Of a stretch of 57,550 nucleotides of DNA, positions 1-57,550 are shown piece after piece. The stretch comes from Vreelandella subglaciescola. Lineage in GTDB: Bacteria > Pseudomonadota > Gammaproteobacteria > Pseudomonadales > Halomonadaceae. The stretch covers positions 1 through 57,550 of the forward strand of contig JAKDRW010000009.1 in the NCBI GenBank assembly GCA_030454225.1, read 5' to 3'. Position numbers and translations under genes: made by a program. The notes under the pieces are model-generated. The model worked only from the letters and a program-made list of their open reading frames with translations. It searched no databases and was not told the DNA's origin. The first letter of the stretch is position 1, and each line of letters begins with the position of its first letter.

Positions 1-22
1 GTAAGAGAAAAGAGGCTAAAAG

Positions 23-1087
23 ATGACGAAGCTGCAGTTGCGCAACGTATCCAAGAGGTTTCAGCAAGTGCAGGCGCTGCAAGACATCAGCCTGGAGCTT
101 GAGGCGGGGCAGATGCTGGCGGTGCTCGGCCCGTCGGGTTGCGGTAAGACCACGCTGTTGCGCTCTATCGCTGGTTTTGAATTTCCCGATGCGGGCTCCA
201 TCAGCGTTGACGGTGAGGTGTTGAACGATAGCAAGATCCACGTCAGGCCCGAGAAGCGCCGCATTGGCTATGTACCCCAGAGCGGCGTGCTGTTTCCCCA
301 TCTGACAGTGGCGAAAAACATTGCCTTTGGCCTGTCCGGCAGCCAGCGCAAGTCGGGGCGCATCAGTGAGATGCTCGCGTTGGTGGGCATGGAGGGCTTG
401 GGTGAGCGCATGCCGCACGAGCTGTCCGGCGGTCAGCAGCAGCGCATTGCGCTGGCACGCGCCCTGGCGCCGGAACCTTCGCTGGTGCTGTTGGACGAGC
501 CGTTTAGCGCTCTGGACGCGGGGCTGCGCGCGGCGCTGCGTGAGGAGGTGCGTGCGGCGCTGAAAGCGATAGGTGCCACTGCCATTTTGGTGACCCACGA
601 CCAGGAAGAAGCGCTATCGATGGCCGATCGGGTCGCCGTCATGCGCCAGGGCTACTGCGTGCAGGTGGCAGACCCCGTATCGCTATACAAGTACCCGGCC
701 GACCTTCGCGTAGCGCACTTTGTCGGTGAGGCCACGACCCTCAAGGCGCCGGTGGCCAATGGCAGTATTGACACGCTGTTTGGCAGCCTCAAGGTAGCAT
801 CAGGCTGCCCCAGGGACTGCCGTCTGGCCACTATTATGGTACGGCCCGAACAATTTATTGTCGGCAAGCCGGATGGGCAGCAAGTCAGCGGGAAAGTGCT
901 GAAGACGGTTTATTACGGCCATGATGCGCTGATGTATCTCAAGACCGATGCGCAGTTCGGCGCCGCTGAAATACGCGTCCGCGTGATGGGCGCGCCGACG
1001 TTTTCCCCCGGCGACCCTGTCAGCATAGCGGTCAGCGGCGACGTCATGGCTTATCCGCAGGAAGGACAAGAAGGACAGGCTGCCTGA
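23..1087 (+). CDS. ABC transporter ATP-binding protein, Fe3+ (FbpC) type
   Basis: This is the cytoplasmic ATPase of an importer, most likely for ferric iron. Walker A GPSGCGKT lies at residues 36-43, the signature LSGGQ at 134-138, Walker B LVLLDEP at 154-160 and the switch His at 192. A C-terminal TOBE-like regulatory region of about 115 residues follows, as in FbpC, PotA and CysA proteins. At 354 residues it has the family's normal length. The start has a purine-rich site (agaggc) a few bases upstream. Permease and binding-protein partners are not downstream, so they probably lie upstream of the window on the same strand. Substrate is inferred from overall resemblance to FbpC; a polyamine or other anion importer is possible. 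Confidence 0.8.
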   Translation: MTKLQLRNVSKRFQQVQALQDISLELEAGQMLAVLGPSGCGKTTLLRSIAGFEFPDAGSISVDGEVLNDSKIHVRPEKRRIGYVPQSGVLFPHLTVAKNIAFGLSGSQRKSGRISEMLALVGMEGLGERMPHELSGGQQQRIALARALAPEPSLVLLDEPFSALDAGLRAALREEVRAALKAIGATAILVTHDQEEALSMADRVAVMRQGYCVQVADPVSLYKYPADLRVAHFVGEATTLKAPVANGSIDTLFGSLKVASGCPRDCRLATIMVRPEQFIVGKPDGQQVSGKVLKTVYYGHDALMYLKTDAQFGAAEIRVRVMGAPTFSPGDPVSIAVSGDVMAYPQEGQEGQAA

Positions 1088-1141
1088 GTTTACTGACGCT
1101 GGCACCAACGCTGAGCCCTAGACGCCGGGCATAACCCCCTA

Positions 1142-1187
1142 ACAAAAACGCCCCGCCGGCTATGATTGACCGGCGGGGCATTTTTGT
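1142..1187. terminator. Bidirectional rho-independent terminator
   Basis: A 10-bp perfect GC-rich stem (1150-1159 with 1070+100 = 1170-1179) is flanked by an A-run on the left and a T-run on the right. It can therefore stop both the ABC ATPase transcript (+) and the cysJI transcript (-), which converge here. Confidence 0.85.
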
Positions 1188-1216
1188 CTGCGCGTTAGCT
1201 AGCCGTCAGCGCTGCG

Positions 1217-2932
1217 CTATACGGCGTAGGCCTTGTGAAACACCTCGGGGCCGCGTTCGGCGTCTACCGTGCCCGAGCGTACCAGCCAGTCGCCAAAGCC
1301 TTCGCCGTCGTTGCGCTCGGCGGCAAAGCGTTCGAGCATCGGGTCGATCAGCCCGAGGATGGTGGCCTCGTCGATGTTCTCGCGGTAGAGGCGGTTCATG
1401 CGTTCGCCGCGCTCGTCGCCGCCGAGAAAGAGGTTATATTTGCCCAGCGCCTTGCCGGTCAGGCCGATCTCGGCCAGGTAGGGACGTGCACAGCCGTTGG
1501 GGCAGCCGGTGACGCGCACGTTGATCGGCGTGTCGGAGAGCCCGTGCTTGTCCATCAGCGCGTCGAGGCTGTCGGTCAGCGACGGCAGGTAGCGCTCGGA
1601 CTCGGCCATGGCCAGCGCGCAGGTGGGGAAGGCCACGCACGACATGGAGTTGCGCGCAAGCGGCGAGATACCGCTGCCGTCTTCCAGCCCGTAGTGGTCG
1701 ACCAGCGTCTGAATTTCGGCCTTTTTCTCCGGCGTGACGTTGGCGATGATCAGGTTCTGGTTACAGGTAATGCGGAAGTCGCCGGTGTGTACGTGGGCGA
1801 TTTCGCGCAGGGCGGTGCGCAGCTTGAGCTCGTCGGTGTCGAGTACCCGGCCGCTGCGAATCGACAGCGTCAGGTGCTGGTTGCCGTTTTCGCCCTCGAC
1901 CCAGCCGAAGCGGTCGCCGTTATGGGTGAAAACGTAGTCGCGCACCGGCTCCATGGGCGTGCCGTGATACTCGGCGAAGCGCTCGAGGAACCACTCCACG
2001 CCGTGGTCGGCCATGGTGTACTTGAAGCGCGCGTGGGTACGCTCGGTGCGGCATCCGTGATCGCGCTGGATGGCGGCGATGGCTTCGCAGGCGTCGACCA
2101 CCTGGTCGACGGGCACGTAGCCGGCGACGTCGGCAAGGCGCGGGTGGGTGGCCTCGTTGCCGTAGGTCATGCCCATGCCGCCGCCTACGCCGACGTTGAA
2201 GCCCTTGAGCTCGCCATCTTCGACAATCGCAATCAGCGCGATGTCGTTGGACAGCACGTCGGCGTCGTTTTCCGGCGGTATCGCCAGCGCGATTTTGAAC
2301 TTGCGCGGCAGGTAGTAGTAGCTATAGAACGGCTCTTCCTCTTTTGCCGCGTCGTCCTCGCCCCGCGCTTCCACGCGCTCTTCGCCCAGCCAGATCTCGG
2401 CGTAGGCTTTGGAGCGCCATTTGAGCCGCTCGCTGATGTCGATGGAGTAGCGGTGGATGTCAGCGTGCACCTGGGACTGGTACGGGTTGACGTTGGCGAT
2501 GACGTTGCGGTTAACGTCGCCGCAGGCGCCGCGTGTGTCCAGCCCCAGCGCGTCGATGGCACGCATCAGCGGGCGCATCTTGTGCTTGAACACGCCGTGA
2601 AACTGGAACGTCTGGCGCGTGGTCAGCTTGAGCGTGTGGTTGGCGCAGTCGCCGGCGATGTCGTCGAGCCCCAGCCACTGGGCGGGGTTGAGCACGCCGC
2701 CGGGCAGGCGCAGGCGCACCATGAACATGTGCAGCGGCTCCAGGCGCTGGCGGCGACGCTCGTCGCGCAGGTCGCGGTCGTCCTGGAGGTAGGTGCCGTG
2801 GAACTTGGTCAGCTTGTTGTCGTCGTCCGAGATCGCGCCGGTGGCCGCGTCGTCGAGCCCCTCGGCGATGGTGCCGCGCAGGTAGTTGCTTTCGCGCTTG
2901 ATAATCTCGGCTTCAGGAAACTTGGTGCTCAT
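1217..2932 (-). CDS. cysI: NADPH sulfite reductase hemoprotein (beta) subunit
   Basis: CysI carries siroheme and a 4Fe-4S cluster and reduces sulfite to sulfide with electrons from CysJ, in assimilatory sulfate reduction. The two cysteine pairs that hold the cluster and siroheme are visible in the C-terminal third, in SCVAFPTC and in GCPNGC. At 571 residues it matches the enterobacterial protein (about 570). Its ATG shares one base with the cysJ stop (TAATG), so the two are probably translationally coupled in a cysJ-cysI operon. The order J then I is the classical one. No gene for CysH or siroheme synthase is nearby. Confidence 0.95.
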   Translation of the reverse strand: MSTKFPEAEIIKRESNYLRGTIAEGLDDAATGAISDDDNKLTKFHGTYLQDDRDLRDERRRQRLEPLHMFMVRLRLPGGVLNPAQWLGLDDIAGDCANHTLKLTTRQTFQFHGVFKHKMRPLMRAIDALGLDTRGACGDVNRNVIANVNPYQSQVHADIHRYSIDISERLKWRSKAYAEIWLGEERVEARGEDDAAKEEEPFYSYYYLPRKFKIALAIPPENDADVLSNDIALIAIVEDGELKGFNVGVGGGMGMTYGNEATHPRLADVAGYVPVDQVVDACEAIAAIQRDHGCRTERTHARFKYTMADHGVEWFLERFAEYHGTPMEPVRDYVFTHNGDRFGWVEGENGNQHLTLSIRSGRVLDTDELKLRTALREIAHVHTGDFRITCNQNLIIANVTPEKKAEIQTLVDHYGLEDGSGISPLARNSMSCVAFPTCALAMAESERYLPSLTDSLDALMDKHGLSDTPINVRVTGCPNGCARPYLAEIGLTGKALGKYNLFLGGDERGERMNRLYRENIDEATILGLIDPMLERFAAERNDGEGFGDWLVRSGTVDAERGPEVFHKAYAV

Positions 2933-4737
2933 TAGTAGATATCCCGCTGGTAGCGTTTCTGGCGGGACAACTCCCGCAGGTAGTCGGTGGCGTCTTCTTC
3001 GTTTTTACCGCCGGCGTCGATGATCACGTCGAGCAGCGCGCGGTGAACGTCGGGCGCCATGCGGTCGGCATCGCCGCACACGTAAAGGTAAGCGCCGCGC
3101 TCGAGCCAGCGCCAGACTTCTTCGGCGTTCTCGCGCAGGCGCTGCTGGACGTAGACTTTTTCCCCCTGATCGCGGGAGAAGGCCACGTCGATGCGGTCGA
3201 CGACTCCCTGACGCCGCCAGGCCAGCCACTCGCTCTGGTAGAGGAAGTCCGAGTGGAAGTTACGGTCGCCGAACAGCAGCCAGTTGTTGCCTTCGGCCTC
3301 GCGCTCTTCGCGCTCCTGCATGAAGGCGCGGAACGGGGCGATGCCGGTGCCCGGCCCGATCATGATCACCGGCGCGGCGTCGTCTTCGGGCAGGCGGAAG
3401 TGCTTGTTAGCCTCAATGTACGCCGGCACGGCGGTGTCGTCGGCGAGGCGGTCGGCAAGCCAGGACGAGGCCACGCCTTCGCGCCGGCGGCCTTCGGTTT
3501 CGTAGCGTACCGCGGCGACGGTCAGGTGGACTTCGTCGTCTACCGCGGCCTGGCTTGAGGCGATGGAGTAAAGCCGCGGCGGCAGCTTGCGCAGCGCCTC
3601 GACCAGTGTCTGGGCGTCAAGGCCTTCAATCGGCGCGTCTTCGGCCAGGTCAAGCAGGTCGCGGCCGTAAAGCCACTCGGCGAGCTTGGCATTGTCGGTG
3701 GTCAGCTCGGTGAGCTCGACGCTGCCGCTAAGCGCGGCCCACTTTTCGACCACCGGGCGGGTCAGCAGGGTAATTTCGCGGTGGTGCTTGAGCGCGCCGG
3801 CAAGCGTGGTATCGATGTCGCCGGCGGTCACCGGGGTGTCGGGATCAAGCCCCAGCGCCTCGATGATGGCGGCCACCAGCGCCGGGTCGTTCTGCGGGTA
3901 AAGCCCCAGCGAGTCGCCCGGCTGGTAGCTCAGGCCGGAGCCGTCGAGCGACAGCTCGATGTGGCGGGTTTCCTTGCTCGATCCGCGGCCGTTGAGCCAC
4001 TGGTTGTCGAGCACCTCGGCCATGAACGGGTAGCGGCGGGTATACGCCTCGGTCGTGGGGGCGGGGCTAACGCTGGTCGCGGTGGGCATGCCCGACGCGC
4101 CGGCTTCGTTTTGCAGCTCTTCCAGCAGCGCCTTGAACCAGGCGTCGGCCTGGTCGTCGTAGTCCACGTCGCAGTCGGCGCGCTCTACCAGTGCGGTACC
4201 GCCGAGCTTGGCAAAGGCTTCGTCGAAGTCCTTGCCGGTCTGGCAGAAGTACTCGTAGCTGGTGTCACCCAGCGACAGCACGGCGTACTTGAGGTGCTTG
4301 AGCGACGGCGCCTTGCGGCCGTGGATGAACTCGTGCAGGTCGATGGCGTTGTCCGGCGGCTCGCCCTCGCCGTGGGTCGAGGTAATGACGGCAACGAACG
4401 TCTCGCTTTTCAGCTGGCGCGGCTTGAAGTCGGCCATGTCCAGCACCCGGGCGTCGATGCCCAGGGCATTGGCCTGCTCGCCGAGAGTTTCGGCCAGGCC
4501 TTCGCAGTTGCCGGTCTGGGAGCCGTAAAGCACGGTCAGAGACGGGCGCTCTTGGCCGGCATCGCCGGCGCTTTGTGCGGCAGCGGCGCTGCCGGGGGCG
4601 CCGGCTTTGGCCGCCTGATGGCCGGCAATAAAGCCCGCCAGCCAGTCAAACTGGTGGGGCGCCAGGGTGTCAATCAGGCGATTTAACCCGCTGGCCTGTT
4701 CGGTCGACAGCGGGGAATTACTAGGATCAATTATCAT
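2932..4737 (-). CDS. cysJ: NADPH sulfite reductase flavoprotein (alpha) subunit
   Basis: CysJ passes electrons from NADPH through FAD and FMN to CysI. Domain order is an N-terminal leader, a flavodoxin-like FMN domain (from about residue 66, starting LTVLYGSQTGNCEGLA), an FAD domain with PRLYSIASS, and an NADPH domain with GPGTGIAPFRAF. The last residues RDIY match the family terminus. At 601 residues it is full length. No good ribosome-binding site precedes the ATG, so the exact start is less certain than the gene. An inverted repeat, GGTTAC at 4754-4759 and GTAACC at 4769-4774, sits 17-37 bases upstream and may be part of its control region. Confidence 0.95.
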   Translation of the reverse strand: MIIDPSNSPLSTEQASGLNRLIDTLAPHQFDWLAGFIAGHQAAKAGAPGSAAAAQSAGDAGQERPSLTVLYGSQTGNCEGLAETLGEQANALGIDARVLDMADFKPRQLKSETFVAVITSTHGEGEPPDNAIDLHEFIHGRKAPSLKHLKYAVLSLGDTSYEYFCQTGKDFDEAFAKLGGTALVERADCDVDYDDQADAWFKALLEELQNEAGASGMPTATSVSPAPTTEAYTRRYPFMAEVLDNQWLNGRGSSKETRHIELSLDGSGLSYQPGDSLGLYPQNDPALVAAIIEALGLDPDTPVTAGDIDTTLAGALKHHREITLLTRPVVEKWAALSGSVELTELTTDNAKLAEWLYGRDLLDLAEDAPIEGLDAQTLVEALRKLPPRLYSIASSQAAVDDEVHLTVAAVRYETEGRRREGVASSWLADRLADDTAVPAYIEANKHFRLPEDDAAPVIMIGPGTGIAPFRAFMQEREEREAEGNNWLLFGDRNFHSDFLYQSEWLAWRRQGVVDRIDVAFSRDQGEKVYVQQRLRENAEEVWRWLERGAYLYVCGDADRMAPDVHRALLDVIIDAGGKNEEDATDYLRELSRQKRYQRDIY

Positions 4738-5046
4738 AGGGCACGGTCAGCATGGTTACTATTTTTATGTAACCTACCATCGGAGCGAGGAGGGTTTGTA
4801 AAAACATTGATATTGTTTTGCGATATTAAACTACCAGTTTTATATATGATATTGTTATAAGCTGGGCTTTCACGCTTTATTATCAAAAAATACCGTTGTT
4901 AAACAATCGGTTAAGATATTTTGGGAAATAGGTGAAATCTGGTTGACTCCCTATGTAATTGATATTTAAAGTTATGCTTAATAGTTATTAATAGTATTTA
5001 TGTTATTGCTTTATCGTTTATCTGCGCTCAAACCAAGGAGAAAGGC
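4738..5046. promoter_or_regulatory. AT-rich divergent control region of cysJI and sqr
   Basis: This 309-base gap has no gene and is strikingly AT-rich compared with its surroundings. It contains the inverted repeat GGTTAC/GTAACC at 4754-4774 near cysJ. It also holds a perfect 10-base direct repeat TGATATTGTT at 4808-4817 and 4847-4856 (39 bases apart), with a partial third copy TGATATT at 4960-4966. A possible sqr promoter is TTGACT at 4943-4948 with TAAAGT at 4967-4972 (18-base spacer). The regulator is unknown; CysB for cysJ and a sulfide-sensing regulator for sqr are guesses. Confidence 0.5.
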
Positions 5047-6288
5047 ATGCAAACGGAATCCGCAGACCGCTGCCATCAGGTGGTTATTATCGGCGGCGGC
5101 TCGGCCGGCATCACGGTAGCCGCGTCGCTGCTGCGCCGCCGGCCGGAGCTCGATGTGGCCATTGTCGAGCCGTCCTCACAGCATTATTATCAGCCGGCGT
5201 TTACGCTGGTGGGCGGCGGGACCTACGCGCTGGATAACACCCGCCGTGCCATCCGCGACGTGGTGCCCAAAGGCGCCACCCTGATCCAGGCGGCGGTCAC
5301 TGCGCTTGCCCCCGACGACAACGCCGTGCAGCTGGATGACGGCCAGCGGCTGGGCTATTCTCAGCTGGTGATGGTGCCGGGTATCAAGCTCGACTGGGGC
5401 CGCGTTGACGGCCTTGCGGCGACGCTGGGCAAAAACGGCGTGTGCAGCAACTATAGCCCCGGGACCGTGCGCTATACCTGGCAGTGCCTGGACGCCTTTA
5501 GCGGCGGCAACGCTATCTTTACCCAGCCGCCGCCGCTGAAATGCGCCGGCGCGCCGCAAAAAATCGCCTATCTGGCCGCCGATCACGTCAAACGCAAGGG
5601 GCTTGGCGATAAAAGCACGCTGAAGTTCTACAGCGGCGGCGGGGCGCTGTTCAGCGTGCCCGCGTTTGTGCCGCCCTTGGAGCGCGTGGCCAGGCGTCAC
5701 GGCGTCGAGGTGATTTTATCGCACGATCTGGTGGCGGTAGACGGCGAGCGCAAGGTCGCCACCTTCGAGATGCAAAACGCCGAGGGGGAAAAGACCCGCG
5801 TGGAGCAGGACTTTGATCTGCTTCACGTCACGCCGCACCAGTGCGCGCCGGACTTTATCGCCCAAAGCCCGCTGGCCGGTGCCGGTGGCTGGGTCGAGGT
5901 CGACAAAGCGACGACCCAGCATGTGCGCTACCCCAACGTGTTTTCGCTGGGGGATGCCAGTTCCTTGCCTACGTCGAAAACCCTCGCCGCGGTACGCAAG
6001 CAGGCGCCGGTGACGGTAAAAAACCTGCTCGCCAACATCGACGGTAAAGCGCTGACCGCACAGTACGACGGCTATACTTCCTGCCCGCTGGTGACTGACT
6101 ATGGCCGGGTGATGATCGCCGAGTTTATCTACGACGGCGTGGTCACGCCGACGCTGCCGCTCGATCCGTTCAAGGAAACGCGCTTTTACTGGTGGGTCAA
6201 AAAGCACTTTCTGCCGGCTTTTTACTGGAAGCAGATGCTCACCGGCCGCGAGTGGGATATCGCCCACAAGCCGCGCAAGACGTCCTGA
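5047..6288 (+). CDS. sqr: Sulfide:quinone oxidoreductase, type II
   Basis: This peripheral membrane flavoprotein oxidises sulfide and passes electrons to quinone. The FAD-binding glycine motif GGGSAG is at 16-21. The pair of cysteines that does the sulfur chemistry in type II (mitochondrial SQOR-like) enzymes is present as C166 in LKCAGAP and C346 in SCPLVT. C133 in GVCSNY is an additional cysteine. The second FAD contact SLGDASSLPTSKT is near 300-312. The C-terminal helix region (PFKETRFYWWVKKHFLPAFY) suits membrane attachment. The start follows AAGGAGAAAGGC. It is divergent from cysJI, which makes sulfide, suggesting a role in sulfide detoxification or balance. Confidence 0.85.
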   Translation: MQTESADRCHQVVIIGGGSAGITVAASLLRRRPELDVAIVEPSSQHYYQPAFTLVGGGTYALDNTRRAIRDVVPKGATLIQAAVTALAPDDNAVQLDDGQRLGYSQLVMVPGIKLDWGRVDGLAATLGKNGVCSNYSPGTVRYTWQCLDAFSGGNAIFTQPPPLKCAGAPQKIAYLAADHVKRKGLGDKSTLKFYSGGGALFSVPAFVPPLERVARRHGVEVILSHDLVAVDGERKVATFEMQNAEGEKTRVEQDFDLLHVTPHQCAPDFIAQSPLAGAGGWVEVDKATTQHVRYPNVFSLGDASSLPTSKTLAAVRKQAPVTVKNLLANIDGKALTAQYDGYTSCPLVTDYGRVMIAEFIYDGVVTPTLPLDPFKETRFYWWVKKHFLPAFYWKQMLTGREWDIAHKPRKTS

Positions 6289-6323
6289 TGCGGTAATGCT
6301 GTCTGGTGGTATACGCGCCGCAT

Positions 6324-6362
6324 AAAAAAAGCCCCGGCCAGCGTTCGCTGATCGGGGCTTTT
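6324..6362. terminator. Bidirectional terminator between sqr and the NSS transporter
   Basis: A long stem pairs AAGCCCCG with CGGGGCTT, with an inner arm CAGCG/CGCTG. An A7 run is on the left and a T4 run on the right, so it can act on both converging transcripts. Confidence 0.8.
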
Positions 6363-6399
6363 GCGTGCCGTGGTGTCACACGGCGATTTGCCTAATGGC

Positions 6400-7743
6400 C
6401 TACATTAGCTCGGTGACAAATACCGTAATAACGCCCAGGGGAGCGATGTATTTGACCAGGATGTTCCACGCGCTGAAATCGTAGACATCAAAGCCAAGCT
6501 CCTGGCGCACGGACTCTTTGTCCAGGCACCAGGCGGCAAACACAATCGAGCCCAGACCGGTCAACGGCAGCAGGAACTTCGCCGTCAGCGTATCGAGGAA
6601 GTCGAAAATGTTGAGCCCGAACAGGCTGAAGTCCGCCCAGACGTTGAACGACAAAAGCGCCGCCACGCCCAACAGCCATACGGCGATGCCGCCGATCAGC
6701 GTGGCCGTGAGCCGCGGTAGAGACAGACGCTCTTCGAGCAGTGCGACGGTCGGCTCCAAAAGCGAAATGGCCGAGGTGAGCGCGGCAAACGTCAGCAGCA
6801 AGAAGAACATCAGCCCCAGCACCGTACCGCCGGCCATGTTGCCAAACGCCAACGGCAGGGTGACAAAGATCAGCCCCGGCCCGGCATCCGGGCTGAGCCC
6901 GTTGCTAAATACGATGGGGAAGATAGCCAGTCCCGCCAGCAGCGCAATCACGGTATCGAGGATAATCACCGTGCGTGCAGTGCTGATGAGATTGATCTCT
7001 TCGCCGAGGTAGGAGCCGTAGGCCACCATGATGCCCATGCCCAGCGACAGGGTGAAAAATGCCTGCCCCATGGCGGAAAGCACCACGCCGCCGCTGACGG
7101 CGCTCCAGTCGGGGCTGAACATGAAGTCAACGGCCTCGCCGAAATGCCCGGTGGTGATGCCGTAGCCGACCAGAATCAGCATCAGAATCACCAGCGCCGG
7201 CATCATCGCGCGCGCCGCACTTTCCAGCCCCTTGGTAACGCCGCGGGCGACGATAGCCACCACCAGCGCCATAAAGGCGGTGTGCCAGCCCAAAAGCGTG
7301 ATCGGGCTTGCCAGCATGCCGTTGAACTGTTCGCCGATGCTCTCGGAGCTACCGCCGCTAAAGGTTCCGATCACCGAGCCCAACGTATAGTTAAGCGACC
7401 AGCCGCCGATGACGCTGTAAAACGACAGAATCAAAAAGGCCGCCAGTACGCCGGTGATGCCGATGCCCATCCAAGCGGCGGGCTTGCCGTTCTGGCGTGC
7501 CTGGTCGGCCATGGTGTCGATGGGGTTTTTCTGCCCTCGGCGGCCGATCATCCACTCGGCGACGAGTATCGGCAGACCCACCAGCGCCACGCAGGCCAGG
7601 TAAACCAGCACGAAGGCCGCGCCGCCGTTTTCTCCGACCATGTAGGAGAAGCGCCAAATGTTCCCCAGGCCTACGGCCGATCCCGCGGCCGCCAGCACAA
7701 AGGCCATGCGCGATGACCACTGTGCATGAGCGAGTTTTGCCAT
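6400..7743 (-). CDS. Sodium-dependent transporter, NSS/SNF family
   Basis: This is a multi-helix inner-membrane symporter of the neurotransmitter:sodium symporter family, which imports amino acids or related solutes with Na+. The family's first-helix signature GSAVGLGNIWRF is present near residues 22-33, followed by NGGAAFVLVY. At 447 residues it has the length of bacterial members such as LeuT-like and MhsT-like proteins. The substrate cannot be told from sequence. It stands alone, converges with sqr, and is divergent from the structured non-coding region to its right. Confidence 0.9.
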   Translation of the reverse strand: MAKLAHAQWSSRMAFVLAAAGSAVGLGNIWRFSYMVGENGGAAFVLVYLACVALVGLPILVAEWMIGRRGQKNPIDTMADQARQNGKPAAWMGIGITGVLAAFLILSFYSVIGGWSLNYTLGSVIGTFSGGSSESIGEQFNGMLASPITLLGWHTAFMALVVAIVARGVTKGLESAARAMMPALVILMLILVGYGITTGHFGEAVDFMFSPDWSAVSGGVVLSAMGQAFFTLSLGMGIMVAYGSYLGEEINLISTARTVIILDTVIALLAGLAIFPIVFSNGLSPDAGPGLIFVTLPLAFGNMAGGTVLGLMFFLLLTFAALTSAISLLEPTVALLEERLSLPRLTATLIGGIAVWLLGVAALLSFNVWADFSLFGLNIFDFLDTLTAKFLLPLTGLGSIVFAAWCLDKESVRQELGFDVYDFSAWNILVKYIAPLGVITVFVTELM

Positions 7744-8323
7744 ACATCACCTGCTATTAAAGTGCGTTATAGTAAGTTATTGGATGCGCTAAAGGCGCAT
7801 CGTTTCGGAATGCCGGCGACGCCAAAGGCGCTGGGCATTTGGCGTCGCCGCTAAGCCAGCGTTGTTCCGAAAGTCTGTGCAATTTATCCGATCGGTGCGG
7901 CGTGTGCCAGCAAGGCGCGACAAAACGCGCGTTGAAACGCCGTTTTTACAGCTATGCACAAACGGCGAATAGGTTTTCCACTGAACTATCCACAGGCAGC
8001 CCACGCTTGGCGTGCGCCTAAATAAACGTTGAAACGGGCTTTGTCAATACATCGTCGCGGGCTTTCGTTTACCGGCACCTGCGTGGAAAGCCCGTGTAAC
8101 AGGCATTTCAGCCGTTTCACCGCTGAGTTAGCGGTGATCGGGCGTGCAGCGCGAGAATCCGCGACAAGACGCCTCAGCAACGCCAAGGCGCACCTGTTCA
8201 TGATGTTATCAACAAAATAAAAGCGCGTTTATAAGCTGTGGATAAGAGTTCGGGTTGCCAGGTTTTAGCCCCGCTTTGATGGCGCTTTGGGCGGCCTCAC
8301 CGCGGTGGATAACAGGAGAGCGC
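7744..8323. other. Structured non-coding region with DnaA-box-like motifs
   Basis: No convincing gene is present in these 580 bases. Inverted repeats are dense. They include GATGCGC/GCGCATC at 7783-7801 and a 12-bp perfect pair at 7815-7826/7838-7849, enclosed by TTTCGGAA/TTCCGAAA at 7803-7810/7865-7872. Further pairs are ACGGGCTTT/AAAGCCCGT at 8034-8042/8087-8095 and TCACCGCT/AGCGGTGA at 8117-8124/8130-8137. Five 9-mers match the DnaA box TTATNCACA perfectly or with one mismatch: 7952-7960, 7986-7994 and 8206-8214 on +, and 8237-8245 (perfect) and 8304-8312 on -. It could be a replication-related site or a pair of long leaders; neither is shown. Confidence 0.5.
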
Positions 8324-8707
8324 ATGCTAACGATAACGACGCTTATCGGCGTGATGGCCGGCGGTGCACTGGGCGGCGTACTGCGCGCCTGGTCGAGTCG
8401 GTTTGGCGCCCGCCACCTGGGCGAAAAACTGCCCTGGGGAACGCTGGGCGTGAACTACGCCGCGGCGCTGGCGCTGGGTGCGCTTGCCGGAGGGATGGCG
8501 CAGAGTGAAACGGCCGGCTTTTTCTGGGCGTTTGCCGCCACCGGCGCGCTGGGCGGGCTATCAACGGTGTCATCGCTTGCCCAGCAAAGCCTGGGGCTGT
8601 GGCAGCAGCCACGCCGGGGCGCTGCCGTCGTTTATCTGGCGCTGAGCGTGGCCGGCGGCATTGCGCTTGCCGCCGCGGGCTATGCGCTGGCGGGAGGGGC
8701 TAGCTGA
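8324..8707 (+). CDS. crcB: Fluoride channel/exporter CrcB (FluC), first paralog
   Basis: This small four-helix membrane protein of 127 residues belongs to the FluC family of fluoride channels. The chosen ATG has AGGAG 6 bases upstream; a longer frame from 8255 exists but has no matching site and adds residues foreign to the family. The N-terminal GGxxR motif (GGVLR) and the helix-2 Asn (GVNYAAA) are present. The motif that is usually GGxTTFSTF reads GGLSTVSSL, so its phenylalanines are missing. Its stop overlaps the next crcB start (TGATG). Paired crcB genes usually make heterodimers in which the subunits divide the functional residues. Confidence 0.88.
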   Translation: MLTITTLIGVMAGGALGGVLRAWSSRFGARHLGEKLPWGTLGVNYAAALALGALAGGMAQSETAGFFWAFAATGALGGLSTVSSLAQQSLGLWQQPRRGAAVVYLALSVAGGIALAAAGYALAGGAS

Positions 8708-9090
8708 TGACCGCTTTACCCTTTTATGCCGCCGTGGCGTCGGGCAGCGCGCTGGGGGCGGGGCTGCGCTATCTGGTCGCGCTGGCGGCCGTCGCGCTGA
8801 TGGGGCCGGCGTTCTGGGCGGGGACGCTTACCGTCAACCTGCTGGGGTCGGGGCTGATCGCCTGGTACTCGACCCGGGCAGCGCGCTCCCCCCACGGCAC
8901 GCTCGCCCGCTGGCACGGCTTTTGGACGGTCGGCGTATGCGGCGGCTTTACCACCTTTTCCCTGTTCAGCGTTGAGGCCGTTATACTTTGGCAGCACGGC
9001 CAGCCCGCCGTGGCGCTGGGCTATGTAGCGGCAAGCGTTATCGGCTGGATGGCGGCCGCGCGGCTGGGCCAGCGGCTGGCCGGGGACTGA
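8707..9090 (+). CDS. crcB: Fluoride channel/exporter CrcB (FluC), second paralog
   Basis: This is the partner of the preceding crcB, also 127 residues with four predicted helices. It keeps the canonical CGGFTTFSLFSVE segment with the pore phenylalanines, the Asn of TVNLLGSG and the arginine of GAGLRY. It is translationally coupled to the first copy by a one-base overlap (TGATG). Together they probably form a dual-topology heterodimer that lets fluoride leave the cell down its gradient. No fluoride riboswitch was recognised upstream of the pair. Confidence 0.9.
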   Translation: MTALPFYAAVASGSALGAGLRYLVALAAVALMGPAFWAGTLTVNLLGSGLIAWYSTRAARSPHGTLARWHGFWTVGVCGGFTTFSLFSVEAVILWQHGQPAVALGYVAASVIGWMAAARLGQRLAGD

Positions 9091-9141
9091 TGCGAGGGTT
9101 ATGCTCGGCGGGCTTATCCATACCGATCAGGGAGAACAGTC

Positions 9142-9606
9142 ATGTCCGATACGCGTGCTGAGGCACTAAAAGTGCTGGTGCTGCACGGTCCCAACCTCAA
9201 CCTGCTGGGCACCCGGCAGCCGGAAATCTACGGCGGCGAAACCCTGGTCGATGTGAATCATGCGCTTGAGCGCCGGGCCGAAGCGGCGGGCGTGACGCTT
9301 GCCCACCGGCAAAGCAACCACGAAGGCGAGCTGATCGACGCCATCCAGGCGGCGCGCAATGACGCCACCACGGCCATCATCATCAACCCCGCCGCCTATA
9401 CCCATACCTCGGTGGCGATTCTGGATGCGCTCAACGCCTTTGACGGCACCGTGATCGAGGTGCACATCTCCAACGTGCACCAGCGCGAGGCGTTTCGCCA
9501 TCACTCCTACGTGTCAATGCGCGCCGACGGCGTAATCGCCGGGCTCGGCACCCAGGGCTACCACGCCGCGCTGGACGCCGTAGTGGCCGCGCGCGACGCC
9601 GCTTAG
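9142..9606 (+). CDS. aroQ: 3-dehydroquinate dehydratase, type II
   Basis: AroQ dehydrates 3-dehydroquinate to 3-dehydroshikimate in the shikimate pathway (cytoplasm, dodecamer). Family motifs are in order: [16 protein letters not shown] near the N-terminus with the catalytic Tyr, the [10 protein letters not shown] segment, NPAAYTHTS, and [21 protein letters not shown] with the catalytic His. At 154 residues it has the normal length. A good site (GGGAGAAC) precedes the ATG. Its stop codon interlocks with that of the convergent FUSC gene (shared TTAG). It is not in an operon with accBC as in many proteobacteria. Confidence 0.95.
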
Positions 9607-11525
9607 CGAGCTTTCTTCGGGGCCGATGTTCGCCGTAACTCGGCGGTATCGGCCAGCGCATGACGCAGCTGAGCGGCAGCGTCGCCAAGAGCCCCGCGGC
9701 CGAGGGCAAACGGCGGCGTGCCAAGTAATTGTTGTGCATCGTCGGGCGCGGTACTCAGCCTGCGTAACGCAGCCAACAGCGCCACCGCAGCCTCGCGGTC
9801 AGCCGGGGCAAGGTGGGTCTTCTGGAGAAGCGTACGCAGCTGAATGACGCCGTCGGCAAGGTTCAGCACACCGAGAGTGGTGGCGTGCTGAACGCTACCG
9901 CTTTGCTGTGCCTGACCAATATGCAGCATCAGCCGCAGCAGCCGGCGGTACATGCGTCCGTACCAGGCGTCATCGGGTGCTGGGCTGTCGTGGTGGCCGC
10001 ACAGGCGTTCGATATCGCGCAGCATAAGCCGTGCTAGATAGCCGGCCCGGCGTGCCGGGCGGCGCGGCAGTAGCCGGTAGGCCAGCGCCACCAGAGCGAT
10101 ACTGGCGATGAGCGAGCCGGCATCCAGCAGCACGCTGCCGGGATCGGTTGGCGCCTGCAGAAATGGCTGGCTGGCGAGCATAAAGCACATATTGCCGTCT
10201 AACGCGGGAACCTTTGTTTTACTGCTGGCTCGGGCCAGCCCGCCGAACAGCATAAACGGCGCTAGCATCAGCAGGATATCCCCAAGCCCCGCGGCGTGGG
10301 GCATCAGCCACAGCCGGAACGCCGCTGCCAAGCCGACGCCGACGATAATCCCTTGCAGCATGCGCGGCGCGAGCGCCTGAGGCATGTCCATGCTCGATAG
10401 CACCATGGTGAAGGTGCAGAGCCCCATGGCCGGCAGCCAGGCGTTATCCCATCCTGAATAGGCCACCAGCAGCCCGGCCAGCAGCGTGACTACGCCGCCG
10501 GCCGTGCCGGCAATCAGCGCCGACGGCGTATCGCGACGCGTAGGCAAGGTCATGCGCGACGGTAACGGGCGCAGCGAGCGCTGCTGCTTAAGCCAAGCGG
10601 TGCCGGCGGCCTCGGTATCGCTCAGCTGGTCGAGCAGGCGCGCCAGCCGCGGTGAATACGCTTGAGCCCGGTCGGCAGCATGCTTGAGCGCTGCGGCTGC
10701 ACTGGTCTGCCGTGCGGGCTGATCGAGGGCCTCGGCGGCGTTGCCTAACGCTTCTTTGAGCTCGGTTGGAAGCGGGCGTCGACCGGTGACCCGAGCCATG
10801 GCCAGCAGGCTGAGCGTGGCGGCGACAAAGGCGCCGCTGACCCGGGCGCCGGAAGATGGCCGCAGCGGACCGGCGTGGCTGGGAGCCAGCTGCTGCTCAA
10901 GTCTTGTCAGCGAGAGTAGCGGTTCATCGTTGGCCGGCGGTGCTGTGCTCTGAGCCAGCTGCCTGAGCGCATGACCGCCCAGACCGCGGACGCGATCAAG
11001 CAGTTCGCGCCGGGGCGGTGCCGGCAGCAATACCATGCCCATGGCGATAACGCAGACAACGCCGATCAGCGTGCAAATGACTCGCGCCATGGCAATGGCT
11101 GCGCTGCCGCCGATGGCGCCCAGGCTTGGCAGCAGCACGACGCTTGCGGTGAGTCCGGCCATTAACGCCGCGTAGCTGAAGGCAGCGCGGGTCAGGTGCG
11201 TTAGCGCCGCACAGCCACCGGCCCAGACGGCCAGCAGCACGAGCACCGCCATCAGCGGCAGAGGAGCGGCCAGCAGTGCAAAGCCTACTCCTGCGCCGGC
11301 AAGTGTGCCCACCAGGCGATAGACGCCACGCTCCAGCAGTAGCCCGCGCGAAGGCTGCGCCACGATCCACACGGCCATGGGGGCCCAGAAAGCGTTGGGC
11401 AGATGAAACAGCGAGGCAATAGCAAATGACGTCAGCGCCATGGCGGCGGTGCTGGCGCCAAATACGGCGCTTTGGCGACTCAGGCCCAGGGCGTGGGTGA
11501 TGCGAGAGAGATAGGGTGCAAACAT
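9603..11525 (-). CDS. FUSC-family membrane protein (aromatic acid exporter-like)
   Basis: This 640-residue inner-membrane protein has two hydrophobic blocks of about six helices each (roughly residues 15-170 and 330-490), separated by a soluble segment and ending in a soluble tail. This is the architecture of the FUSC family (AaeB, YccS). AaeB-type members export aromatic carboxylic acids with a membrane-fusion partner. No AaeA-like partner is adjacent, so the role is only a family-level call. It may be transcribed separately from the hem operon upstream, since a terminator lies between them. Confidence 0.75.
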
Positions 11526-11551
11526 GATCAGATCGTGGCCAGCAACAGCAT

Positions 11552-11575
11552 AAAAAAGGCACCCGCAGGTGCCTT
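11552..11575 (-). terminator. Terminator of the hemCDXY operon
   Basis: On the minus strand an 8-bp stem AAGGCACC/GGTGCCTT (11556-11575, four-base loop) runs into a T6 tract. It lies between the hemY stop and the FUSC start. Confidence 0.85.
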
Positions 11576-11603
11576 GTCAGTATAGCTTACCGGTACTGAT
11601 GAC

Positions 11604-12875
11604 TCAGGCGCTTTTCTTGCCTTTGCCCTTGGCTTTATCGGAAATACCGTCGGCGCTTTGCCCTTCGCTTGGCTGGGGCAGCGAGGGCAGCGACTTGGCC
11701 AGCATTTCTACGCTGTGGCGGTAGTACAGCTGGCTCTTGTTGTGCTCGCCAAGGCTGGCGTACAGGCGCGCAAGCTCGGCGCAGACCACGCCGTTGGGGC
11801 GCTGGCGCTGGCTGGCTTCAAAGTATTCCTGCGCTTTGGCCCAGGCGCCGGTGCGCAGCGACAGTCGTCCGCAGGCGAGCAGCAGCTCGGGGTCGTTGGG
11901 GCGCTCTTTCAACCAGCCTTCGGCCTTGGCCAGCTGGCGGCGAGCATCGACGTTCAACAGCCCGTAGCGCTTGACCAGCCGCGCGTCCCAGTGGAAGTCC
12001 AGCGAGTGGCTGAGCAAGCGCTCGGCGATAGTGTCTTCGCCGGCCTGCACCAGCGCTTCGGTGTACAGCACAATGAGCTCGGTATTGGCGCGCAGGTAGT
12101 CGGGCATATCGGCCCACAGGCTGCGCACGCGCTCGATATCGCCGGGGTTTTTGGCCTCGAAGATAATCAGTTCGCGATAGGCGAGAAACTCGAGCTGCTC
12201 GCGCTCGGTTTGGGAAATCAGCTTTTGCGCGACCAGCCGTGGAATCAGCCGGCGCAGGCCGTCCCAGTCGTTGACGCTGAGGTGGACCTGCTTGAGCAGC
12301 TTGAGCACCTGCGGATGGTTGGCCAGCTTTTTATCCATCCGGTTGAGGATCGCCAGCGCCTCTTCGGGCTGCTGGCGGTCGATCATCAGCTGCGCCTGCA
12401 TCAGCCCGATAGCGGCATCGGCGCCGTCGGTGGAGAGCTGCGCCTGATTCAAATGCTCCTGGGATTTCTCGTAGTGGCCCTGATAGTGCGCCGCCAGCGC
12501 GGCGGACAGGTGGTTAACCAGCGGCGTGCTGGAATCGTCGGCGGCGTGGCTGAGGGTTTTTTCAGCTTTTTTCCAGCGCCCTTCGGTTAGCGCTACCAGC
12601 CCGCGCACGGTGTGCTTCATGGCGCGGCGGTTGCGCGCGCGGCCGTTCCAGCGGCGAAAGCGCCCCACCGGGCGCAGCAGGCCGGCGAGCAGGCGCAGCA
12701 CGAAATGCAGCACAATAAATGCCGCCAGCAGTAGCACCAGGCCAAACCAGAACGATGTTTGTACCGAGGTATCACCCACGCGGATCAGCCAGTAGCCGGG
12801 CACCGACATCATCAAATGCCCGAACAGCGCGCCGAGGGCCAGCCCGGCGACGATCAGCAAAATGAGTTTTCTCAT
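11604..12875 (-). CDS. hemY: HemY, inner-membrane TPR protein of the heme operon
   Basis: HemY is an inner-membrane protein conserved at the end of the gammaproteobacterial hemCDXY operon; its exact role in heme synthesis is not settled. Two membrane helices are visible at the N-terminus (about residues 4-24 and 40-68), followed by a long helical tetratricopeptide-like region. The tail is lysine-rich. At 423 residues it is close to the E. coli protein (about 400). Its ATG overlaps the hemX stop by four bases (ATGA), indicating coupled translation. Confidence 0.9.
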   Translation of the reverse strand: MRKLILLIVAGLALGALFGHLMMSVPGYWLIRVGDTSVQTSFWFGLVLLLAAFIVLHFVLRLLAGLLRPVGRFRRWNGRARNRRAMKHTVRGLVALTEGRWKKAEKTLSHAADDSSTPLVNHLSAALAAHYQGHYEKSQEHLNQAQLSTDGADAAIGLMQAQLMIDRQQPEEALAILNRMDKKLANHPQVLKLLKQVHLSVNDWDGLRRLIPRLVAQKLISQTEREQLEFLAYRELIIFEAKNPGDIERVRSLWADMPDYLRANTELIVLYTEALVQAGEDTIAERLLSHSLDFHWDARLVKRYGLLNVDARRQLAKAEGWLKERPNDPELLLACGRLSLRTGAWAKAQEYFEASQRQRPNGVVCAELARLYASLGEHNKSQLYYRHSVEMLAKSLPSLPQPSEGQSADGISDKAKGKGKKSA

Positions 12876-14302
12876 GCGTCACCTCCGCCTTCGCGGCGCT
12901 TTTCAAAACGCTTGTCGATGAACTCGGCGAGCGCCTGCTGGGAGCCGCTGATATCGGGGAGCTCGGGGGTGATCCGGGTGTCCTTGAGCTCTTTCAAACG
13001 GCTGATGACGCTTTGGGTATCGGTGCGCTCGGTATCGTAGTAGCCATTGAGCAGCTCCAGCGCGTCGTCAATGCTGGCGTCATAGAGCTCTTGCTCCTGC
13101 TTGAGCAGGGCAATCTGGGACTGCTCGATAATCAGCCGCAGGCTCTGGCGCAGGTAGGCCTCCTGCTCGGGGGTGACTAGCGTTTCCAGCCCTTCGTCGT
13201 GCTTGCGTACCACCACCAGGTCTTTGAGCTCGTCGCCAAAGCGCGCCAGCTGGCGCTGGAAAGTGCCGCTGGGCGCCTCGTCCATGCCGGGCTCGACTTC
13301 TTCTGCCTCAACGTCCTGATCCAGATGCAAGGTCTGGATGCGCTCCTGCTGGGCATCGAAGGCCAGATAGAGCCCGGTGCGGTCAACCTCGGGTACCGCG
13401 TCGAGGGCGGCCAGCTCGCTGGCAATTGCGCGGCGTACCGGGGTCAGCGCGGGGTTGTCGGCGTCAGCCAGACGATCATCGGCGGACTGCAGCAGCGCCG
13501 CCGCGCCTTTGACGTCGCCTTCAAACCGTAGGCGCTGGTTGGCCAGGCGCAGCAGGTAGGCGGCCTCGGCGTGGAGCCAGTCGCGCTCGTCGGTGTCCTG
13601 CTCCTGGGAGAGCTGGGTGAGCACCTTGTCGAGCGTGCTGTCGACGCTTTGGCGATAGTCGGAAAACTCGCTGTGCAGCGAGTCCAGGGTCTCATCAAGC
13701 GCCTGGTCGCGGTCTTTCTCGCCGCTTTCCATGCGTGTCTCAAGCTGGCTGACAGCCTGCTGTGAGGCGTTGTCGCGGGTCTGCTCGGTCAGCGCATCCA
13801 GGCGCTGCTGCTGGTTTTCCAACCGCTGCCAGCCCTGCCAGGCGAGCAACGCCAGCACGAGAGCCACGATCAGCACCAGCACGATGGCGATAATCCCACC
13901 CTTGCCACCGCTTTTTGGTGGCTTGCCGCCGCCCTCTGGCTTACCGCCGCCCACGGGCGATTTTCCACCATTCTGGGGGGATTTATCCGCGTTTTTGGGC
14001 GATTTTCCGGCGTTGTTTGGCGGTTTGCCAACGCTATCGGGGGGAGTGCCGCCTGCGTTTTTGCCCGCGGGCTTTGCGCTGCTGGCCGAGTCAACGGGGG
14101 CGGCCTGTGCCGGGGCGCTGCCCTTGGCTTTATTGCCGCCTTTGCCGTGACGGCGCGAGCGGTTGGCGCCGCCATTGGCGTTGCTCTTGGCCTCGGCCTC
14201 GGGCGTCGGGCCGGCGGGCGTGGTGTCCTGGGTGACATCATCGCGCTTGGCGTCTGCGTCTGCCTTGCGCGCGTCGTCCTGATCAGTGGGGTGTTGAGTC
14301 AT
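12872..14302 (-). CDS. hemX: HemX, membrane-anchored heme operon protein
   Basis: HemX is annotated in many genomes as a uroporphyrinogen-III C-methyltransferase but lacks the methyltransferase fold; it is a single-pass membrane protein. Three parts are seen: a polar N-terminus (1-80), a low-complexity stretch at about 86-133 built of degenerate seven-residue units of the form KxPxxxG, and a membrane helix at 137-155 followed by a coiled-coil and helical periplasmic domain. At 476 residues it is longer than the E. coli protein (about 390), the excess being the N-terminal repeats. It lies 16 bases after hemD and overlaps hemY. Confidence 0.88.
   Translation of the reverse strand: MTQHPTDQDDARKADADAKRDDVTQDTTPAGPTPEAEAKSNANGGANRSRRHGKGGNKAKGSAPAQAAPVDSASSAKPAGKNAGGTPPDSVGKPPNNAGKSPKNADKSPQNGGKSPVGGGKPEGGGKPPKSGGKGGIIAIVLVLIVALVLALLAWQGWQRLENQQQRLDALTEQTRDNASQQAVSQLETRMESGEKDRDQALDETLDSLHSEFSDYRQSVDSTLDKVLTQLSQEQDTDERDWLHAEAAYLLRLANQRLRFEGDVKGAAALLQSADDRLADADNPALTPVRRAIASELAALDAVPEVDRTGLYLAFDAQQERIQTLHLDQDVEAEEVEPGMDEAPSGTFQRQLARFGDELKDLVVVRKHDEGLETLVTPEQEAYLRQSLRLIIEQSQIALLKQEQELYDASIDDALELLNGYYDTERTDTQSVISRLKELKDTRITPELPDISGSQQALAEFIDKRFEKRREGGGDA
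13904..14047 (-). repeat. Degenerate 21-bp repeats encoding KxPxxxG units in hemX
   Basis: About seven consecutive units of seven residues (for example KPPNNAG, KSPKNAD, KSPQNGG, KSPVGGG, KPPKSGG; one unit is a residue short) are encoded in phase just before the membrane helix of HemX. The bases show matching GGTGGC/TTTTCC-type repetition. Such tracts change copy number easily. Confidence 0.7.
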
Positions 14303-14318
14303 GTGTCACTAGCCTTTG

Positions 14319-15095
14319 TTAAAGTCCTTGATCGACATCGGCGCCCGGTGGAGAGCAAACGCGCGCGAGCGCAGCGGTTAATGCGGGCGGTGTTGCCCCC
14401 GACGCCACCGTGGTGGTCGTAAAGCCCAGGGTATTAGCCAGTGTAGCCAAGCGCCGGCTGGAAACGATTAGCGGTTGGTGCAAGCCACCAGGATGGCACC
14501 ATGTTGCCAGATGTTGCAGCAGTTCGCCGCTGGTGACGATCAACGCTTGGTAGCGGCCGCCGTGCAGCAATTGCCCGGCGGCGGGTGGTAGCGCCACGTA
14601 CTCGCGGCGATAAATTTCGCTGCGGGTGACGCGGGCGCCGCGCTCGCTAAGCGTTTGAGTCATCAGCAAACGCCCGCCTTCGCCGGCCACCAGGAGTATT
14701 TTTTGCTCGGTTAGCTGGCGCAGCGAAGGTAGCGTCAGCAGCGCTTCGCTGGTGTCTTCGACGGCGTCCGCCGGTGGGGTGCGTACGCGCACGCCGAGCC
14801 GCTGGTGAAGCGCCTCGGCGGTGGCGGTGCCCACGCTATAATAATCAATCCCCACGGGCAGCTGCGGCCAGTAGCGCTCCAGCGCATCGCTCAGGCAGTG
14901 CGCCGCGAACGGGCTGACGACGATAATTTTCTGGTACTCATCAATATCCAGCCACAGGCTGCGCTGCGCGGGCGTCTCGGTGAGCGGGACAAGCTGCATG
15001 ATCGGCAGCATTTCCACCGCGTATCCGCGCTCGCGCAGCGCATCGGCAAGCGCGTTGCCGCGCTCGCCGGGACGGGTGATGAGTACCGTCTGCAC
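14319..15095 (-). CDS. hemD: Uroporphyrinogen-III synthase
   Basis: HemD closes and inverts hydroxymethylbilane to uroporphyrinogen III in tetrapyrrole synthesis. The start LITRPGERGNALADAL and the two-domain length (258 residues) fit the family, which is otherwise poorly conserved; the middle YSVGTATAEAL and late IVTSGELLQHLA segments are the usual landmarks. It begins 2 bases after the hemC stop, so hemC and hemD are surely cotranscribed. Confidence 0.92.
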   Translation of the reverse strand: MQTVLITRPGERGNALADALRERGYAVEMLPIMQLVPLTETPAQRSLWLDIDEYQKIIVVSPFAAHCLSDALERYWPQLPVGIDYYSVGTATAEALHQRLGVRVRTPPADAVEDTSEALLTLPSLRQLTEQKILLVAGEGGRLLMTQTLSERGARVTRSEIYRREYVALPPAAGQLLHGGRYQALIVTSGELLQHLATWCHPGGLHQPLIVSSRRLATLANTLGFTTTTVASGATPPALTAALARVCSPPGADVDQGL

Positions 15096-15097
15096 GA

Positions 15098-16036
15098 CTA
15101 CTGGCGCCCGTACACGTCGGCGAGGATATCGCCTGCGCCCTGCTCGAGCAGGTCTTCGGCCACGCGAATGCCCAGCGCTTCGGGTTCGTGTATGGAGCCT
15201 TTGCCCTCGGCGCGCAGCACCTCGGTGCCCTCGGGGTTACCTACCAGGCCGCGCAGCCACAGCGTTTCGCCTTCCTTGTCGAGGATCGCGTGGCCGCCGA
15301 TGGGGACCTGGCAGCCGCCTTCCAGGCGCGTATTCATGGCGCGCTCGGCGCGTACGCGGGTGGCCGTATCGGCATCGTCGAGCGGCGCCAGCAGGCCGAT
15401 CATTTCGGGGTCGTGCAGGCGGCACTCGATACCCAGTGCCCCCTGGCCGCAGGCGGGCAGGCAGATCTCGGGCGGTAACGCCTGGGCGATGCGCGCTTCA
15501 AGGCCCAGCCGCTGGAGGCCCGAGGAGGCTAAAATGATGGCGTCAAATTCGCCGTCGTCGAGCTTGCCCAGGCGCGTCTGCACGTTGCCGCGCAGGTTGA
15601 GGATCTCAAGATCGGGGCGCGCTTCGCGCAGCTGCAGACCGCGACGCAGGCTTGCCGTTCCGACTTTGGCGCCTTCGGGCAGTTCGTCGACGCCTTGATA
15701 GTGGTTGGACACAAACGCATCGCTTGGGTCAGCGCCGGCAAAGATGACCGAGAGGCCCAGCCCTTCGGGGAAGGTCATCGGTACGTCTTTCATTGAATGC
15801 ACGGCGATGTCTGCGCGACCGTCAAGCATGGCTTCTTCCAGCTCTTTGACAAACAGCGCCTTGCCGCCGATTTTCGCCAGCGGCGTATCGAGGATCTTGT
15901 CACCCTTGGTCGACAGCGCTACCAGCTCGACCTCGAGCTCGGGATTCATGGCGGTTAAACGATCACGCACGTATTCGGCCTGCCACATAGCCAGTTGGCT
16001 TTTACGCGTAGCGATACGTAGCTTGCTAATAGACAC
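15098..16036 (-). CDS. hemC: Porphobilinogen deaminase (hydroxymethylbilane synthase)
   Basis: HemC joins four porphobilinogen units to hydroxymethylbilane on a dipyrromethane cofactor. Visible landmarks are [14 protein letters not shown] at the start, the [11 protein letters not shown] catalytic Asp region, the TASLRR and [10 protein letters not shown] arginine segments, and the cofactor cysteine in EGGCQVPIG. At 312 residues it is full length. The start is GTG, preceded by AGGGAGAGAAGC. It is the first gene of hemCDXY and is divergent from argH. Part of its ribosome-binding site can pair with the small RNA predicted at 41.09-41.24 kb (see findings). Confidence 0.95.
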
Positions 16037-16290
16037 GCTTCTCTCCCTTTGGCCGACAAACGACCGTATAAACGATGATAGGGCTTATCATAAAGCACCT
16101 GAGTGAATAGGAAAAATCGCGCTCCACGGCATGCCGCAGGCTAGGGCGACTCTGGTACACTTTCGCCTAATACCCTTAGCCGTGATCTACCCCCGAATAA
16201 TGATCCCAACCGGCGGCCGCAATGGGCGAGCCGCTGTGCCGTGGGCGCCTGATCTTTTGATTCTACCTTCATACGTAAAGGACTTCTGCC

Positions 16291-17694
16291 ATGAGTCAAG
16301 CCACTAACCAGTCCTGGGGCGGCCGTTTCAGCGAGCCGACCGACGCTTTTGTCGAACGTTTTACCGCCTCGGTCACCTTTGATCAGCGCCTGGCGCCGCA
16401 GGATATCCAAGGCTCCATTGCCCACGCGACCATGCTGGCGCGGGTTGGGGTTCTCAGCGACGACGAGCGCGACGCCATCGTGACGGGGCTTAGCGAGATT
16501 CGCGGCGAGATCGAGCGCGGCGAGTTTGACTGGTCGGTGCCGCTTGAAGACGTGCACATGAACATCGAGGCGCGGCTCACCGAAAAAATCGGCGTTACGG
16601 GTAAAAAACTGCACACCGGACGCTCGCGCAACGATCAGGTGGCAACCGATATCCGCCTTTACCTGCGCGATGCCATCGACGCGATAGAAACCCAGCTAAT
16701 TCGCCTGCGCGATGGCATGGTCGAGCTTGCCGAGCGCGAAGCCGACACCATCATGCCGGGCTTTACCCACCTGCAAACCGCCCAGCCGGTGACCTTTGGC
16801 CACCATCTGCTGGCGTGGCAGGAAATGCTCGTTCGCGACCATGAGCGCCTGCTCGACTGCCGCCGGCGGATGAACGTGCTGCCGCTGGGCGCGGCCGCGC
16901 TGGCCGGCACCACCTACCCGATCGACCGCCACGTTACCGCCGAACTTTTGGGCTTTGAGCGTCCCGCAGAAAACTCGCTGGACGCGGTGAGCGACCGCGA
17001 TTTCGCCATCGAGTTCACAAGCTTCGCCAGCATCCTTTTGATGCACATGTCGCGCATGAGCGAGGAGCTGGTGCTGTGGAGCAGCGCACAGTTTGATTTT
17101 ATCGACCTGCCCGACCGCTTCTGCACCGGCTCGTCGATTATGCCGCAGAAGAAAAACCCCGACGTGCCGGAGCTGGTGCGCGGCAAGACCGGGCGCGTTT
17201 ACGGCCACCTGATGAGCCTTTTGACGCTGATGAAGTCGCAGCCGCTGGCCTATAACAAGGATAATCAGGAAGATAAGGAGCCGCTGTTCGACAGCGTGGC
17301 GACGGTGCTCGACTGCCTCAAAGCCTTTGCCGACATGGTGCCGGCCGTCGAGCCGAAAAAGGCCAACATGTTCGAAGCCGCGCGGCAGGGCTTCTCGACC
17401 GCCACCGACCTGGCCGACTATCTGGTGCGCAAGGGCGTAGCCTTCCGCGACGCCCACGACATCGTCGGCCAGTCGGTGGCCTACGGTCTGCAGCAGGAAA
17501 AAGACCTCTCGGAAATGACCCTGGACGAGCTCAAGCGCTTCTCCGAGGTGATCGAGCCTGACGTGTTCGATGTGCTCACCCTTGAAGGCTCGGTGGCCGC
17601 GCGCAACCACATTGGCGGCACCGCGCCCGATCAGGTGCGCGCCGCCGCCAGCCGTGCCCGTGCGGCGCTGGCCGAAATCAAGGAGCGCACGTGA
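16291..17694 (+). CDS. argH: Argininosuccinate lyase
   Basis: ArgH splits argininosuccinate into arginine and fumarate, the last step of arginine synthesis. The fumarase/aspartase superfamily signature [12 protein letters not shown] is present near residue 284, along with the HTGRSRNDQ substrate loop and TVGSSAMPYK-equivalent regions. At 467 residues it is full length. A possible extended -10 element (TGGTACACT at 16153-16161) lies in the 254-base divergent gap shared with hemC. Its last bases overlap the next gene (GTGA). The hemC/argH divergence is common in pseudomonads and relatives. Confidence 0.96.
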
Positions 17695-17894
17695 AGGGCG
17701 AAAAGCAGGCCCGGATGACCGCTGGCATCAAGGGCGGCGCGCTGCTGGCAGGCGTTTTAGTGGCCGGCCTGCTGGCCGGCTGCGGCCAGAAAGGGCCGCT
17801 GTACCCGCCGGACGCCGAGAGCACCGCTGCCGAACCGATCGACGCCGCCGAACCGACTGACGCTATCGAACCGGCTGAAGCCGCCGCTCGATAA
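17691..17894 (+). CDS. lptM: LptM (YifL-like) lipoprotein, LPS transport assembly factor
   Basis: This small lipoprotein of 67 residues has a signal peptide and lipobox LLAGC with the lipidated cysteine at residue 31, directly followed by GQKGPLYPP, the hallmark of LptM. LptM helps mature the LptDE LPS translocon in the outer membrane. The rest is a low-complexity tail rich in Ala, Glu and Pro with AEPxDA units. The start is GTG overlapping the argH stop, with AAGGAG six bases upstream; a later ATG at 17715 is possible and would shorten the cytoplasmic end. Its place before lysA is conserved in gammaproteobacteria. Confidence 0.88.
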
Positions 17895-17904
17895 AGAGGA
17901 CCCC

Positions 17905-19197
17905 ATGGATTTTTTTAACCACAGAGACGGCGAGCTGTATGCCGAAGGCGTGCCGCTTTCGCGCATCGCCGCCGAGCACGGCACGCCCTGCTATGTCTAT
18001 TCCAGAGCCACGTTTGAGCGCCATTTTCGCGCCTATACTGAAGCCTTGGGGCGTCACCCGCACCTGATTTGCTACGCGGTCAAGGCCAACTCCAACCTCG
18101 CGGTGCTGGGGGTGCTGGCCGAGCTCGGCGCGGGTTTTGATATTGTCTCGGTAGGCGAGCTCGAGCGCGTGCTCAAGGCCGGCGGCGACCCCGCCAAGGT
18201 GGTGTTTTCGGGCGTAGCCAAGCAGGCCGATGAGCTTGCGCGCGCGCTTGAAGTGGGCATCAAGTGCTTCAACGTCGAGTCGCGCCCGGAGCTTGAACGG
18301 CTCAACGCGGTGGCCAGCGAGCTTGGCGTGGTGGCGCCGGTGTCGCTGCGGGTCAACCCCGACGTCGACGCCGGCACCCACCCGTATATTTCCACCGGGC
18401 TTAAGGACAACAAGTTCGGCATTCCGGTTGACGACGCGCTGGACGTCTACGCACTGGCCGCCGAGCTTTCGCACTTGCACGTCGTCGGGCTCGACTGCCA
18501 CATCGGTTCGCAGCTGACCGAAACCGCGCCGTTTCTCGACGCGCTGGAACGCCTGCTGGTGCTGATGGAGCGCCTGCGCGAACGCGGTGTCGAGATCGAA
18601 CATCTGGATCTGGGCGGCGGCCTGGGCGTGACCTACCGCGATGAAACGCCGCCCCATCCGTCCGCCTACGTTAGCCAGCTGCTGGCGCGGCTGGCGCGCT
18701 GGCGGGGCGCCGAAAACCTCACGCTGCTGTTTGAGCCGGGGCGCTCGATCGCCGCCAACGCCGGCGTGCTGCTGACCCGCGTGGAGTTTTTGAAGCCCGG
18801 CGAAACCAAGAATTTCGCCATCGTCGATGCCGCCATGAACGACTTGATTCGCCCGGCGCTGTATCAGGCGTGGCAGGCCATCGTGCCGGTGGATACGCGT
18901 ACGGCGCGCAAGTCAGCGCTTTACGACGTGGTAGGGCCGGTGTGCGAAACCGGCGATTTTCTGGGCAAGGACCGCGAGCTGGCGATTGCCGAAGGCGACC
19001 TGCTGGCGGTGCGCTCCGCCGGTGCCTATGGCTTTGTCATGGCGTCGAACTACAACAGCCGTCCGCGCCCTGCCGAGCTGATGGTCGACGGCGACGCCTG
19101 CCACCTGGTGCGTCGGCGCGAAAGCCTCGAGGCCCTGTGGGCCGGCGAGGCGCTGCTGCCCGAGGCCGCGATGTCAGGGGCAGGGGAGCCGCGCTGA
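17905..19197 (+). CDS. lysA: Diaminopimelate decarboxylase
   Basis: LysA converts meso-diaminopimelate to lysine with pyridoxal phosphate. The cofactor lysine is K60 in [10 protein letters not shown]; the glycine-rich phosphate loop DLGGGLGV and the active-site GPVCETGD cysteine segment follow. At 430 residues it is a normal group IV decarboxylase. AAAGAGG precedes the ATG. It overlaps dapF by one base (TGATG), placing the last two steps involving diaminopimelate in one operon. Confidence 0.96.
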
Positions 19198-20030
19198 TGC
19201 TTTTGCACTTCACCAAGATGCACGGTCTGGGCAATGACTTCATGATGGTGGATCTGGTTACCCAGCGCGCGCGCATCGACGCCGAACAGGTGCGCGCGTT
19301 CGCCGACCGGCGCCTGGGAATCGGCTTTGACCAGCTGCTGGTCGTCGAGCCGCCCCGCGACCCTGATATGGACTTTCGCTACCGTATCTATAACGCTGAC
19401 GGGAGCGAAGTCGAAAACTGCGGCAACGGCGCGCGCTGCTTTGCCCGCTTTGTGCGCGACCAGCGGCTGACCCACAAGCGCGAGATTCGCGTGGAAACCG
19501 CCGGCGGGCCGCTGACGCTGACCGTGCAGCACGACGGCCAGGTGCGCGTCGACATGGGGCGGCCGCGCTTTACGCCCTCAGCGCTGCCGTTTGACGCACC
19601 GGGTGATCGCCCGCTGCACGCGCTGGAGGTTGACGGCGAGACGCTTGAAATCGGCGTGGTATCCGTGGGCAACCCCCACGCGGTGCTGCAGGTGGCGGAC
19701 GTGCACTACGCGCCGGTAGCGCTACTGGGCCCGCAGATCGAAACGCACTCGCGCTTTGCCAACAGGGTCAACGCCGGGTTTATGCAAGTTGTCTCGCCCA
19801 GCGAGATTTGCCTGCGGGTGTTTGAGCGCGGCACCGGCGAAACCCTGGCCTGCGGCACCGGCGCCTGCGCAGCGGTGGCCACCGGCATTCGACAGGGGCT
19901 GTTGAAAAGTCCTGTTAAGGTGTTACTGCTCGGCGGCGAATTGACTATCGAATGGTCCGGCCCCGAAGCCCCGCTGGTGATGGTAGGCCCGGTCGAACGG
20001 GTGTTTGATGGCCGCGTGACGCTGGGCTAA
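19197..20030 (+). CDS. dapF: Diaminopimelate epimerase
   Basis: DapF interconverts LL- and meso-diaminopimelate without a cofactor, using two cysteines, here C75 in ENCGNGARC and C219 in LACGTGAC. The start [15 protein letters not shown] is typical; a longer open frame extends upstream into lysA but is not family-like. At 277 residues it is full length. The gene is coupled to lysA and followed by yigA, xerC and yigB, the same order as in enterobacteria. Confidence 0.96.
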
Positions 20031-20079
20031 TCAGGCGCTTGATCCCCACGCTCGACCCCAATGCTCAAGGAGAATGGCG

Positions 20080-20790
20080 ATGACTGAAGCCCTCGAACCC
20101 CGCAAAACGCTCGATCCCGATCAGGTGGCGTTTTGGCTGGCGCGCCATCCCGACTTCTTTGTGGGCCGCGAAGGACTGCTGCAGCAGCTGAAAGTGCCGC
20201 ACCCGCACATCGACGGTGCGGTATCGCTTTTAGAGCGGCTGGTGCTGGATCTGCGCACCCGCGCCGAGTCGGCGGAAGGCCGCCTTGACGGCCTGCTTGG
20301 CACCGCGCGACAAAGCGAGGCGCAGTATCGCCGGCTGCGCGAAACGCTGCTGGCGCTGGTGGAAGCCCCCGACCGTGACGCGCTGGCCCAGGCGCTGGCT
20401 ACGCAAATGAGCGAGCGCTTTGCCACCCCGGCGGTGGCGCTGTGGTGCGACGCCTTGCTTAGCGATCAAGAAACTGCGCCGCCGCAGCCGCCGCGCCAGG
20501 TGCTTGGCCACCACGCCAGTGCGCGCCTTGCCGCGCTGCTGGACGGGCGCACCAGCCGCTGTGCCAAGCTTGGCCTTAGCGACTGGAAATGTCTGCTGCC
20601 CCACGTGGCGCCGCCGGACAAACCCGGCTCGTGCGCGGTGACGCGGCTGGCCGCGGGCGAGTCGCTTGGCTACCTGCTGCTGGCCAGCCCCGACCCCGAG
20701 CAGTACCGCGTCAGCATGGATACCCAGTTCACCGAGTATCTGGGGGATATTGTTGCCCGGCTGCTGGTGCGGCTGGCGCCCCATGAGTGA
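20080..20790 (+). CDS. yigA: DUF484 family protein YigA
   Basis: This 236-residue cytoplasmic protein has a helical N-terminus and a GAF-like fold suggested for the DUF484 family; its function is unknown. The ATG at 20080 is chosen because AAGGAG at 20067-20072 lies 7 bases before it, while the in-frame ATG at 20074 is too close. The VAFWLARHPDFF motif near residue 15 is typical. The family is conserved between dapF and xerC in gammaproteobacteria. It overlaps the xerC GTG by four bases. Confidence 0.88.
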   Translation: MTEALEPRKTLDPDQVAFWLARHPDFFVGREGLLQQLKVPHPHIDGAVSLLERLVLDLRTRAESAEGRLDGLLGTARQSEAQYRRLRETLLALVEAPDRDALAQALATQMSERFATPAVALWCDALLSDQETAPPQPPRQVLGHHASARLAALLDGRTSRCAKLGLSDWKCLLPHVAPPDKPGSCAVTRLAAGESLGYLLLASPDPEQYRVSMDTQFTEYLGDIVARLLVRLAPHE

Positions 20791-21707
20791 GGCGCTTAAT
20801 GAATAGCACGGCGCTCGGCGGCCAGATCGAGGCGTTTCTCGTCGCGTTGGGTCAGCGCTCAAGCCCCGCAACGATCGACGCCTACCGGCGCGACCTGGCC
20901 GCCTTCGAGGCGTTTGCCGAGCGTCAGGGCGTTATTGATGCCGGTAACGTGACGACCGCGCTGGCGCGTGGCTTTCTGGGCGCTGAACGCGCCCGTGGCC
21001 TCGCCGCGCGCAGTCTGGCACGGCGCCGTGCGGCGCTGTCGCGATTTTGTGAATACGCGGTGGCGCAAGGCCTGCTGGCGGATAATCCGGTCGCGCTGCT
21101 ACGCACGCCCAAACAGCCCAGCCACCTGCCGCGCCCGGTGGATGTCGACGTGCTGTCGCGCTTTCTGGATACGCCCTTTGAGGATGCGCCGTTGGCGCTG
21201 CGCGACCAGGCCATGCTGGAGCTTTTCTACTCCAGCGGCCTGCGCTTGGCCGAGCTTGCCGCGCTGGATATGAGCGACGTCAGCGCCGCCCGCGCCCGGG
21301 TGATGGGCAAAGGCAGCAAACCCCGGCAGGTGCCGGTGGGGCGGCGCGCCGCCGAGGCGCTGGACGCATGGCACAGGGTGCGCGGCGGGCTTGCCGGCGG
21401 CGATGAACCGGCGCTGTTTGTGGGCCAGCGCGGTGGGCGTCTTGGCCATCGGGCGATCCAAAAGCGGCTGGCGCGGCTGGCGCTTGAGCGCGGGCTGCCC
21501 GAGCACCTCCACCCGCACCGGCTGCGCCATTCCTTTGCCAGCCACCTGCTCGAATCAAGCCAGGACCTGCGCGCGGTGCAGGAGCTGTTGGGCCACGCCA
21601 ACCTGGCCACTACCCAGGTGTATACGCGTCTTGACTGGCAGCACCTGGCCGCGAGCTACGACGCCGCCCACCCGCGCGCCAAACGCCGGCGCGGGGAGTC
21701 AGAGTAA
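20787..21707 (+). CDS. xerC: Tyrosine recombinase XerC
   Basis: XerC acts with XerD at dif to resolve chromosome dimers. A SAM-like N-terminal DNA-binding domain (about 10-95) precedes the catalytic domain with Arg in SSGLRLAEL, Lys in GKGSKPRQVP, HRLRHSFASHLLESS (His, Arg, His region) and the nucleophile Tyr in TQVYTRLDW. At about 302-306 residues it is a normal housekeeping XerC, not a phage integrase. The GTG at 20787 overlaps yigA; an ATG at 20799 is an equally reasonable start. Confidence 0.95.
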   Translation: MRRLMNSTALGGQIEAFLVALGQRSSPATIDAYRRDLAAFEAFAERQGVIDAGNVTTALARGFLGAERARGLAARSLARRRAALSRFCEYAVAQGLLADNPVALLRTPKQPSHLPRPVDVDVLSRFLDTPFEDAPLALRDQAMLELFYSSGLRLAELAALDMSDVSAARARVMGKGSKPRQVPVGRRAAEALDAWHRVRGGLAGGDEPALFVGQRGGRLGHRAIQKRLARLALERGLPEHLHPHRLRHSFASHLLESSQDLRAVQELLGHANLATTQVYTRLDWQHLAASYDAAHPRAKRRRGESE

Positions 21708-21749
21708 AAAAGCGTTAATCTCCAACGTTAAAGCCAAGAGCCAAGAGCC

Positions 21750-22487
21750 ATGCTGCACGCGATTACCTTCGATCTGGATGACACCCTGTGGGACAACGCC
21801 GGGGTGATGGAGTTTACCGAGCACGGCCACTACCGCTGGCTGCGTGAGGCGCTTGCCGCTTGGCGCGAGGCCCAAGGCGAGGCGGCGCTGCCCGGCATTC
21901 AAGCCCACGCTGAAGGGCTCGACGACTACGTTGCCCGGCGCCTGCGCTTAGCGAGAGAAGTGCCCGAGCGCCGCGGAGATTTTACCTGGCTGCGCCTGCG
22001 TGCACTGGAAGAGCAGCTCGAAGCCAACGGGCTTAATCGCAGCGCTGCGTTGATGTGGGCAGCGGCGGCGATGAACGAATTTCACCGCCTGCGATTGCAG
22101 GTAACGCCGCACCCGGAGGCCGATCCGCTGCTGGCAAGGTTAAGTCAGCGCTACCGCTTGGCGGCGATCACCAACGGCAATATCCACCTGGCCCGCCAGC
22201 CGCTGGCGCATCATTTTCCCGTGGCCATCGCCGCCGGCGAAATCCTTGCCCCCAAGCCCGACCCCCGCGCCTTTCTCACCGCTCTTGATCGGCTGCAAAC
22301 CCGGCCTGAGCACGCCATGCACGTCGGCGACTCCTGGGAAGAAGACATCCTCCCCGCCAATGCGCTTGGCATGCGTGCCGCCTGGGTATCCGACCGGGAC
22401 GATCGCCCGCTGCCCCATCGCGTCCAGCGCATCGCCCACGTCAAAGAGCTTCCCGAGCTTTTGGCGTGGCTTGAAAAGCGCGGTTAA
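21750..22487 (+). CDS. yigB: HAD-superfamily hydrolase YigB (FMN phosphatase-like)
   Basis: This 245-residue HAD phosphatase has motif I FDLDDTLWDN, motif II in AITNGN, motif III Lys in PKPDPRAF and motif IV HVGDSWEEDI, with an alpha-helical cap between. In E. coli the orthologue dephosphorylates the riboflavin precursor and FMN. Position after xerC supports orthology. A 39-base palindrome lies about 100 bases downstream. Confidence 0.9.
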   Translation: MLHAITFDLDDTLWDNAGVMEFTEHGHYRWLREALAAWREAQGEAALPGIQAHAEGLDDYVARRLRLAREVPERRGDFTWLRLRALEEQLEANGLNRSAALMWAAAAMNEFHRLRLQVTPHPEADPLLARLSQRYRLAAITNGNIHLARQPLAHHFPVAIAAGEILAPKPDPRAFLTALDRLQTRPEHAMHVGDSWEEDILPANALGMRAAWVSDRDDRPLPHRVQRIAHVKELPELLAWLEKRG

Positions 22488-22593
22488 TTATTGGTTCTAG
22501 AGGGTCGGTTATTTGCTTATGAAGTCGCTTTAGCGGCCTACCGGTGGTCATTGTGTCGGCGCCGTGATGGAGTACAGTATTTTTGGTTTGATC

Positions 22594-22632
22594 AAATAAG
22601 GCGGGGAGGACTCAGTCCTCCCCGCCTTATTT
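22594..22632. terminator. Long palindromic bidirectional terminator
   Basis: Nineteen bases on each side of a single centre base (22613) pair perfectly, giving a GC-rich core flanked by AAATAA/TTATTT. It sits between the converging yigB and antiporter genes and can serve both. Confidence 0.85.
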
Positions 22633-22671
22633 CAATGCCGCTGTTGTTTTATGAATTCAGGTTCTACTACG

Positions 22672-24102
22672 TTAGGGTTTTTGAGGCTCAAGCTGTTGCT
22701 GCGGTTTTTCGTTTTCGGTGTACCAAATAAAAGTGTTGGTGTAGCCGTAGAGAATAACGAGTCCAATAGCGGCGAAGTTGAGCCATAGAAAAGGCAAATA
22801 CTGCAGTACGGGAACGCCAAACATTGACGCCATAAAGATGCCGTTATCCGACCAGGGCACCATGCCCGAGGTAAGCGTGCCGCCGACTTCGGTATTGCGC
22901 GAGAGCACGCGCCGGTCGACCTTCAGGCGGTCGTAGTTTTTCTCCATGATTTTGGGCGTCAGAATCAGCGAGACGTACATGGCGCAGCCAAACACGTTGG
23001 AGAAGAAGCCGGTCAGCAGCGTGGCGACGGACAGTTGGCCGACGTTATTAATAAATCGTGTGAATGAGTCAACGAGTACCTGCAAAACGCCGATATGGTT
23101 GAGCAGCCCGCCAAAGCCGAGACCGAGAATAATTACCATCACCGAGCCGGTCATGCTGGTAATGCCGCCGCGGTTGAGCAGATCATCCATGAAGCTATTG
23201 CCGGAATCCAGGTTGAAGCCGCCGTAGGCGGTGCCGAGCGCTTCAATGAACTCGGTGCCCTGAAAGGCAAACGCCCAGATAATACCCAGCAGCGAGCCGA
23301 AGGCGATGGTGGGTACCGGCGGTTTTTTCATGGCCAATAGGCCGATGACAATGGCGGCCGGCAACAGCATGATCCAGCTGACGTTAAAGGTAGCGCTGAT
23401 CGACCCCATGATCGACTCCACGCGGCTGAGATCGATACTTTCGGAGGTGTAGTTGAGACCCACCAGGGTAAAGGCCGTGCCGCTGATCACCAGCGCCGGG
23501 ATGCTCACGTAGAGCAGCGACTTGATGTGCTCGACGATGTTGACCCGGGACATGGACGCCGTGAGTACGGTGCTGTCGGAAAGCGGTGACAGCTTGTCGC
23601 CAAAGTAGGCGCCCGATAATACCGCGCCCACCACCAGCGGTAGCGGTATGCCAAGCCCTTCACCCACGCCGACCATGGCGATGCCCGCGGTGCCGGCGGT
23701 GCCCCAGGAGGTACCGGTGGCAAGCGACGTGACGGCACAGAGTAGGACGGTAGCCAGCAGGAAGATGCTGGGGTGAATGAACTCCAGGCCGAAATAAATA
23801 ATGCTGGGCACGACGCCGCCGGCAATCCAGGTGCCGATCAGCGCGCCTACCGAAATCAGGATGAGCACCGCTTCCAGGCCGTTGTAAATGCCGTCTTTGA
23901 GCGCTTCCTGAAGGTTGTCGTAGCTGTAGCCGAGGCGTAAACCCAGCAAAATCGCCATGAACAGGGCAATGAACAGCGCCAGCTGGATGCTCAGGTCAAA
24001 GATGCTGGTAAAGGAAAACGCAATGGCCAGAAAGCAGGCCAGTAATATGCAGACCTCCAGCATATGCGGCTTGCGCACTTTCGCGTCGCTCGAGTGTGAC
24101 AT
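22672..24102 (-). CDS. Na+/H+ antiporter, NhaC family
   Basis: This 476-residue inner-membrane antiporter of the NhaC family probably exports Na+ in exchange for protons. It has about 11-12 hydrophobic segments, with family-like stretches TSWGTAGTAGIAMVGVGEG and FGDKLSPLSDSTVL. The ATG at 24102 is preceded by GGAGGAA, so the 25 extra upstream residues of the longest frame are rejected. It ends with a glutamine-rich tail. It is a single-gene unit, in keeping with a salt-tolerant organism. Some family members exchange other solutes (for example malate/lactate), so substrate is not certain. Confidence 0.88.
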   Translation of the reverse strand: MSHSSDAKVRKPHMLEVCILLACFLAIAFSFTSIFDLSIQLALFIALFMAILLGLRLGYSYDNLQEALKDGIYNGLEAVLILISVGALIGTWIAGGVVPSIIYFGLEFIHPSIFLLATVLLCAVTSLATGTSWGTAGTAGIAMVGVGEGLGIPLPLVVGAVLSGAYFGDKLSPLSDSTVLTASMSRVNIVEHIKSLLYVSIPALVISGTAFTLVGLNYTSESIDLSRVESIMGSISATFNVSWIMLLPAAIVIGLLAMKKPPVPTIAFGSLLGIIWAFAFQGTEFIEALGTAYGGFNLDSGNSFMDDLLNRGGITSMTGSVMVIILGLGFGGLLNHIGVLQVLVDSFTRFINNVGQLSVATLLTGFFSNVFGCAMYVSLILTPKIMEKNYDRLKVDRRVLSRNTEVGGTLTSGMVPWSDNGIFMASMFGVPVLQYLPFLWLNFAAIGLVILYGYTNTFIWYTENEKPQQQLEPQKP

Positions 24103-24228
24103 GCGGTGTTCCTCCCCCGGCAAGCCGGGTGTTCCGGTCAAGGCGGGCTGTTTGCGGGCGGCCTGGTCGAACGCCATGCCGCAAGATTGGGGAGGGGCCG
24201 GCGGTCCGTCAATACGGCCAAAGGCGTA

Positions 24229-24858
24229 TCAGGCCGGCTCAACCAGCCACTCATCCAGCTGTGCGGAAAGCGTCTCCAGGCCGTCTTTTTTCAGCGCCGA
24301 GAACAGCTGCACCGTGACCAGGTCTTCCCATTCGATAAGCTGTTGACGGACTTTTTGCAGCGAGGCGCTGGCGGGGCCTTTTTTCAGCTTGTCGGCTTTG
24401 GTCAGCAGGATATGCACTGGCAGGTCGCGCTCGTCGGCAAAGCCCAGCAGCAGTTCGTCAAATTCGGTGAGCGGGTGGCGCACGTCCATCATCAGCACCA
24501 GCCCGCGCAGACTCTGGCGGTTGCACAGGTAGTCGGACAGGTGCGCCTGCCATTCGCGTTTGACCGCGCCGGGCACTTTGGCGTAGCCGTAGCCGGGCAG
24601 GTCGATCAGCCGCAGGGCGTCGTCGTTGCCCAGACAAAACGCGTTGATCAGCTGGGTGCGCCCCGGCGTGCGCGAGGTGCGCGCCAGCGCTTTTTGCCGG
24701 GTCAGGGCGTTGATGGCGCTGGACTTGCCGGCGTTGGAGCGCCCGGCAAACGCGACTTCAGCGCCGGTATCATCCGGGCATAGCGCCAGCGTCGGGGCGC
24801 TTTTCATGAAGTGCGCGGTGGCATAGTTGAGTGCTTTGGCGGCGGGCGTTGCGGGCAT
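24229..24858 (-). CDS. engB: Ribosome-biogenesis GTPase EngB (YihA/YsxC)
   Basis: EngB is an essential TRAFAC-class GTPase for large ribosomal subunit assembly. It shows G1 [10 protein letters not shown]3 DLPGYGYA and G4 TKADKLKKG. The ATG at 24858 is chosen since family members start shortly before [13 protein letters not shown] and an AGGA lies upstream; a longer frame to 24942 adds unrelated residues. At 209 residues it matches E. coli (210). It is divergent from the cytochrome c4 gene, as in pseudomonads. Confidence 0.94.
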
Positions 24859-25180
24859 GGCATTAATCCTGGCAAAAAGCGAGCCGCTGGCCACGGGTGT
24901 GGTGCACGGCGCATCGGTCGTCATAATCATGACCACCGGCAAGTCCTTGGGGGAATTACCGCGAAAGCAGCGTGTTCGTGCATTCCCGCGGCTTGGGTGA
25001 TTCGTTATACTCAGGCGGGTTTATACCTGCGACCTGGGGCGATAGTCTACCACTGCGCTGCAATCATCGGCGACAGCCCAACAACCCGCTGACCCTGGCA
25101 ACATGCTTGACCCGGTCAGCTCCCAGGGTGCGTATCCGTCACCGATCAACGGGACTAAACAACGGGATAGTGGAACATCA
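24859..25180. promoter_or_regulatory. Divergent engB/cytochrome c4 control region
   Basis: This 322-base gap holds no gene. A -10-like TATACT at 25006-25011 could drive the cytochrome c4 gene, giving a leader of about 160 bases. The leader contains a stem ACCCTGG/CCAGGGT (25092-25098 with 25123-25129) enclosing a second small palindrome TTGACC/GGTCAG. No terminator-like T-run follows, so a separate small RNA is not supported. Confidence 0.35.
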
Positions 25181-25813
25181 ATGAGAAAGTTACTGGCAAG
25201 TCTGGCAATCATCATGGGTGCTGCGGGCACCGCTCATGCACAGTCGGCGGAGCTCTCCGATAACGCCGATGCGTCGGCGGGCAAGGAAATGGCGCAGTCG
25301 TGCGCGGCCTGCCACGGGGATAACGGCGTCAGTCAGATGGGCACGTTTCCGAACCTCGCCGGCCAGCAGGCCTCGTATCTGGCCAAGCAGATCATGGATA
25401 TCCGTGACGACGAACGCCCGGTACCACAAATGACCGGTCAGGTTGACGACTTTTCTGATCAGGACGCCTGGGACGTGGCGGCCTACTTTGCCGACCAGAC
25501 GGCTAACGCAGGCCAGGCCGACGACGAAGACGCCGAAGCGCTTGAGCGCGGCGAAGCCCTGTACCGCGCGGGCGACCTGAGCAAAGGCATTCCCGCCTGT
25601 GCCGCCTGCCACACGCCGACCGGCAAAGGCATCGGCAGCGCCGTGTATCCGGCGCTTGCCGGCCAGCATCCGGAGTACGTGGTGTCGACCCTGGGCGACT
25701 TTGCCAACGGCGAGCGCACTAACGATCCCGGCTCGATCATGGGCGATATCGCTGACAAAATGCGCGATAGCGACATGCAAGCGGTGGCCAACTACGTACT
25801 GGGCCTGCATTAA
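25181..25813 (+). CDS. Cytochrome c4, diheme periplasmic electron carrier
   Basis: This 210-residue periplasmic protein carries electrons to terminal oxidases. A signal peptide ends at AHA-QSA (about residue 20). Two CXXCH heme sites are CAACH at 41-45 and 140-144, each heading one of two similar cytochrome domains; axial methionines are likely in VPQMTGQ and in the late SIMGDIADKM. The start at 25181 is chosen because the signal peptide begins there; the open frame extends 26 codons upstream. It is followed by dsbA, as in pseudomonads. Confidence 0.94.
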   Translation: MRKLLASLAIIMGAAGTAHAQSAELSDNADASAGKEMAQSCAACHGDNGVSQMGTFPNLAGQQASYLAKQIMDIRDDERPVPQMTGQVDDFSDQDAWDVAAYFADQTANAGQADDEDAEALERGEALYRAGDLSKGIPACAACHTPTGKGIGSAVYPALAGQHPEYVVSTLGDFANGERTNDPGSIMGDIADKMRDSDMQAVANYVLGLH

Positions 25814-25869
25814 TCCAATGGCCGCGCCGCTGCGCGGTCGTTGACCGATTTTTTATGGAGCAATAGCCA

Positions 25870-26502
25870 ATGTTTAAATCACTCATTGTCGCGCTTGCCG
25901 GGCTTAGCCTTTCCGCCGCGGTGAGCGCCCAGACGCTGACCGAAGGCGAAGACTACGAACGCCTGGAAACGCCGGTTGAAACCCAGGTCGACGACGGCCA
26001 GATCGAAGTGACCGAAGCCTTTTGGTTCGGCTGCCCGCACTGTTACCGCCTGCAGCCGTTGGTGGCCGAGTGGTATGAGACCCTGCCCGACGACGTCAGC
26101 GTGGTGCACATGCCGGCTACAATGGGCGGCGCCTGGAACGTTCACGCTAAAGCCTTTTACGCCGCCGAGGCGCTGGGCATTGAAGATGATCTGCACCAGG
26201 ATTTCTTCGACGCGATCCATAAGCAGGAACGCTCGCTGACCGATACCGACACGCTGGCCGCCTTTTTCGCCGACTACGGCGTCAGCGAAGACGAGGCGCG
26301 CGAAGCGCTGGGCTCGTTTGGCGTCAAGTCGCAGGTAAACCGCGCCCACGCGCGCATGCGCAATATGCGCCTTGAAGGCGTCCCGGCGCTGATGGTCGAC
26401 GGACGTTACCTGGTCACGCCGCAAAGCGCCGGCAGCCTGGATAACATGCCTAAAATTGCCGCTGCCCTCGTCGAGCGCGTGCGCGAAGACCGTGCTGAAT
26501 AA
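25870..26502 (+). CDS. dsbA: Thiol:disulfide interchange protein DsbA
   Basis: DsbA introduces disulfides into periplasmic proteins. The signal peptide ends near AVSA-QTL (residue 20). The active site is C55-PHC58 in a thioredoxin fold with an inserted helical domain, and the cis-proline loop is GVPALMVDG. At 210 residues it has the usual length. A GGAG site precedes the ATG. Its place between cytochrome c4 and the EEP gene matches the Pseudomonas arrangement. Confidence 0.94.
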   Translation: MFKSLIVALAGLSLSAAVSAQTLTEGEDYERLETPVETQVDDGQIEVTEAFWFGCPHCYRLQPLVAEWYETLPDDVSVVHMPATMGGAWNVHAKAFYAAEALGIEDDLHQDFFDAIHKQERSLTDTDTLAAFFADYGVSEDEAREALGSFGVKSQVNRAHARMRNMRLEGVPALMVDGRYLVTPQSAGSLDNMPKIAAALVERVREDRAE

Positions 26503-26528
26503 CGCCAACCGCTGAGAGGCCACCCTTT

Positions 26529-27338
26529 ATGAGCCTGCTGGATACCCCGTCGTCGCTGTTGAGCGGTGGCCATTTGCGCCTTTTGACCTTCAATCTTCAG
26601 GTGGGGATCCAGACCTCGGCGTACCACCATTACCTGACGCGCAGCTGGCAGCATCTGTTGCCCAACCCCCAGCGCACCAAACGGCTGGCGTTGATCGGCG
26701 AGGTGCTCAGCAAGTTCGACGTGGTCGGGCTGCAGGAGGCCGACGGCGGCAGCTTTCGCTCGAGCCGCGTCAATCAGGTCGAGTATCTGGCCTCGCAGGC
26801 GGGCTTTCCACACCACTATCAGCAGCTTAATCGCAACCTCGGGCACGTGGCCCAGCACAGCAACGGGCTCTTGTCGCGGCTGGTACCCGATGCGGTAAAA
26901 GAGTATCGCCTGCCGGGAATGTTGCCCGGCCGCGGCGCGATCCACGCGCGTTATGGCGAAGGGCCCGATGCGCTGCACGTGTTTGTCGCGCACCTGGCGC
27001 TTAGCCAGCGCGGCCGCAGCCGCCAGTTTGATTATCTGAGCGAGATCATCAGGCCGCTGCGCCACGTGGTGGTGATGGGGGACTTGAACTCGACGCCCGC
27101 TCAGATCAACGCCCACGAGCGCTTTCGCACCTCGCTGCCGCTGCGTCCGGTCAAACCGCTGCTGAGCTATCCGTCCTGGCAGCCGCGTCGGGCGCTGGAC
27201 CATATTCTGGTCTCCCAAAGCATGGAAGCGGCCGAAGTGCGCGTGCTCGATCACCTGTTTTCCGACCACCTGCCCCTCGCCGTCGATCTGCCGCTGCCGC
27301 TTGCGTGCCTGGACGCGATACGCAATACGCGTTTATAG
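26529..27338 (+). CDS. Endonuclease/exonuclease/phosphatase family protein
   Basis: This 269-residue protein of the EEP (DNase I-like) fold has the recognisable metal and catalytic segments: LTFNLQVG at the start, VGLQEADGG with the metal-binding Glu, HVFVAHLAL with a catalytic His, GDLNSTPAQ, and the final SDHLPLAVDL with the catalytic Asp-His. No signal peptide is seen, so it is cytoplasmic. Substrate (nucleic acid, phospholipid or phosphoinositide-like) is unknown. It follows dsbA at 26 bases and may be cotranscribed. Confidence 0.85.
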   Translation: MSLLDTPSSLLSGGHLRLLTFNLQVGIQTSAYHHYLTRSWQHLLPNPQRTKRLALIGEVLSKFDVVGLQEADGGSFRSSRVNQVEYLASQAGFPHHYQQLNRNLGHVAQHSNGLLSRLVPDAVKEYRLPGMLPGRGAIHARYGEGPDALHVFVAHLALSQRGRSRQFDYLSEIIRPLRHVVVMGDLNSTPAQINAHERFRTSLPLRPVKPLLSYPSWQPRRALDHILVSQSMEAAEVRVLDHLFSDHLPLAVDLPLPLACLDAIRNTRL

Positions 27339-27426
27339 CCCGTTAAGCTAATCATCCGGGTACACACCTGCCCGGCGTAGCGCCCCGACACTCGCTGTTT
27401 AACAACAACCGACGCACGAGAACTCC

Positions 27427-27972
27427 ATGTCCCAACCGTTACCGTTTCCGCCTTGGCTGCGCGCGCTGGATCGCGCCACTCAGTGGTTTGGTCACGCCCT
27501 GTCGTGGCTGATGTTTGCCATGCTGCTGATCGAATTCGCCGTGGTGGTGCTGCGCTACGCCGTGGGCATCAATAGCACCCTGATGCAGGAAATGGTGATG
27601 TACATGCACGCTACGCTATTTATGCTTGCCGCCGCCTATACCCTGCAGGCGGATGCCCACGTGCGGGTGGATATCGTCTATCGCAAGCTGTCGTTCCGTC
27701 GCCAGGCGCTGATTAACCTGCTGGGCATTGTCACCCTGCTGATGCCGCTGATGCTGTTCATCATCGCCTCTAGCGCGGGCTATGTGGGCAAGTCGTGGCG
27801 TATTTTGGAGTCGTCGGCGAACTACGGCGGTATTCCCGGCGTTTTTCTGCTCAAAACGCTGATCCCCGCGTTTGCCGTGCTGATGTTGATTCAAGGCAGC
27901 ATCGAGGTCGCGCGCAACCTGTATATCGTGGCGGGACGTCGCGGTGATCTTGAGGAGCCCTCCGATGCTTGA
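27427..27972 (+). CDS. TRAP transporter small permease (DctQ)
   Basis: This 181-residue four-helix membrane protein is the small subunit of a tripartite ATP-independent periplasmic transporter. The helix-1/2 pattern with LRYAVGINSTLMQEMVMYMHATLFML and HVRVDIVYRKLS matches DctQ of the mannitol/chloroaromatic-type group. It overlaps the large permease gene by 8 bases. No periplasmic binding protein gene is adjacent, so the substrate is unknown. Confidence 0.88.
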   Translation: MSQPLPFPPWLRALDRATQWFGHALSWLMFAMLLIEFAVVVLRYAVGINSTLMQEMVMYMHATLFMLAAAYTLQADAHVRVDIVYRKLSFRRQALINLLGIVTLLMPLMLFIIASSAGYVGKSWRILESSANYGGIPGVFLLKTLIPAFAVLMLIQGSIEVARNLYIVAGRRGDLEEPSDA

Positions 27973-29371
27973 ACTGATGCCGCTGGTGCTGTTTTTAGCC
28001 GTATGCGTGGTGCTGATGCTGGGCTTTCCCGTGGCGCTGTCGCTGGCCGGCACGGCGCTTGCGTTTGCCGGGCTGGGTGCGGGGCTTGAAGCGCTGGGGA
28101 TCGACGCCAACTTTAACGGCGGCTATCTGGCGGCGTACCCCAACCGCCTGTACGGCATCATGACCAATACCACGCTGCTGGCGGTGCCCCTGTTCGTGCT
28201 GATGGGCGTACTGCTGGAAAAATCCAAAGTCGCCGAAACCCTGCTCGACGCCATGGCGCTGGTATTTGGCTCGCGCAGCGGCGGCTTAGGCATTGCGGTC
28301 ACGCTGGTGGGCATGCTGATGGCGGCGTCCACGGGCATCGTCGGGGCGACGGTGGTGACGATGGGAATGATGTCGTTGCCAACCATGCTCAAGCGCGGCT
28401 ATTCGCCTTCGCTTGCCACCGGCACCATTTGCGCCACCGGCACGCTGGGGCAGATTATTCCGCCCTCGATCGCGCTGGTGCTGCTGGGCGACGTGCTGTC
28501 GTCGGCGTACCAGCAGGCGCAGCTGTCCATGGGCAACTTCAGCCCCAAGACGGTCTCGGTGGGCGATTTATTCATGGGCGCGCTGGTGCCGGGGCTGATG
28601 CTGGTGGGGCTGTATATGCTCTACATCGCGGTTACCGCCTGGCGCAAGCCGGAAAGCGCTCCGCCGGTGCCGCGCGAAGCGCTGATGGACGAACTCGGCC
28701 ACACCCGGGGGCTTCCCCTGCTGTTGCTCAAGGGGCTGGTGCCGCCCATTGCGCTGATCGTGGTGGTGCTCGGCTCGATCCTTGCCGGCATCGCCACGCC
28801 CACCGAGGCCTCCGCGGTGGGCGCGTTTGGCGCGCTGGTGCTGGCGCTGGTATATCGCAAGCTGAGCCTGGCGACGCTGAAAGACGTGCTGCGCTCAACT
28901 ACCCGCGTCACCAGCATGGTGTTTTTGATCTTGATCGGCGCGGCGCTGTTCTCGCTGGTGTTTCGCGCCTACGGCGGCGAAGAAATGGTCACCGAGCTGT
29001 TTGAGCACATGCCCGGTGGCGTCGTCGGCGCAACGCTGGTGGTTATGCTGGTGATCTTTTTGCTCGGCTTTATTCTCGACTTTATCGAAATCACCTTTGT
29101 GGTGGTGCCGATTGTCGGGCCGATTCTGCTGGCCATGGGGCTCGACCCGATCTGGCTGGGCATCATGATCGCCATCAACCTGCAAACCTCGTTTTTGACC
29201 CCGCCGTTCGGTTTTGCGCTGTTCTACCTGCGCGGGGTGGCGCCGGACTCGGTGTCGACCGCCTCGATCTACCGCGGCGTGGCGCCGTTTATCCTGATTC
29301 AGCTGGCTATGCTGTTGATGCTGGCGCTGTTTCCGGGGCTTGCCACCTGGCTGCCGGCGCAGTTCGACTAG
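27965..29371 (+). CDS. TRAP transporter large permease (DctM)
   Basis: This 468-residue protein with about 12 membrane helices is the Na+-driven transport subunit. Family segments include TTLLAVPLFVLMGVLLEKS, the ASTGIVGATVVTMG region, TGTLGQIIPPSIALVLLGD and NLQTSFLTPPFGFALFYLRG. The ATG at 27965 lies inside the end of dctQ, giving an 8-base overlap and tight coupling. It lacks a local DctP; the partner must be encoded elsewhere. Confidence 0.9.
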   Translation: MLELMPLVLFLAVCVVLMLGFPVALSLAGTALAFAGLGAGLEALGIDANFNGGYLAAYPNRLYGIMTNTTLLAVPLFVLMGVLLEKSKVAETLLDAMALVFGSRSGGLGIAVTLVGMLMAASTGIVGATVVTMGMMSLPTMLKRGYSPSLATGTICATGTLGQIIPPSIALVLLGDVLSSAYQQAQLSMGNFSPKTVSVGDLFMGALVPGLMLVGLYMLYIAVTAWRKPESAPPVPREALMDELGHTRGLPLLLLKGLVPPIALIVVVLGSILAGIATPTEASAVGAFGALVLALVYRKLSLATLKDVLRSTTRVTSMVFLILIGAALFSLVFRAYGGEEMVTELFEHMPGGVVGATLVVMLVIFLLGFILDFIEITFVVVPIVGPILLAMGLDPIWLGIMIAINLQTSFLTPPFGFALFYLRGVAPDSVSTASIYRGVAPFILIQLAMLLMLALFPGLATWLPAQFD

Positions 29372-29432
29372 CCCCGCGGCGAGCGTTGCCGCTATTTATT
29401 TGAACGCTATCTGTGTGTCCACAAGGAGAGTC

Positions 29433-30263
29433 ATGTCACCCGTTTCTTCCATCCGCCGCGTGCTGACCATTGCCGGTTCTGACCCATCGGGCGGTGCCGG
29501 GCTGCAGGGCGATATCAAGACGTTTTCGGCGCTGGGCTGCTATGCCACCAACGTCATTACGGCGGTGATCGCCCAGAACACCTGCGGTGTGGCCAATGTT
29601 CACCCTGTGCCTGCCGAGGTGATAGGCGAGCAGCTGGATAATTTGCTGGATGACGTTGAGCTTGATGCGGTCAAGATTGGCATGGTCGCCAGCCTGGATG
29701 TGGCCGAGATGATTGCCAAGGCGCTGACCGCGCGCCGGCCACGCTGGATCGTGCTCGACCCGGTGATGGTGGCCAAAAGCGGCGACGCGCTGGTGGATGA
29801 CGCAGGTATCCGCGCGGTGCGCGACGTGCTGGTGCCGCTGGCCGATGTGATTACGCCCAACCTGCCCGAAGCGGCGGTGCTGCTCGATGTGCCCACGCCT
29901 ACCACCACGGCGCAAATGGAAGCGCTGGTGCCCGAGCTGACCCGTCTGGGCGCACCCTATGCGCTGCTCAAGGGCGGGCATCTGGAAGGCGAGCGCTGCC
30001 CTGATTTGCTGGCCACCCCCGAGCGCCACCAATGGCTTTCGGCTCCACGCATTGCGACGCAAAACCTGCACGGCACCGGCTGCTCGCTGTCGTCCGCGAT
30101 TGCCGCGACCCTGGCCCGGTTAAACGAACAAAGTACCGACGCCGAGGTCGTGGCCGCGATTGGCGCCGCCAAGGACTGGCTGCACGCGGCGCTTGAAGCA
30201 AGCGAGCGGCTAAGCGTGGGTCGGGGGCGCGGGCCGGTGCACCATTTTCACGCCTGGTGGTAG
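29433..30263 (+). CDS. thiD: Hydroxymethylpyrimidine/phosphomethylpyrimidine kinase
   Basis: ThiD phosphorylates HMP and HMP-P in thiamine synthesis (ribokinase fold). The N-terminal GSDPSGGAGLQGDIKTF and the C-terminal anion-hole HGTGCSLSSAIAA are diagnostic. The ATG at 29433 follows AAGGAGAG; the frame extends 31 codons upstream without a family match. At 276 residues it is a normal single-domain ThiD. thiG and thiS are about 13 kb away on the other strand. Confidence 0.94.
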   Translation: MSPVSSIRRVLTIAGSDPSGGAGLQGDIKTFSALGCYATNVITAVIAQNTCGVANVHPVPAEVIGEQLDNLLDDVELDAVKIGMVASLDVAEMIAKALTARRPRWIVLDPVMVAKSGDALVDDAGIRAVRDVLVPLADVITPNLPEAAVLLDVPTPTTTAQMEALVPELTRLGAPYALLKGGHLEGERCPDLLATPERHQWLSAPRIATQNLHGTGCSLSSAIAATLARLNEQSTDAEVVAAIGAAKDWLHAALEASERLSVGRGRGPVHHFHAWW

Positions 30264-30287
30264 TTTTTTTAAGCGAGGTAGGGGCAG

Positions 30288-30737
30288 ATGAAAGCACTGA
30301 TTCAGCGCGTGAGTCGCGCAAGCGTTGAGATAGTCGATGGGGCAGGTGCCCGCACGGCAGGCGCGATTGATTCGGGCCTGTTGGCGCTGGTCGGCGTGGA
30401 GAAAGGCGATACCCAGGTTAGCGCTGACAAACTGCTGCACAAGCTGCTGCATTACCGCGTGTTCAGCGACGCCGAGGGCAAGATGAACTTAAACGTTCAG
30501 CAGGCCGGCGGCGGACTGCTGCTGGTGTCGCAGTTCACCCTGGCGGCGGATACCCGCAAGGGGCTGCGCCCGAGTTTTTCCAGCGCCGCGCCGCCGGCCG
30601 AGGGCGAGCGGCTGTTTAACCACTTGGTGGAGCAGGCGCGCACCCATTCGCTGGCCGTGGCCACCGGCGAGTTTGGCGCAGACATGCAGGTGGCGCTGGT
30701 CAACGACGGGCCGGTGACGTTTTTACTCGAAGGCTGA
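30288..30737 (+). CDS. dtd: D-aminoacyl-tRNA deacylase
   Basis: Dtd removes D-amino acids from tRNA. It shows the start [14 protein letters not shown], the [23 protein letters not shown] motif and the terminal [11 protein letters not shown] carrying the Gly-Pro proofreading motif. At 149 residues it has family length. It lies 24 bases after thiD and converges with the ABC-F gene. Confidence 0.95.
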
Positions 30738-30756
30738 CGGGTTGGTTCAGCCCGCG

Positions 30757-32709
30757 CTAAGCCTCGCTGCCCTCCAGCGCTTCTTCGGCCTCAAGCCAGG
30801 CTTGCTCGGCGGCGTTTATGCGAGTCTGGGTTTCGGCCCGCTGGGCAAGCGTGCGGGTGAGCTCGTCTTTACGTGCAGCGTCGGTGTAAAGCGCCGGATC
30901 AGCAAGCGTTTCTTCCAGCGCCGTTAGCGCCTTTTGCTCGCGCTCCATGGCCTTTTCCGCGTTATTGCGCTGCTTTTTCAGCGGGCGCAGCTTTTCGCGC
31001 GCCTCGGCGGCGGCCTTGCGCGAGGCCTTGCGGTCTTCGTCGCTGGCGGCCGGGCTTGGGTCGGCGGGCGTCTTCCCCAGGCTCTTGGCGCCTTGGCTTT
31101 TGCGCCGGCTCTCGCGGCGCTGGTCGTCGAGGCGCTGTTTGAGCCAGACGTGGTAGTCGTCCAGGTCGCCGTCAAACGGCTCGACCCGGTGGTCGGCCAC
31201 GACCCAGAAGTCATCGACGCTGGCGCGCAGCAGGTGACGGTCGTGCGAGACGATAATTACCGTGCCGTCAAAGCTGGCAATCGCCTGGGTCAGCGCTTCG
31301 CGCATCTCCAGGTCGAGGTGGTTAGTGGGCTCATCGAGCAGCAGCAGGTTGGGCTTTTGCCATGCCACCAACGACAGCGCCAGCCGCGCTTTTTCGCCGC
31401 CGGAGAAATTGTCTACCGTGGCGAAGGCGTTGTCGCCCTTGAAGCCGAAGCCACCCAGGAAGCTGCGAATCGACTGGTCGCTGGCCGTGGGCGAGAGGCG
31501 CTGGACGTGTACAAACGGCGTTGAAGTGGTATCGAGCCCTTCCAGCTGGTGCTGGGCGAAGTAGCCGATCGACAAGTGCTCGCCGGGCACGCGTTCGCCG
31601 GCAAGCAGCTCAAGCTCGCCGGTGAGCGACTTGATCAGCGTCGATTTACCCGCGCCGTTGGGGCCCAGCAGGCCGATGCGGCTGCCGGGCAGCAGCGTCA
31701 GGTTGACGTGGTCGAGCTGGACGCGCTCGCCGTCATCCGTCGGGTAGCCGAGCCGCGCCCGGTCGAGCACCAGCAGCGGGTGCGAGGTTTTATCGGCGGC
31801 GGGCAGAGTGAAGTGAAACGGCGAGTCGACGTGCGCCATGGCGATGTCTTCCATGCGCTCGAGCATCTTGACCCGGCTTTGTGCCTGGCGCGCTTTGGTA
31901 GCCTTGGCCTTGAAGCGGGTGATGAAACTCTCGATTTCGGCGCGCCGGGCCTGCTGCTTGGCGGCTTCAGCCTGCTGCAGGGCAAGCTTTTCCGCGCGGG
32001 TACGTTCAAAGCGCGAGTAGTTGCCGCGGTACAGCTCGACGGTTTGATGGTGCATGTGGACGATGTGATCGCACACCGCATCGAGAAAGTCGCGGTCGTG
32101 AGAGATCAGCAGCAGCATGCCGGGATAGCGCACCAGCCACTGCTCGAGCCACAGTAGCGCATCGAGGTCCAGGTGGTTGGTGGGCTCATCGAGCAGCAGC
32201 AAATCCGACGGGGTAAACAGCGTGCGAGCGAGGTTGACGCGCATCCGCCAGCCGCCGGAAAAATCGGACAGCGGACGGTCAAGGTCGGCCTGCACAAAGC
32301 CCAGCCCGACCAGCAGCTGAGCGGCGCGGGGTTCGGCGGTATAGCCGTCGAGGGTGTCGATCATGCCGTGGAGTTCGGCTTCACGGTTCATGTCGTCGGC
32401 CGCGCGCGCGGCGTCGAGGTCGGCCTCGACCTGGCGCAGGGCGTGGTCGCCGTCCTGCACGTAGTCGATAATCGAGCGGTCCAGCGCTTCAATTTCCTGC
32501 GCCATGTGCGCGATGCGCTGGCCGCCGCTCATTTCAACGTCGCCCTGATCCGCACCGATTTCACCCAGCAGCAGCTTGAACAGGCTGGATTTGCCCGCGC
32601 CGTTGGCGCCGATAATGCCGGCCTTGACGCCGTCGTGTAGCATCAGGTCGGCGTTATCCAAGAGCGTTTGCGTGCCGCGTTGCAGAGCGACTTGGCGCAG
32701 TGCGATCAT
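30757..32709 (-). CDS. yheS: ABC-F family ATPase, YheS type
   Basis: This soluble ABC-F protein has two ATPase domains and no membrane part; such factors act on the ribosome to relieve stalled translation. Walker A motifs are GANGAGKSS near 36 and GPNGAGKST near 350, signatures FSGGWRMR and FSGGEKAR, and Walker B LLLLDEPTNHLD occurs twice. The linker and the charged C-terminal coiled coil (about 530-650) fit YheS, whose E. coli sequence it follows closely. At 650 residues it is full length. Confidence 0.92.
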   Translation of the reverse strand: MIALRQVALQRGTQTLLDNADLMLHDGVKAGIIGANGAGKSSLFKLLLGEIGADQGDVEMSGGQRIAHMAQEIEALDRSIIDYVQDGDHALRQVEADLDAARAADDMNREAELHGMIDTLDGYTAEPRAAQLLVGLGFVQADLDRPLSDFSGGWRMRVNLARTLFTPSDLLLLDEPTNHLDLDALLWLEQWLVRYPGMLLLISHDRDFLDAVCDHIVHMHHQTVELYRGNYSRFERTRAEKLALQQAEAAKQQARRAEIESFITRFKAKATKARQAQSRVKMLERMEDIAMAHVDSPFHFTLPAADKTSHPLLVLDRARLGYPTDDGERVQLDHVNLTLLPGSRIGLLGPNGAGKSTLIKSLTGELELLAGERVPGEHLSIGYFAQHQLEGLDTTSTPFVHVQRLSPTASDQSIRSFLGGFGFKGDNAFATVDNFSGGEKARLALSLVAWQKPNLLLLDEPTNHLDLEMREALTQAIASFDGTVIIVSHDRHLLRASVDDFWVVADHRVEPFDGDLDDYHVWLKQRLDDQRRESRRKSQGAKSLGKTPADPSPAASDEDRKASRKAAAEAREKLRPLKKQRNNAEKAMEREQKALTALEETLADPALYTDAARKDELTRTLAQRAETQTRINAAEQAWLEAEEALEGSEA

Positions 32710-32760
32710 TCGTTCTCCCGAGAAAAGTGGGCATCGTCGATAAAGATGATGAGTGACAAT

Positions 32761-32808
32761 GTGGGTGAAAGGGTGGCTGAAAAAGTGGGTGAAAGAGCGG
32801 GTAAAAAT
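32761..32808. repeat. Four imperfect 12-bp tandem repeats
   Basis: Units GTGGGTGAAAGG, GTGGCTGAAAAA, GTGGGTGAAAGA and GCGGGTAAAAAT follow each other without spacing, directly before the TIGR02444 gene and within the gap divergent to the ABC-F gene. Confidence 0.8.
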
Positions 32809-32813
32809 AACTG

Positions 32814-33305
32814 ATGCGTGATTCTACCCGATTGGCCGGCATTCAGCAGAATCCGCTGTGGGATTTCGCGCTGGAATTTTACGCGCGCCCGGGCGTGTCG
32901 CAGCGCCTGCTGCGCCTGCAGGATGATGCCGGCATGGACGTCTGCGTGCTGCTCTGGCGGCTGTGGCTGAACCACTACGGCCTGGCCCCTACGGCAAGCG
33001 CCGAGCGCGCGCTGGCGAAGATAGTCGCCTGGCAGCGCGACTACACCTGGCCGCTGCGCGACAGGCGGCGCTGGCTCAAGCCCAATGCCGCCAATGATCC
33101 GGCGCTTTTCCAGCTTCGCGACACGCTGAAGGCGGCCGAGCTAATGGCGGAGAAAGTTGCGTTGGGCCGCCTGGAGGCGCTAGCCCGGCAGGCCGGATAT
33201 GTGCAAGAAGCGCTCCCCGAAGAGGCGCATCCGCCTGCCGGTACGCTGGAGCAGGCGCGCGATCTGGCTGCGCTTTGGGCGCAGTCGAAAGGGGCGCTGC
33301 GTTGA
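32814..33305 (+). CDS. TIGR02444 family protein of unknown function
   Basis: This 163-residue soluble protein matches the TIGR02444 (DUF2390) family by the NPLWDFALEFYARPGVSQ start and the DVCVLLWRLWLNHYG segment; the function is unknown. In pseudomonads and relatives it also lies beside a yheS-like ABC-F gene, here divergent with 104 bases between. It is rich in Ala, Arg and Trp with no signal peptide. The ribosome-binding site is weak, and the ATG stands next to the tandem repeat. Confidence 0.85.
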   Translation: MRDSTRLAGIQQNPLWDFALEFYARPGVSQRLLRLQDDAGMDVCVLLWRLWLNHYGLAPTASAERALAKIVAWQRDYTWPLRDRRRWLKPNAANDPALFQLRDTLKAAELMAEKVALGRLEALARQAGYVQEALPEEAHPPAGTLEQARDLAALWAQSKGALR

Positions 33306-33423
33306 AGCACCCGTTCGGGTACGCTAACGTTAAAGCCGTAGGACGATGATTTTTTAGCGTTTGCCGCGATAAATACGGCTCCGTGCAAGCGACTCGTCGG
33401 CCTTGCGCTATGCTTGGGTAAGT

Positions 33424-33579
33424 ATGACGCCCGATGACTTTGACCACCCACCGCCCGACGACATACGGATGAACCAACGCGCGAATAACGTCAACAATGC
33501 GCCAGGCCAAAGTAGCCACACCCCGCTGCTTTTAGGCTTTGGCTTGAAACCGCCGCCGCGTTTTGGCGGCAAGCCATAA
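33424..33579 (+). CDS. Possible 51-residue leader peptide before the TRAP genes
   Basis: A short frame begins MTPDDFDHPPPDDIR and ends GLKPPPRFGGKP just 11 bases before the TRAP small permease start, with its stop next to that gene's ribosome-binding site. Its last codons form a stem (GGCTTG/CAAGCC enclosing CCGCC/GGCGG, 33541-33575). The peptide is rich in Pro, Asn and Asp with no recognised family. It may be a chance frame. Confidence 0.25.
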   Translation: MTPDDFDHPPPDDIRMNQRANNVNNAPGQSSHTPLLLGFGLKPPPRFGGKP

Positions 33580-33590
33580 GGTGAATCACT

Positions 33591-34184
33591 ATGACACAGC
33601 CCCGCACGAAATCGCACACGGAACCGCGCAGCAGCAATGTCCTGCTGAATGCGCTTAGCGTTTTTGACAGGACCCTTGGCGCCATCGAAAAGTGGATTAT
33701 TACCGCGAGCATCCTGGGGATGGCGCTTTTGATGAGTACCCACGTGGTCAGTTCCCTGATTTTTAACGCAGGGATTTCCGGCACCTACGAAGTCACCGAA
33801 ATGCTGATTGTAATCATCACCTTTGTGGGGGTGAGCTACGCGGCGCGTCACGCGCGTCATATCAGCATGTCGGCCATTTACGAGCAGCTAAGCGGCTGGC
33901 CGCGCAAGGCGCTGCTGATTATTATCTGCCTCGGCACCGCCGCGCTGATGTTTTACTTTGCTTATAAATCCCTGGACTACGTCACCACGATGTACAGCCG
34001 TGGGCGTACCAGTTCCGCGCTGCATATTCCCATGTGGATGGTGTACACGTCGCTGCCCATCGGCTTTACGCTGGCCGGCGTGCAGTACGTGCTCACCGCC
34101 GTACGCAACATGATCAGCAAGGATATTTACCGTAACTTCAGGGAAAAAGAAGAATTTGCCGATGTGCCGACGGACGGTATCTGA
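33591..34184 (+). CDS. TRAP transporter small permease (DctQ)
   Basis: This is a second DctQ, 197 residues with four helices. Family features include EVTEMLIVIITFVGVSYAARHARHISM and a positively charged loop after the second helix. AAGGTG precedes the ATG. The large subunit follows after 88 bases. The sequence differs clearly from the DctQ at 27.4 kb, so this is a separate system. Its binding protein is probably the convergent gene ending at 35791. Confidence 0.87.
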   Translation: MTQPRTKSHTEPRSSNVLLNALSVFDRTLGAIEKWIITASILGMALLMSTHVVSSLIFNAGISGTYEVTEMLIVIITFVGVSYAARHARHISMSAIYEQLSGWPRKALLIIICLGTAALMFYFAYKSLDYVTTMYSRGRTSSALHIPMWMVYTSLPIGFTLAGVQYVLTAVRNMISKDIYRNFREKEEFADVPTDGI

Positions 34185-34272
34185 TCGCGTCACCAGGCCT
34201 TTGGCGTCGCCGTGGTTAACGCCATGTAGACGCCCGTAGCACAATGCCAATAACAATACTGAGGATAAATAC

Positions 34273-35553
34273 ATGCTAGCTGTACTCGGGATAATGATGC
34301 TGGTGCTGCTGCTGCTGGGGTTCCCCATGATGGTGCCGTTAGCCGCAGGAACGCTCTACATGATGTTCACTGGGATGACCTTTTTTGGCCCCGATCAAGC
34401 CGTTAGCTGGATGATTAATGGGGTCGGCAGCTGGGTGCTCGCGGCGGTGCCGATGTTCATCTTTGCCGCCGACATCCTGACCAAGGGGTATACGGCCAAT
34501 CGCCTGCTCGACGTGGTCGACGCCTTTACCCGACACATTCGCGGTGGCCTGCCGATAACCACCGCGGCCTCCTGTGCGCTGTTCGGTGCGGTTTCCGGTT
34601 CGACCCAGGCAACGGTAGTGGCCATGGGCGGCCCCATGCGCCCGCGCCTGCTGGCCAAGGGCTATACCGACAGCTTCACGCTGGCGCTGATCATTAACGC
34701 CAGTGACATCGCGCTGCTGATTCCGCCAAGCATCGGTTTCATCATCTACGGCGTGGTGATGCAGGAGTCCATCGGCGACCTGTTCCTTGCGGGGGTGTTG
34801 CCCGGCGTAATGATTCTGGTGCTGTTCGCCATCTACTGCTATATCGATGCCCATATCAAGGGCATTGAGCCGGAGCCGCGTGCAACCTGGAAAGAGCGTG
34901 CCTACGCGATTCGCCGGGTCATCTTGCCGATGGGCTTTCCGGTGCTGGTGGTGGGCGGTATTTACGGCGGCTTTTTCAGCGCGGTGGAGGCCTCGGCCGT
35001 TGCCGTTGCCTACGCCTTGCTGCTTGAAGTGGTGATTTATCGCCAGGTATCGATTCGTGACCTGGGGGGGCTGGCGCTATCTACCGGTATGATCACCGCT
35101 GTGGTGTTCATTCTGGTGGCTATCGGCGCGGCGTTTTCACAGGCACTGGGGACCGCCGGCGTGCCACAGCAGGTGTTGGGCCCGCTGATCGACGGCATCG
35201 GCGACAGCCAGCTACTGGCGCTAACGCTGATTGCCGCGGCGTTCTTTGTCGGCTGCATGTTCGTCGACCCCATTGTGGTGATCCTGATTCTGGTGCCGAT
35301 CTTCAAGCCGCTGGTTATCTCAACGGGGCTGGATCCTATCCACGTGGGCGTGATCGTTACGCTGCAGGCGGCTATCGGCTCGGCGACGCCGCCCTTTGGC
35401 TGCGACATCTTCACCGCCATTGCGGTGTTCCGCCGGCCTTACCTGGACGTCATCCGCGGCACGCCGCCGTTTATCGCCATTATGCTGCTGGCAACGATAC
35501 TCCTTATCCTCTTCCCGCAGATCTCGCTGCTGCTGCCCTCGCTGGGTAACTAA
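34273..35553 (+). CDS. TRAP transporter large permease (DctM)
   Basis: This 426-residue protein with about 12 helices has typical DctM segments GSTQATVVAMGGPMRPRLL, NASDIALLIPPSIGFIIYG and QAAIGSATPPFGCDIFTAIAV. The start has AGGA eight bases upstream. It is paired with the DctQ before it and ends in a strong terminator, so the permease unit is probably bicistronic. Transport is Na+-coupled; substrate unknown. Confidence 0.9.
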   Translation: MLAVLGIMMLVLLLLGFPMMVPLAAGTLYMMFTGMTFFGPDQAVSWMINGVGSWVLAAVPMFIFAADILTKGYTANRLLDVVDAFTRHIRGGLPITTAASCALFGAVSGSTQATVVAMGGPMRPRLLAKGYTDSFTLALIINASDIALLIPPSIGFIIYGVVMQESIGDLFLAGVLPGVMILVLFAIYCYIDAHIKGIEPEPRATWKERAYAIRRVILPMGFPVLVVGGIYGGFFSAVEASAVAVAYALLLEVVIYRQVSIRDLGGLALSTGMITAVVFILVAIGAAFSQALGTAGVPQQVLGPLIDGIGDSQLLALTLIAAAFFVGCMFVDPIVVILILVPIFKPLVISTGLDPIHVGVIVTLQAAIGSATPPFGCDIFTAIAVFRRPYLDVIRGTPPFIAIMLLATILLILFPQISLLLPSLGN

Positions 35554-35593
35554 CGCAGCATACGCAACGGGAAGCCAGCGCGTATTGATAAAC

Positions 35594-35619
35594 AAGCCGG
35601 GGGTTAACCCCGGCTTTTT
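35594..35619 (+). terminator. Terminator of the second TRAP permease unit
   Basis: A 9-bp stem AAGCCGGGG/CCCCGGCTT (loop 35603-35607) is followed by T5 on the plus strand. Confidence 0.88.
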
Positions 35620-35663
35620 GGCGTTGCATGGTTGCGTTCTTGGCCGTCGGGAAACCCGCACCG

Positions 35664-35698
35664 ATAAAAAAAGCCGAGTGGGGAAATCCACTCGGCTT
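35664..35698 (-). terminator. Terminator of the TRAP binding-protein gene
   Basis: On the minus strand an 11-bp stem AAGCCGAGTGG/CCACTCGGCTT runs into T7. It faces the terminator at 35594-35619, so the two converging units end separately. Confidence 0.88.
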
Positions 35699-35790
35699 CT
35701 GTGCTTTTACCCTCGCCCCTTACTGTGGGACCTTACGCTGTCGATTCTTGCGTGCGTCCGACGCTGGGCTACGAGGTTTGCAGCGGGCGT

Positions 35791-36840
35791 TTACTTGTCG
35801 TCTTCGTCGTCATTATCGTCAGCTGAGTCATCGCCTTTATCGAAAGCGCCGAGCAAGGTATCGAGCGCTTTACCGCCGCGCTCGCCGACGTCGTCAGTGA
35901 AGCTTTTGCGTACCGGCTTGGCCAGTTCGCGGAACTTGTCGCGCTGCTCATCGGTGAGCTCGATGATCTCGATGTCGCTCTTGTCCTTGATGGTGTCCAG
36001 GCGCTCGCTGTTGAATTTTTCCTGGACGTCGTAGCCCGTCTGGACCAGCTCGTCGGTCACCTCGTCGAGCATGCTTTGCTGGTCGTCGCTGAGGCCTTCA
36101 TACCAGTCCTCGTTGGCCATGAGCGTGGCTACGAACTGGGCCTGTTTGGCAAATATCATGTAGTCCTGGACTTCATAAAAGCCCATTTCTTCGTGAGCGA
36201 AGACCGGCTGGATGTTGCCGTCTGCCTGACCCTGCTGCAGCGCGCTGTAAAGCTCGCCGTAAGCAATGGTGATGGGGGAGGCGCCATAGGCCTTATAGCC
36301 TTCGCGCAGCAGGCTGTTATCCATTACGCGGATTTTCAGCCCTTTCATATCTTTGGGTTCGCGGACTTCCTTGTTGGTTGTCCACACCTGGTAGCCTTCC
36401 GCCAGTTCGGCGATGGGCACCAGGCCGCGCTGGCGAAACGAGTCTTGCCAGGCGTCGCCTTTGAGGAACTCGTCGGAGTTCAGCACTTTTGCCGTTTCTA
36501 GCTGGTCGGCCGGCATAACGAAGTTGAGGCTGAGGAGCTGGCTTTCCGGAACGGTACCGCCCAGCGCCCCCGAGCCAAAGCCGAGCGGAATAGAGCCACT
36601 TTGTACTGCATCATAAAGGGCGGAATACGTGGAGCCCCAGGAGCCGTAGGGAAGGAGTTCAACGGTAACGTCACCGTCAGACTTTTCTTCGATCAGTTTT
36701 TTGAATTCCTGAGCATAGCCGTCCTGCACGCTGCCCTCGATTTCTTCGAGACCAAAGCGCCACGTGTCCGCGTTCGCCGAGGCGGCAACGCTGAGAAGAC
36801 CACAGGCGGCAATGCCAGCAACCAGTTTATGCAGTTTCAT
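35791..36840 (-). CDS. TRAP transporter substrate-binding protein (DctP)
   Basis: This 349-residue periplasmic binding protein begins with a signal peptide ending ASANA-DTW (about residue 22). DctP-family segments include LKIRVMDNSLLREGYKAYGA and ALQQGQADGNIQPV, which place the substrate-binding Arg region. AAGGAG precedes the ATG at 36840; the longest frame starts far upstream and is not real there. The last 15 or so residues are almost all Asp, Glu and Asn, an acidic tail consistent with a salty periplasm. It is convergent to, not in operon with, the dctQM pair at 33.6-35.6 kb, its probable partner. Confidence 0.88.
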   Translation of the reverse strand: MKLHKLVAGIAACGLLSVAASANADTWRFGLEEIEGSVQDGYAQEFKKLIEEKSDGDVTVELLPYGSWGSTYSALYDAVQSGSIPLGFGSGALGGTVPESQLLSLNFVMPADQLETAKVLNSDEFLKGDAWQDSFRQRGLVPIAELAEGYQVWTTNKEVREPKDMKGLKIRVMDNSLLREGYKAYGASPITIAYGELYSALQQGQADGNIQPVFAHEEMGFYEVQDYMIFAKQAQFVATLMANEDWYEGLSDDQQSMLDEVTDELVQTGYDVQEKFNSERLDTIKDKSDIEIIELTDEQRDKFRELAKPVRKSFTDDVGERGGKALDTLLGAFDKGDDSADDNDDEDDK

Positions 36841-37050
36841 TATTGTGCTCCTTTTTGTAATGACATACTTAGAGAAGAGTAATCGTATCGTTATGTCAAG
36901 TAAAGTGACGAGATTTTCGTCCCTAGAACGGGAGGTTAGATGCGTCCGTGTGCCTCGCCTGCTATGGTAACGCGATGTTTGATATGCGATGTTTGAGACC
37001 CAAAGCATTGCTCCAAGCCACCCCATTTTGTTTATCGATAAGGCTCTGCC

Positions 37051-37746
37051 ATGAAAACACTGCTGACCACCGTTTCGCTTGCCGCCCTGGTTGCCGCTCC
37101 GCTGGCGCTTGCCGCTCCCGAAAGTGAAGAAGAACGCTTGGCCTATAGCCTTGGCGTCACCCTGGGCGAAAGCATGCACGCCGACGTCGACGACCTGGAT
37201 ATCGACACCTTTACTCAAGGCATGCGCGACGTATTTGGCGACAACGAACTGGCGCTGAGCGAAGATGAAATGGCCGACGCGCTGGCGACGTTTCAGAAAA
37301 ATGCCATGGAAGAGCGCCAGCAAGAAGCGGCGCAGGCCGCCACGGATAACCAGCAGCAGGGCGAAGAGTTTCTGCAAGAAAACGCCGAGCGCGACGCTGT
37401 AACCACCACCGATTCAGGCCTGCAGTACGAAGAGCTTGAGTCCGGTGACGGCCAGACACCAGGCGCGGAAGATACTGTCAAGGTCGACTACGAAGGCAAG
37501 CTTTTGGACGGCACTGTATTCGACAGCTCGATCGAGCGCGGCGAGCCGGTCAGCTTCCAGGTCGACCAGGTGATCGAGGGCTGGCAGGAAGCGCTTGAGC
37601 TGATGAGCGTGGGTGATAAGTGGACGCTTTACATCCCCGCCGACCTTGCCTACGGCGAGCGCGGCCAGGGTCCCATCGGCCCCAACGAGGTGCTGACCTT
37701 TACCGTTGAGCTGCTGGACGTTGAGGACGCCGAGGACGACGAGTAA
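37051..37746 (+). CDS. FKBP-type peptidyl-prolyl isomerase (FkpA/Mip-like)
   Basis: This 231-residue periplasmic or outer-membrane isomerase has a signal peptide (to about ALA-APE, residue 22), an N-terminal helical dimerisation domain (25-125) and a C-terminal FKBP domain. The FKBP landmarks VDYEGKLLDGTVFDSS, QVIEGWQEAL and IPADLAYGERG are intact. It ends in an acidic tail like that of the neighbouring DctP. It helps fold secreted proteins. The next gene starts 3 bases after its stop, so the two are probably cotranscribed. Confidence 0.92.
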   Translation: MKTLLTTVSLAALVAAPLALAAPESEEERLAYSLGVTLGESMHADVDDLDIDTFTQGMRDVFGDNELALSEDEMADALATFQKNAMEERQQEAAQAATDNQQQGEEFLQENAERDAVTTTDSGLQYEELESGDGQTPGAEDTVKVDYEGKLLDGTVFDSSIERGEPVSFQVDQVIEGWQEALELMSVGDKWTLYIPADLAYGERGQGPIGPNEVLTFTVELLDVEDAEDDE

Positions 37747-37749
37747 GCC

Positions 37750-38817
37750 ATGGCGGCTTCTACGCGCATGGCCGTCGCGGCGGCGCCGTGGTTATTGATG
37801 GCCGCGGGCCTTGCAGCGCCGCTATCAAGCGCGGCCGCCGAAGATGGCACACCGGCGTTGCCGGCACTGGGTACGCTAGCCGATCAGGCGAGCGCTGTGG
37901 GCGTGTCGTCGGGTGGCTACATGGCCACCCAGCTGGCGGTGGCCTGGCCACAGCGTTTTCGCGGGCTGGGCGTACTGGCGGCGGGGCCCTGGGGCTGCGC
38001 GCAGGGCCAGCTTAGCCTGGTGCTCAACCAATGCATGATGACGCGCGTCGGCGAGCCGTCGCTGGCGGTGCTCGATGAGCGTCGCCACGATTACCAGTCG
38101 CGCGAGCAGCTGGGAGAAGACGCCGCGCTAAGCCAGCTGCGCGCCTTTATCTGGCACGGCCAGCAAGACGCCATCATCGAGCCGGTGCTGGGCGACCTGC
38201 TCGCCGAGCAGCTTGACCAGTGGCTTGCCAGCAGCGTGCAGCTCAAGGTTGAGCGCGACGCGTCAGCCGGCCACGGCTGGCCGGTGGCGGCCACTAGCGC
38301 CGATGAAAAGGCGGGGATTGGCGGCTGTGAGCAAAGCGACGACAGCCCGCTGCTGGCCTGCGGTGAGAACGTGGCCGGCGATATGATGGACTGGCTGTAT
38401 CCTGAACGTAGCGCAGAGAAGGTAGCTGCCAGCGGTGAGCTGCGTGACTTCGATCAAAGCGACTTTGACGCCCGTGGGCTTGCCGATAGCGGCTATGTGT
38501 ATGTGCCCGAGGCGTGCAGCGCGGGCGGCTGCGGCGCGACGCTGGCGCTACACGGCTGCCAGATGAGCGCTGAGACCATCGGTGACGCCTTTGCCCGTCA
38601 CAGCGGGCTCAACGCCTGGGCCGACGCTCACGATGAAGTGGTGCTTTATCCCCAGGCGGAAAGCACGCTGGCCAACCCCCAGGGCTGCTGGGACTGGTGG
38701 GGCTTTGCCGAAAGCTCATGGCAGCTTTACCCGCTCCACGATACCCGCGACGGCAGCCAGGCCGGCGCGCTGTTGCAGATGCTTGAGCGCCTGCAGCAGT
38801 CGCCTGACGCGCCCTAG
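37750..38817 (+). CDS. PHB depolymerase-like secreted esterase
   Basis: This 355-residue protein has a signal peptide ending near SSAAA-EDG (residue 30) and resembles type 2 poly(3-hydroxybutyrate) depolymerases such as the R. rubrum periplasmic enzyme. The lipase box GVSSG places the nucleophile at S53, near the N-terminus as in that group. A likely Asp is in GQQDAIIEP and the His in SAGHGWP. Later segments TLALHGCQMS and NPQGCWDWWG are also typical. No separate substrate-binding domain is visible, so it may act on soluble or amorphous polymer or oligomers. It is coupled to the FKBP gene. A general esterase role is the alternative. Confidence 0.78.
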   Translation: MAASTRMAVAAAPWLLMAAGLAAPLSSAAAEDGTPALPALGTLADQASAVGVSSGGYMATQLAVAWPQRFRGLGVLAAGPWGCAQGQLSLVLNQCMMTRVGEPSLAVLDERRHDYQSREQLGEDAALSQLRAFIWHGQQDAIIEPVLGDLLAEQLDQWLASSVQLKVERDASAGHGWPVAATSADEKAGIGGCEQSDDSPLLACGENVAGDMMDWLYPERSAEKVAASGELRDFDQSDFDARGLADSGYVYVPEACSAGGCGATLALHGCQMSAETIGDAFARHSGLNAWADAHDEVVLYPQAESTLANPQGCWDWWGFAESSWQLYPLHDTRDGSQAGALLQMLERLQQSPDAP

Positions 38818-39413
38818 GCCTGCTGTTCCAACGCCGCTTGTAATGCTTCTACCAGCTTTTCGGGGCTGGTGGAGTACATCACCTGTTCAAGAATTTCGCC
38901 GTGCCGGTTAACCACGAACAGCTTGGCGCTGTGGTCGATGGTGTAGCCCATAGCCGAGTCGGGCGCTTCATTGCGCCGCCAAATCACGCCGTAGCGCTCG
39001 GCAATGTCGTCAAGCTGCGTTTGGCTGCCGGTCGCGCCAATAAAGCGCTCGCCAAAATACCCCAGATAGTCGCGCAGCCTGGCAACGCTGTCGCGTTCGG
39101 GGTCTACCGAAATAAACAGCGGCACGACGCGCTCATGGCGGTCGTTTTCCAGCCGGGTGAGCGCCTGCCGGATCACTGCCTGGTTCATCGGGCAGACGTC
39201 GGGGCACGAGGTATAGCCAAACGACACCACCGCGACCTGATCGGCGCTTAGCTGCTCGAGGGAAAAGTCGCCGCGGGTGGAGTCAAGCGCGATCGGCCCG
39301 CCGGCAGGCGGCTTGGCGTCGGGGGGGGAAGGTGTGGAAGGCCCAAGCAGCGCCAGCCCAACCAGCAGCGCCACAGCCAGCGCACCGCCGATCCACAGTG
39401 CCTTGCGATGCAT
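38814..39413 (-). CDS. SCO1/SenC family copper protein
   Basis: SCO proteins deliver copper or manage thiols for cytochrome c oxidase CuA assembly. This 199-residue protein has an N-terminal membrane anchor and a thioredoxin fold with the copper ligands in CPDVCP and the distant His in DHSAKLFVV. Its stop codon interlocks with that of the convergent esterase gene (CTAG). It follows a small membrane-anchored protein gene by 2 bases, suggesting an operon. No oxidase genes are nearby. Confidence 0.92.
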   Translation of the reverse strand: MHRKALWIGGALAVALLVGLALLGPSTPSPPDAKPPAGGPIALDSTRGDFSLEQLSADQVAVVSFGYTSCPDVCPMNQAVIRQALTRLENDRHERVVPLFISVDPERDSVARLRDYLGYFGERFIGATGSQTQLDDIAERYGVIWRRNEAPDSAMGYTIDHSAKLFVVNRHGEILEQVMYSTSPEKLVEALQAALEQQA

Positions 39414-39415
39414 AT

Positions 39416-39922
39416 TCAGCTCCTCACTACGTCAAAATCGAACCAGCTGCCGACGCGCCCGTTCGGCGTATCCAGAATTACCCGGGCGCGCCAGGGCATC
39501 ACGTCCTGAGTGCAGACTCCGACCTGCCCCTGCCCGCTGAAATGGCCGCTGCCGTCCGCGTCCAGCACAAAACGGTTAAGCCCCATGTCCATGCCGCGGC
39601 CCACCAAGTCTACCGTTGCGCCGTCGGCAACGATGCCTTCGACCGCAACGGTTAGCGCCAGCGGTTCCAGCGCTTTAATACGCCCGCTGCCTGCCACGCT
39701 CAGCGCCACGCTGCCGCGTTCGCCCAGCGGTGCTACGCAGCGCTGCTCGTGCAGGTTGCACGCGGTCTGCTCTGGCGGGTACCAGGTAATGTCATCGTCG
39801 GCGCGCAGCCAGTGGGAAAAGGCATACCAGCTAAACGCCGCCAGCGCGAGGCAGGTAACCAGAATCAACACCTTGAGTACGGGAAATCGCCCGTTATCGG
39901 CGGGATCCGGAGTTTTTTTCAT
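39416..39922 (-). CDS. Small membrane-anchored periplasmic protein, unknown
   Basis: This 168-residue protein is not recognised. It has one N-terminal membrane helix (about residues 15-35), then a beta-rich periplasmic part with cysteines in TACNLHEQRC and GVCTQDV. A start four codons upstream at 39934 is possible; neither has a clear binding site. It is encoded just before the SCO gene. The general layout resembles FixH/YtkA-like accessory proteins found with cytochrome oxidase assembly factors, and the methionine-containing GRGMDMGLNRF segment could suit copper binding. That role is inference from layout and neighbour only. Confidence 0.6.
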   Translation of the reverse strand: MKKTPDPADNGRFPVLKVLILVTCLALAAFSWYAFSHWLRADDDITWYPPEQTACNLHEQRCVAPLGERGSVALSVAGSGRIKALEPLALTVAVEGIVADGATVDLVGRGMDMGLNRFVLDADGSGHFSGQGQVGVCTQDVMPWRARVILDTPNGRVGSWFDFDVVRS

Positions 39923-40104
39923 GGCAGAATGCATTGCGACCCAAGCCGTGGGGTAAAGAGGGGGTGAGGCAGAGTGCCGAGAACATAGCGCTAACTCTCA
40001 CATGGTAGCAGCTATTACGTCGGCACCCCTGTGCTGGGATGTCGCAGGTCTGCTGCCGTGACATGCCCGGATGACAGGGATGGCCAAGAAGAAGGAAGAG
40101 CTGG

Positions 40105-41019
40105 ATGACGAGTATCATTGACGCGCTGGGGCCGCTTTTTGCGCTGATTGCTCTGGGCACCGTGCTGGGCGTGGGGCGCTTCTTGCCGGCCAGCTTCTGG
40201 CCGCAGCTGGAGCGGCTGGTGTATTTCGTGCTGTTTCCCGCGATGTTGGTGGCCACGCTTGCCACGGCGGAAATCAGCCGGGTACCCGTGGGGCGCCTGG
40301 CCGTTGTGTTGCTGGGTGCCATGGCGGTATTTGCCCTGGCGCTGTGGCGCCTGCGCCACCGGCTGGGGCTTGAGGCGGCAGCGTTTACCTCGGTATTTCA
40401 GGGGGCGCTGCGCTTTAATACCTATGTTGGTGTGGCCGGCGCGGCGGCGCTGCACGCTGGCCCGGGCGCGACCGTGGCGGCGGTTGCGGTGGCGCTGATG
40501 GTGCCTACAGTCAACGTGATCTGCGTGGCGGGGTTTGTGGCGGCCGGCACCCTGGGACGCGGGGGGCTGGGTAAAAGCGCGCTGGCGCTGATGAAAAACC
40601 CGCTGATTCTTGCCTGCTTGCTGGGCGTGGGGCTTAACCTTTCCGGCGTGGGACTTCCCGGCTGGAGTGAGGATGCGGTGACGCTGGTGGGCCGCGCCGC
40701 GCTGCCCCTCGGGCTGCTGGCGGTGGGCGTGGCGTTGCGCTTGCCGGCGCTGCTGCGCCTGAACCGGGGCGTGTTTGCCGCAGCCGGTGTCAAACTGGTG
40801 CTGATGCCGGGACTGGCGCTCGCGCTTGCCTGGCTATTACGGCTCGACCCCATCAGCCGCGATGTGGCGCTGCTGTTTGCCGCGCTGCCCACGGCGACGT
40901 CAGCCTATATTCTGGCGCGCCAGCTAGGCGGCGATGCCGAGCTGATGGCTGCGATTATTACCGGGCAGACGCTGCTGGCGATGCTCACCCTGCCGCTATG
41001 GCTGCAGCTGGTCGCTTGA
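40105..41019 (+). CDS. AEC family transporter (auxin efflux carrier-like)
   Basis: This 304-residue membrane protein has about ten helices in two halves with an inverted-repeat fold, as in the AEC family (malate, malonate or other organic acid carriers). Landmarks include LVYFVLFPAMLVATLA in the first half and ALLFAALPTATSAYILARQLGGD near the end. AAGGAAGAG precedes the ATG. Substrate unknown; alone on its strand. No terminator was seen between it and the small RNA promoter. Confidence 0.85.
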   Translation: MTSIIDALGPLFALIALGTVLGVGRFLPASFWPQLERLVYFVLFPAMLVATLATAEISRVPVGRLAVVLLGAMAVFALALWRLRHRLGLEAAAFTSVFQGALRFNTYVGVAGAAALHAGPGATVAAVAVALMVPTVNVICVAGFVAAGTLGRGGLGKSALALMKNPLILACLLGVGLNLSGVGLPGWSEDAVTLVGRAALPLGLLAVGVALRLPALLRLNRGVFAAAGVKLVLMPGLALALAWLLRLDPISRDVALLFAALPTATSAYILARQLGGDAELMAAIITGQTLLAMLTLPLWLQLVA

Positions 41020-41051
41020 TAAAAGGTAAATAAAAAAGTGTCGCATTTGTG

Positions 41052-41080
41052 TTGACGGATCAAATGAGAATGATTATATT
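41052..41080 (+). promoter_or_regulatory. Sigma70-type promoter overlapping a Fur box
   Basis: TTGACG (41052-41057) and TATATT (41075-41080) are separated by exactly 17 bases. The spacer and -10 contain TGAGAATGATTATAT (41065-41079), which matches 11 of the 14 defined positions of the 7-1-7 Fur consensus TGATAATNATTATCA. A repressor bound here would block RNA polymerase. It faces a non-coding stretch that ends in a strong terminator. Confidence 0.75.
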
Positions 41081-41086
41081 GCAGTT

Positions 41087-41240
41087 GTGGCGTTTGATGA
41101 GACGCCGCAAACCAAGGCAGCAACCGCCAGTTTACTGCCATGGTTTCTCCCTCTCATTGAGTCGAGATGGCTATTTACGTAGCTTTTCATGCTAGCGAGT
41201 CACGGTCTTATTGCCGCTCTTTTCAGAGCGGCCTTTTTTT
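41087..41240 (+). ncRNA. Probable Fur-repressed small regulatory RNA, about 154 nt
   Basis: The transcript predicted from the promoter above would start near 41087. Its parts in order are a 5' hairpin (GTGGCGT with ACGCCGC), a longer hairpin pairing AAACCA-GGCAG (41109-41120) with CTGCC-TGGTTT (41135-41146) around one A/A mismatch, an open pyrimidine-rich stretch CTCCCTCTC (41147-41155), a U-rich part that could bind Hfq, and a terminator stem with T7. No frame with a ribosome-binding site lies inside. The arrangement is that of RyhB/PrrF-type iron-sparing RNAs, which are made when Fur is unloaded. No sequence relation to those families is claimed. Confidence 0.6.
41213..41240 (+). terminator. 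Rho-independent terminator of the small RNA
   Basis: An 8-bp stem GCCGCTCT/AGAGCGGC with a TTTC loop is followed by C and T7 on the plus strand. No T-run is present on the other side, so it serves only the plus strand and not trmB. Confidence 0.9.
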
Positions 41241-41269
41241 GCGTGCTTGTCGAGGGTGATGTCGGCGGG

Positions 41270-42046
41270 CTAGCTTTCGCCGTGCGGCGCGTCATGGCGA
41301 TAGATCAGGTCCCAGACGCCGTGGCCCAGCTTCTCGCCGCGCAGCTCAAACTTGGTCAGCGGGCGAAACGTGGGGCGCGGTACGTAGGGCGCCGTCGCGG
41401 CGTCGGCGGTGTTGGTAAAGCCGGGGGCTGCGTCCATCACCTCGGCCATCCATTCGGCGTAGGCCTCCCAGTCGGTGGCCAGGTGAAAGCGCCCGCCGGG
41501 CGCCAGGCGCGAGCGCACCAGCTCGACAAAGGCCGGCTGCACAATGCGCCGCTTGTGGTGCTTTTTCTTCGTCCAGGGGTCGGGAAAGAACAGCTGCAGG
41601 GTATCGATGCTGCCTTCGGGCAGGCATTCTTCCATCACCGCCAGCGCGTCTTCGCGATAGACCCGCAGATTGGTGAGGCCGCGTTTGTCGGCTTCGTCCA
41701 ACAGCTTGCCCACGCCGGGGGCGTGCACCTCGATGCCGATAAAGTCGTTCTCCGGATGGCTTTCGGCCTGCTCGATCAGCGAGGTGCCCATGCCAAAACC
41801 GATTTCGACCACGCGCGGTGCGCGGCGGCCAAACAGGGCGTCCAGATCCTGGCGGCCGTCGGCAACGTTGAGCCCCAGTCGCGGCCAGACATCCATGAGG
41901 CCGCGGGTTTGCGCCTGGGTCGTGCGCCCGGCGCGGATCACGTAGCTTTTGATACCGCGGCGGTGCAGCGGGGCATCGGCGCTTTCCGGGCCGGTAGTGG
42001 CGTCGTCTGTTGTCTGTGTGTCGGTCATGTTACTGCGAGCATCCAT
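41270..42046 (-). CDS. trmB: tRNA (guanine-N7-)-methyltransferase
   Basis: TrmB makes m7G46 in tRNA using S-adenosylmethionine. Landmarks are [16 protein letters not shown] for cofactor binding, [18 protein letters not shown] and [12 protein letters not shown]. At 258 residues it is slightly longer than E. coli TrmB at the N-terminus. The ATG at 42046 overlaps the thiG stop (ATGA); an internal ATG at 42028 is an alternative. Cotranscription after thiS-thiG is common in this group. Confidence 0.93.
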
Positions 42047-42837
42047 CAGCCGTTGATACGGCCGGCAAAGGGGGTGGAGGGGTCGGCGCTTTGCCGGCGC
42101 GGCATGCGTCCGGCGAGAAACGCATCGCGGCCGGCCTGAACGGCCTGCTGCATGGCACGCGCCATGCGTACCGGGTCGCGCGCGTGGGCAATGGCGGAAT
42201 TGAGCAGCACGCCGTCGCAGCCCAGCTCCATGGCCATGGCAGCGTCCGAGGCGGTGCCGATGCCCGCGTCGACCAGTACCGGGACACTGCTGCGTTCGAC
42301 AATCAGGCGCAGGTTGTGCGGATTTTGAATGCCGTGGCCGGAGCCGATCAGCGAGCCCAGCGGCATGATGGCCGCGCAGCCCATGGCTTCGAGCTCGTGG
42401 GCGACGATGGGGTCGTCGCTGGTGTAGACCATGACGTCAAAGCCGTCGTCGATCAGCGTTTGCGCCGCCTTGAGCGTTTCGATCACGTTGGGGTAGAGGG
42501 TGTCGTCGTCGCCCAGCACTTCAAGTTTGACCAGATTATGCCCATCCAGCAGCTCGCGCGCCAGCCGGCAGGTGCGCACGGCGTCCCGGGCGTTATAGCA
42601 GCCGGCGGTGTTGGGCAGCAGGGTGTAGCGGTCCGGCGAGACCACGTCGAGCAGGTTGGTGCCGGACTCTTGCCCCAGGTTAGTGCGGCGCACGGCAAAG
42701 GTGACGACGTCGGCGCCGCTTTCGCTGATGGCAGCGCCGGCCTCGTCAAAGTCCTTGTACTTACCCGTGCCGACCAGCAGGCGAGAACGAAATTCGCGGC
42801 CGGCAACGGTAAGCGGTGCGTCGTGGAGTGCGGTCAT
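42046..42837 (-). CDS. thiG: Thiazole synthase
   Basis: ThiG forms the thiazole ring of thiamine from deoxyxylulose phosphate, ThiS thiocarboxylate and an imine. A TIM barrel with the Schiff-base Lys in [15 protein letters not shown], the start [26 protein letters not shown] and the phosphate site [20 protein letters not shown] are visible. At 263 residues it is normal. It follows thiS by 23 bases and overlaps trmB. Confidence 0.95.
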
Positions 42838-42860
42838 ATAGGTTCCTTGGGGTATGGGTT

Positions 42861-43070
42861 CTAGCCGCCGCCGATGGCGTGGACGATCTCGACCTTGTCG
42901 TCGTGGGCGAGGCGAGTGTCCGCCAGCCGGCTGCGGGGCACGATTTCTTCGTTAATTTCAACGGCAATGCGGCGGCCGCCAAGCCCGAGCTGTTCAATAA
43001 GCTCTAAGGCGCTGGTGTCGGGCGCAAGGCTCTTGGGCTCACCGTTAAGCTGAATGGCGTGCTGTGTCAT
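42861..43070 (-). CDS. thiS: Sulfur carrier protein ThiS
   Basis: ThiS is a ubiquitin-like carrier whose C-terminal glycine is converted to a thiocarboxylate that supplies sulfur to ThiG. This 69-residue protein ends HAIGGG, and its ELIEQLGL and VAVEINEE-type core is typical. It is the first gene of thiS-thiG-trmB. A -10-like TACAAT lies on the minus strand upstream, in the gap shared with the DUF423 gene. No TPP riboswitch core was recognised. Confidence 0.93.
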
Positions 43071-43226
43071 GGGTATTTTCCTACCGCTTGGGTGGCTGTC
43101 GCAAGCGCGGGACGCGAAAAACCGTCAACGGTCGCCCGCGCTGCCTTAATGTGGTGCTATTGTAGCCGTTTTCCCCCGTGGCGGCAGCCGGCGCTGCCGG
43201 CGTGAAACAACCTGCAGGAGAGCCTT

Positions 43227-43664
43227 GTGCGAACAGCTGATTCTCGATCCGTGGGCGCGCCGCCGCCTGACGCCAGTGCGTTGGGGGCGTGGCACAAAGC
43301 GGCGTGGTGCCTGGTAGCGCTGCTGGGCGCCTCGGCGGTGGCGCTGGGAGCCTACGCCGCCCACGGCATGGCGGCCTGGGCCGATCAAGCCGCCGTGGCG
43401 ACGGTGAACACCGCCGTGCGCTACCAGATGTGGCACACGCTGGCGCTTTCTGGCGCGCTGGTCTGGCAGCAGTGCGCGCCGCAGATGCGCCTTTGCCCGG
43501 TCATCGCGCTGTGGCTTTGCGGCACGGCGGCGTTTTCCGGTTCGCTCTATGCGCTGGCGTTTACCGAGCTTGCCGTCGGGCTGATTACGCCGCTGGGCGG
43601 CCTTTTGTTGATCACCGGCTGGCTGGCGCTGGGCGTCGCGGCGCTGCGTGCGAAAGCCGACTAG
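43227..43664 (+). CDS. DUF423 family membrane protein
   Basis: This 145-residue protein has four membrane helices of the DUF423 (YgdD-like) family, with GALAVALGAYAAHG-type and ANRYQMWHTLAL-type landmarks (here ALGAYAAHGM and VRYQMWHTLAL). The function is unknown. The start is GTG with AGGAGA upstream. The first 20 residues are polar and variable. It is divergent from thiS. Confidence 0.87.
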   Translation: MRTADSRSVGAPPPDASALGAWHKAAWCLVALLGASAVALGAYAAHGMAAWADQAAVATVNTAVRYQMWHTLALSGALVWQQCAPQMRLCPVIALWLCGTAAFSGSLYALAFTELAVGLITPLGGLLLITGWLALGVAALRAKAD

Positions 43665-43671
43665 CGGCCAC

Positions 43672-43704
43672 AAAAAATCCCCCTCAGGGCGAACCGTGAG
43701 GGGG
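43672..43704 (-). terminator. Terminator of malate synthase G gene
   Basis: On the minus strand the stem CCCCCTCA/TGAGGGGG (43679-43686 with 43697-43704) is followed by ATTTTTT. It lies 26 bases after the glcB stop. Confidence 0.85.
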
Positions 43705-43729
43705 CGTGGCCGGTAGCCGTGGCGTTTGT

Positions 43730-45910
43730 TTACTTCGCCTTGGCCTTTTCTACCCGGCGCCACTCGTGGAGCAGCGGCTCGGTGTAGCCGGAGGGTTGCT
43801 CCAACGCCTTGAAGATCAGGTCGGAGGCGGCCTGGAACGCGGTGGAGTCGTCCAGCCGCGAGCTCATCGGCACGTAGCTTTCATCGCCGGCGTTCTGGTC
43901 GTCGACCACCTTGGCCATGCGCTTGAGCGTGTCTTTGACCTGGTTTTTCTCGATGATGCCGTGGCGCAGCCAGTTGGCGATATGCTGGCTGGAAATGCGC
44001 AGCGTCGCGCGGTCTTCCATCAGGCCGACGTCGTGGATGTCCGGCACTTTGGAGACGCCCACGCCGTGTTCGACCCAGCGCACTACGTAGCCGAGGATGC
44101 CCTGACAGTTGTTGTCCAGCTCCTGCTGGATCTCGTCAGCGCTCCAGCTGGTGTCGGCCGCTAGCGGCAGCGTCAGCAGGTCGTCGAGCATGTCGACTTC
44201 GCCTCGGCTTTCGAGCTCTTTCTGCACGCTGACCACGTCAACCTGATGGTAGTGTAGCGCGTGCAGGGTAGCCGCCGTGGGCGAGGGCACCCAGGCGGTG
44301 TTGGCGCCGGCCTGGGGGTGGCCGATTTTCTTTTCCAGCATGTCGTGCATCAGGTCCGGCATGGCCCACATGCCCTTGCCGATCTGGGCGCGGCCGCGCA
44401 GGCCGGAAACCAGGCCCGCCTGGACGTTGTTCTTCTCGTAGGCGCCGATCCAGGCGGTGCCCTTCATGTCGCCTTTGCGCACGACCGGGCCGGCTTGCAT
44501 GATGGTGTGCATTTCGTCGCCGGTGCGGTCGAGGAAGCCGGTGTTGATGAACACCACACGCTCGCTTGCCGCGTTGATGCACGCCTTGAGGTTGGCGCTG
44601 GTGCGGCGCTCTTCGTCCATCACGCCGACTTTTAGCGTGTTGCGCTCAAGGCCGAGGGTGTCCTCGACGCGGGCAAAAATTTCGCCGGCAAACGCCACTT
44701 CCTGGGGGCCGTGCATCTTGGGCTTGACGATATACACCGAGCCGGTGCGCGAGTTGCGCGGCTGATCGGCGCTCTTTTTCAGGTCGTGAATCGCGACCAG
44801 CGACGTCACGACGGCGTCAAGAATGCCTTCGGGCAGCTCGTTGCCCTGCTCGTCGAGGATTGCCGGCGTGGTCATCAGATGGCCGACGTTACGGATGAAC
44901 ATCAACGCGCGACCCTGCAGGGTGACGTCCTTGCCGTCGATGCCCTGCCAGGTGCGGTCGCCGTGGAGCTTGCGGGTGAAGGTCTTACCGCCCTTGTTGA
45001 CGCTGACTTCCAGGTCGCCCTTCATCAGGCCCAGCCAGTTGGTATAAACGCCGACCTTGTCTTCGGCATCAACCGCGGCGATGGAGTCTTCGCAGTCCAT
45101 AATAGCCGACAGCGTAGACTCGAGGGCGACGTCCTTGACGCGCGCCGGATCGGTTTTACCGATGGGGTGCTCGCCGTCGATCTGGATGTCCAGGTGCAGG
45201 CCGTGGTTGACCAGCAAAATCGAGGTGGGCTCGGCGGCGTCGCCGTCAAAGCCAACCAGCTTGGCGGCATCCTTTAGGCCGGTCTTGTTGCCGCCTTTCA
45301 GCGTGACGGCCAGTTGGCCATCTTCCACGGCGTAGTTGACGGCATCCTTGTGCGAGCCGTCCGCCAGCGGAGCGGACTGATCGAGTACGCCGCGGGCGTA
45401 GGCGATGACTTTCTCGGCGCGCTTGGGGTTGAACTCGCGGGTCTTTTCGGCGCCGTCGTCTTCAGCGATGGCGTCGGTGCCGTACAGCGCATCGTAGAGG
45501 CTGCCCCAGCGGGCGTTGGCGGCGTTCAGCGCGTAGCGGCCGTTGTTGACCGGCACCACCAGCTGCGGACCGGCCTGAACGGCAAGCTCTTTATCGACGT
45601 TGGCGGTAGTGGCCGCGACTTTTGCCGGCGCTTCGACCAGGTAGCCGATGTCGGTCAGATGGCGGCGATAGGCCGGCATGTCGCTGATCGGGCCGGGGTT
45701 ATCGCGGTGCCAGACGTTGAGCTTTTCCTGCAGCGAGTCGCGCTCGTCGAGCAGCTGGCGATTTTTCGGCGCCAGATCGTGAAACAATGCGTCAACGCCC
45801 GCCCAGAAGGCAGCTTGATCAACGCCGGTGCCCGGAAGCGCCTGCTCGTTGATAAAGCGATCAAGTTCAGCTGCCACCTGTAAACGGTGCCGCGTGATAC
45901 GCTCGCTCAT
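43730..45910 (-). CDS. glcB: Malate synthase G
   Basis: GlcB condenses glyoxylate with acetyl-CoA to malate. This is the large monomeric isoform (726 residues; E. coli 723). Landmarks include [16 protein letters not shown], the [13 protein letters not shown] region, [18 protein letters not shown], and [41 protein letters not shown] precedes the ATG. It is expressed from a 394-base upstream gap that has an IclR-like operator candidate. It neighbours the purine-degradation block, whose downstream pathway yields glyoxylate; the glc operon genes are not here. Confidence 0.96.
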
Positions 45911-46304
45911 GGAAACTCTCCCTTAGAGTGTCCGTGGCCAATCGTGGTACCAGATGCCCGCCACGGCCATAGTGAATACAACAGTGAATACGACGACTGT
46001 CTCAACGACTGTTCTCAACTGCTGTCTATCTCAATGACTGCCTTATGCCGGACAATGACAACACGAACGACACCGCAGAGGCCGGCAGCTTGATTTGTGG
46101 AAAAATTTTCATAAAAGACGTTTCTATAGAAAATAGTTCCATAAATGCGCAGGCATGTAAACAGCGCCGCTCTTGCTTGGCAGAAGGATCGGTCAAATGC
46201 GGATGATTTTACCTTACTTGGCGGGCATTGTTAAATCGCGCTGAGAATGAGCCGAGTGCCGGGTCGGAAACGGGCCACGCAAGCCGAAAAGAAAGAGAGG
46301 CTAG
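45911..46304. promoter_or_regulatory. Divergent gap between glcB and the alpha/beta hydrolase
   Basis: No gene is seen. An AT-rich core at about 46092-46150 holds TGGAAAAATTTTCAT (46098-46112), which resembles the IclR-type operator TGGAAATNATTTCCA at 10 of 14 positions, and the perfect palindrome TTTCTATAGAAA (46121-46132). Short repeats AGTGAATAC and ACGACTGT/AACGACTG occur near 45970-46045. Which gene these control is not shown; glcB is the more likely. Confidence 0.4.
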
Positions 46305-47270
46305 ATGAACGAGTTTGACGCGCTAAAGGCCGCGTTTTGCCACGCGGCGCATACCCCGCTGGTGCCGCTGTTACCCGAAAGTACGCAGGCCCGTGCGGTA
46401 AAAACGTACTTTGATCGCTACGGGCTCACCCCCCTGTGGCGTGAGGCGCAGCAGGTCTACGCGGGCTTTATCGAAAGCGGCCGCTTTTTGCTTTGGTGTC
46501 AGGTGTGGTCGCCGCCCCGGCCGGTGGGTACCGCTTTTGTGGTGCACGGCTATTTTGACCACATGGGGCTTTATCGCCACCTGCTGAAACGTCTTTTAGC
46601 GCGCGGCTGGCGGGTAGTGCTGTGGGATTTGCCCGGCCATGGGCTGTCGAGCGGCGCACGGGCAACGATTGAGAGCTTTGACGACTATCGTCACTGCCTG
46701 CACGTGGTGCAGGCGGCGCTAACGGCGCAGGCGCTGGTTCCAACGCCCTGGGTGGGTGTCGGGCAGAGCACTGGCGCCTCGATATTGGCAACCGATGCGC
46801 TACGCCTGCAGAGCGCCACCCCCTGGTCGGCGCTGGTGCTGCTGGCGCCGCTGGTGCGCCCCCGAGGCTGGCGCCAGGCAAGCGCACTGCACCGCCTGGC
46901 AAGCCCCTTTGTGCGCTCGGTGCGCCGCCAGCACCGGCCCAACTCGACCGATGCCGCTTTTGTCGAGTTTTTGCGCTATCAAGACCCGCTGCAGTCCGAG
47001 CAGCTGAGCCTTGTCTGGGTGGGCGCCATGCGCCGCTGGATGGCGCAGTTGCTGGCGCAGCCGCCCAGCACGCTGCCCGTGCTGATGATCCAGGGCGAGC
47101 AGGATCACACCGTCGACTGGGCGTACAACCTCGGAGTGCTGGCGGCCAAGTTCCCCCACGCCGAGGTGTATCACCACCCCCTGGCTCGCCACCACCTGGT
47201 CAACGAGGCCGAGCCCATACGCGAGGCGCTGTTTGCCACGCTTGAAGCGTTTCTTGACGAGCTGCCTTAA
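46305..47270 (+). CDS. Alpha/beta hydrolase (serine aminopeptidase S33-like)
   Basis: This 321-residue soluble protein has an alpha/beta-hydrolase fold of the lysophospholipase/Hydrolase_4 type. The oxyanion region is VVHGYFDHMGLYRHLL, the nucleophile elbow GQSTG lies near residue 153, the Asp is probably in IQGEQDHTVDW and the His in ARHHLVNE. No signal peptide is seen. GAGAGG precedes the ATG. Substrate is unknown. It converges with the guanine deaminase gene. Confidence 0.82.
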   Translation: MNEFDALKAAFCHAAHTPLVPLLPESTQARAVKTYFDRYGLTPLWREAQQVYAGFIESGRFLLWCQVWSPPRPVGTAFVVHGYFDHMGLYRHLLKRLLARGWRVVLWDLPGHGLSSGARATIESFDDYRHCLHVVQAALTAQALVPTPWVGVGQSTGASILATDALRLQSATPWSALVLLAPLVRPRGWRQASALHRLASPFVRSVRRQHRPNSTDAAFVEFLRYQDPLQSEQLSLVWVGAMRRWMAQLLAQPPSTLPVLMIQGEQDHTVDWAYNLGVLAAKFPHAEVYHHPLARHHLVNEAEPIREALFATLEAFLDELP

Positions 47271-47284
47271 ACGGGCTAGACCGG

Positions 47285-48613
47285 CTAGGCGGCGTCGCGG
47301 GCGTGGACCCGCTGGCCGCCGGCCCAGGTGGCGTAAACGCTGCGATCATCCCCGAGCATCATCAGCGCAAACAGGGTTTCAGCCAGCGTCTGGCAGCGCG
47401 CCGTGCGCCGTGCCAGAAGCGGCGTGGCCTGGGGGTCGAGCACCACGATGTCGGCTTCGCCGCCTTCGCGGATCTGGCCGATGTGCTGGTCAAGGTGCAG
47501 GGTTTTGGCGTTGCCCAGCGTCAGCCGGTAAAACCCCTGCCAGGCGGTGAGCGGCTGGCCGAGCAGCTGGCCGACCTGATAGGCGCCCTTGAGCGTAGCG
47601 AGTCCCGACAGGTCGGTGCCGCCGCCGACGTCGCTTGCCAGGCTGGTAGCCAGGCCGACGTCGTGGCAGGCCTGCCGGTCAAACAGTCCGCTGCCCAAAA
47701 ACAGGTTCGAGGTGGGGCAAAAGGCGATGCTCGCGCCGCCGTCCGCCAGCCGCTGGCGCATCCCCTGATCCAGGTGAATGCCGTGGGCAAAGGTGCTGCG
47801 CGGCCCGACCAGCCCGTAGCGCTCATACACGTCGAGGTAGTCGCGGCTTTCGGGGAACAGTTCGGATACCCAGGCAATTTCGCCTTCGTTTTCCGACAGG
47901 TGCGTTTGCAGGTGAAGATCCGGGGCGTTGCGCAGCACGGCGCCGGTGGCTTCCAACTGCTCGCGGGTAGAGGTTGGCGCAAAGCGCGGCGTCAGGCTGT
48001 AACCCAGCCGGTCTTTGCCGTGCCAGTCGCCGATCAGCCGTTCGCTATCGGCCAGCCCGCCCAGGGTGTCGTCGGTCAGGCCGTCAGGAGCGTTGCGGTC
48101 CATCAGCACCTTGCCCGCCAGCATGCGCAGCCCGCGGCGCTTGGCGGCGCTGAAAAATGCATCCACCGAGCCCGGGTGCGAGGTGCAGAAAACCTGCGCG
48201 GTGGTGGTGCCGACGCGCAGGGTTTCATCCAGAAACGCCTCGGCCACGGCGTCGGCGTGAACGCGGTCGGCAAAACGGCACTCTTCGGGAAAGGTGTAGT
48301 CGTTGAGCCAGTCGAGCAGCTGGCGGCCGTAGGAGGCCATGATATCGAGCTGCGAGTAGTGCACGTGGCTGTCGATAAAGCCCGGCATCATCAGCTTGCC
48401 CGAGTAGTCCACCACGTTGATGCCGGCGGGCAGGTGAGGCGCCAGCTCGACGTAGTCGCCCACGGCGTGAATATGGCCGTTGACCATCCACACGGCGCCG
48501 TCCTCAAGGTGGCGAACGCTGCCCGGCGCGGGAGTGTCGCCGTCTCCCGGATCGGCGGCGAAGCTTAAAAGCGGGCCGCGCAGGACGCGCGCAGGGGTCG
48601 AAATAGCAGTCAT
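47285..48613 (-). CDS. guaD: Guanine deaminase
   Basis: GuaD hydrolyses guanine to xanthine and ammonia (amidohydrolase fold, zinc). Landmarks are GFIDSHVHYSQLDIMASYG with the metal-binding HVH, LQTHLSENEGE, STFAHGIHL and CPTSNLFLGSGLFD. The ATG at 48613 follows GGAGAG; the frame runs nine codons further upstream. At 442 residues it is normal. It begins 51 bases after xdhC and probably ends the xdhA-xdhB-xdhC-guaD operon, whose enzymes take its product. Confidence 0.93.
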   Translation of the reverse strand: MTAISTPARVLRGPLLSFAADPGDGDTPAPGSVRHLEDGAVWMVNGHIHAVGDYVELAPHLPAGINVVDYSGKLMMPGFIDSHVHYSQLDIMASYGRQLLDWLNDYTFPEECRFADRVHADAVAEAFLDETLRVGTTTAQVFCTSHPGSVDAFFSAAKRRGLRMLAGKVLMDRNAPDGLTDDTLGGLADSERLIGDWHGKDRLGYSLTPRFAPTSTREQLEATGAVLRNAPDLHLQTHLSENEGEIAWVSELFPESRDYLDVYERYGLVGPRSTFAHGIHLDQGMRQRLADGGASIAFCPTSNLFLGSGLFDRQACHDVGLATSLASDVGGGTDLSGLATLKGAYQVGQLLGQPLTAWQGFYRLTLGNAKTLHLDQHIGQIREGGEADIVVLDPQATPLLARRTARCQTLAETLFALMMLGDDRSVYATWAGGQRVHARDAA

Positions 48614-48664
48614 CAATCTCTCCGTTTGCCCTGGGGGCATTCTTGTTCGTTAATAAGGCTCGGG

Positions 48665-49567
48665 TTAACCAGCGCGCTGTTTATAGGCAGTGCTGTCCTG
48701 TGCCGAATCAGGTGGGTGAAAGGCGGTGCGCAGCGTTTCGGGCGCGACGCCGCGGCGGTCGGGGTGATCGTCAACGGGCTTGAAGGTCAAAAGCTCGGCG
48801 GTCACCGCCAGCGCAATCTCATACGGCCGCTTGCCGTGGGCGCCGGCCACGCCAATGGGGCAGCGCACCCGGGTTAGCGCGCCGTCGTCGTGACCGGCAT
48901 CCAGCAGCCGGCGACGAAAGCTCGCCCATTTGGAGCGCGAGCCGATCAGCCCGATGGAGGCGCAGTCGCCGCGGCGCAGCAGCGCATCGACAATGGCGCG
49001 ATCCTCGCCGTGATCCTGGGTCATCACCAGCGCGTGACAGCCGGCAGGGAGTTCGCCAACGGCGCCGGCCACGCCGGGCTCGCCGCCGGGGCCTGGCATA
49101 ATGCGCCGGCGCTGCTGGCGCTCATTGCCCGCCGTTTCGGGAAAGGCGTCTGCGCGGCTATCAAACCACAGCAGCTGCCAGGGCAGCGGCGCCAACAGTC
49201 CGGCGAGCTCGCGGCCGACGTTGCCGGCGCCAAACAGCGCTACGCGCATCTCGGCGCCGGCATAAACCTCCAGCAGTACGTGGACGTAGCCGCCGCAGCA
49301 CTGGCCGCTGCGCCCGCCCAGCGGAAACGCTTCCAGCCGCGTGCCGCTTTCGCCCTGGGCGAGCGCGTCGCGCGCGGCGTTGATCACCTGCAGCTCGAAG
49401 TGGCCGCCGCCAAGGGTGTCGTGGATGGCTTCCGGGGTAATCACCATTTTGGCGCCGGGCTCGCGCGGGGTCGAGCCCGCCACTCCGACCACGCTTGCCA
49501 GCGCGTGGGGGCGGGCTTCGCGCTGCAGGCGGTCAAGCGCGCCGTGCCAGACGTCAGGCAGGCTCAT
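48665..49567 (-). CDS. xdhC: XdhC, molybdenum cofactor maturation factor
   Basis: XdhC binds molybdenum cofactor, helps sulfurate it and inserts it into XdhB. This 300-residue protein has the N-terminal XdhC/CoxI segment with PGAKMVITPEAIHDTLGGGHFE and a Rossmann-like half with LFGAGNVGRELAGLL and GLIGSRSKWASFRRRL. It overlaps the end of xdhB by 14 bases. It is essential for active xanthine dehydrogenase in related systems. Confidence 0.92.
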   Translation of the reverse strand: MSLPDVWHGALDRLQREARPHALASVVGVAGSTPREPGAKMVITPEAIHDTLGGGHFELQVINAARDALAQGESGTRLEAFPLGGRSGQCCGGYVHVLLEVYAGAEMRVALFGAGNVGRELAGLLAPLPWQLLWFDSRADAFPETAGNERQQRRRIMPGPGGEPGVAGAVGELPAGCHALVMTQDHGEDRAIVDALLRRGDCASIGLIGSRSKWASFRRRLLDAGHDDGALTRVRCPIGVAGAHGKRPYEIALAVTAELLTFKPVDDHPDRRGVAPETLRTAFHPPDSAQDSTAYKQRAG

Positions 49568-52028
49568 GATCGGACCTCGTGCTCTGGCGTTGTGCCTGAC
49601 GCAGCGTTTCTGCCGCCATCAGCACGCGCTCGGGCGTTGCCGGGGTATCCAGCACCGGGCAGAAACGGTAGTCGGCAAGGCTTGCCAGCGCGTCGCGCAG
49701 CGCCGACCACAGCGAGATCGCCAGCATGAAGGGCGGCTCGCCCACCGCCTTGGAGCGGTAGATGTTGGCCTGAGAGTTGGGGTGACCCTCCAGCAGTTTT
49801 ACGTTAAACGTCTCGGGCAGGTCGCCAAAGGCGGGGATTTTATACGTCGACGGCCCGACGGTGGTCAGCTGGCCTTTATCGTTCCATTTGAGCTCTTCGC
49901 TGGTTAGCCAGCCCATACCCTGGATGAAGCCGCCTTCGATCTGGCCGATATCAATGGCCGGGTTCAGCGAGTCGCCGACGTCGTGGATGATATCCACCCG
50001 GCTGACGCGATATTCGCCGGACAGCGTGTCGACTTCGACCTCGGACACGGCGGCGCCGTGAGCGTAGTAGTAGAACGGGCGGCCGCGGCCGGTGGCGCGG
50101 TCGTAGTGGATCAGCGGGGTGGCGTAGAAGCCCTTTTCGGACAGCGAAATACGCCCCAGATAGGCGGCCTGAACGAGTTCGCCCCAGTCGATGCGCTGCT
50201 CGGCTTCGCCCATGCCGGACACCAGCTGGCCGTGCTCCAGGCGCATGGTTTCGCGGTCAAGCCCGCCGGCGGCGTGCTCAAAGTGGGCGGCGGCGAAGTC
50301 AAACAGGCGCTCGCGCAGCTTGGCGGCGGCGTCGCGGGCGGCCATGCCGTTCAGGTCGGTGCCGCTGGAGGCCGCGGTGGGCGAGGTGTTGGGCACCTTG
50401 TCGGTACGCGTAGCGGTAATGCGCACCTGTTCAAGGTCGAGCCCCAGCTCGCGCGCTACGACCTGGCAGACCTTGGTGTGCAGCCCCTGGCCCATTTCGG
50501 TGCCGCCGTGGTTGATCATCACGCTGCCGTCGGTATACACGTGGAGCAGCGCGCCGGCCTGATTCAAGTGCTGGGCGGTAAACGAAATCCCGAACTTAAC
50601 CGGCGTGAGCGAAAGGCCGCGCTTGATGATCGGGCTCTGGGCATTGAAGCGAGTAATCTCGCGGCGCCGCGCCCAGTAGTCGCTTTCGCTTTCTACCTGG
50701 GCCACGATATCGTGCAGCAGGCTGAGCTGTTCGACGCGCTGGCCGTAGTGGGTCAGGTTGCGCGGCGTACCGTCGGCGTCGCTTTTACGGTAGAGGTTAC
50801 GCTTGCGCACGGTCAGCGGGTCTTCGCCGACGTAGCGGGCAATGTCGTCCATGGCGCGCTCGATGATCATCATGCCCTGGGGGCCGCCAAAGCCGCGAAA
50901 CGCGGTGTTGGACGCGGTGTGGGTCTTGGCGCGCTTGCCGGTAACCCTTGCGGCCCCCAGCGAGTAGGCGTTATCGGCGTGAAACATGGCGCGGTCGACC
51001 ACCGCCTCGGAAAGGTCGGGCGAGTAGCCGCAGTCGCCGATCACGTCAATATCGCCGCCGGTGAGCACGCCGCGTTCGTCAAAGCCCAGCTTGTAGGCGT
51101 TGTGGAAGGGGTGGCGCTTGCCGGTGGCGCGGGTGTCGTCGGCGCGGGGCAGGCGCACCTTGGCCGCGCGGCCGGTGCGCCGGGCAATAATCGCGGCGAT
51201 GCACGTCCACGGCGAGGCCTGGGTTTCCTTGCCGCCAAAGCCGCCGCCCATGCGCCGGGTGGAAACGGTCACGGCATGGAACGGAATGCCCAGCACTTCG
51301 GCCACCAGCTTTTGCGTTTCGCTGGGGTGCTGGTTGGAGGTGTGCACGGTGACGCCTTCGTCTTCGCTGGGCTCGACCAGGCAGGCCTGACCTTCCAGAT
51401 AGAAGTGTTCCTGACCGCCGACAAACTGCGTGCCTTCCAGCACGTGGGTGGCGCCCTCAAGCGCAGCGCGCCAGTCGCCCAGTTCGTGGACGTGGGTAGG
51501 GCGCACCAGCTCTTCGCGCTTGGCGGCGGCCACCGGGTCGAGGCTTGCCGGCTGCTCGTCGATTTCGACGATGGCGGCGTTGACCGCCTGCCGCGCGGCC
51601 TTGTAGCTGTCGGCGGCTACGGCAAACAGGCTCTGGCCGACGTAGCTGATCTCATCAAAAGCAAAGATCGGGTCGCCGGGAAACACCGGGCCGATATCCG
51701 TATGACCGGGTACATCGGCAAGGCTGATCACGTCGACCACGCCGGGGAACGCCCTGACCTTTTCCAGATCGAGCCGCGTGACCCGGCCGTGGGCCACCGG
51801 CGACTGGCCGACCATGACGTGCAGCGTGCCGGCCGGGGTGGGAATGTCGTCAATATAGGCGGCGCGGCCGGTTACGTGCTTGATCGCGCTCTCGTGGGCG
51901 CGGGCATGACCGGCACCGCGATGGCTGGCGACGGCGTCGCGGGCCAGGGGAGCATCGCCCTGGTTGCGATGCTGAGTCGTGTTCTGATTGCCCCGGGTGG
52001 GCTGGTCGAGATCAGTGAGCGTACGCAT
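49554..52028 (-). CDS. xdhB: Xanthine dehydrogenase, molybdenum-binding subunit
   Basis: XdhB carries the molybdenum cofactor and oxidises hypoxanthine and xanthine to urate. Landmarks are the HESAIKHVTGRAAYIDD start of the domain, MGGGFGGKETQASPW, RGFGGPQGM, NHGGTEMGQGLHTK, and the late TVGPSTYKIPAFGD and GEPPFMLAISLWSAL with the catalytic Glu. At 824 residues it is slightly longer than usual (about 780), mostly at a polar N-terminus of about 45 residues. It overlaps xdhA by 17 bases and xdhC by 14. Confidence 0.95.
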   Translation of the reverse strand: MRTLTDLDQPTRGNQNTTQHRNQGDAPLARDAVASHRGAGHARAHESAIKHVTGRAAYIDDIPTPAGTLHVMVGQSPVAHGRVTRLDLEKVRAFPGVVDVISLADVPGHTDIGPVFPGDPIFAFDEISYVGQSLFAVAADSYKAARQAVNAAIVEIDEQPASLDPVAAAKREELVRPTHVHELGDWRAALEGATHVLEGTQFVGGQEHFYLEGQACLVEPSEDEGVTVHTSNQHPSETQKLVAEVLGIPFHAVTVSTRRMGGGFGGKETQASPWTCIAAIIARRTGRAAKVRLPRADDTRATGKRHPFHNAYKLGFDERGVLTGGDIDVIGDCGYSPDLSEAVVDRAMFHADNAYSLGAARVTGKRAKTHTASNTAFRGFGGPQGMMIIERAMDDIARYVGEDPLTVRKRNLYRKSDADGTPRNLTHYGQRVEQLSLLHDIVAQVESESDYWARRREITRFNAQSPIIKRGLSLTPVKFGISFTAQHLNQAGALLHVYTDGSVMINHGGTEMGQGLHTKVCQVVARELGLDLEQVRITATRTDKVPNTSPTAASSGTDLNGMAARDAAAKLRERLFDFAAAHFEHAAGGLDRETMRLEHGQLVSGMGEAEQRIDWGELVQAAYLGRISLSEKGFYATPLIHYDRATGRGRPFYYYAHGAAVSEVEVDTLSGEYRVSRVDIIHDVGDSLNPAIDIGQIEGGFIQGMGWLTSEELKWNDKGQLTTVGPSTYKIPAFGDLPETFNVKLLEGHPNSQANIYRSKAVGEPPFMLAISLWSALRDALASLADYRFCPVLDTPATPERVLMAAETLRQAQRQSTRSDHEPA

Positions 52029-53565
52029 CGAGAGTCACCTTGGTTGCTGTGCCGTTCTTGTTGTCGTGATGAGTTTGGCTATGAGCGCTGTCGTTGGACG
52101 CGGGTCGGGATTCGGCGGCGATCATCAGGCGCAGCCGCTCGAGCAGGTTGCCGGCGGCCAGCGTGCGGTATTCGGCGCTGCCGCGCGCGTCGGCCATGGG
52201 GGAAAGCTCCTTGGCCAGTGCCGCGCGGGCGCGGGCAAACGCCGCCGCGTCCGGGCGGCTGCCTTCAAGGGCGGCCTCTGCGTCCGGGGCGCGGCGTGGA
52301 ATGCCCGCCATGCCGCCAAAGGCCAAGTGGACGTCGCGCATCAGGCCGCCTTCCAGCCGCCAGGCGAACGCGCCCAGCACCGCGGAAATGTCGTCCTCAC
52401 GGCGCTTGGACAGCTTCCAGACCTTGAGGTTTTGCTCGGCTGCCGGGCGCGGCAGAAAAATGGCGGCGATGAATTCGTCTTCTTCCAGCGCGGTTTTCTT
52501 GTAGTCGAGGAAGAAGTCCGCCAGCGGAAGTTCGCGGCTGCCGCGCGGGCCGTCCAGGCGCAGGTGCGCATCCAGCGCGAGCAGCACCGGCGGGGTGTCG
52601 CCGATGGGCGAGGCGTTGGCCACGTTGCCGCCCAGCGTCGCGCGGTTACGGATCTGCGACGAGGCAAAGCGGTGCATCAAGTGCTCGAACGCCGGGTAAT
52701 GCTCGGCCAGTAGCGGGGTGAGCTGCGACAGCGTCACCGACGCGCCAATCCACCAGCCGGTATCGGCCTCGTCTATCTCGGTCAGCTCGGCCACCCGGCG
52801 GACGTCGATGATATCGACCAGGTCTTTCACCTGCTGGGTGGTTTCCAGCCACAGGTCGGTGCCGCCGGCCACTAGCCGCGCGCCTGGGCGCTTGGCCTTG
52901 AGCTCGCGCAGCGCGGCGATGTCCCGGGGCATGGCGTAGCCCGCCCCGTCGCTTTGGCAGCTAGTATCGCTTGCGTCCTTGGCCAGCGCCGCGACGTCGG
53001 TGCCCAGCGCGGCATTGGCGGCCCAGGCGGGCGTGGCTTTCGGGTAGTCCTGCATGGTGAGCGCGGCGTCGCGGATCGGGCGATAGCCGGTGCAGCGGCA
53101 CAGGTTGCCACCCAGCGCACTTTCCAGCTTTTCTTGGGTGAGCGGCGCGCGAGGCTGGCCTACCGGTTTGTTTTGATCTTCATGCCTGTTTTGCTCTTCA
53201 TATAGCGTAAACAGCGACATCACGATGCCGGGCGTGCAAAAACCGCACTGGCTGCCGTGACACTCGACCATGGCCGCCTGAGCCGGGTGCAGGTGTTTAT
53301 CGTCGGCAAGCCCTTCCACGGTGACCAAGTGGCAGCCGTTGAGCTGGTGGGCGGGCGTGACGCAAGAGTTGGCGCTTTGGTAGCGGATCTCGCCGTTGGC
53401 GTCGGGCTCGCCGATGGCCACGGTGCAGGCGCCGCAGTCGCCAGAGGCGCAGCCTTCCTTGGTGCCGGTCTGGGCGAGCTGTCCGCGCACCAGCTCCAGA
53501 ATGCTGGTGTCAGCGCTGACGTGGGTCAGGCGCTGGCGCTTACCGTTGAGGTAGAAATCAATCAT
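52012..53565 (-). CDS. xdhA: Xanthine dehydrogenase, Fe-S/FAD subunit
   Basis: XdhA moves electrons from the molybdenum site to NAD+. It has a plant-type 2Fe-2S domain with C39, C44 and C47 (CASGDCGAC), a second 2Fe-2S helical domain with CGFCTPG and CRCTGY, an FAD domain with VAGGTDLWLE and TLGGNVANASPIGDT, and a C-terminal CO-dehydrogenase flavoprotein-like domain. At 517 residues it is full length. It is the first gene of the purine operon. Its probable promoter (TTGATA at 53665-53660, AAGAAT at 53642-53637 on the minus strand) has the regulator's operator in the spacer. Confidence 0.95.
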   Translation of the reverse strand: MIDFYLNGKRQRLTHVSADTSILELVRGQLAQTGTKEGCASGDCGACTVAIGEPDANGEIRYQSANSCVTPAHQLNGCHLVTVEGLADDKHLHPAQAAMVECHGSQCGFCTPGIVMSLFTLYEEQNRHEDQNKPVGQPRAPLTQEKLESALGGNLCRCTGYRPIRDAALTMQDYPKATPAWAANAALGTDVAALAKDASDTSCQSDGAGYAMPRDIAALRELKAKRPGARLVAGGTDLWLETTQQVKDLVDIIDVRRVAELTEIDEADTGWWIGASVTLSQLTPLLAEHYPAFEHLMHRFASSQIRNRATLGGNVANASPIGDTPPVLLALDAHLRLDGPRGSRELPLADFFLDYKKTALEEDEFIAAIFLPRPAAEQNLKVWKLSKRREDDISAVLGAFAWRLEGGLMRDVHLAFGGMAGIPRRAPDAEAALEGSRPDAAAFARARAALAKELSPMADARGSAEYRTLAAGNLLERLRLMIAAESRPASNDSAHSQTHHDNKNGTATKVTLDAYAH

Positions 53566-53640
53566 GGTCGGCTCCGATTGTGATTGTCATTGTCTTGGCG
53601 GCTTAGAGTGTCGGCCGGGGTCAGGAGATACTTTAGATTC

Positions 53641-53656
53641 TTGACCATATGGTCAG
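53641..53656. promoter_or_regulatory. RutR-type operator in the xdhA/regulator gap
   Basis: TTGACCATATGGTCAG is a near-perfect palindrome of the form TTGACC-N4-GGTCAG. It agrees with the known E. coli RutR site TTGACCANNTGGTCAA in all but the last base. It lies 76 bases before xdhA and 130 bases before the regulator, within the spacer of a likely xdhA promoter. A second copy lies before the permease. Confidence 0.75.
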
Positions 53657-53785
53657 TTTTATCAAGTTTTTTGGCGCCCCATTGGTTTAATTCTAGCGCG
53701 TTGTTGCTACTTTGCCGGGGAAGGCGGGGCGCAGCCGAATTGCCTTGGCACCGGCTTTTCAGGCAAGCTTTAGCTTTGCGAGAGC

Positions 53786-54499
53786 ATGCCTACGACAGAG
53801 CGAGATCCCATGGCCAAGGCCGACCCCACCAGCGAACACGAAGCCGGTGCCATCCGCCGGCGCAATGAACAGGCGATTTTACAGGCGGCCGAAGACGTGT
53901 TTTCGCGCCACGGCTACCGCGGTGCCAGCCTGCAGGAGATCGCCCGGCAGGCGGGCCTGCCGAAGTCCAACGTGCTGTATTACATGGGCAGCAAGCGCAA
54001 GCTTTACGTGCGTCTTTTAGAGCGCATGATGGCGCGCTGGAACGCGATTCTGGACAGCATTTCTCCCGAGGATGATCCGGTTGAGGTGATTTCGGCCTTT
54101 ATCCGCGCCAAAATCCGCCTGTCGCGCAGCCACCCCGCCGGCTCGCGATTGTTTGCCAGCGAGATACTGGGCGGTGCGCCGTTCCTGCAGGAATACCTCC
54201 AGGGCGAGCTGCGCGACTGGGTGGAAAACCGCGCGGCGGTCTTTCGCCAGTGGGCCGAGCGCGGGCTGATGGACCCGGTCGACCCGGTATGGCTGATCTT
54301 CTTGATCTGGTCGTCGACCCAGCACTACGCCGATTTTGAAACTCAGGTGCTGGGCATTACCGGCCGTGAGGCACTCGATGACGACGACCTGGAAGGCATC
54401 ACCCGGTTTTTGATCCAGGTGGTGATCAAAGGCTGCGGGGTGAAGCACCCCGAGCCCGCGAAAACGCCGCCCGAGGCGATACAAGCGGCGGATCGCTGA
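53786..54499 (+). CDS. TetR-family regulator, RutR-like, of purine genes
   Basis: This 237-residue TetR-family protein has an N-terminal helix-turn-helix (about 30-75; YRGASLQEIARQAGLPKSNV then YYMGSKRKLY) and a ligand-binding domain like that of E. coli RutR (YcdC), with ILDSISPEDDPVEVISAFIRAK and SRLFASEILGGAPFL. RutR binds uracil and thymine; relatives answer to other pyrimidines or purine products. Its position between xdhA and the purine permease, with a RutR-type operator before each, makes it their probable repressor. An in-frame ATG at 53810 is an alternative start. Confidence 0.88.
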   Translation: MPTTERDPMAKADPTSEHEAGAIRRRNEQAILQAAEDVFSRHGYRGASLQEIARQAGLPKSNVLYYMGSKRKLYVRLLERMMARWNAILDSISPEDDPVEVISAFIRAKIRLSRSHPAGSRLFASEILGGAPFLQEYLQGELRDWVENRAAVFRQWAERGLMDPVDPVWLIFLIWSSTQHYADFETQVLGITGREALDDDDLEGITRFLIQVVIKGCGVKHPEPAKTPPEAIQAADR

Positions 54500-54517
54500 G
54501 GGTGAGGTTGCGCCTTA

Positions 54518-55885
54518 TCAGGTAGTCATGAGCATGATCACCGACAGCGCCGCGGTGATCCACATCGCCGGTTTGATCTCGACAAAGCGCCCGGTGCACA
54601 CCTTGATCAGCACAAAGCTGATAAAGCCGAAGGCAATCCCCAGGGTGATCGAGTAGGTCAGCGGCATCAGAATGATCGCCAGAAAGGCGGGAAAGGCCTG
54701 ATCAAAGTGCTCCCAGTCGATCTTGCTGATCGGCGCCATCATGAACAGCCCGACCATCACCAGCGCCGGCGCGGTAGCAATAGACGGCACCAGCGTAAGC
54801 AGCGGCGAGAGAAACAGGAACGGCAGGAACAAAAGCGCGATCACCAGCGCCACCAGCCCGGTACGCCCGCCCTGGGCCACGCCCGCGCCGGACTCGATAA
54901 ACGTCTGCGCCGCGCTGGTGCCCAGCGGGGCGGCAATCATCGAGGAAAACGCATCGACCGTCATGGAGCGCCGCAGGTTGCGCGGGTTGCCATCTTCATC
55001 CTTGAGGTCGGCGGATTCGGCCAGCGCCATAAAGCACGACATGGCGTCAAAGAAGTTGGTGAACAGCATCACGAAGATGAACGGCAGATAGGCGACTTTC
55101 AGCGCGCCCATGATGTCGACCTTCATCACCGCGCTGAAATCCGGCCAGGCGGCCAGTCCCGTCCAGGCGACCATCACCTCATCGCCGCCCCACATCCGGC
55201 CCATGGGAATGGCGGCCAGCGTGGTCAGCGCAATGCCCATCACCAGCGCGCCGTTAAAGCGCATGATCACGAACACCGCGGTGGCAATCAGCCCCAGAAA
55301 GAAGGTCGCCAGGTGCGCGTCCATGTTGCCCAGCGACACCAGGGTGGCATCGCTTGCGGTAATGAACCCGGCGTTTTGCAGCCCGATGAAGGTAATGAAC
55401 AGCCCGATGCCGCAGGTGATGGCATAGCGCAGCGACAGCGGAATCGCCTCGATGATGGCCTTGCGCACGTTGAACATGGCCAGAATGGCAAACATCACCC
55501 CTGACCAGAACACGCACCCCAGCGCGACCTCCCAGCTAAGCCCGGCGCCCAGCACCAGGGTGTAGGTGAACAGCGCGTTCATGCCCATGCCCGGTGCCAC
55601 CAGAATGGGGTTGCGGGCATAAAAGGCCATGGCCAGGCTGCCCATGAAGCTGATTAGCACGGTGGCCGACAGCGCGGCGGTGAACGGGATGCCGGCATCG
55701 CTGAGCACGGCCGGATTCACCACGATGATGTACATCCCGGCAAGGAAAGTCGCCAGGCCGGCGAGTATTTCGGTTTTTAGCGTTGAGCCGCGCTGGGTCA
55801 CGTTGAAGTAGCGATCCAGAAACGGCAGGCGGCGCGACGTATCAGCGCCGTCCATATCGGTGGAGCGAGCGGTTGTCTCGTTCAT
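54518..55885 (-). CDS. Purine permease, NCS2 family AzgA type
   Basis: This 455-residue protein has 13-14 membrane segments and belongs to the AzgA branch of NCS2, which imports adenine, guanine or hypoxanthine with protons. Landmarks are TEILAGLATFLAGMYIIVVNP, APGMGMNALFTYTLVLG, YAITCGIGLFITFIGLQNAG, FVMLFTNFFDAMS and SSMIAAPLGTSAAQTFIESGAGVAQGGRTG. The ATG at 55885 is favoured since AAGG lies 8 bases before it; an ATG two codons upstream and a much longer frame are less likely. Its terminus is close to the regulator's stop, so the two converge. Confidence 0.92.
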   Translation of the reverse strand: MNETTARSTDMDGADTSRRLPFLDRYFNVTQRGSTLKTEILAGLATFLAGMYIIVVNPAVLSDAGIPFTAALSATVLISFMGSLAMAFYARNPILVAPGMGMNALFTYTLVLGAGLSWEVALGCVFWSGVMFAILAMFNVRKAIIEAIPLSLRYAITCGIGLFITFIGLQNAGFITASDATLVSLGNMDAHLATFFLGLIATAVFVIMRFNGALVMGIALTTLAAIPMGRMWGGDEVMVAWTGLAAWPDFSAVMKVDIMGALKVAYLPFIFVMLFTNFFDAMSCFMALAESADLKDEDGNPRNLRRSMTVDAFSSMIAAPLGTSAAQTFIESGAGVAQGGRTGLVALVIALLFLPFLFLSPLLTLVPSIATAPALVMVGLFMMAPISKIDWEHFDQAFPAFLAIILMPLTYSITLGIAFGFISFVLIKVCTGRFVEIKPAMWITAALSVIMLMTT

Positions 55886-55953
55886 ACCCATACCTTGTTG
55901 TTGTTGTGGCTGGATGTGTCGTTGGCGGATAGTGGCGAGGGTTTCGCCATTTC

Positions 55954-55969
55954 CTGACCTTTCGGTCAA
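55954..55969. promoter_or_regulatory. RutR-type operator before the purine permease
   Basis: Read on the minus strand, TTGACCGAAAGGTCAG has the same half-sites and 4-base spacing as the operator at 53641-53656. It lies 69 bases before the permease start and just after a -10-like TATATC on that strand, where a repressor would block initiation. Confidence 0.72.
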
Positions 55970-56051
55970 GGTTTCGGATATAAGGCTAGTCATCCGGCAT
56001 AAAGCGGTCAAGGAATGTGCAGACGACTTTAGTCGTGTCTTGCCGAGGCGG

Positions 56052-56716
<665 letters not shown>

Positions 56717-56720
56717 TGTC

Positions 56721-56850
56721 ATTTTCAACAATTGATGCGACGATGAGCATGGCAGATCAACGATCTATGGTAGGCTTTTCAGCATTCAGTGCGACAAAGA
56801 TTACGCTAATTGCTGCGACAGAGCTAGAAAATTTCAACAATTGGAGCGAC
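56721..56850 (+). repeat. Four 21-bp direct repeats at the transposon end (transposase sites)
   Basis: Copies at 56721-56741, 56775-56795, 56799-56819 and 56830-56850 all end GCGAC, in the context TGCGAC or AGCGAC. Copies 1 and 4 share TTTCAACAATTG before it; copies 2 and 3 are more diverged. All point the same way. This is the usual arrangement of TnsB/TniA-binding sites inside a Tn7-like end. Confidence 0.72.
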
Positions 56851-56855
56851 TGCCT

Positions 56856-57512
56856 ATGAGCCTGCCGGCACCAGTCCGTAAAATAGGCCCAACTCGCCGG
56901 AGCGTGTCTGGCTACTATGCGTTTCGAGGTGAGGAGTCGATTGCCTTTGAGTCGACGCTGGAACGCGACTTCCTGGTGCGGGTAGATTTCGATCTGGATG
57001 TGCTGGGCGTGATCTCTCAACCTTGTGAGATCCCCTTCCAACACCCCATCACAGGTCGGTGGTACAGCTACACCCCTGATTATCTTGTCTATTATCAACT
57101 CGGTGATCGCCATTACGATGACTATCCCAAGCCTCTGCTGGTTGAGGTCAAACCCCAGGCTGCGTGGCGCAAGCATTGGCGAGATTGGCTCCCCAAGTGG
57201 AAAGCAGCATTGCGGTATGCCAAGGAGCAAGGCTGGACATTCCGTCTTTACGACGAAAGCCGCATCAGAGACACAGCGTTCGATAACATCACTTTTCTGA
57301 TGCGCTATAAGCGCATGACGTTCCCGCCCGAAGAAAGCCGGGAGGTGCTGAATACGGTCCAAAAAATGGGCGTTGCCACTTTGGACTATCTGCTTGCCCG
57401 ACATTTCATGGGTATCTATCGCGCTGAGGGCATTTCTCACTTGTGGCACTTGCTGGCTACCCGGCAACTAGATTGCCATGTGGCGCTTCCTTTTAGGGCT
57501 CTTCGCCGTTAG
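56856..57512 (+). CDS. tnsA: TnsA-like transposon endonuclease
   Basis: TnsA cuts the 5' strands at the ends of Tn7-like elements, working with the TnsB-type transposase so that the element moves by cut and paste. The 218-residue protein has the restriction-endonuclease-like core: Glu in FESTLERDF, Asp in YTPDYLV and the ExK pair in LVEVKPQ, then a C-terminal helical domain that contacts the ATPase subunit in Tn7. E. coli Tn7 TnsA is longer (273). The ATG at 56856 has GGAG about ten bases upstream; a TTG at 56841 lies within the fourth terminal repeat and is less likely. In Tn6022-type elements the equivalent gene is called tniC. Confidence 0.87.
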   Translation: MSLPAPVRKIGPTRRSVSGYYAFRGEESIAFESTLERDFLVRVDFDLDVLGVISQPCEIPFQHPITGRWYSYTPDYLVYYQLGDRHYDDYPKPLLVEVKPQAAWRKHWRDWLPKWKAALRYAKEQGWTFRLYDESRIRDTAFDNITFLMRYKRMTFPPEESREVLNTVQKMGVATLDYLLARHFMGIYRAEGISHLWHLLATRQLDCHVALPFRALRR

Positions 57513-57550
57513 GTGTGGAATTCGCCACCTGAGCTGGGCCAAAATATGGC

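Follow-up and report, generated by a model that had tools for sequence, protein, structure and literature searches.

A probable PrrF-type small RNA with an expanded core in Vreelandella subglaciescola

Promoter, Fur box and predicted transcript

We analyzed a stretch of 57,550 nt from V. subglaciescola (the window). The region of interest lies between a gene for an AEC-type carrier (40105–41019, + strand, Pfam Mem_trans) and a convergent gene for a trmB-type tRNA methyltransferase (41270–42046, − strand, PF02390). An initial annotation of this DNA had placed a candidate Fur-controlled small RNA between these two genes, and the Pfam matches bear out this placement. The sole long open reading frame on the + strand of the region, 41189–42139, runs antisense to trmB and was taken as spurious.

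A sigma-70-type promoter, TTGACG-17-TATATT, is present at 41052–41080 (+ strand), the position at which it had been annotated. It scores 10/12 and is conserved in the alignment of 45 copies described below. In 1.3 kb of the window around the locus, two promoter-like sites were observed compared to 0.2 in shuffled sequences. The spacer and the −10 element of the promoter overlap with a predicted Fur box, TGAGAATGATTATAT, at 41065–41079 (+ strand). It has three mismatches to TGATAATNATTATCA, which is the 11/14 agreement that had been claimed. Six sites of this quality occur in the whole window (0.24 expected), and many columns of the box are invariant or nearly invariant in the 45 copies. The Fur box scan of the window also revealed an operator-like near-palindrome, TGATAGGGCTTATCA, between two divergent open reading frames at 16076–16090.

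The predicted small RNA of about 154 nt covers 41087–41240 (+ strand), counted from a putative start; it is supported by a match to the Rfam family RF00444, by its fold and by a match to our model R1 (see below). It folds at −56.2 kcal/mol (z = −4.3), a value that none of 200 shuffled sequences reached, in agreement with the two folded domains of the initial annotation. Stem-loop P1 (41087–41108) with the loop UUGAUGAG was predicted from the fold and includes a covarying pair; of the 45 copies, 24 have A-U and 21 have G-C there. Stem-loop P2 (41110–41145) was assigned by fold and alignment. The 5′ half of a PrrF core, GGUUUCUCCCUCUCAUU, was recognized at 41142–41158 by comparison of the copies, and the 3′ half, GCGAGUCACGGUC (ordinarily GCUAGUCACGGUC), follows at 41195–41207. 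The transcript would end at an intrinsic terminator (41213–41240) with an 8-bp stem at 41213–41232 followed by a T-run; all these elements are on the + strand. Such a terminator alone is weak evidence, since the 1.3 kb scanned contain four terminator-like sites versus 1.7 in shuffled sequences. The terminator is conserved among the copies and shows compensatory pairs, so that the one-directional terminator of the initial annotation stands. An open stretch CTCCCTCTC, also postulated, was not recovered: both the minimum-energy and the centroid fold pair most of it with letters inserted into the core of this copy.

Conservation in the genus and relationship to PrrF

Rfam at the gathering threshold gave no match in the whole window. 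In a sensitive Rfam scan of 251 bases, which returned eight matches in all, the full model of PrrF (RF00444) matched with an E-value of 8.5e-6 and 40.6 bits, and the next family with 0.49. The gathering score of RF00444 is 90 bits. None of 151 genomes of the family reached this cut-off (best score 75.1 bits). The covariance model of RyhB did not match up to an E-value of 10 in 41020–41270.

A DNA search located the region in 37 of 58 genomes, namely in its own genome and in each of the 36 others from the genus; 21 genomes of other families gave no match. RF00444 matched 19 of the 20 loci of relatives that were scanned; the sole miss was genome G009, which carries a core insert. Across the family, matches were found in 124 of 151 genomes and 23 of 24 genera at E ≤ 1, a lax threshold at which 3 of 14 control genomes also matched. 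Across the order, 21 of 115 genomes matched at E ≤ 0.01 (0 of 14 controls), and three were above the Rfam cut-off; we refer to loci above this cut-off as Pseudomonas-type. In both surveys stricter filters lose weak matches, and the copy of the window was not among the matches listed.

Since RF00444 covers promoter and Fur box as well, we needed a model restricted to the transcript. Our model R1 lacks both elements, comprises 129 positions with 24 pairs and was built from 34 of the 45 aligned copies. It matched the window at 41082–41240 with 106.7 bits and, at E ≤ 0.001, all 82 genomes of the genus, including all 73 of good quality. Conservation in relatives had been set as a test by the initial annotation. 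The transcript was found in all of these genomes, and promoter, Fur box, stems and terminator in the 45 aligned copies.

Identical copies were collapsed before counting, which left 47 distinct copies. The alignment contains 45 of them, from at most 36 of the 82 genomes, since one overlapping duplicate and one copy cut at a contig end were omitted. The proportion of paired cells was 98.2% versus 95.8% in shuffles (0/500 as high), and the covariation score was 0.165 versus 0.117 (0/500). Compensatory changes, which had also been named as support, were seen in eight pairs changed on both sides versus 3.5 in shuffles (2/500), with the reservation that kinship among the alignment rows inflates covariation counts. 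Further pair types did not exceed the shuffles (429/500). Sliding the partners by one to three columns reduced pairing to 33–55%. For the 45 copies RNAalifold paired the P1 loop GAUGAG with CUCAUU of the core in preference to forming P1 itself. This pairing is possible in all 45 rows, where it hardly varies and therefore lacks proof; other P1 loops are present in L107–L109 and L051. A competing fold or a contact between loop and core is possible.

PrrF1 and PrrF2 of Pseudomonas resemble the window RNA in the Fur box over the promoter, the 5′ stems, the intrinsic terminator and the core UCUCC(Y)UCAUY-GCUANUCACGG. They also occur as tandem copies, as do copies in relatives of the window. Unlike them, the window copy is single, has its core split by 36 nt and scores 40.6 bits against the 90-bit cut-off. 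Judged from these comparisons, the locus is a divergent PrrF homologue under the Rfam cut-off. The initial annotation, which had assigned a Fur-controlled RNA with the logic of RyhB and PrrF, appears to have named the correct class. The shared logic stood; the limitation to logic did not, since a homologue of PrrF with the same core is present and intermediates exist elsewhere.

The annotation knew of no described homologue in Halomonadaceae, and nothing in the literature that we found contradicts this. PrrF and its targets have been studied in Pseudomonas according to the accessible parts of PMC13104616 and PMC2851614. In the limited open-access literature no native PrrF of Halomonas or Chromohalobacter was found; the accessible parts of PMC12164125, PMC13101641 and PMC13414033 mention only PrrF1 of Pseudomonas aeruginosa, used in Halomonas as an engineered scaffold. 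Our results point to a native PrrF-type RNA throughout Halomonadaceae, a group of industrial chassis into which PrrF1 has been imported as a scaffold, and to a large branch of PrrF that is hidden by the cut-off of Rfam.

The split core and its carriers

The core CTCCCTCTCATTGCTAGTCACGGTC is nearly invariant in the genus. In the window its halves are separated by 36 nt (41159–41194), and a contiguous PrrF core UCUCC..UCAU..GCUANUCACGG is absent. This expansion was beyond what the initial annotation could see. Long inserts in the core were found in 4 of the 82 genomes: 36 nt in the window, 13 nt in G009, 26 nt in G223 and 25 nt in G185. A pattern search of the 82 genomes identified G009 and G223, and also one copy of G007 with its spacing altered by 4 nt; the 40-nt gap of the window is beyond that pattern. 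G185 was missed by the exact pattern because its core ends with GGTT, and was found by reading the cores of the remaining genomes. Small spacing changes of 2 and 3 nt occur in G218 and in one copy of G228. No other genome of the genus that was read had a spacing change of more than 4 nt at the insert site.

In a tree of the AEC protein (33 rows, 31 from the genus and two from another genus) the four carriers make up one side of a branch with a support of 100/100. Identity of the AEC protein to that of the window is 96% in G223, 88% in G185 and 87% in G009. Within this clade G185 is the first to branch off, and support for the order of the other three is weak. The carriers are thus not ordered by the number of units. 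A series of one, two and three units in successive relatives was considered and found no support in this tree.

The inserts can be divided into units that resemble the 13-mer GCUAGUCACGGUC of the core itself: one in G009, two in G223 and G185, and three in the window. By our reading of the borders, the units of the window are GAGUCGAGAUG (11 nt, 41159–41169), GCUAUUUACGUA (12 nt, 41170–41181) and GCUUUUCAUGCUA (13 nt, 41182–41194), all on the + strand. Identity at a lag of 13 was 18/26 in G223 (0/20,000 shuffles), 9/13 in G009 (5/20,000) and 15/36 in the window (335/20,000). The value for G185, 10/25, was not significant alone (1384/20,000). The first 13 letters of its insert share 10 with the first unit of G223, and the last 13 share 9 with the insert of G009. 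The inserts resemble a tandem repetition of the 13-mer GCTAGTCACGGTC of the core, and tandem duplication would explain their origin. A scan of the whole collection for the inserted copies, in which near records may be omitted, gave three matches in unrelated organisms that were taken as chance. We also considered the insert as a new hairpin domain and rejected this: it is foldable in G223 and G185, but not beyond shuffles (39/500 and 80/500), with 271/500 for the window and 409/500 for G009.

Each carrier has a single R1 match at E ≤ 0.001, with scores of 98 to 112 bits, lower than in most of the genus. All four have kept promoter, Fur box, P1, P2, terminator and the motif UCACGGU.

Predicted target, alternative readings and further variants

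Apart from one mismatch, the core UUGCUAGUCACGG is the complement of the predicted start GUGAAUAGCAAACGACCCGUA of sdhC plus the preceding CC, the 3′ half pairing across the predicted GUG start codon. This start was identical in all 12 genomes of the genus that were tried. The 13-base sequence CCGTGANTAGCAA has 28 sites in these 12 genomes, of which, by our own sorting, 12 are at sdhC, 13 in the small RNA genes and three elsewhere in two genomes; the reversed control gave four sites. Codons 2–7 of sdhC are fixed in 12/12 genomes of the genus compared to 8 of 100 later codons. Of 25 genomes of the order (loci L065–L076, L147–L157, L160 and L161; 25 of 27 genomes, G135 and G149 being left out), 24 have retained codon 2 (AAT), 23 codon 3 (AGC) and 21 codon 4 (AAA), a constancy that the remainder of the gene does not show. 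Early codons can also become fixed for other reasons, and the conservation of codons 2–4 is possibly a record of PrrF pairing. Of 15 genomes outside the genus, 10 have the exact sequence CCGTGAATAGC at the start of sdhC and two, G252 and G037, differ by a wobble-compatible base; G056, G135 and G149 have the RNA and no such site at sdhC.

Candidate targets were ranked among 269 start regions, the background being 268 starts of mechanical open reading frames picked by rule from 400 kb of G223. With the 3′ half of the core sdhC was second. With whole cores it was 14th for G223, 25th for an ordinary core and 6th for the window. The classical target sodB was unconvincing: it ranked 161st, 93rd and 193rd with the whole cores, and 259th and 28th with the 3′ and the 5′ half, respectively. 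According to the accessible part of PMC2851614, sdhCDAB and the aconitases are PrrF-dependent in P. aeruginosa. Complementarity to the start of a PrrF-dependent mRNA is therefore present at the locus, as is the predicted Fur box overlapping the promoter, and sdhC is the best-supported predicted target.

Some inserted units match sdhC as well. Free of mismatches are GCUAUUCA in G009 and G223 and GCUAUUUACG in the window, where CGUGAAUAGC at the sdhC start is matched by the first 10 nt of unit 2, GCUAUUUACGUA, one of the pairs being G-U; G185 has no sdhC-matching unit. Net pairing energies with sdhC, calculated after the cost of opening the small RNA and leaving out that of the mRNA, were −12.6 (window), −14.5 (G223) and −13.2 kcal/mol (G009) versus −12.8 and −16.1 kcal/mol for two ordinary copies. 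After the opening cost the ordinary site was the best one in these three carriers, and an improvement of sdhC pairing by the inserted units is thus not supported.

The stretch very probably encodes a PrrF-related small RNA that is predicted to lower succinate dehydrogenase at low iron. We are fairly confident that it represents a PrrF-homologous, Fur-repressed, iron-sparing RNA that targets sdhC and has its core split by extra units. When iron is plentiful, Fur bound to the box over the −10 element would keep the RNA off; iron scarcity would allow it to be made, with a length of about 154 nt. Together with Hfq it would pair with the messages for iron proteins that the cell can spare and stop their translation or bring about their decay, the 3′ half of the core pairing over the GUG start of sdhC. 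In this lineage the diverged extra units may provide a second possible site for pairing with sdhC. Transcription, the action of Fur and Hfq and the repression of sdhC are what we infer from homology, complementarity and conservation. Genes for Fur and Hfq were not found in the window's own assembly, which is 72% complete; both are present in G223 and G009.

It is conceivable, and at present doubtful, that this clade has amplified its core as tandem units of about 13 nt that now start to act as pairing elements in their own right. We consider this less probable because G185 lacks a unit matching sdhC and the number of units does not follow the branching of the tree. If it is true, tandem duplication in a pairing region is a route to new target sites for RNA regulators.

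The opposite development, by which the insert splits the core, hides CUCCCUCUC and leaves the RNA largely inactivated in this lineage, is unlikely. The units are diverged and unequal in length, the spacing change and the low R1 scores set the carriers apart, and the 5′ half of the window core is predicted to be paired with inserted letters. The sdhC site of the window has partly lost its match (GCGAGUCACGG), and the GGTT end of the G185 core is a further change. However, the elements from promoter to terminator listed above are kept in all four carriers, and the net pairing energies of three carriers stand beside those of the ordinary copies. Since each carrier has a single match to the model, decay would also remove the regulator altogether.

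We regard it as very unlikely that the locus is an independent Fur-controlled RNA that resembles PrrF solely in promoter, Fur box and terminator. Promoter and Fur box do add to the RF00444 score, and analogues exist. RyhB of enterobacteria is a Fur-repressed, iron-sparing RNA and shares this logic, whereas its covariance model finds no match at the window locus. BrrF of Burkholderia (accessible part of PMC7377471) and, from the title of a reference, NrrF of Neisseria share the logic and have sdhC among their targets; neither was among the eight Rfam matches at the locus. BrrF is reported in that paper to be dissimilar in sequence to the known Fur-regulated small RNAs and to end without a stem-loop, unlike the window RNA with its intrinsic terminator. 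The promoter-less model R1, however, still found the Pseudomonas-type loci L107–L109, with best E-values of 4e-4, 2e-4 and 9e-4, and many intermediates with values between 1e-13 and 4e-6. The shared core is visible and changes in small steps from TCTCCTCATCAGGCTAATCACGG (L107) through TCTCCTCATCAAGCTAGTCACGG (L049) to TCTCCCTCTCATTGCTAGTCACGG in this genus, and intermediates sharing it occur in other genera and families. These R1 results largely refute an independent origin; a homologous transcript outside promoter and Fur box is common to the window RNA and PrrF.

It is even more improbable that the RNA is the 3′ untranslated region of the AEC gene. The locus lies just past the stop codon on the same strand, but it has its own conserved promoter and Fur box, and so has a second copy in G007 (L032, L059), the flanks of which, as far as available, have no match to AEC. 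An assembly artefact of an incomplete genome (85 contigs) is scarcely credible as the source of the insert, which is present at the same place in three other assemblies, those of G223 and G009 being single-contig; only the exact insert length in the window genome depends on a single assembly.

The locus is best described as a conserved, PrrF-homologous regulatory RNA with an unusual core expansion in one clade. This clade offers natural variants with no, one, two or three extra units for studying changes in a pairing region.

Copy number also varies in the genus. More than one R1 match was found in 28 of the 82 genomes, in G018 at contig ends, while the four insert carriers have one match each. 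Tandem arrays contain five (L207, G212), three (L208, G227), three (L209, G228) or two (L210, G194) PrrF-type bodies with terminators at a period of about 135 bp (97% match in L207) and a single Fur-box promoter in front. No TTGAC or TGAGAA is visible at the inner copies, which are therefore perhaps expressed by readthrough alone. This recalls PrrH, which P. aeruginosa forms from its prrF1-prrF2 pair by readthrough (accessible part of PMC2851614), a likeness that does not extend to the single copy of the window. Near position 550 of L036 (G018) and 472 of L039 (G016), both on the minus strand, a near-identical promoter and Fur box are present without a PrrF core. These second loci share another downstream block and may represent a further RNA under Fur control or a copy that has degenerated. 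A copy of 92 nt in L234 (G179) lacks stem P2 and has kept promoter, P1, core and terminator.
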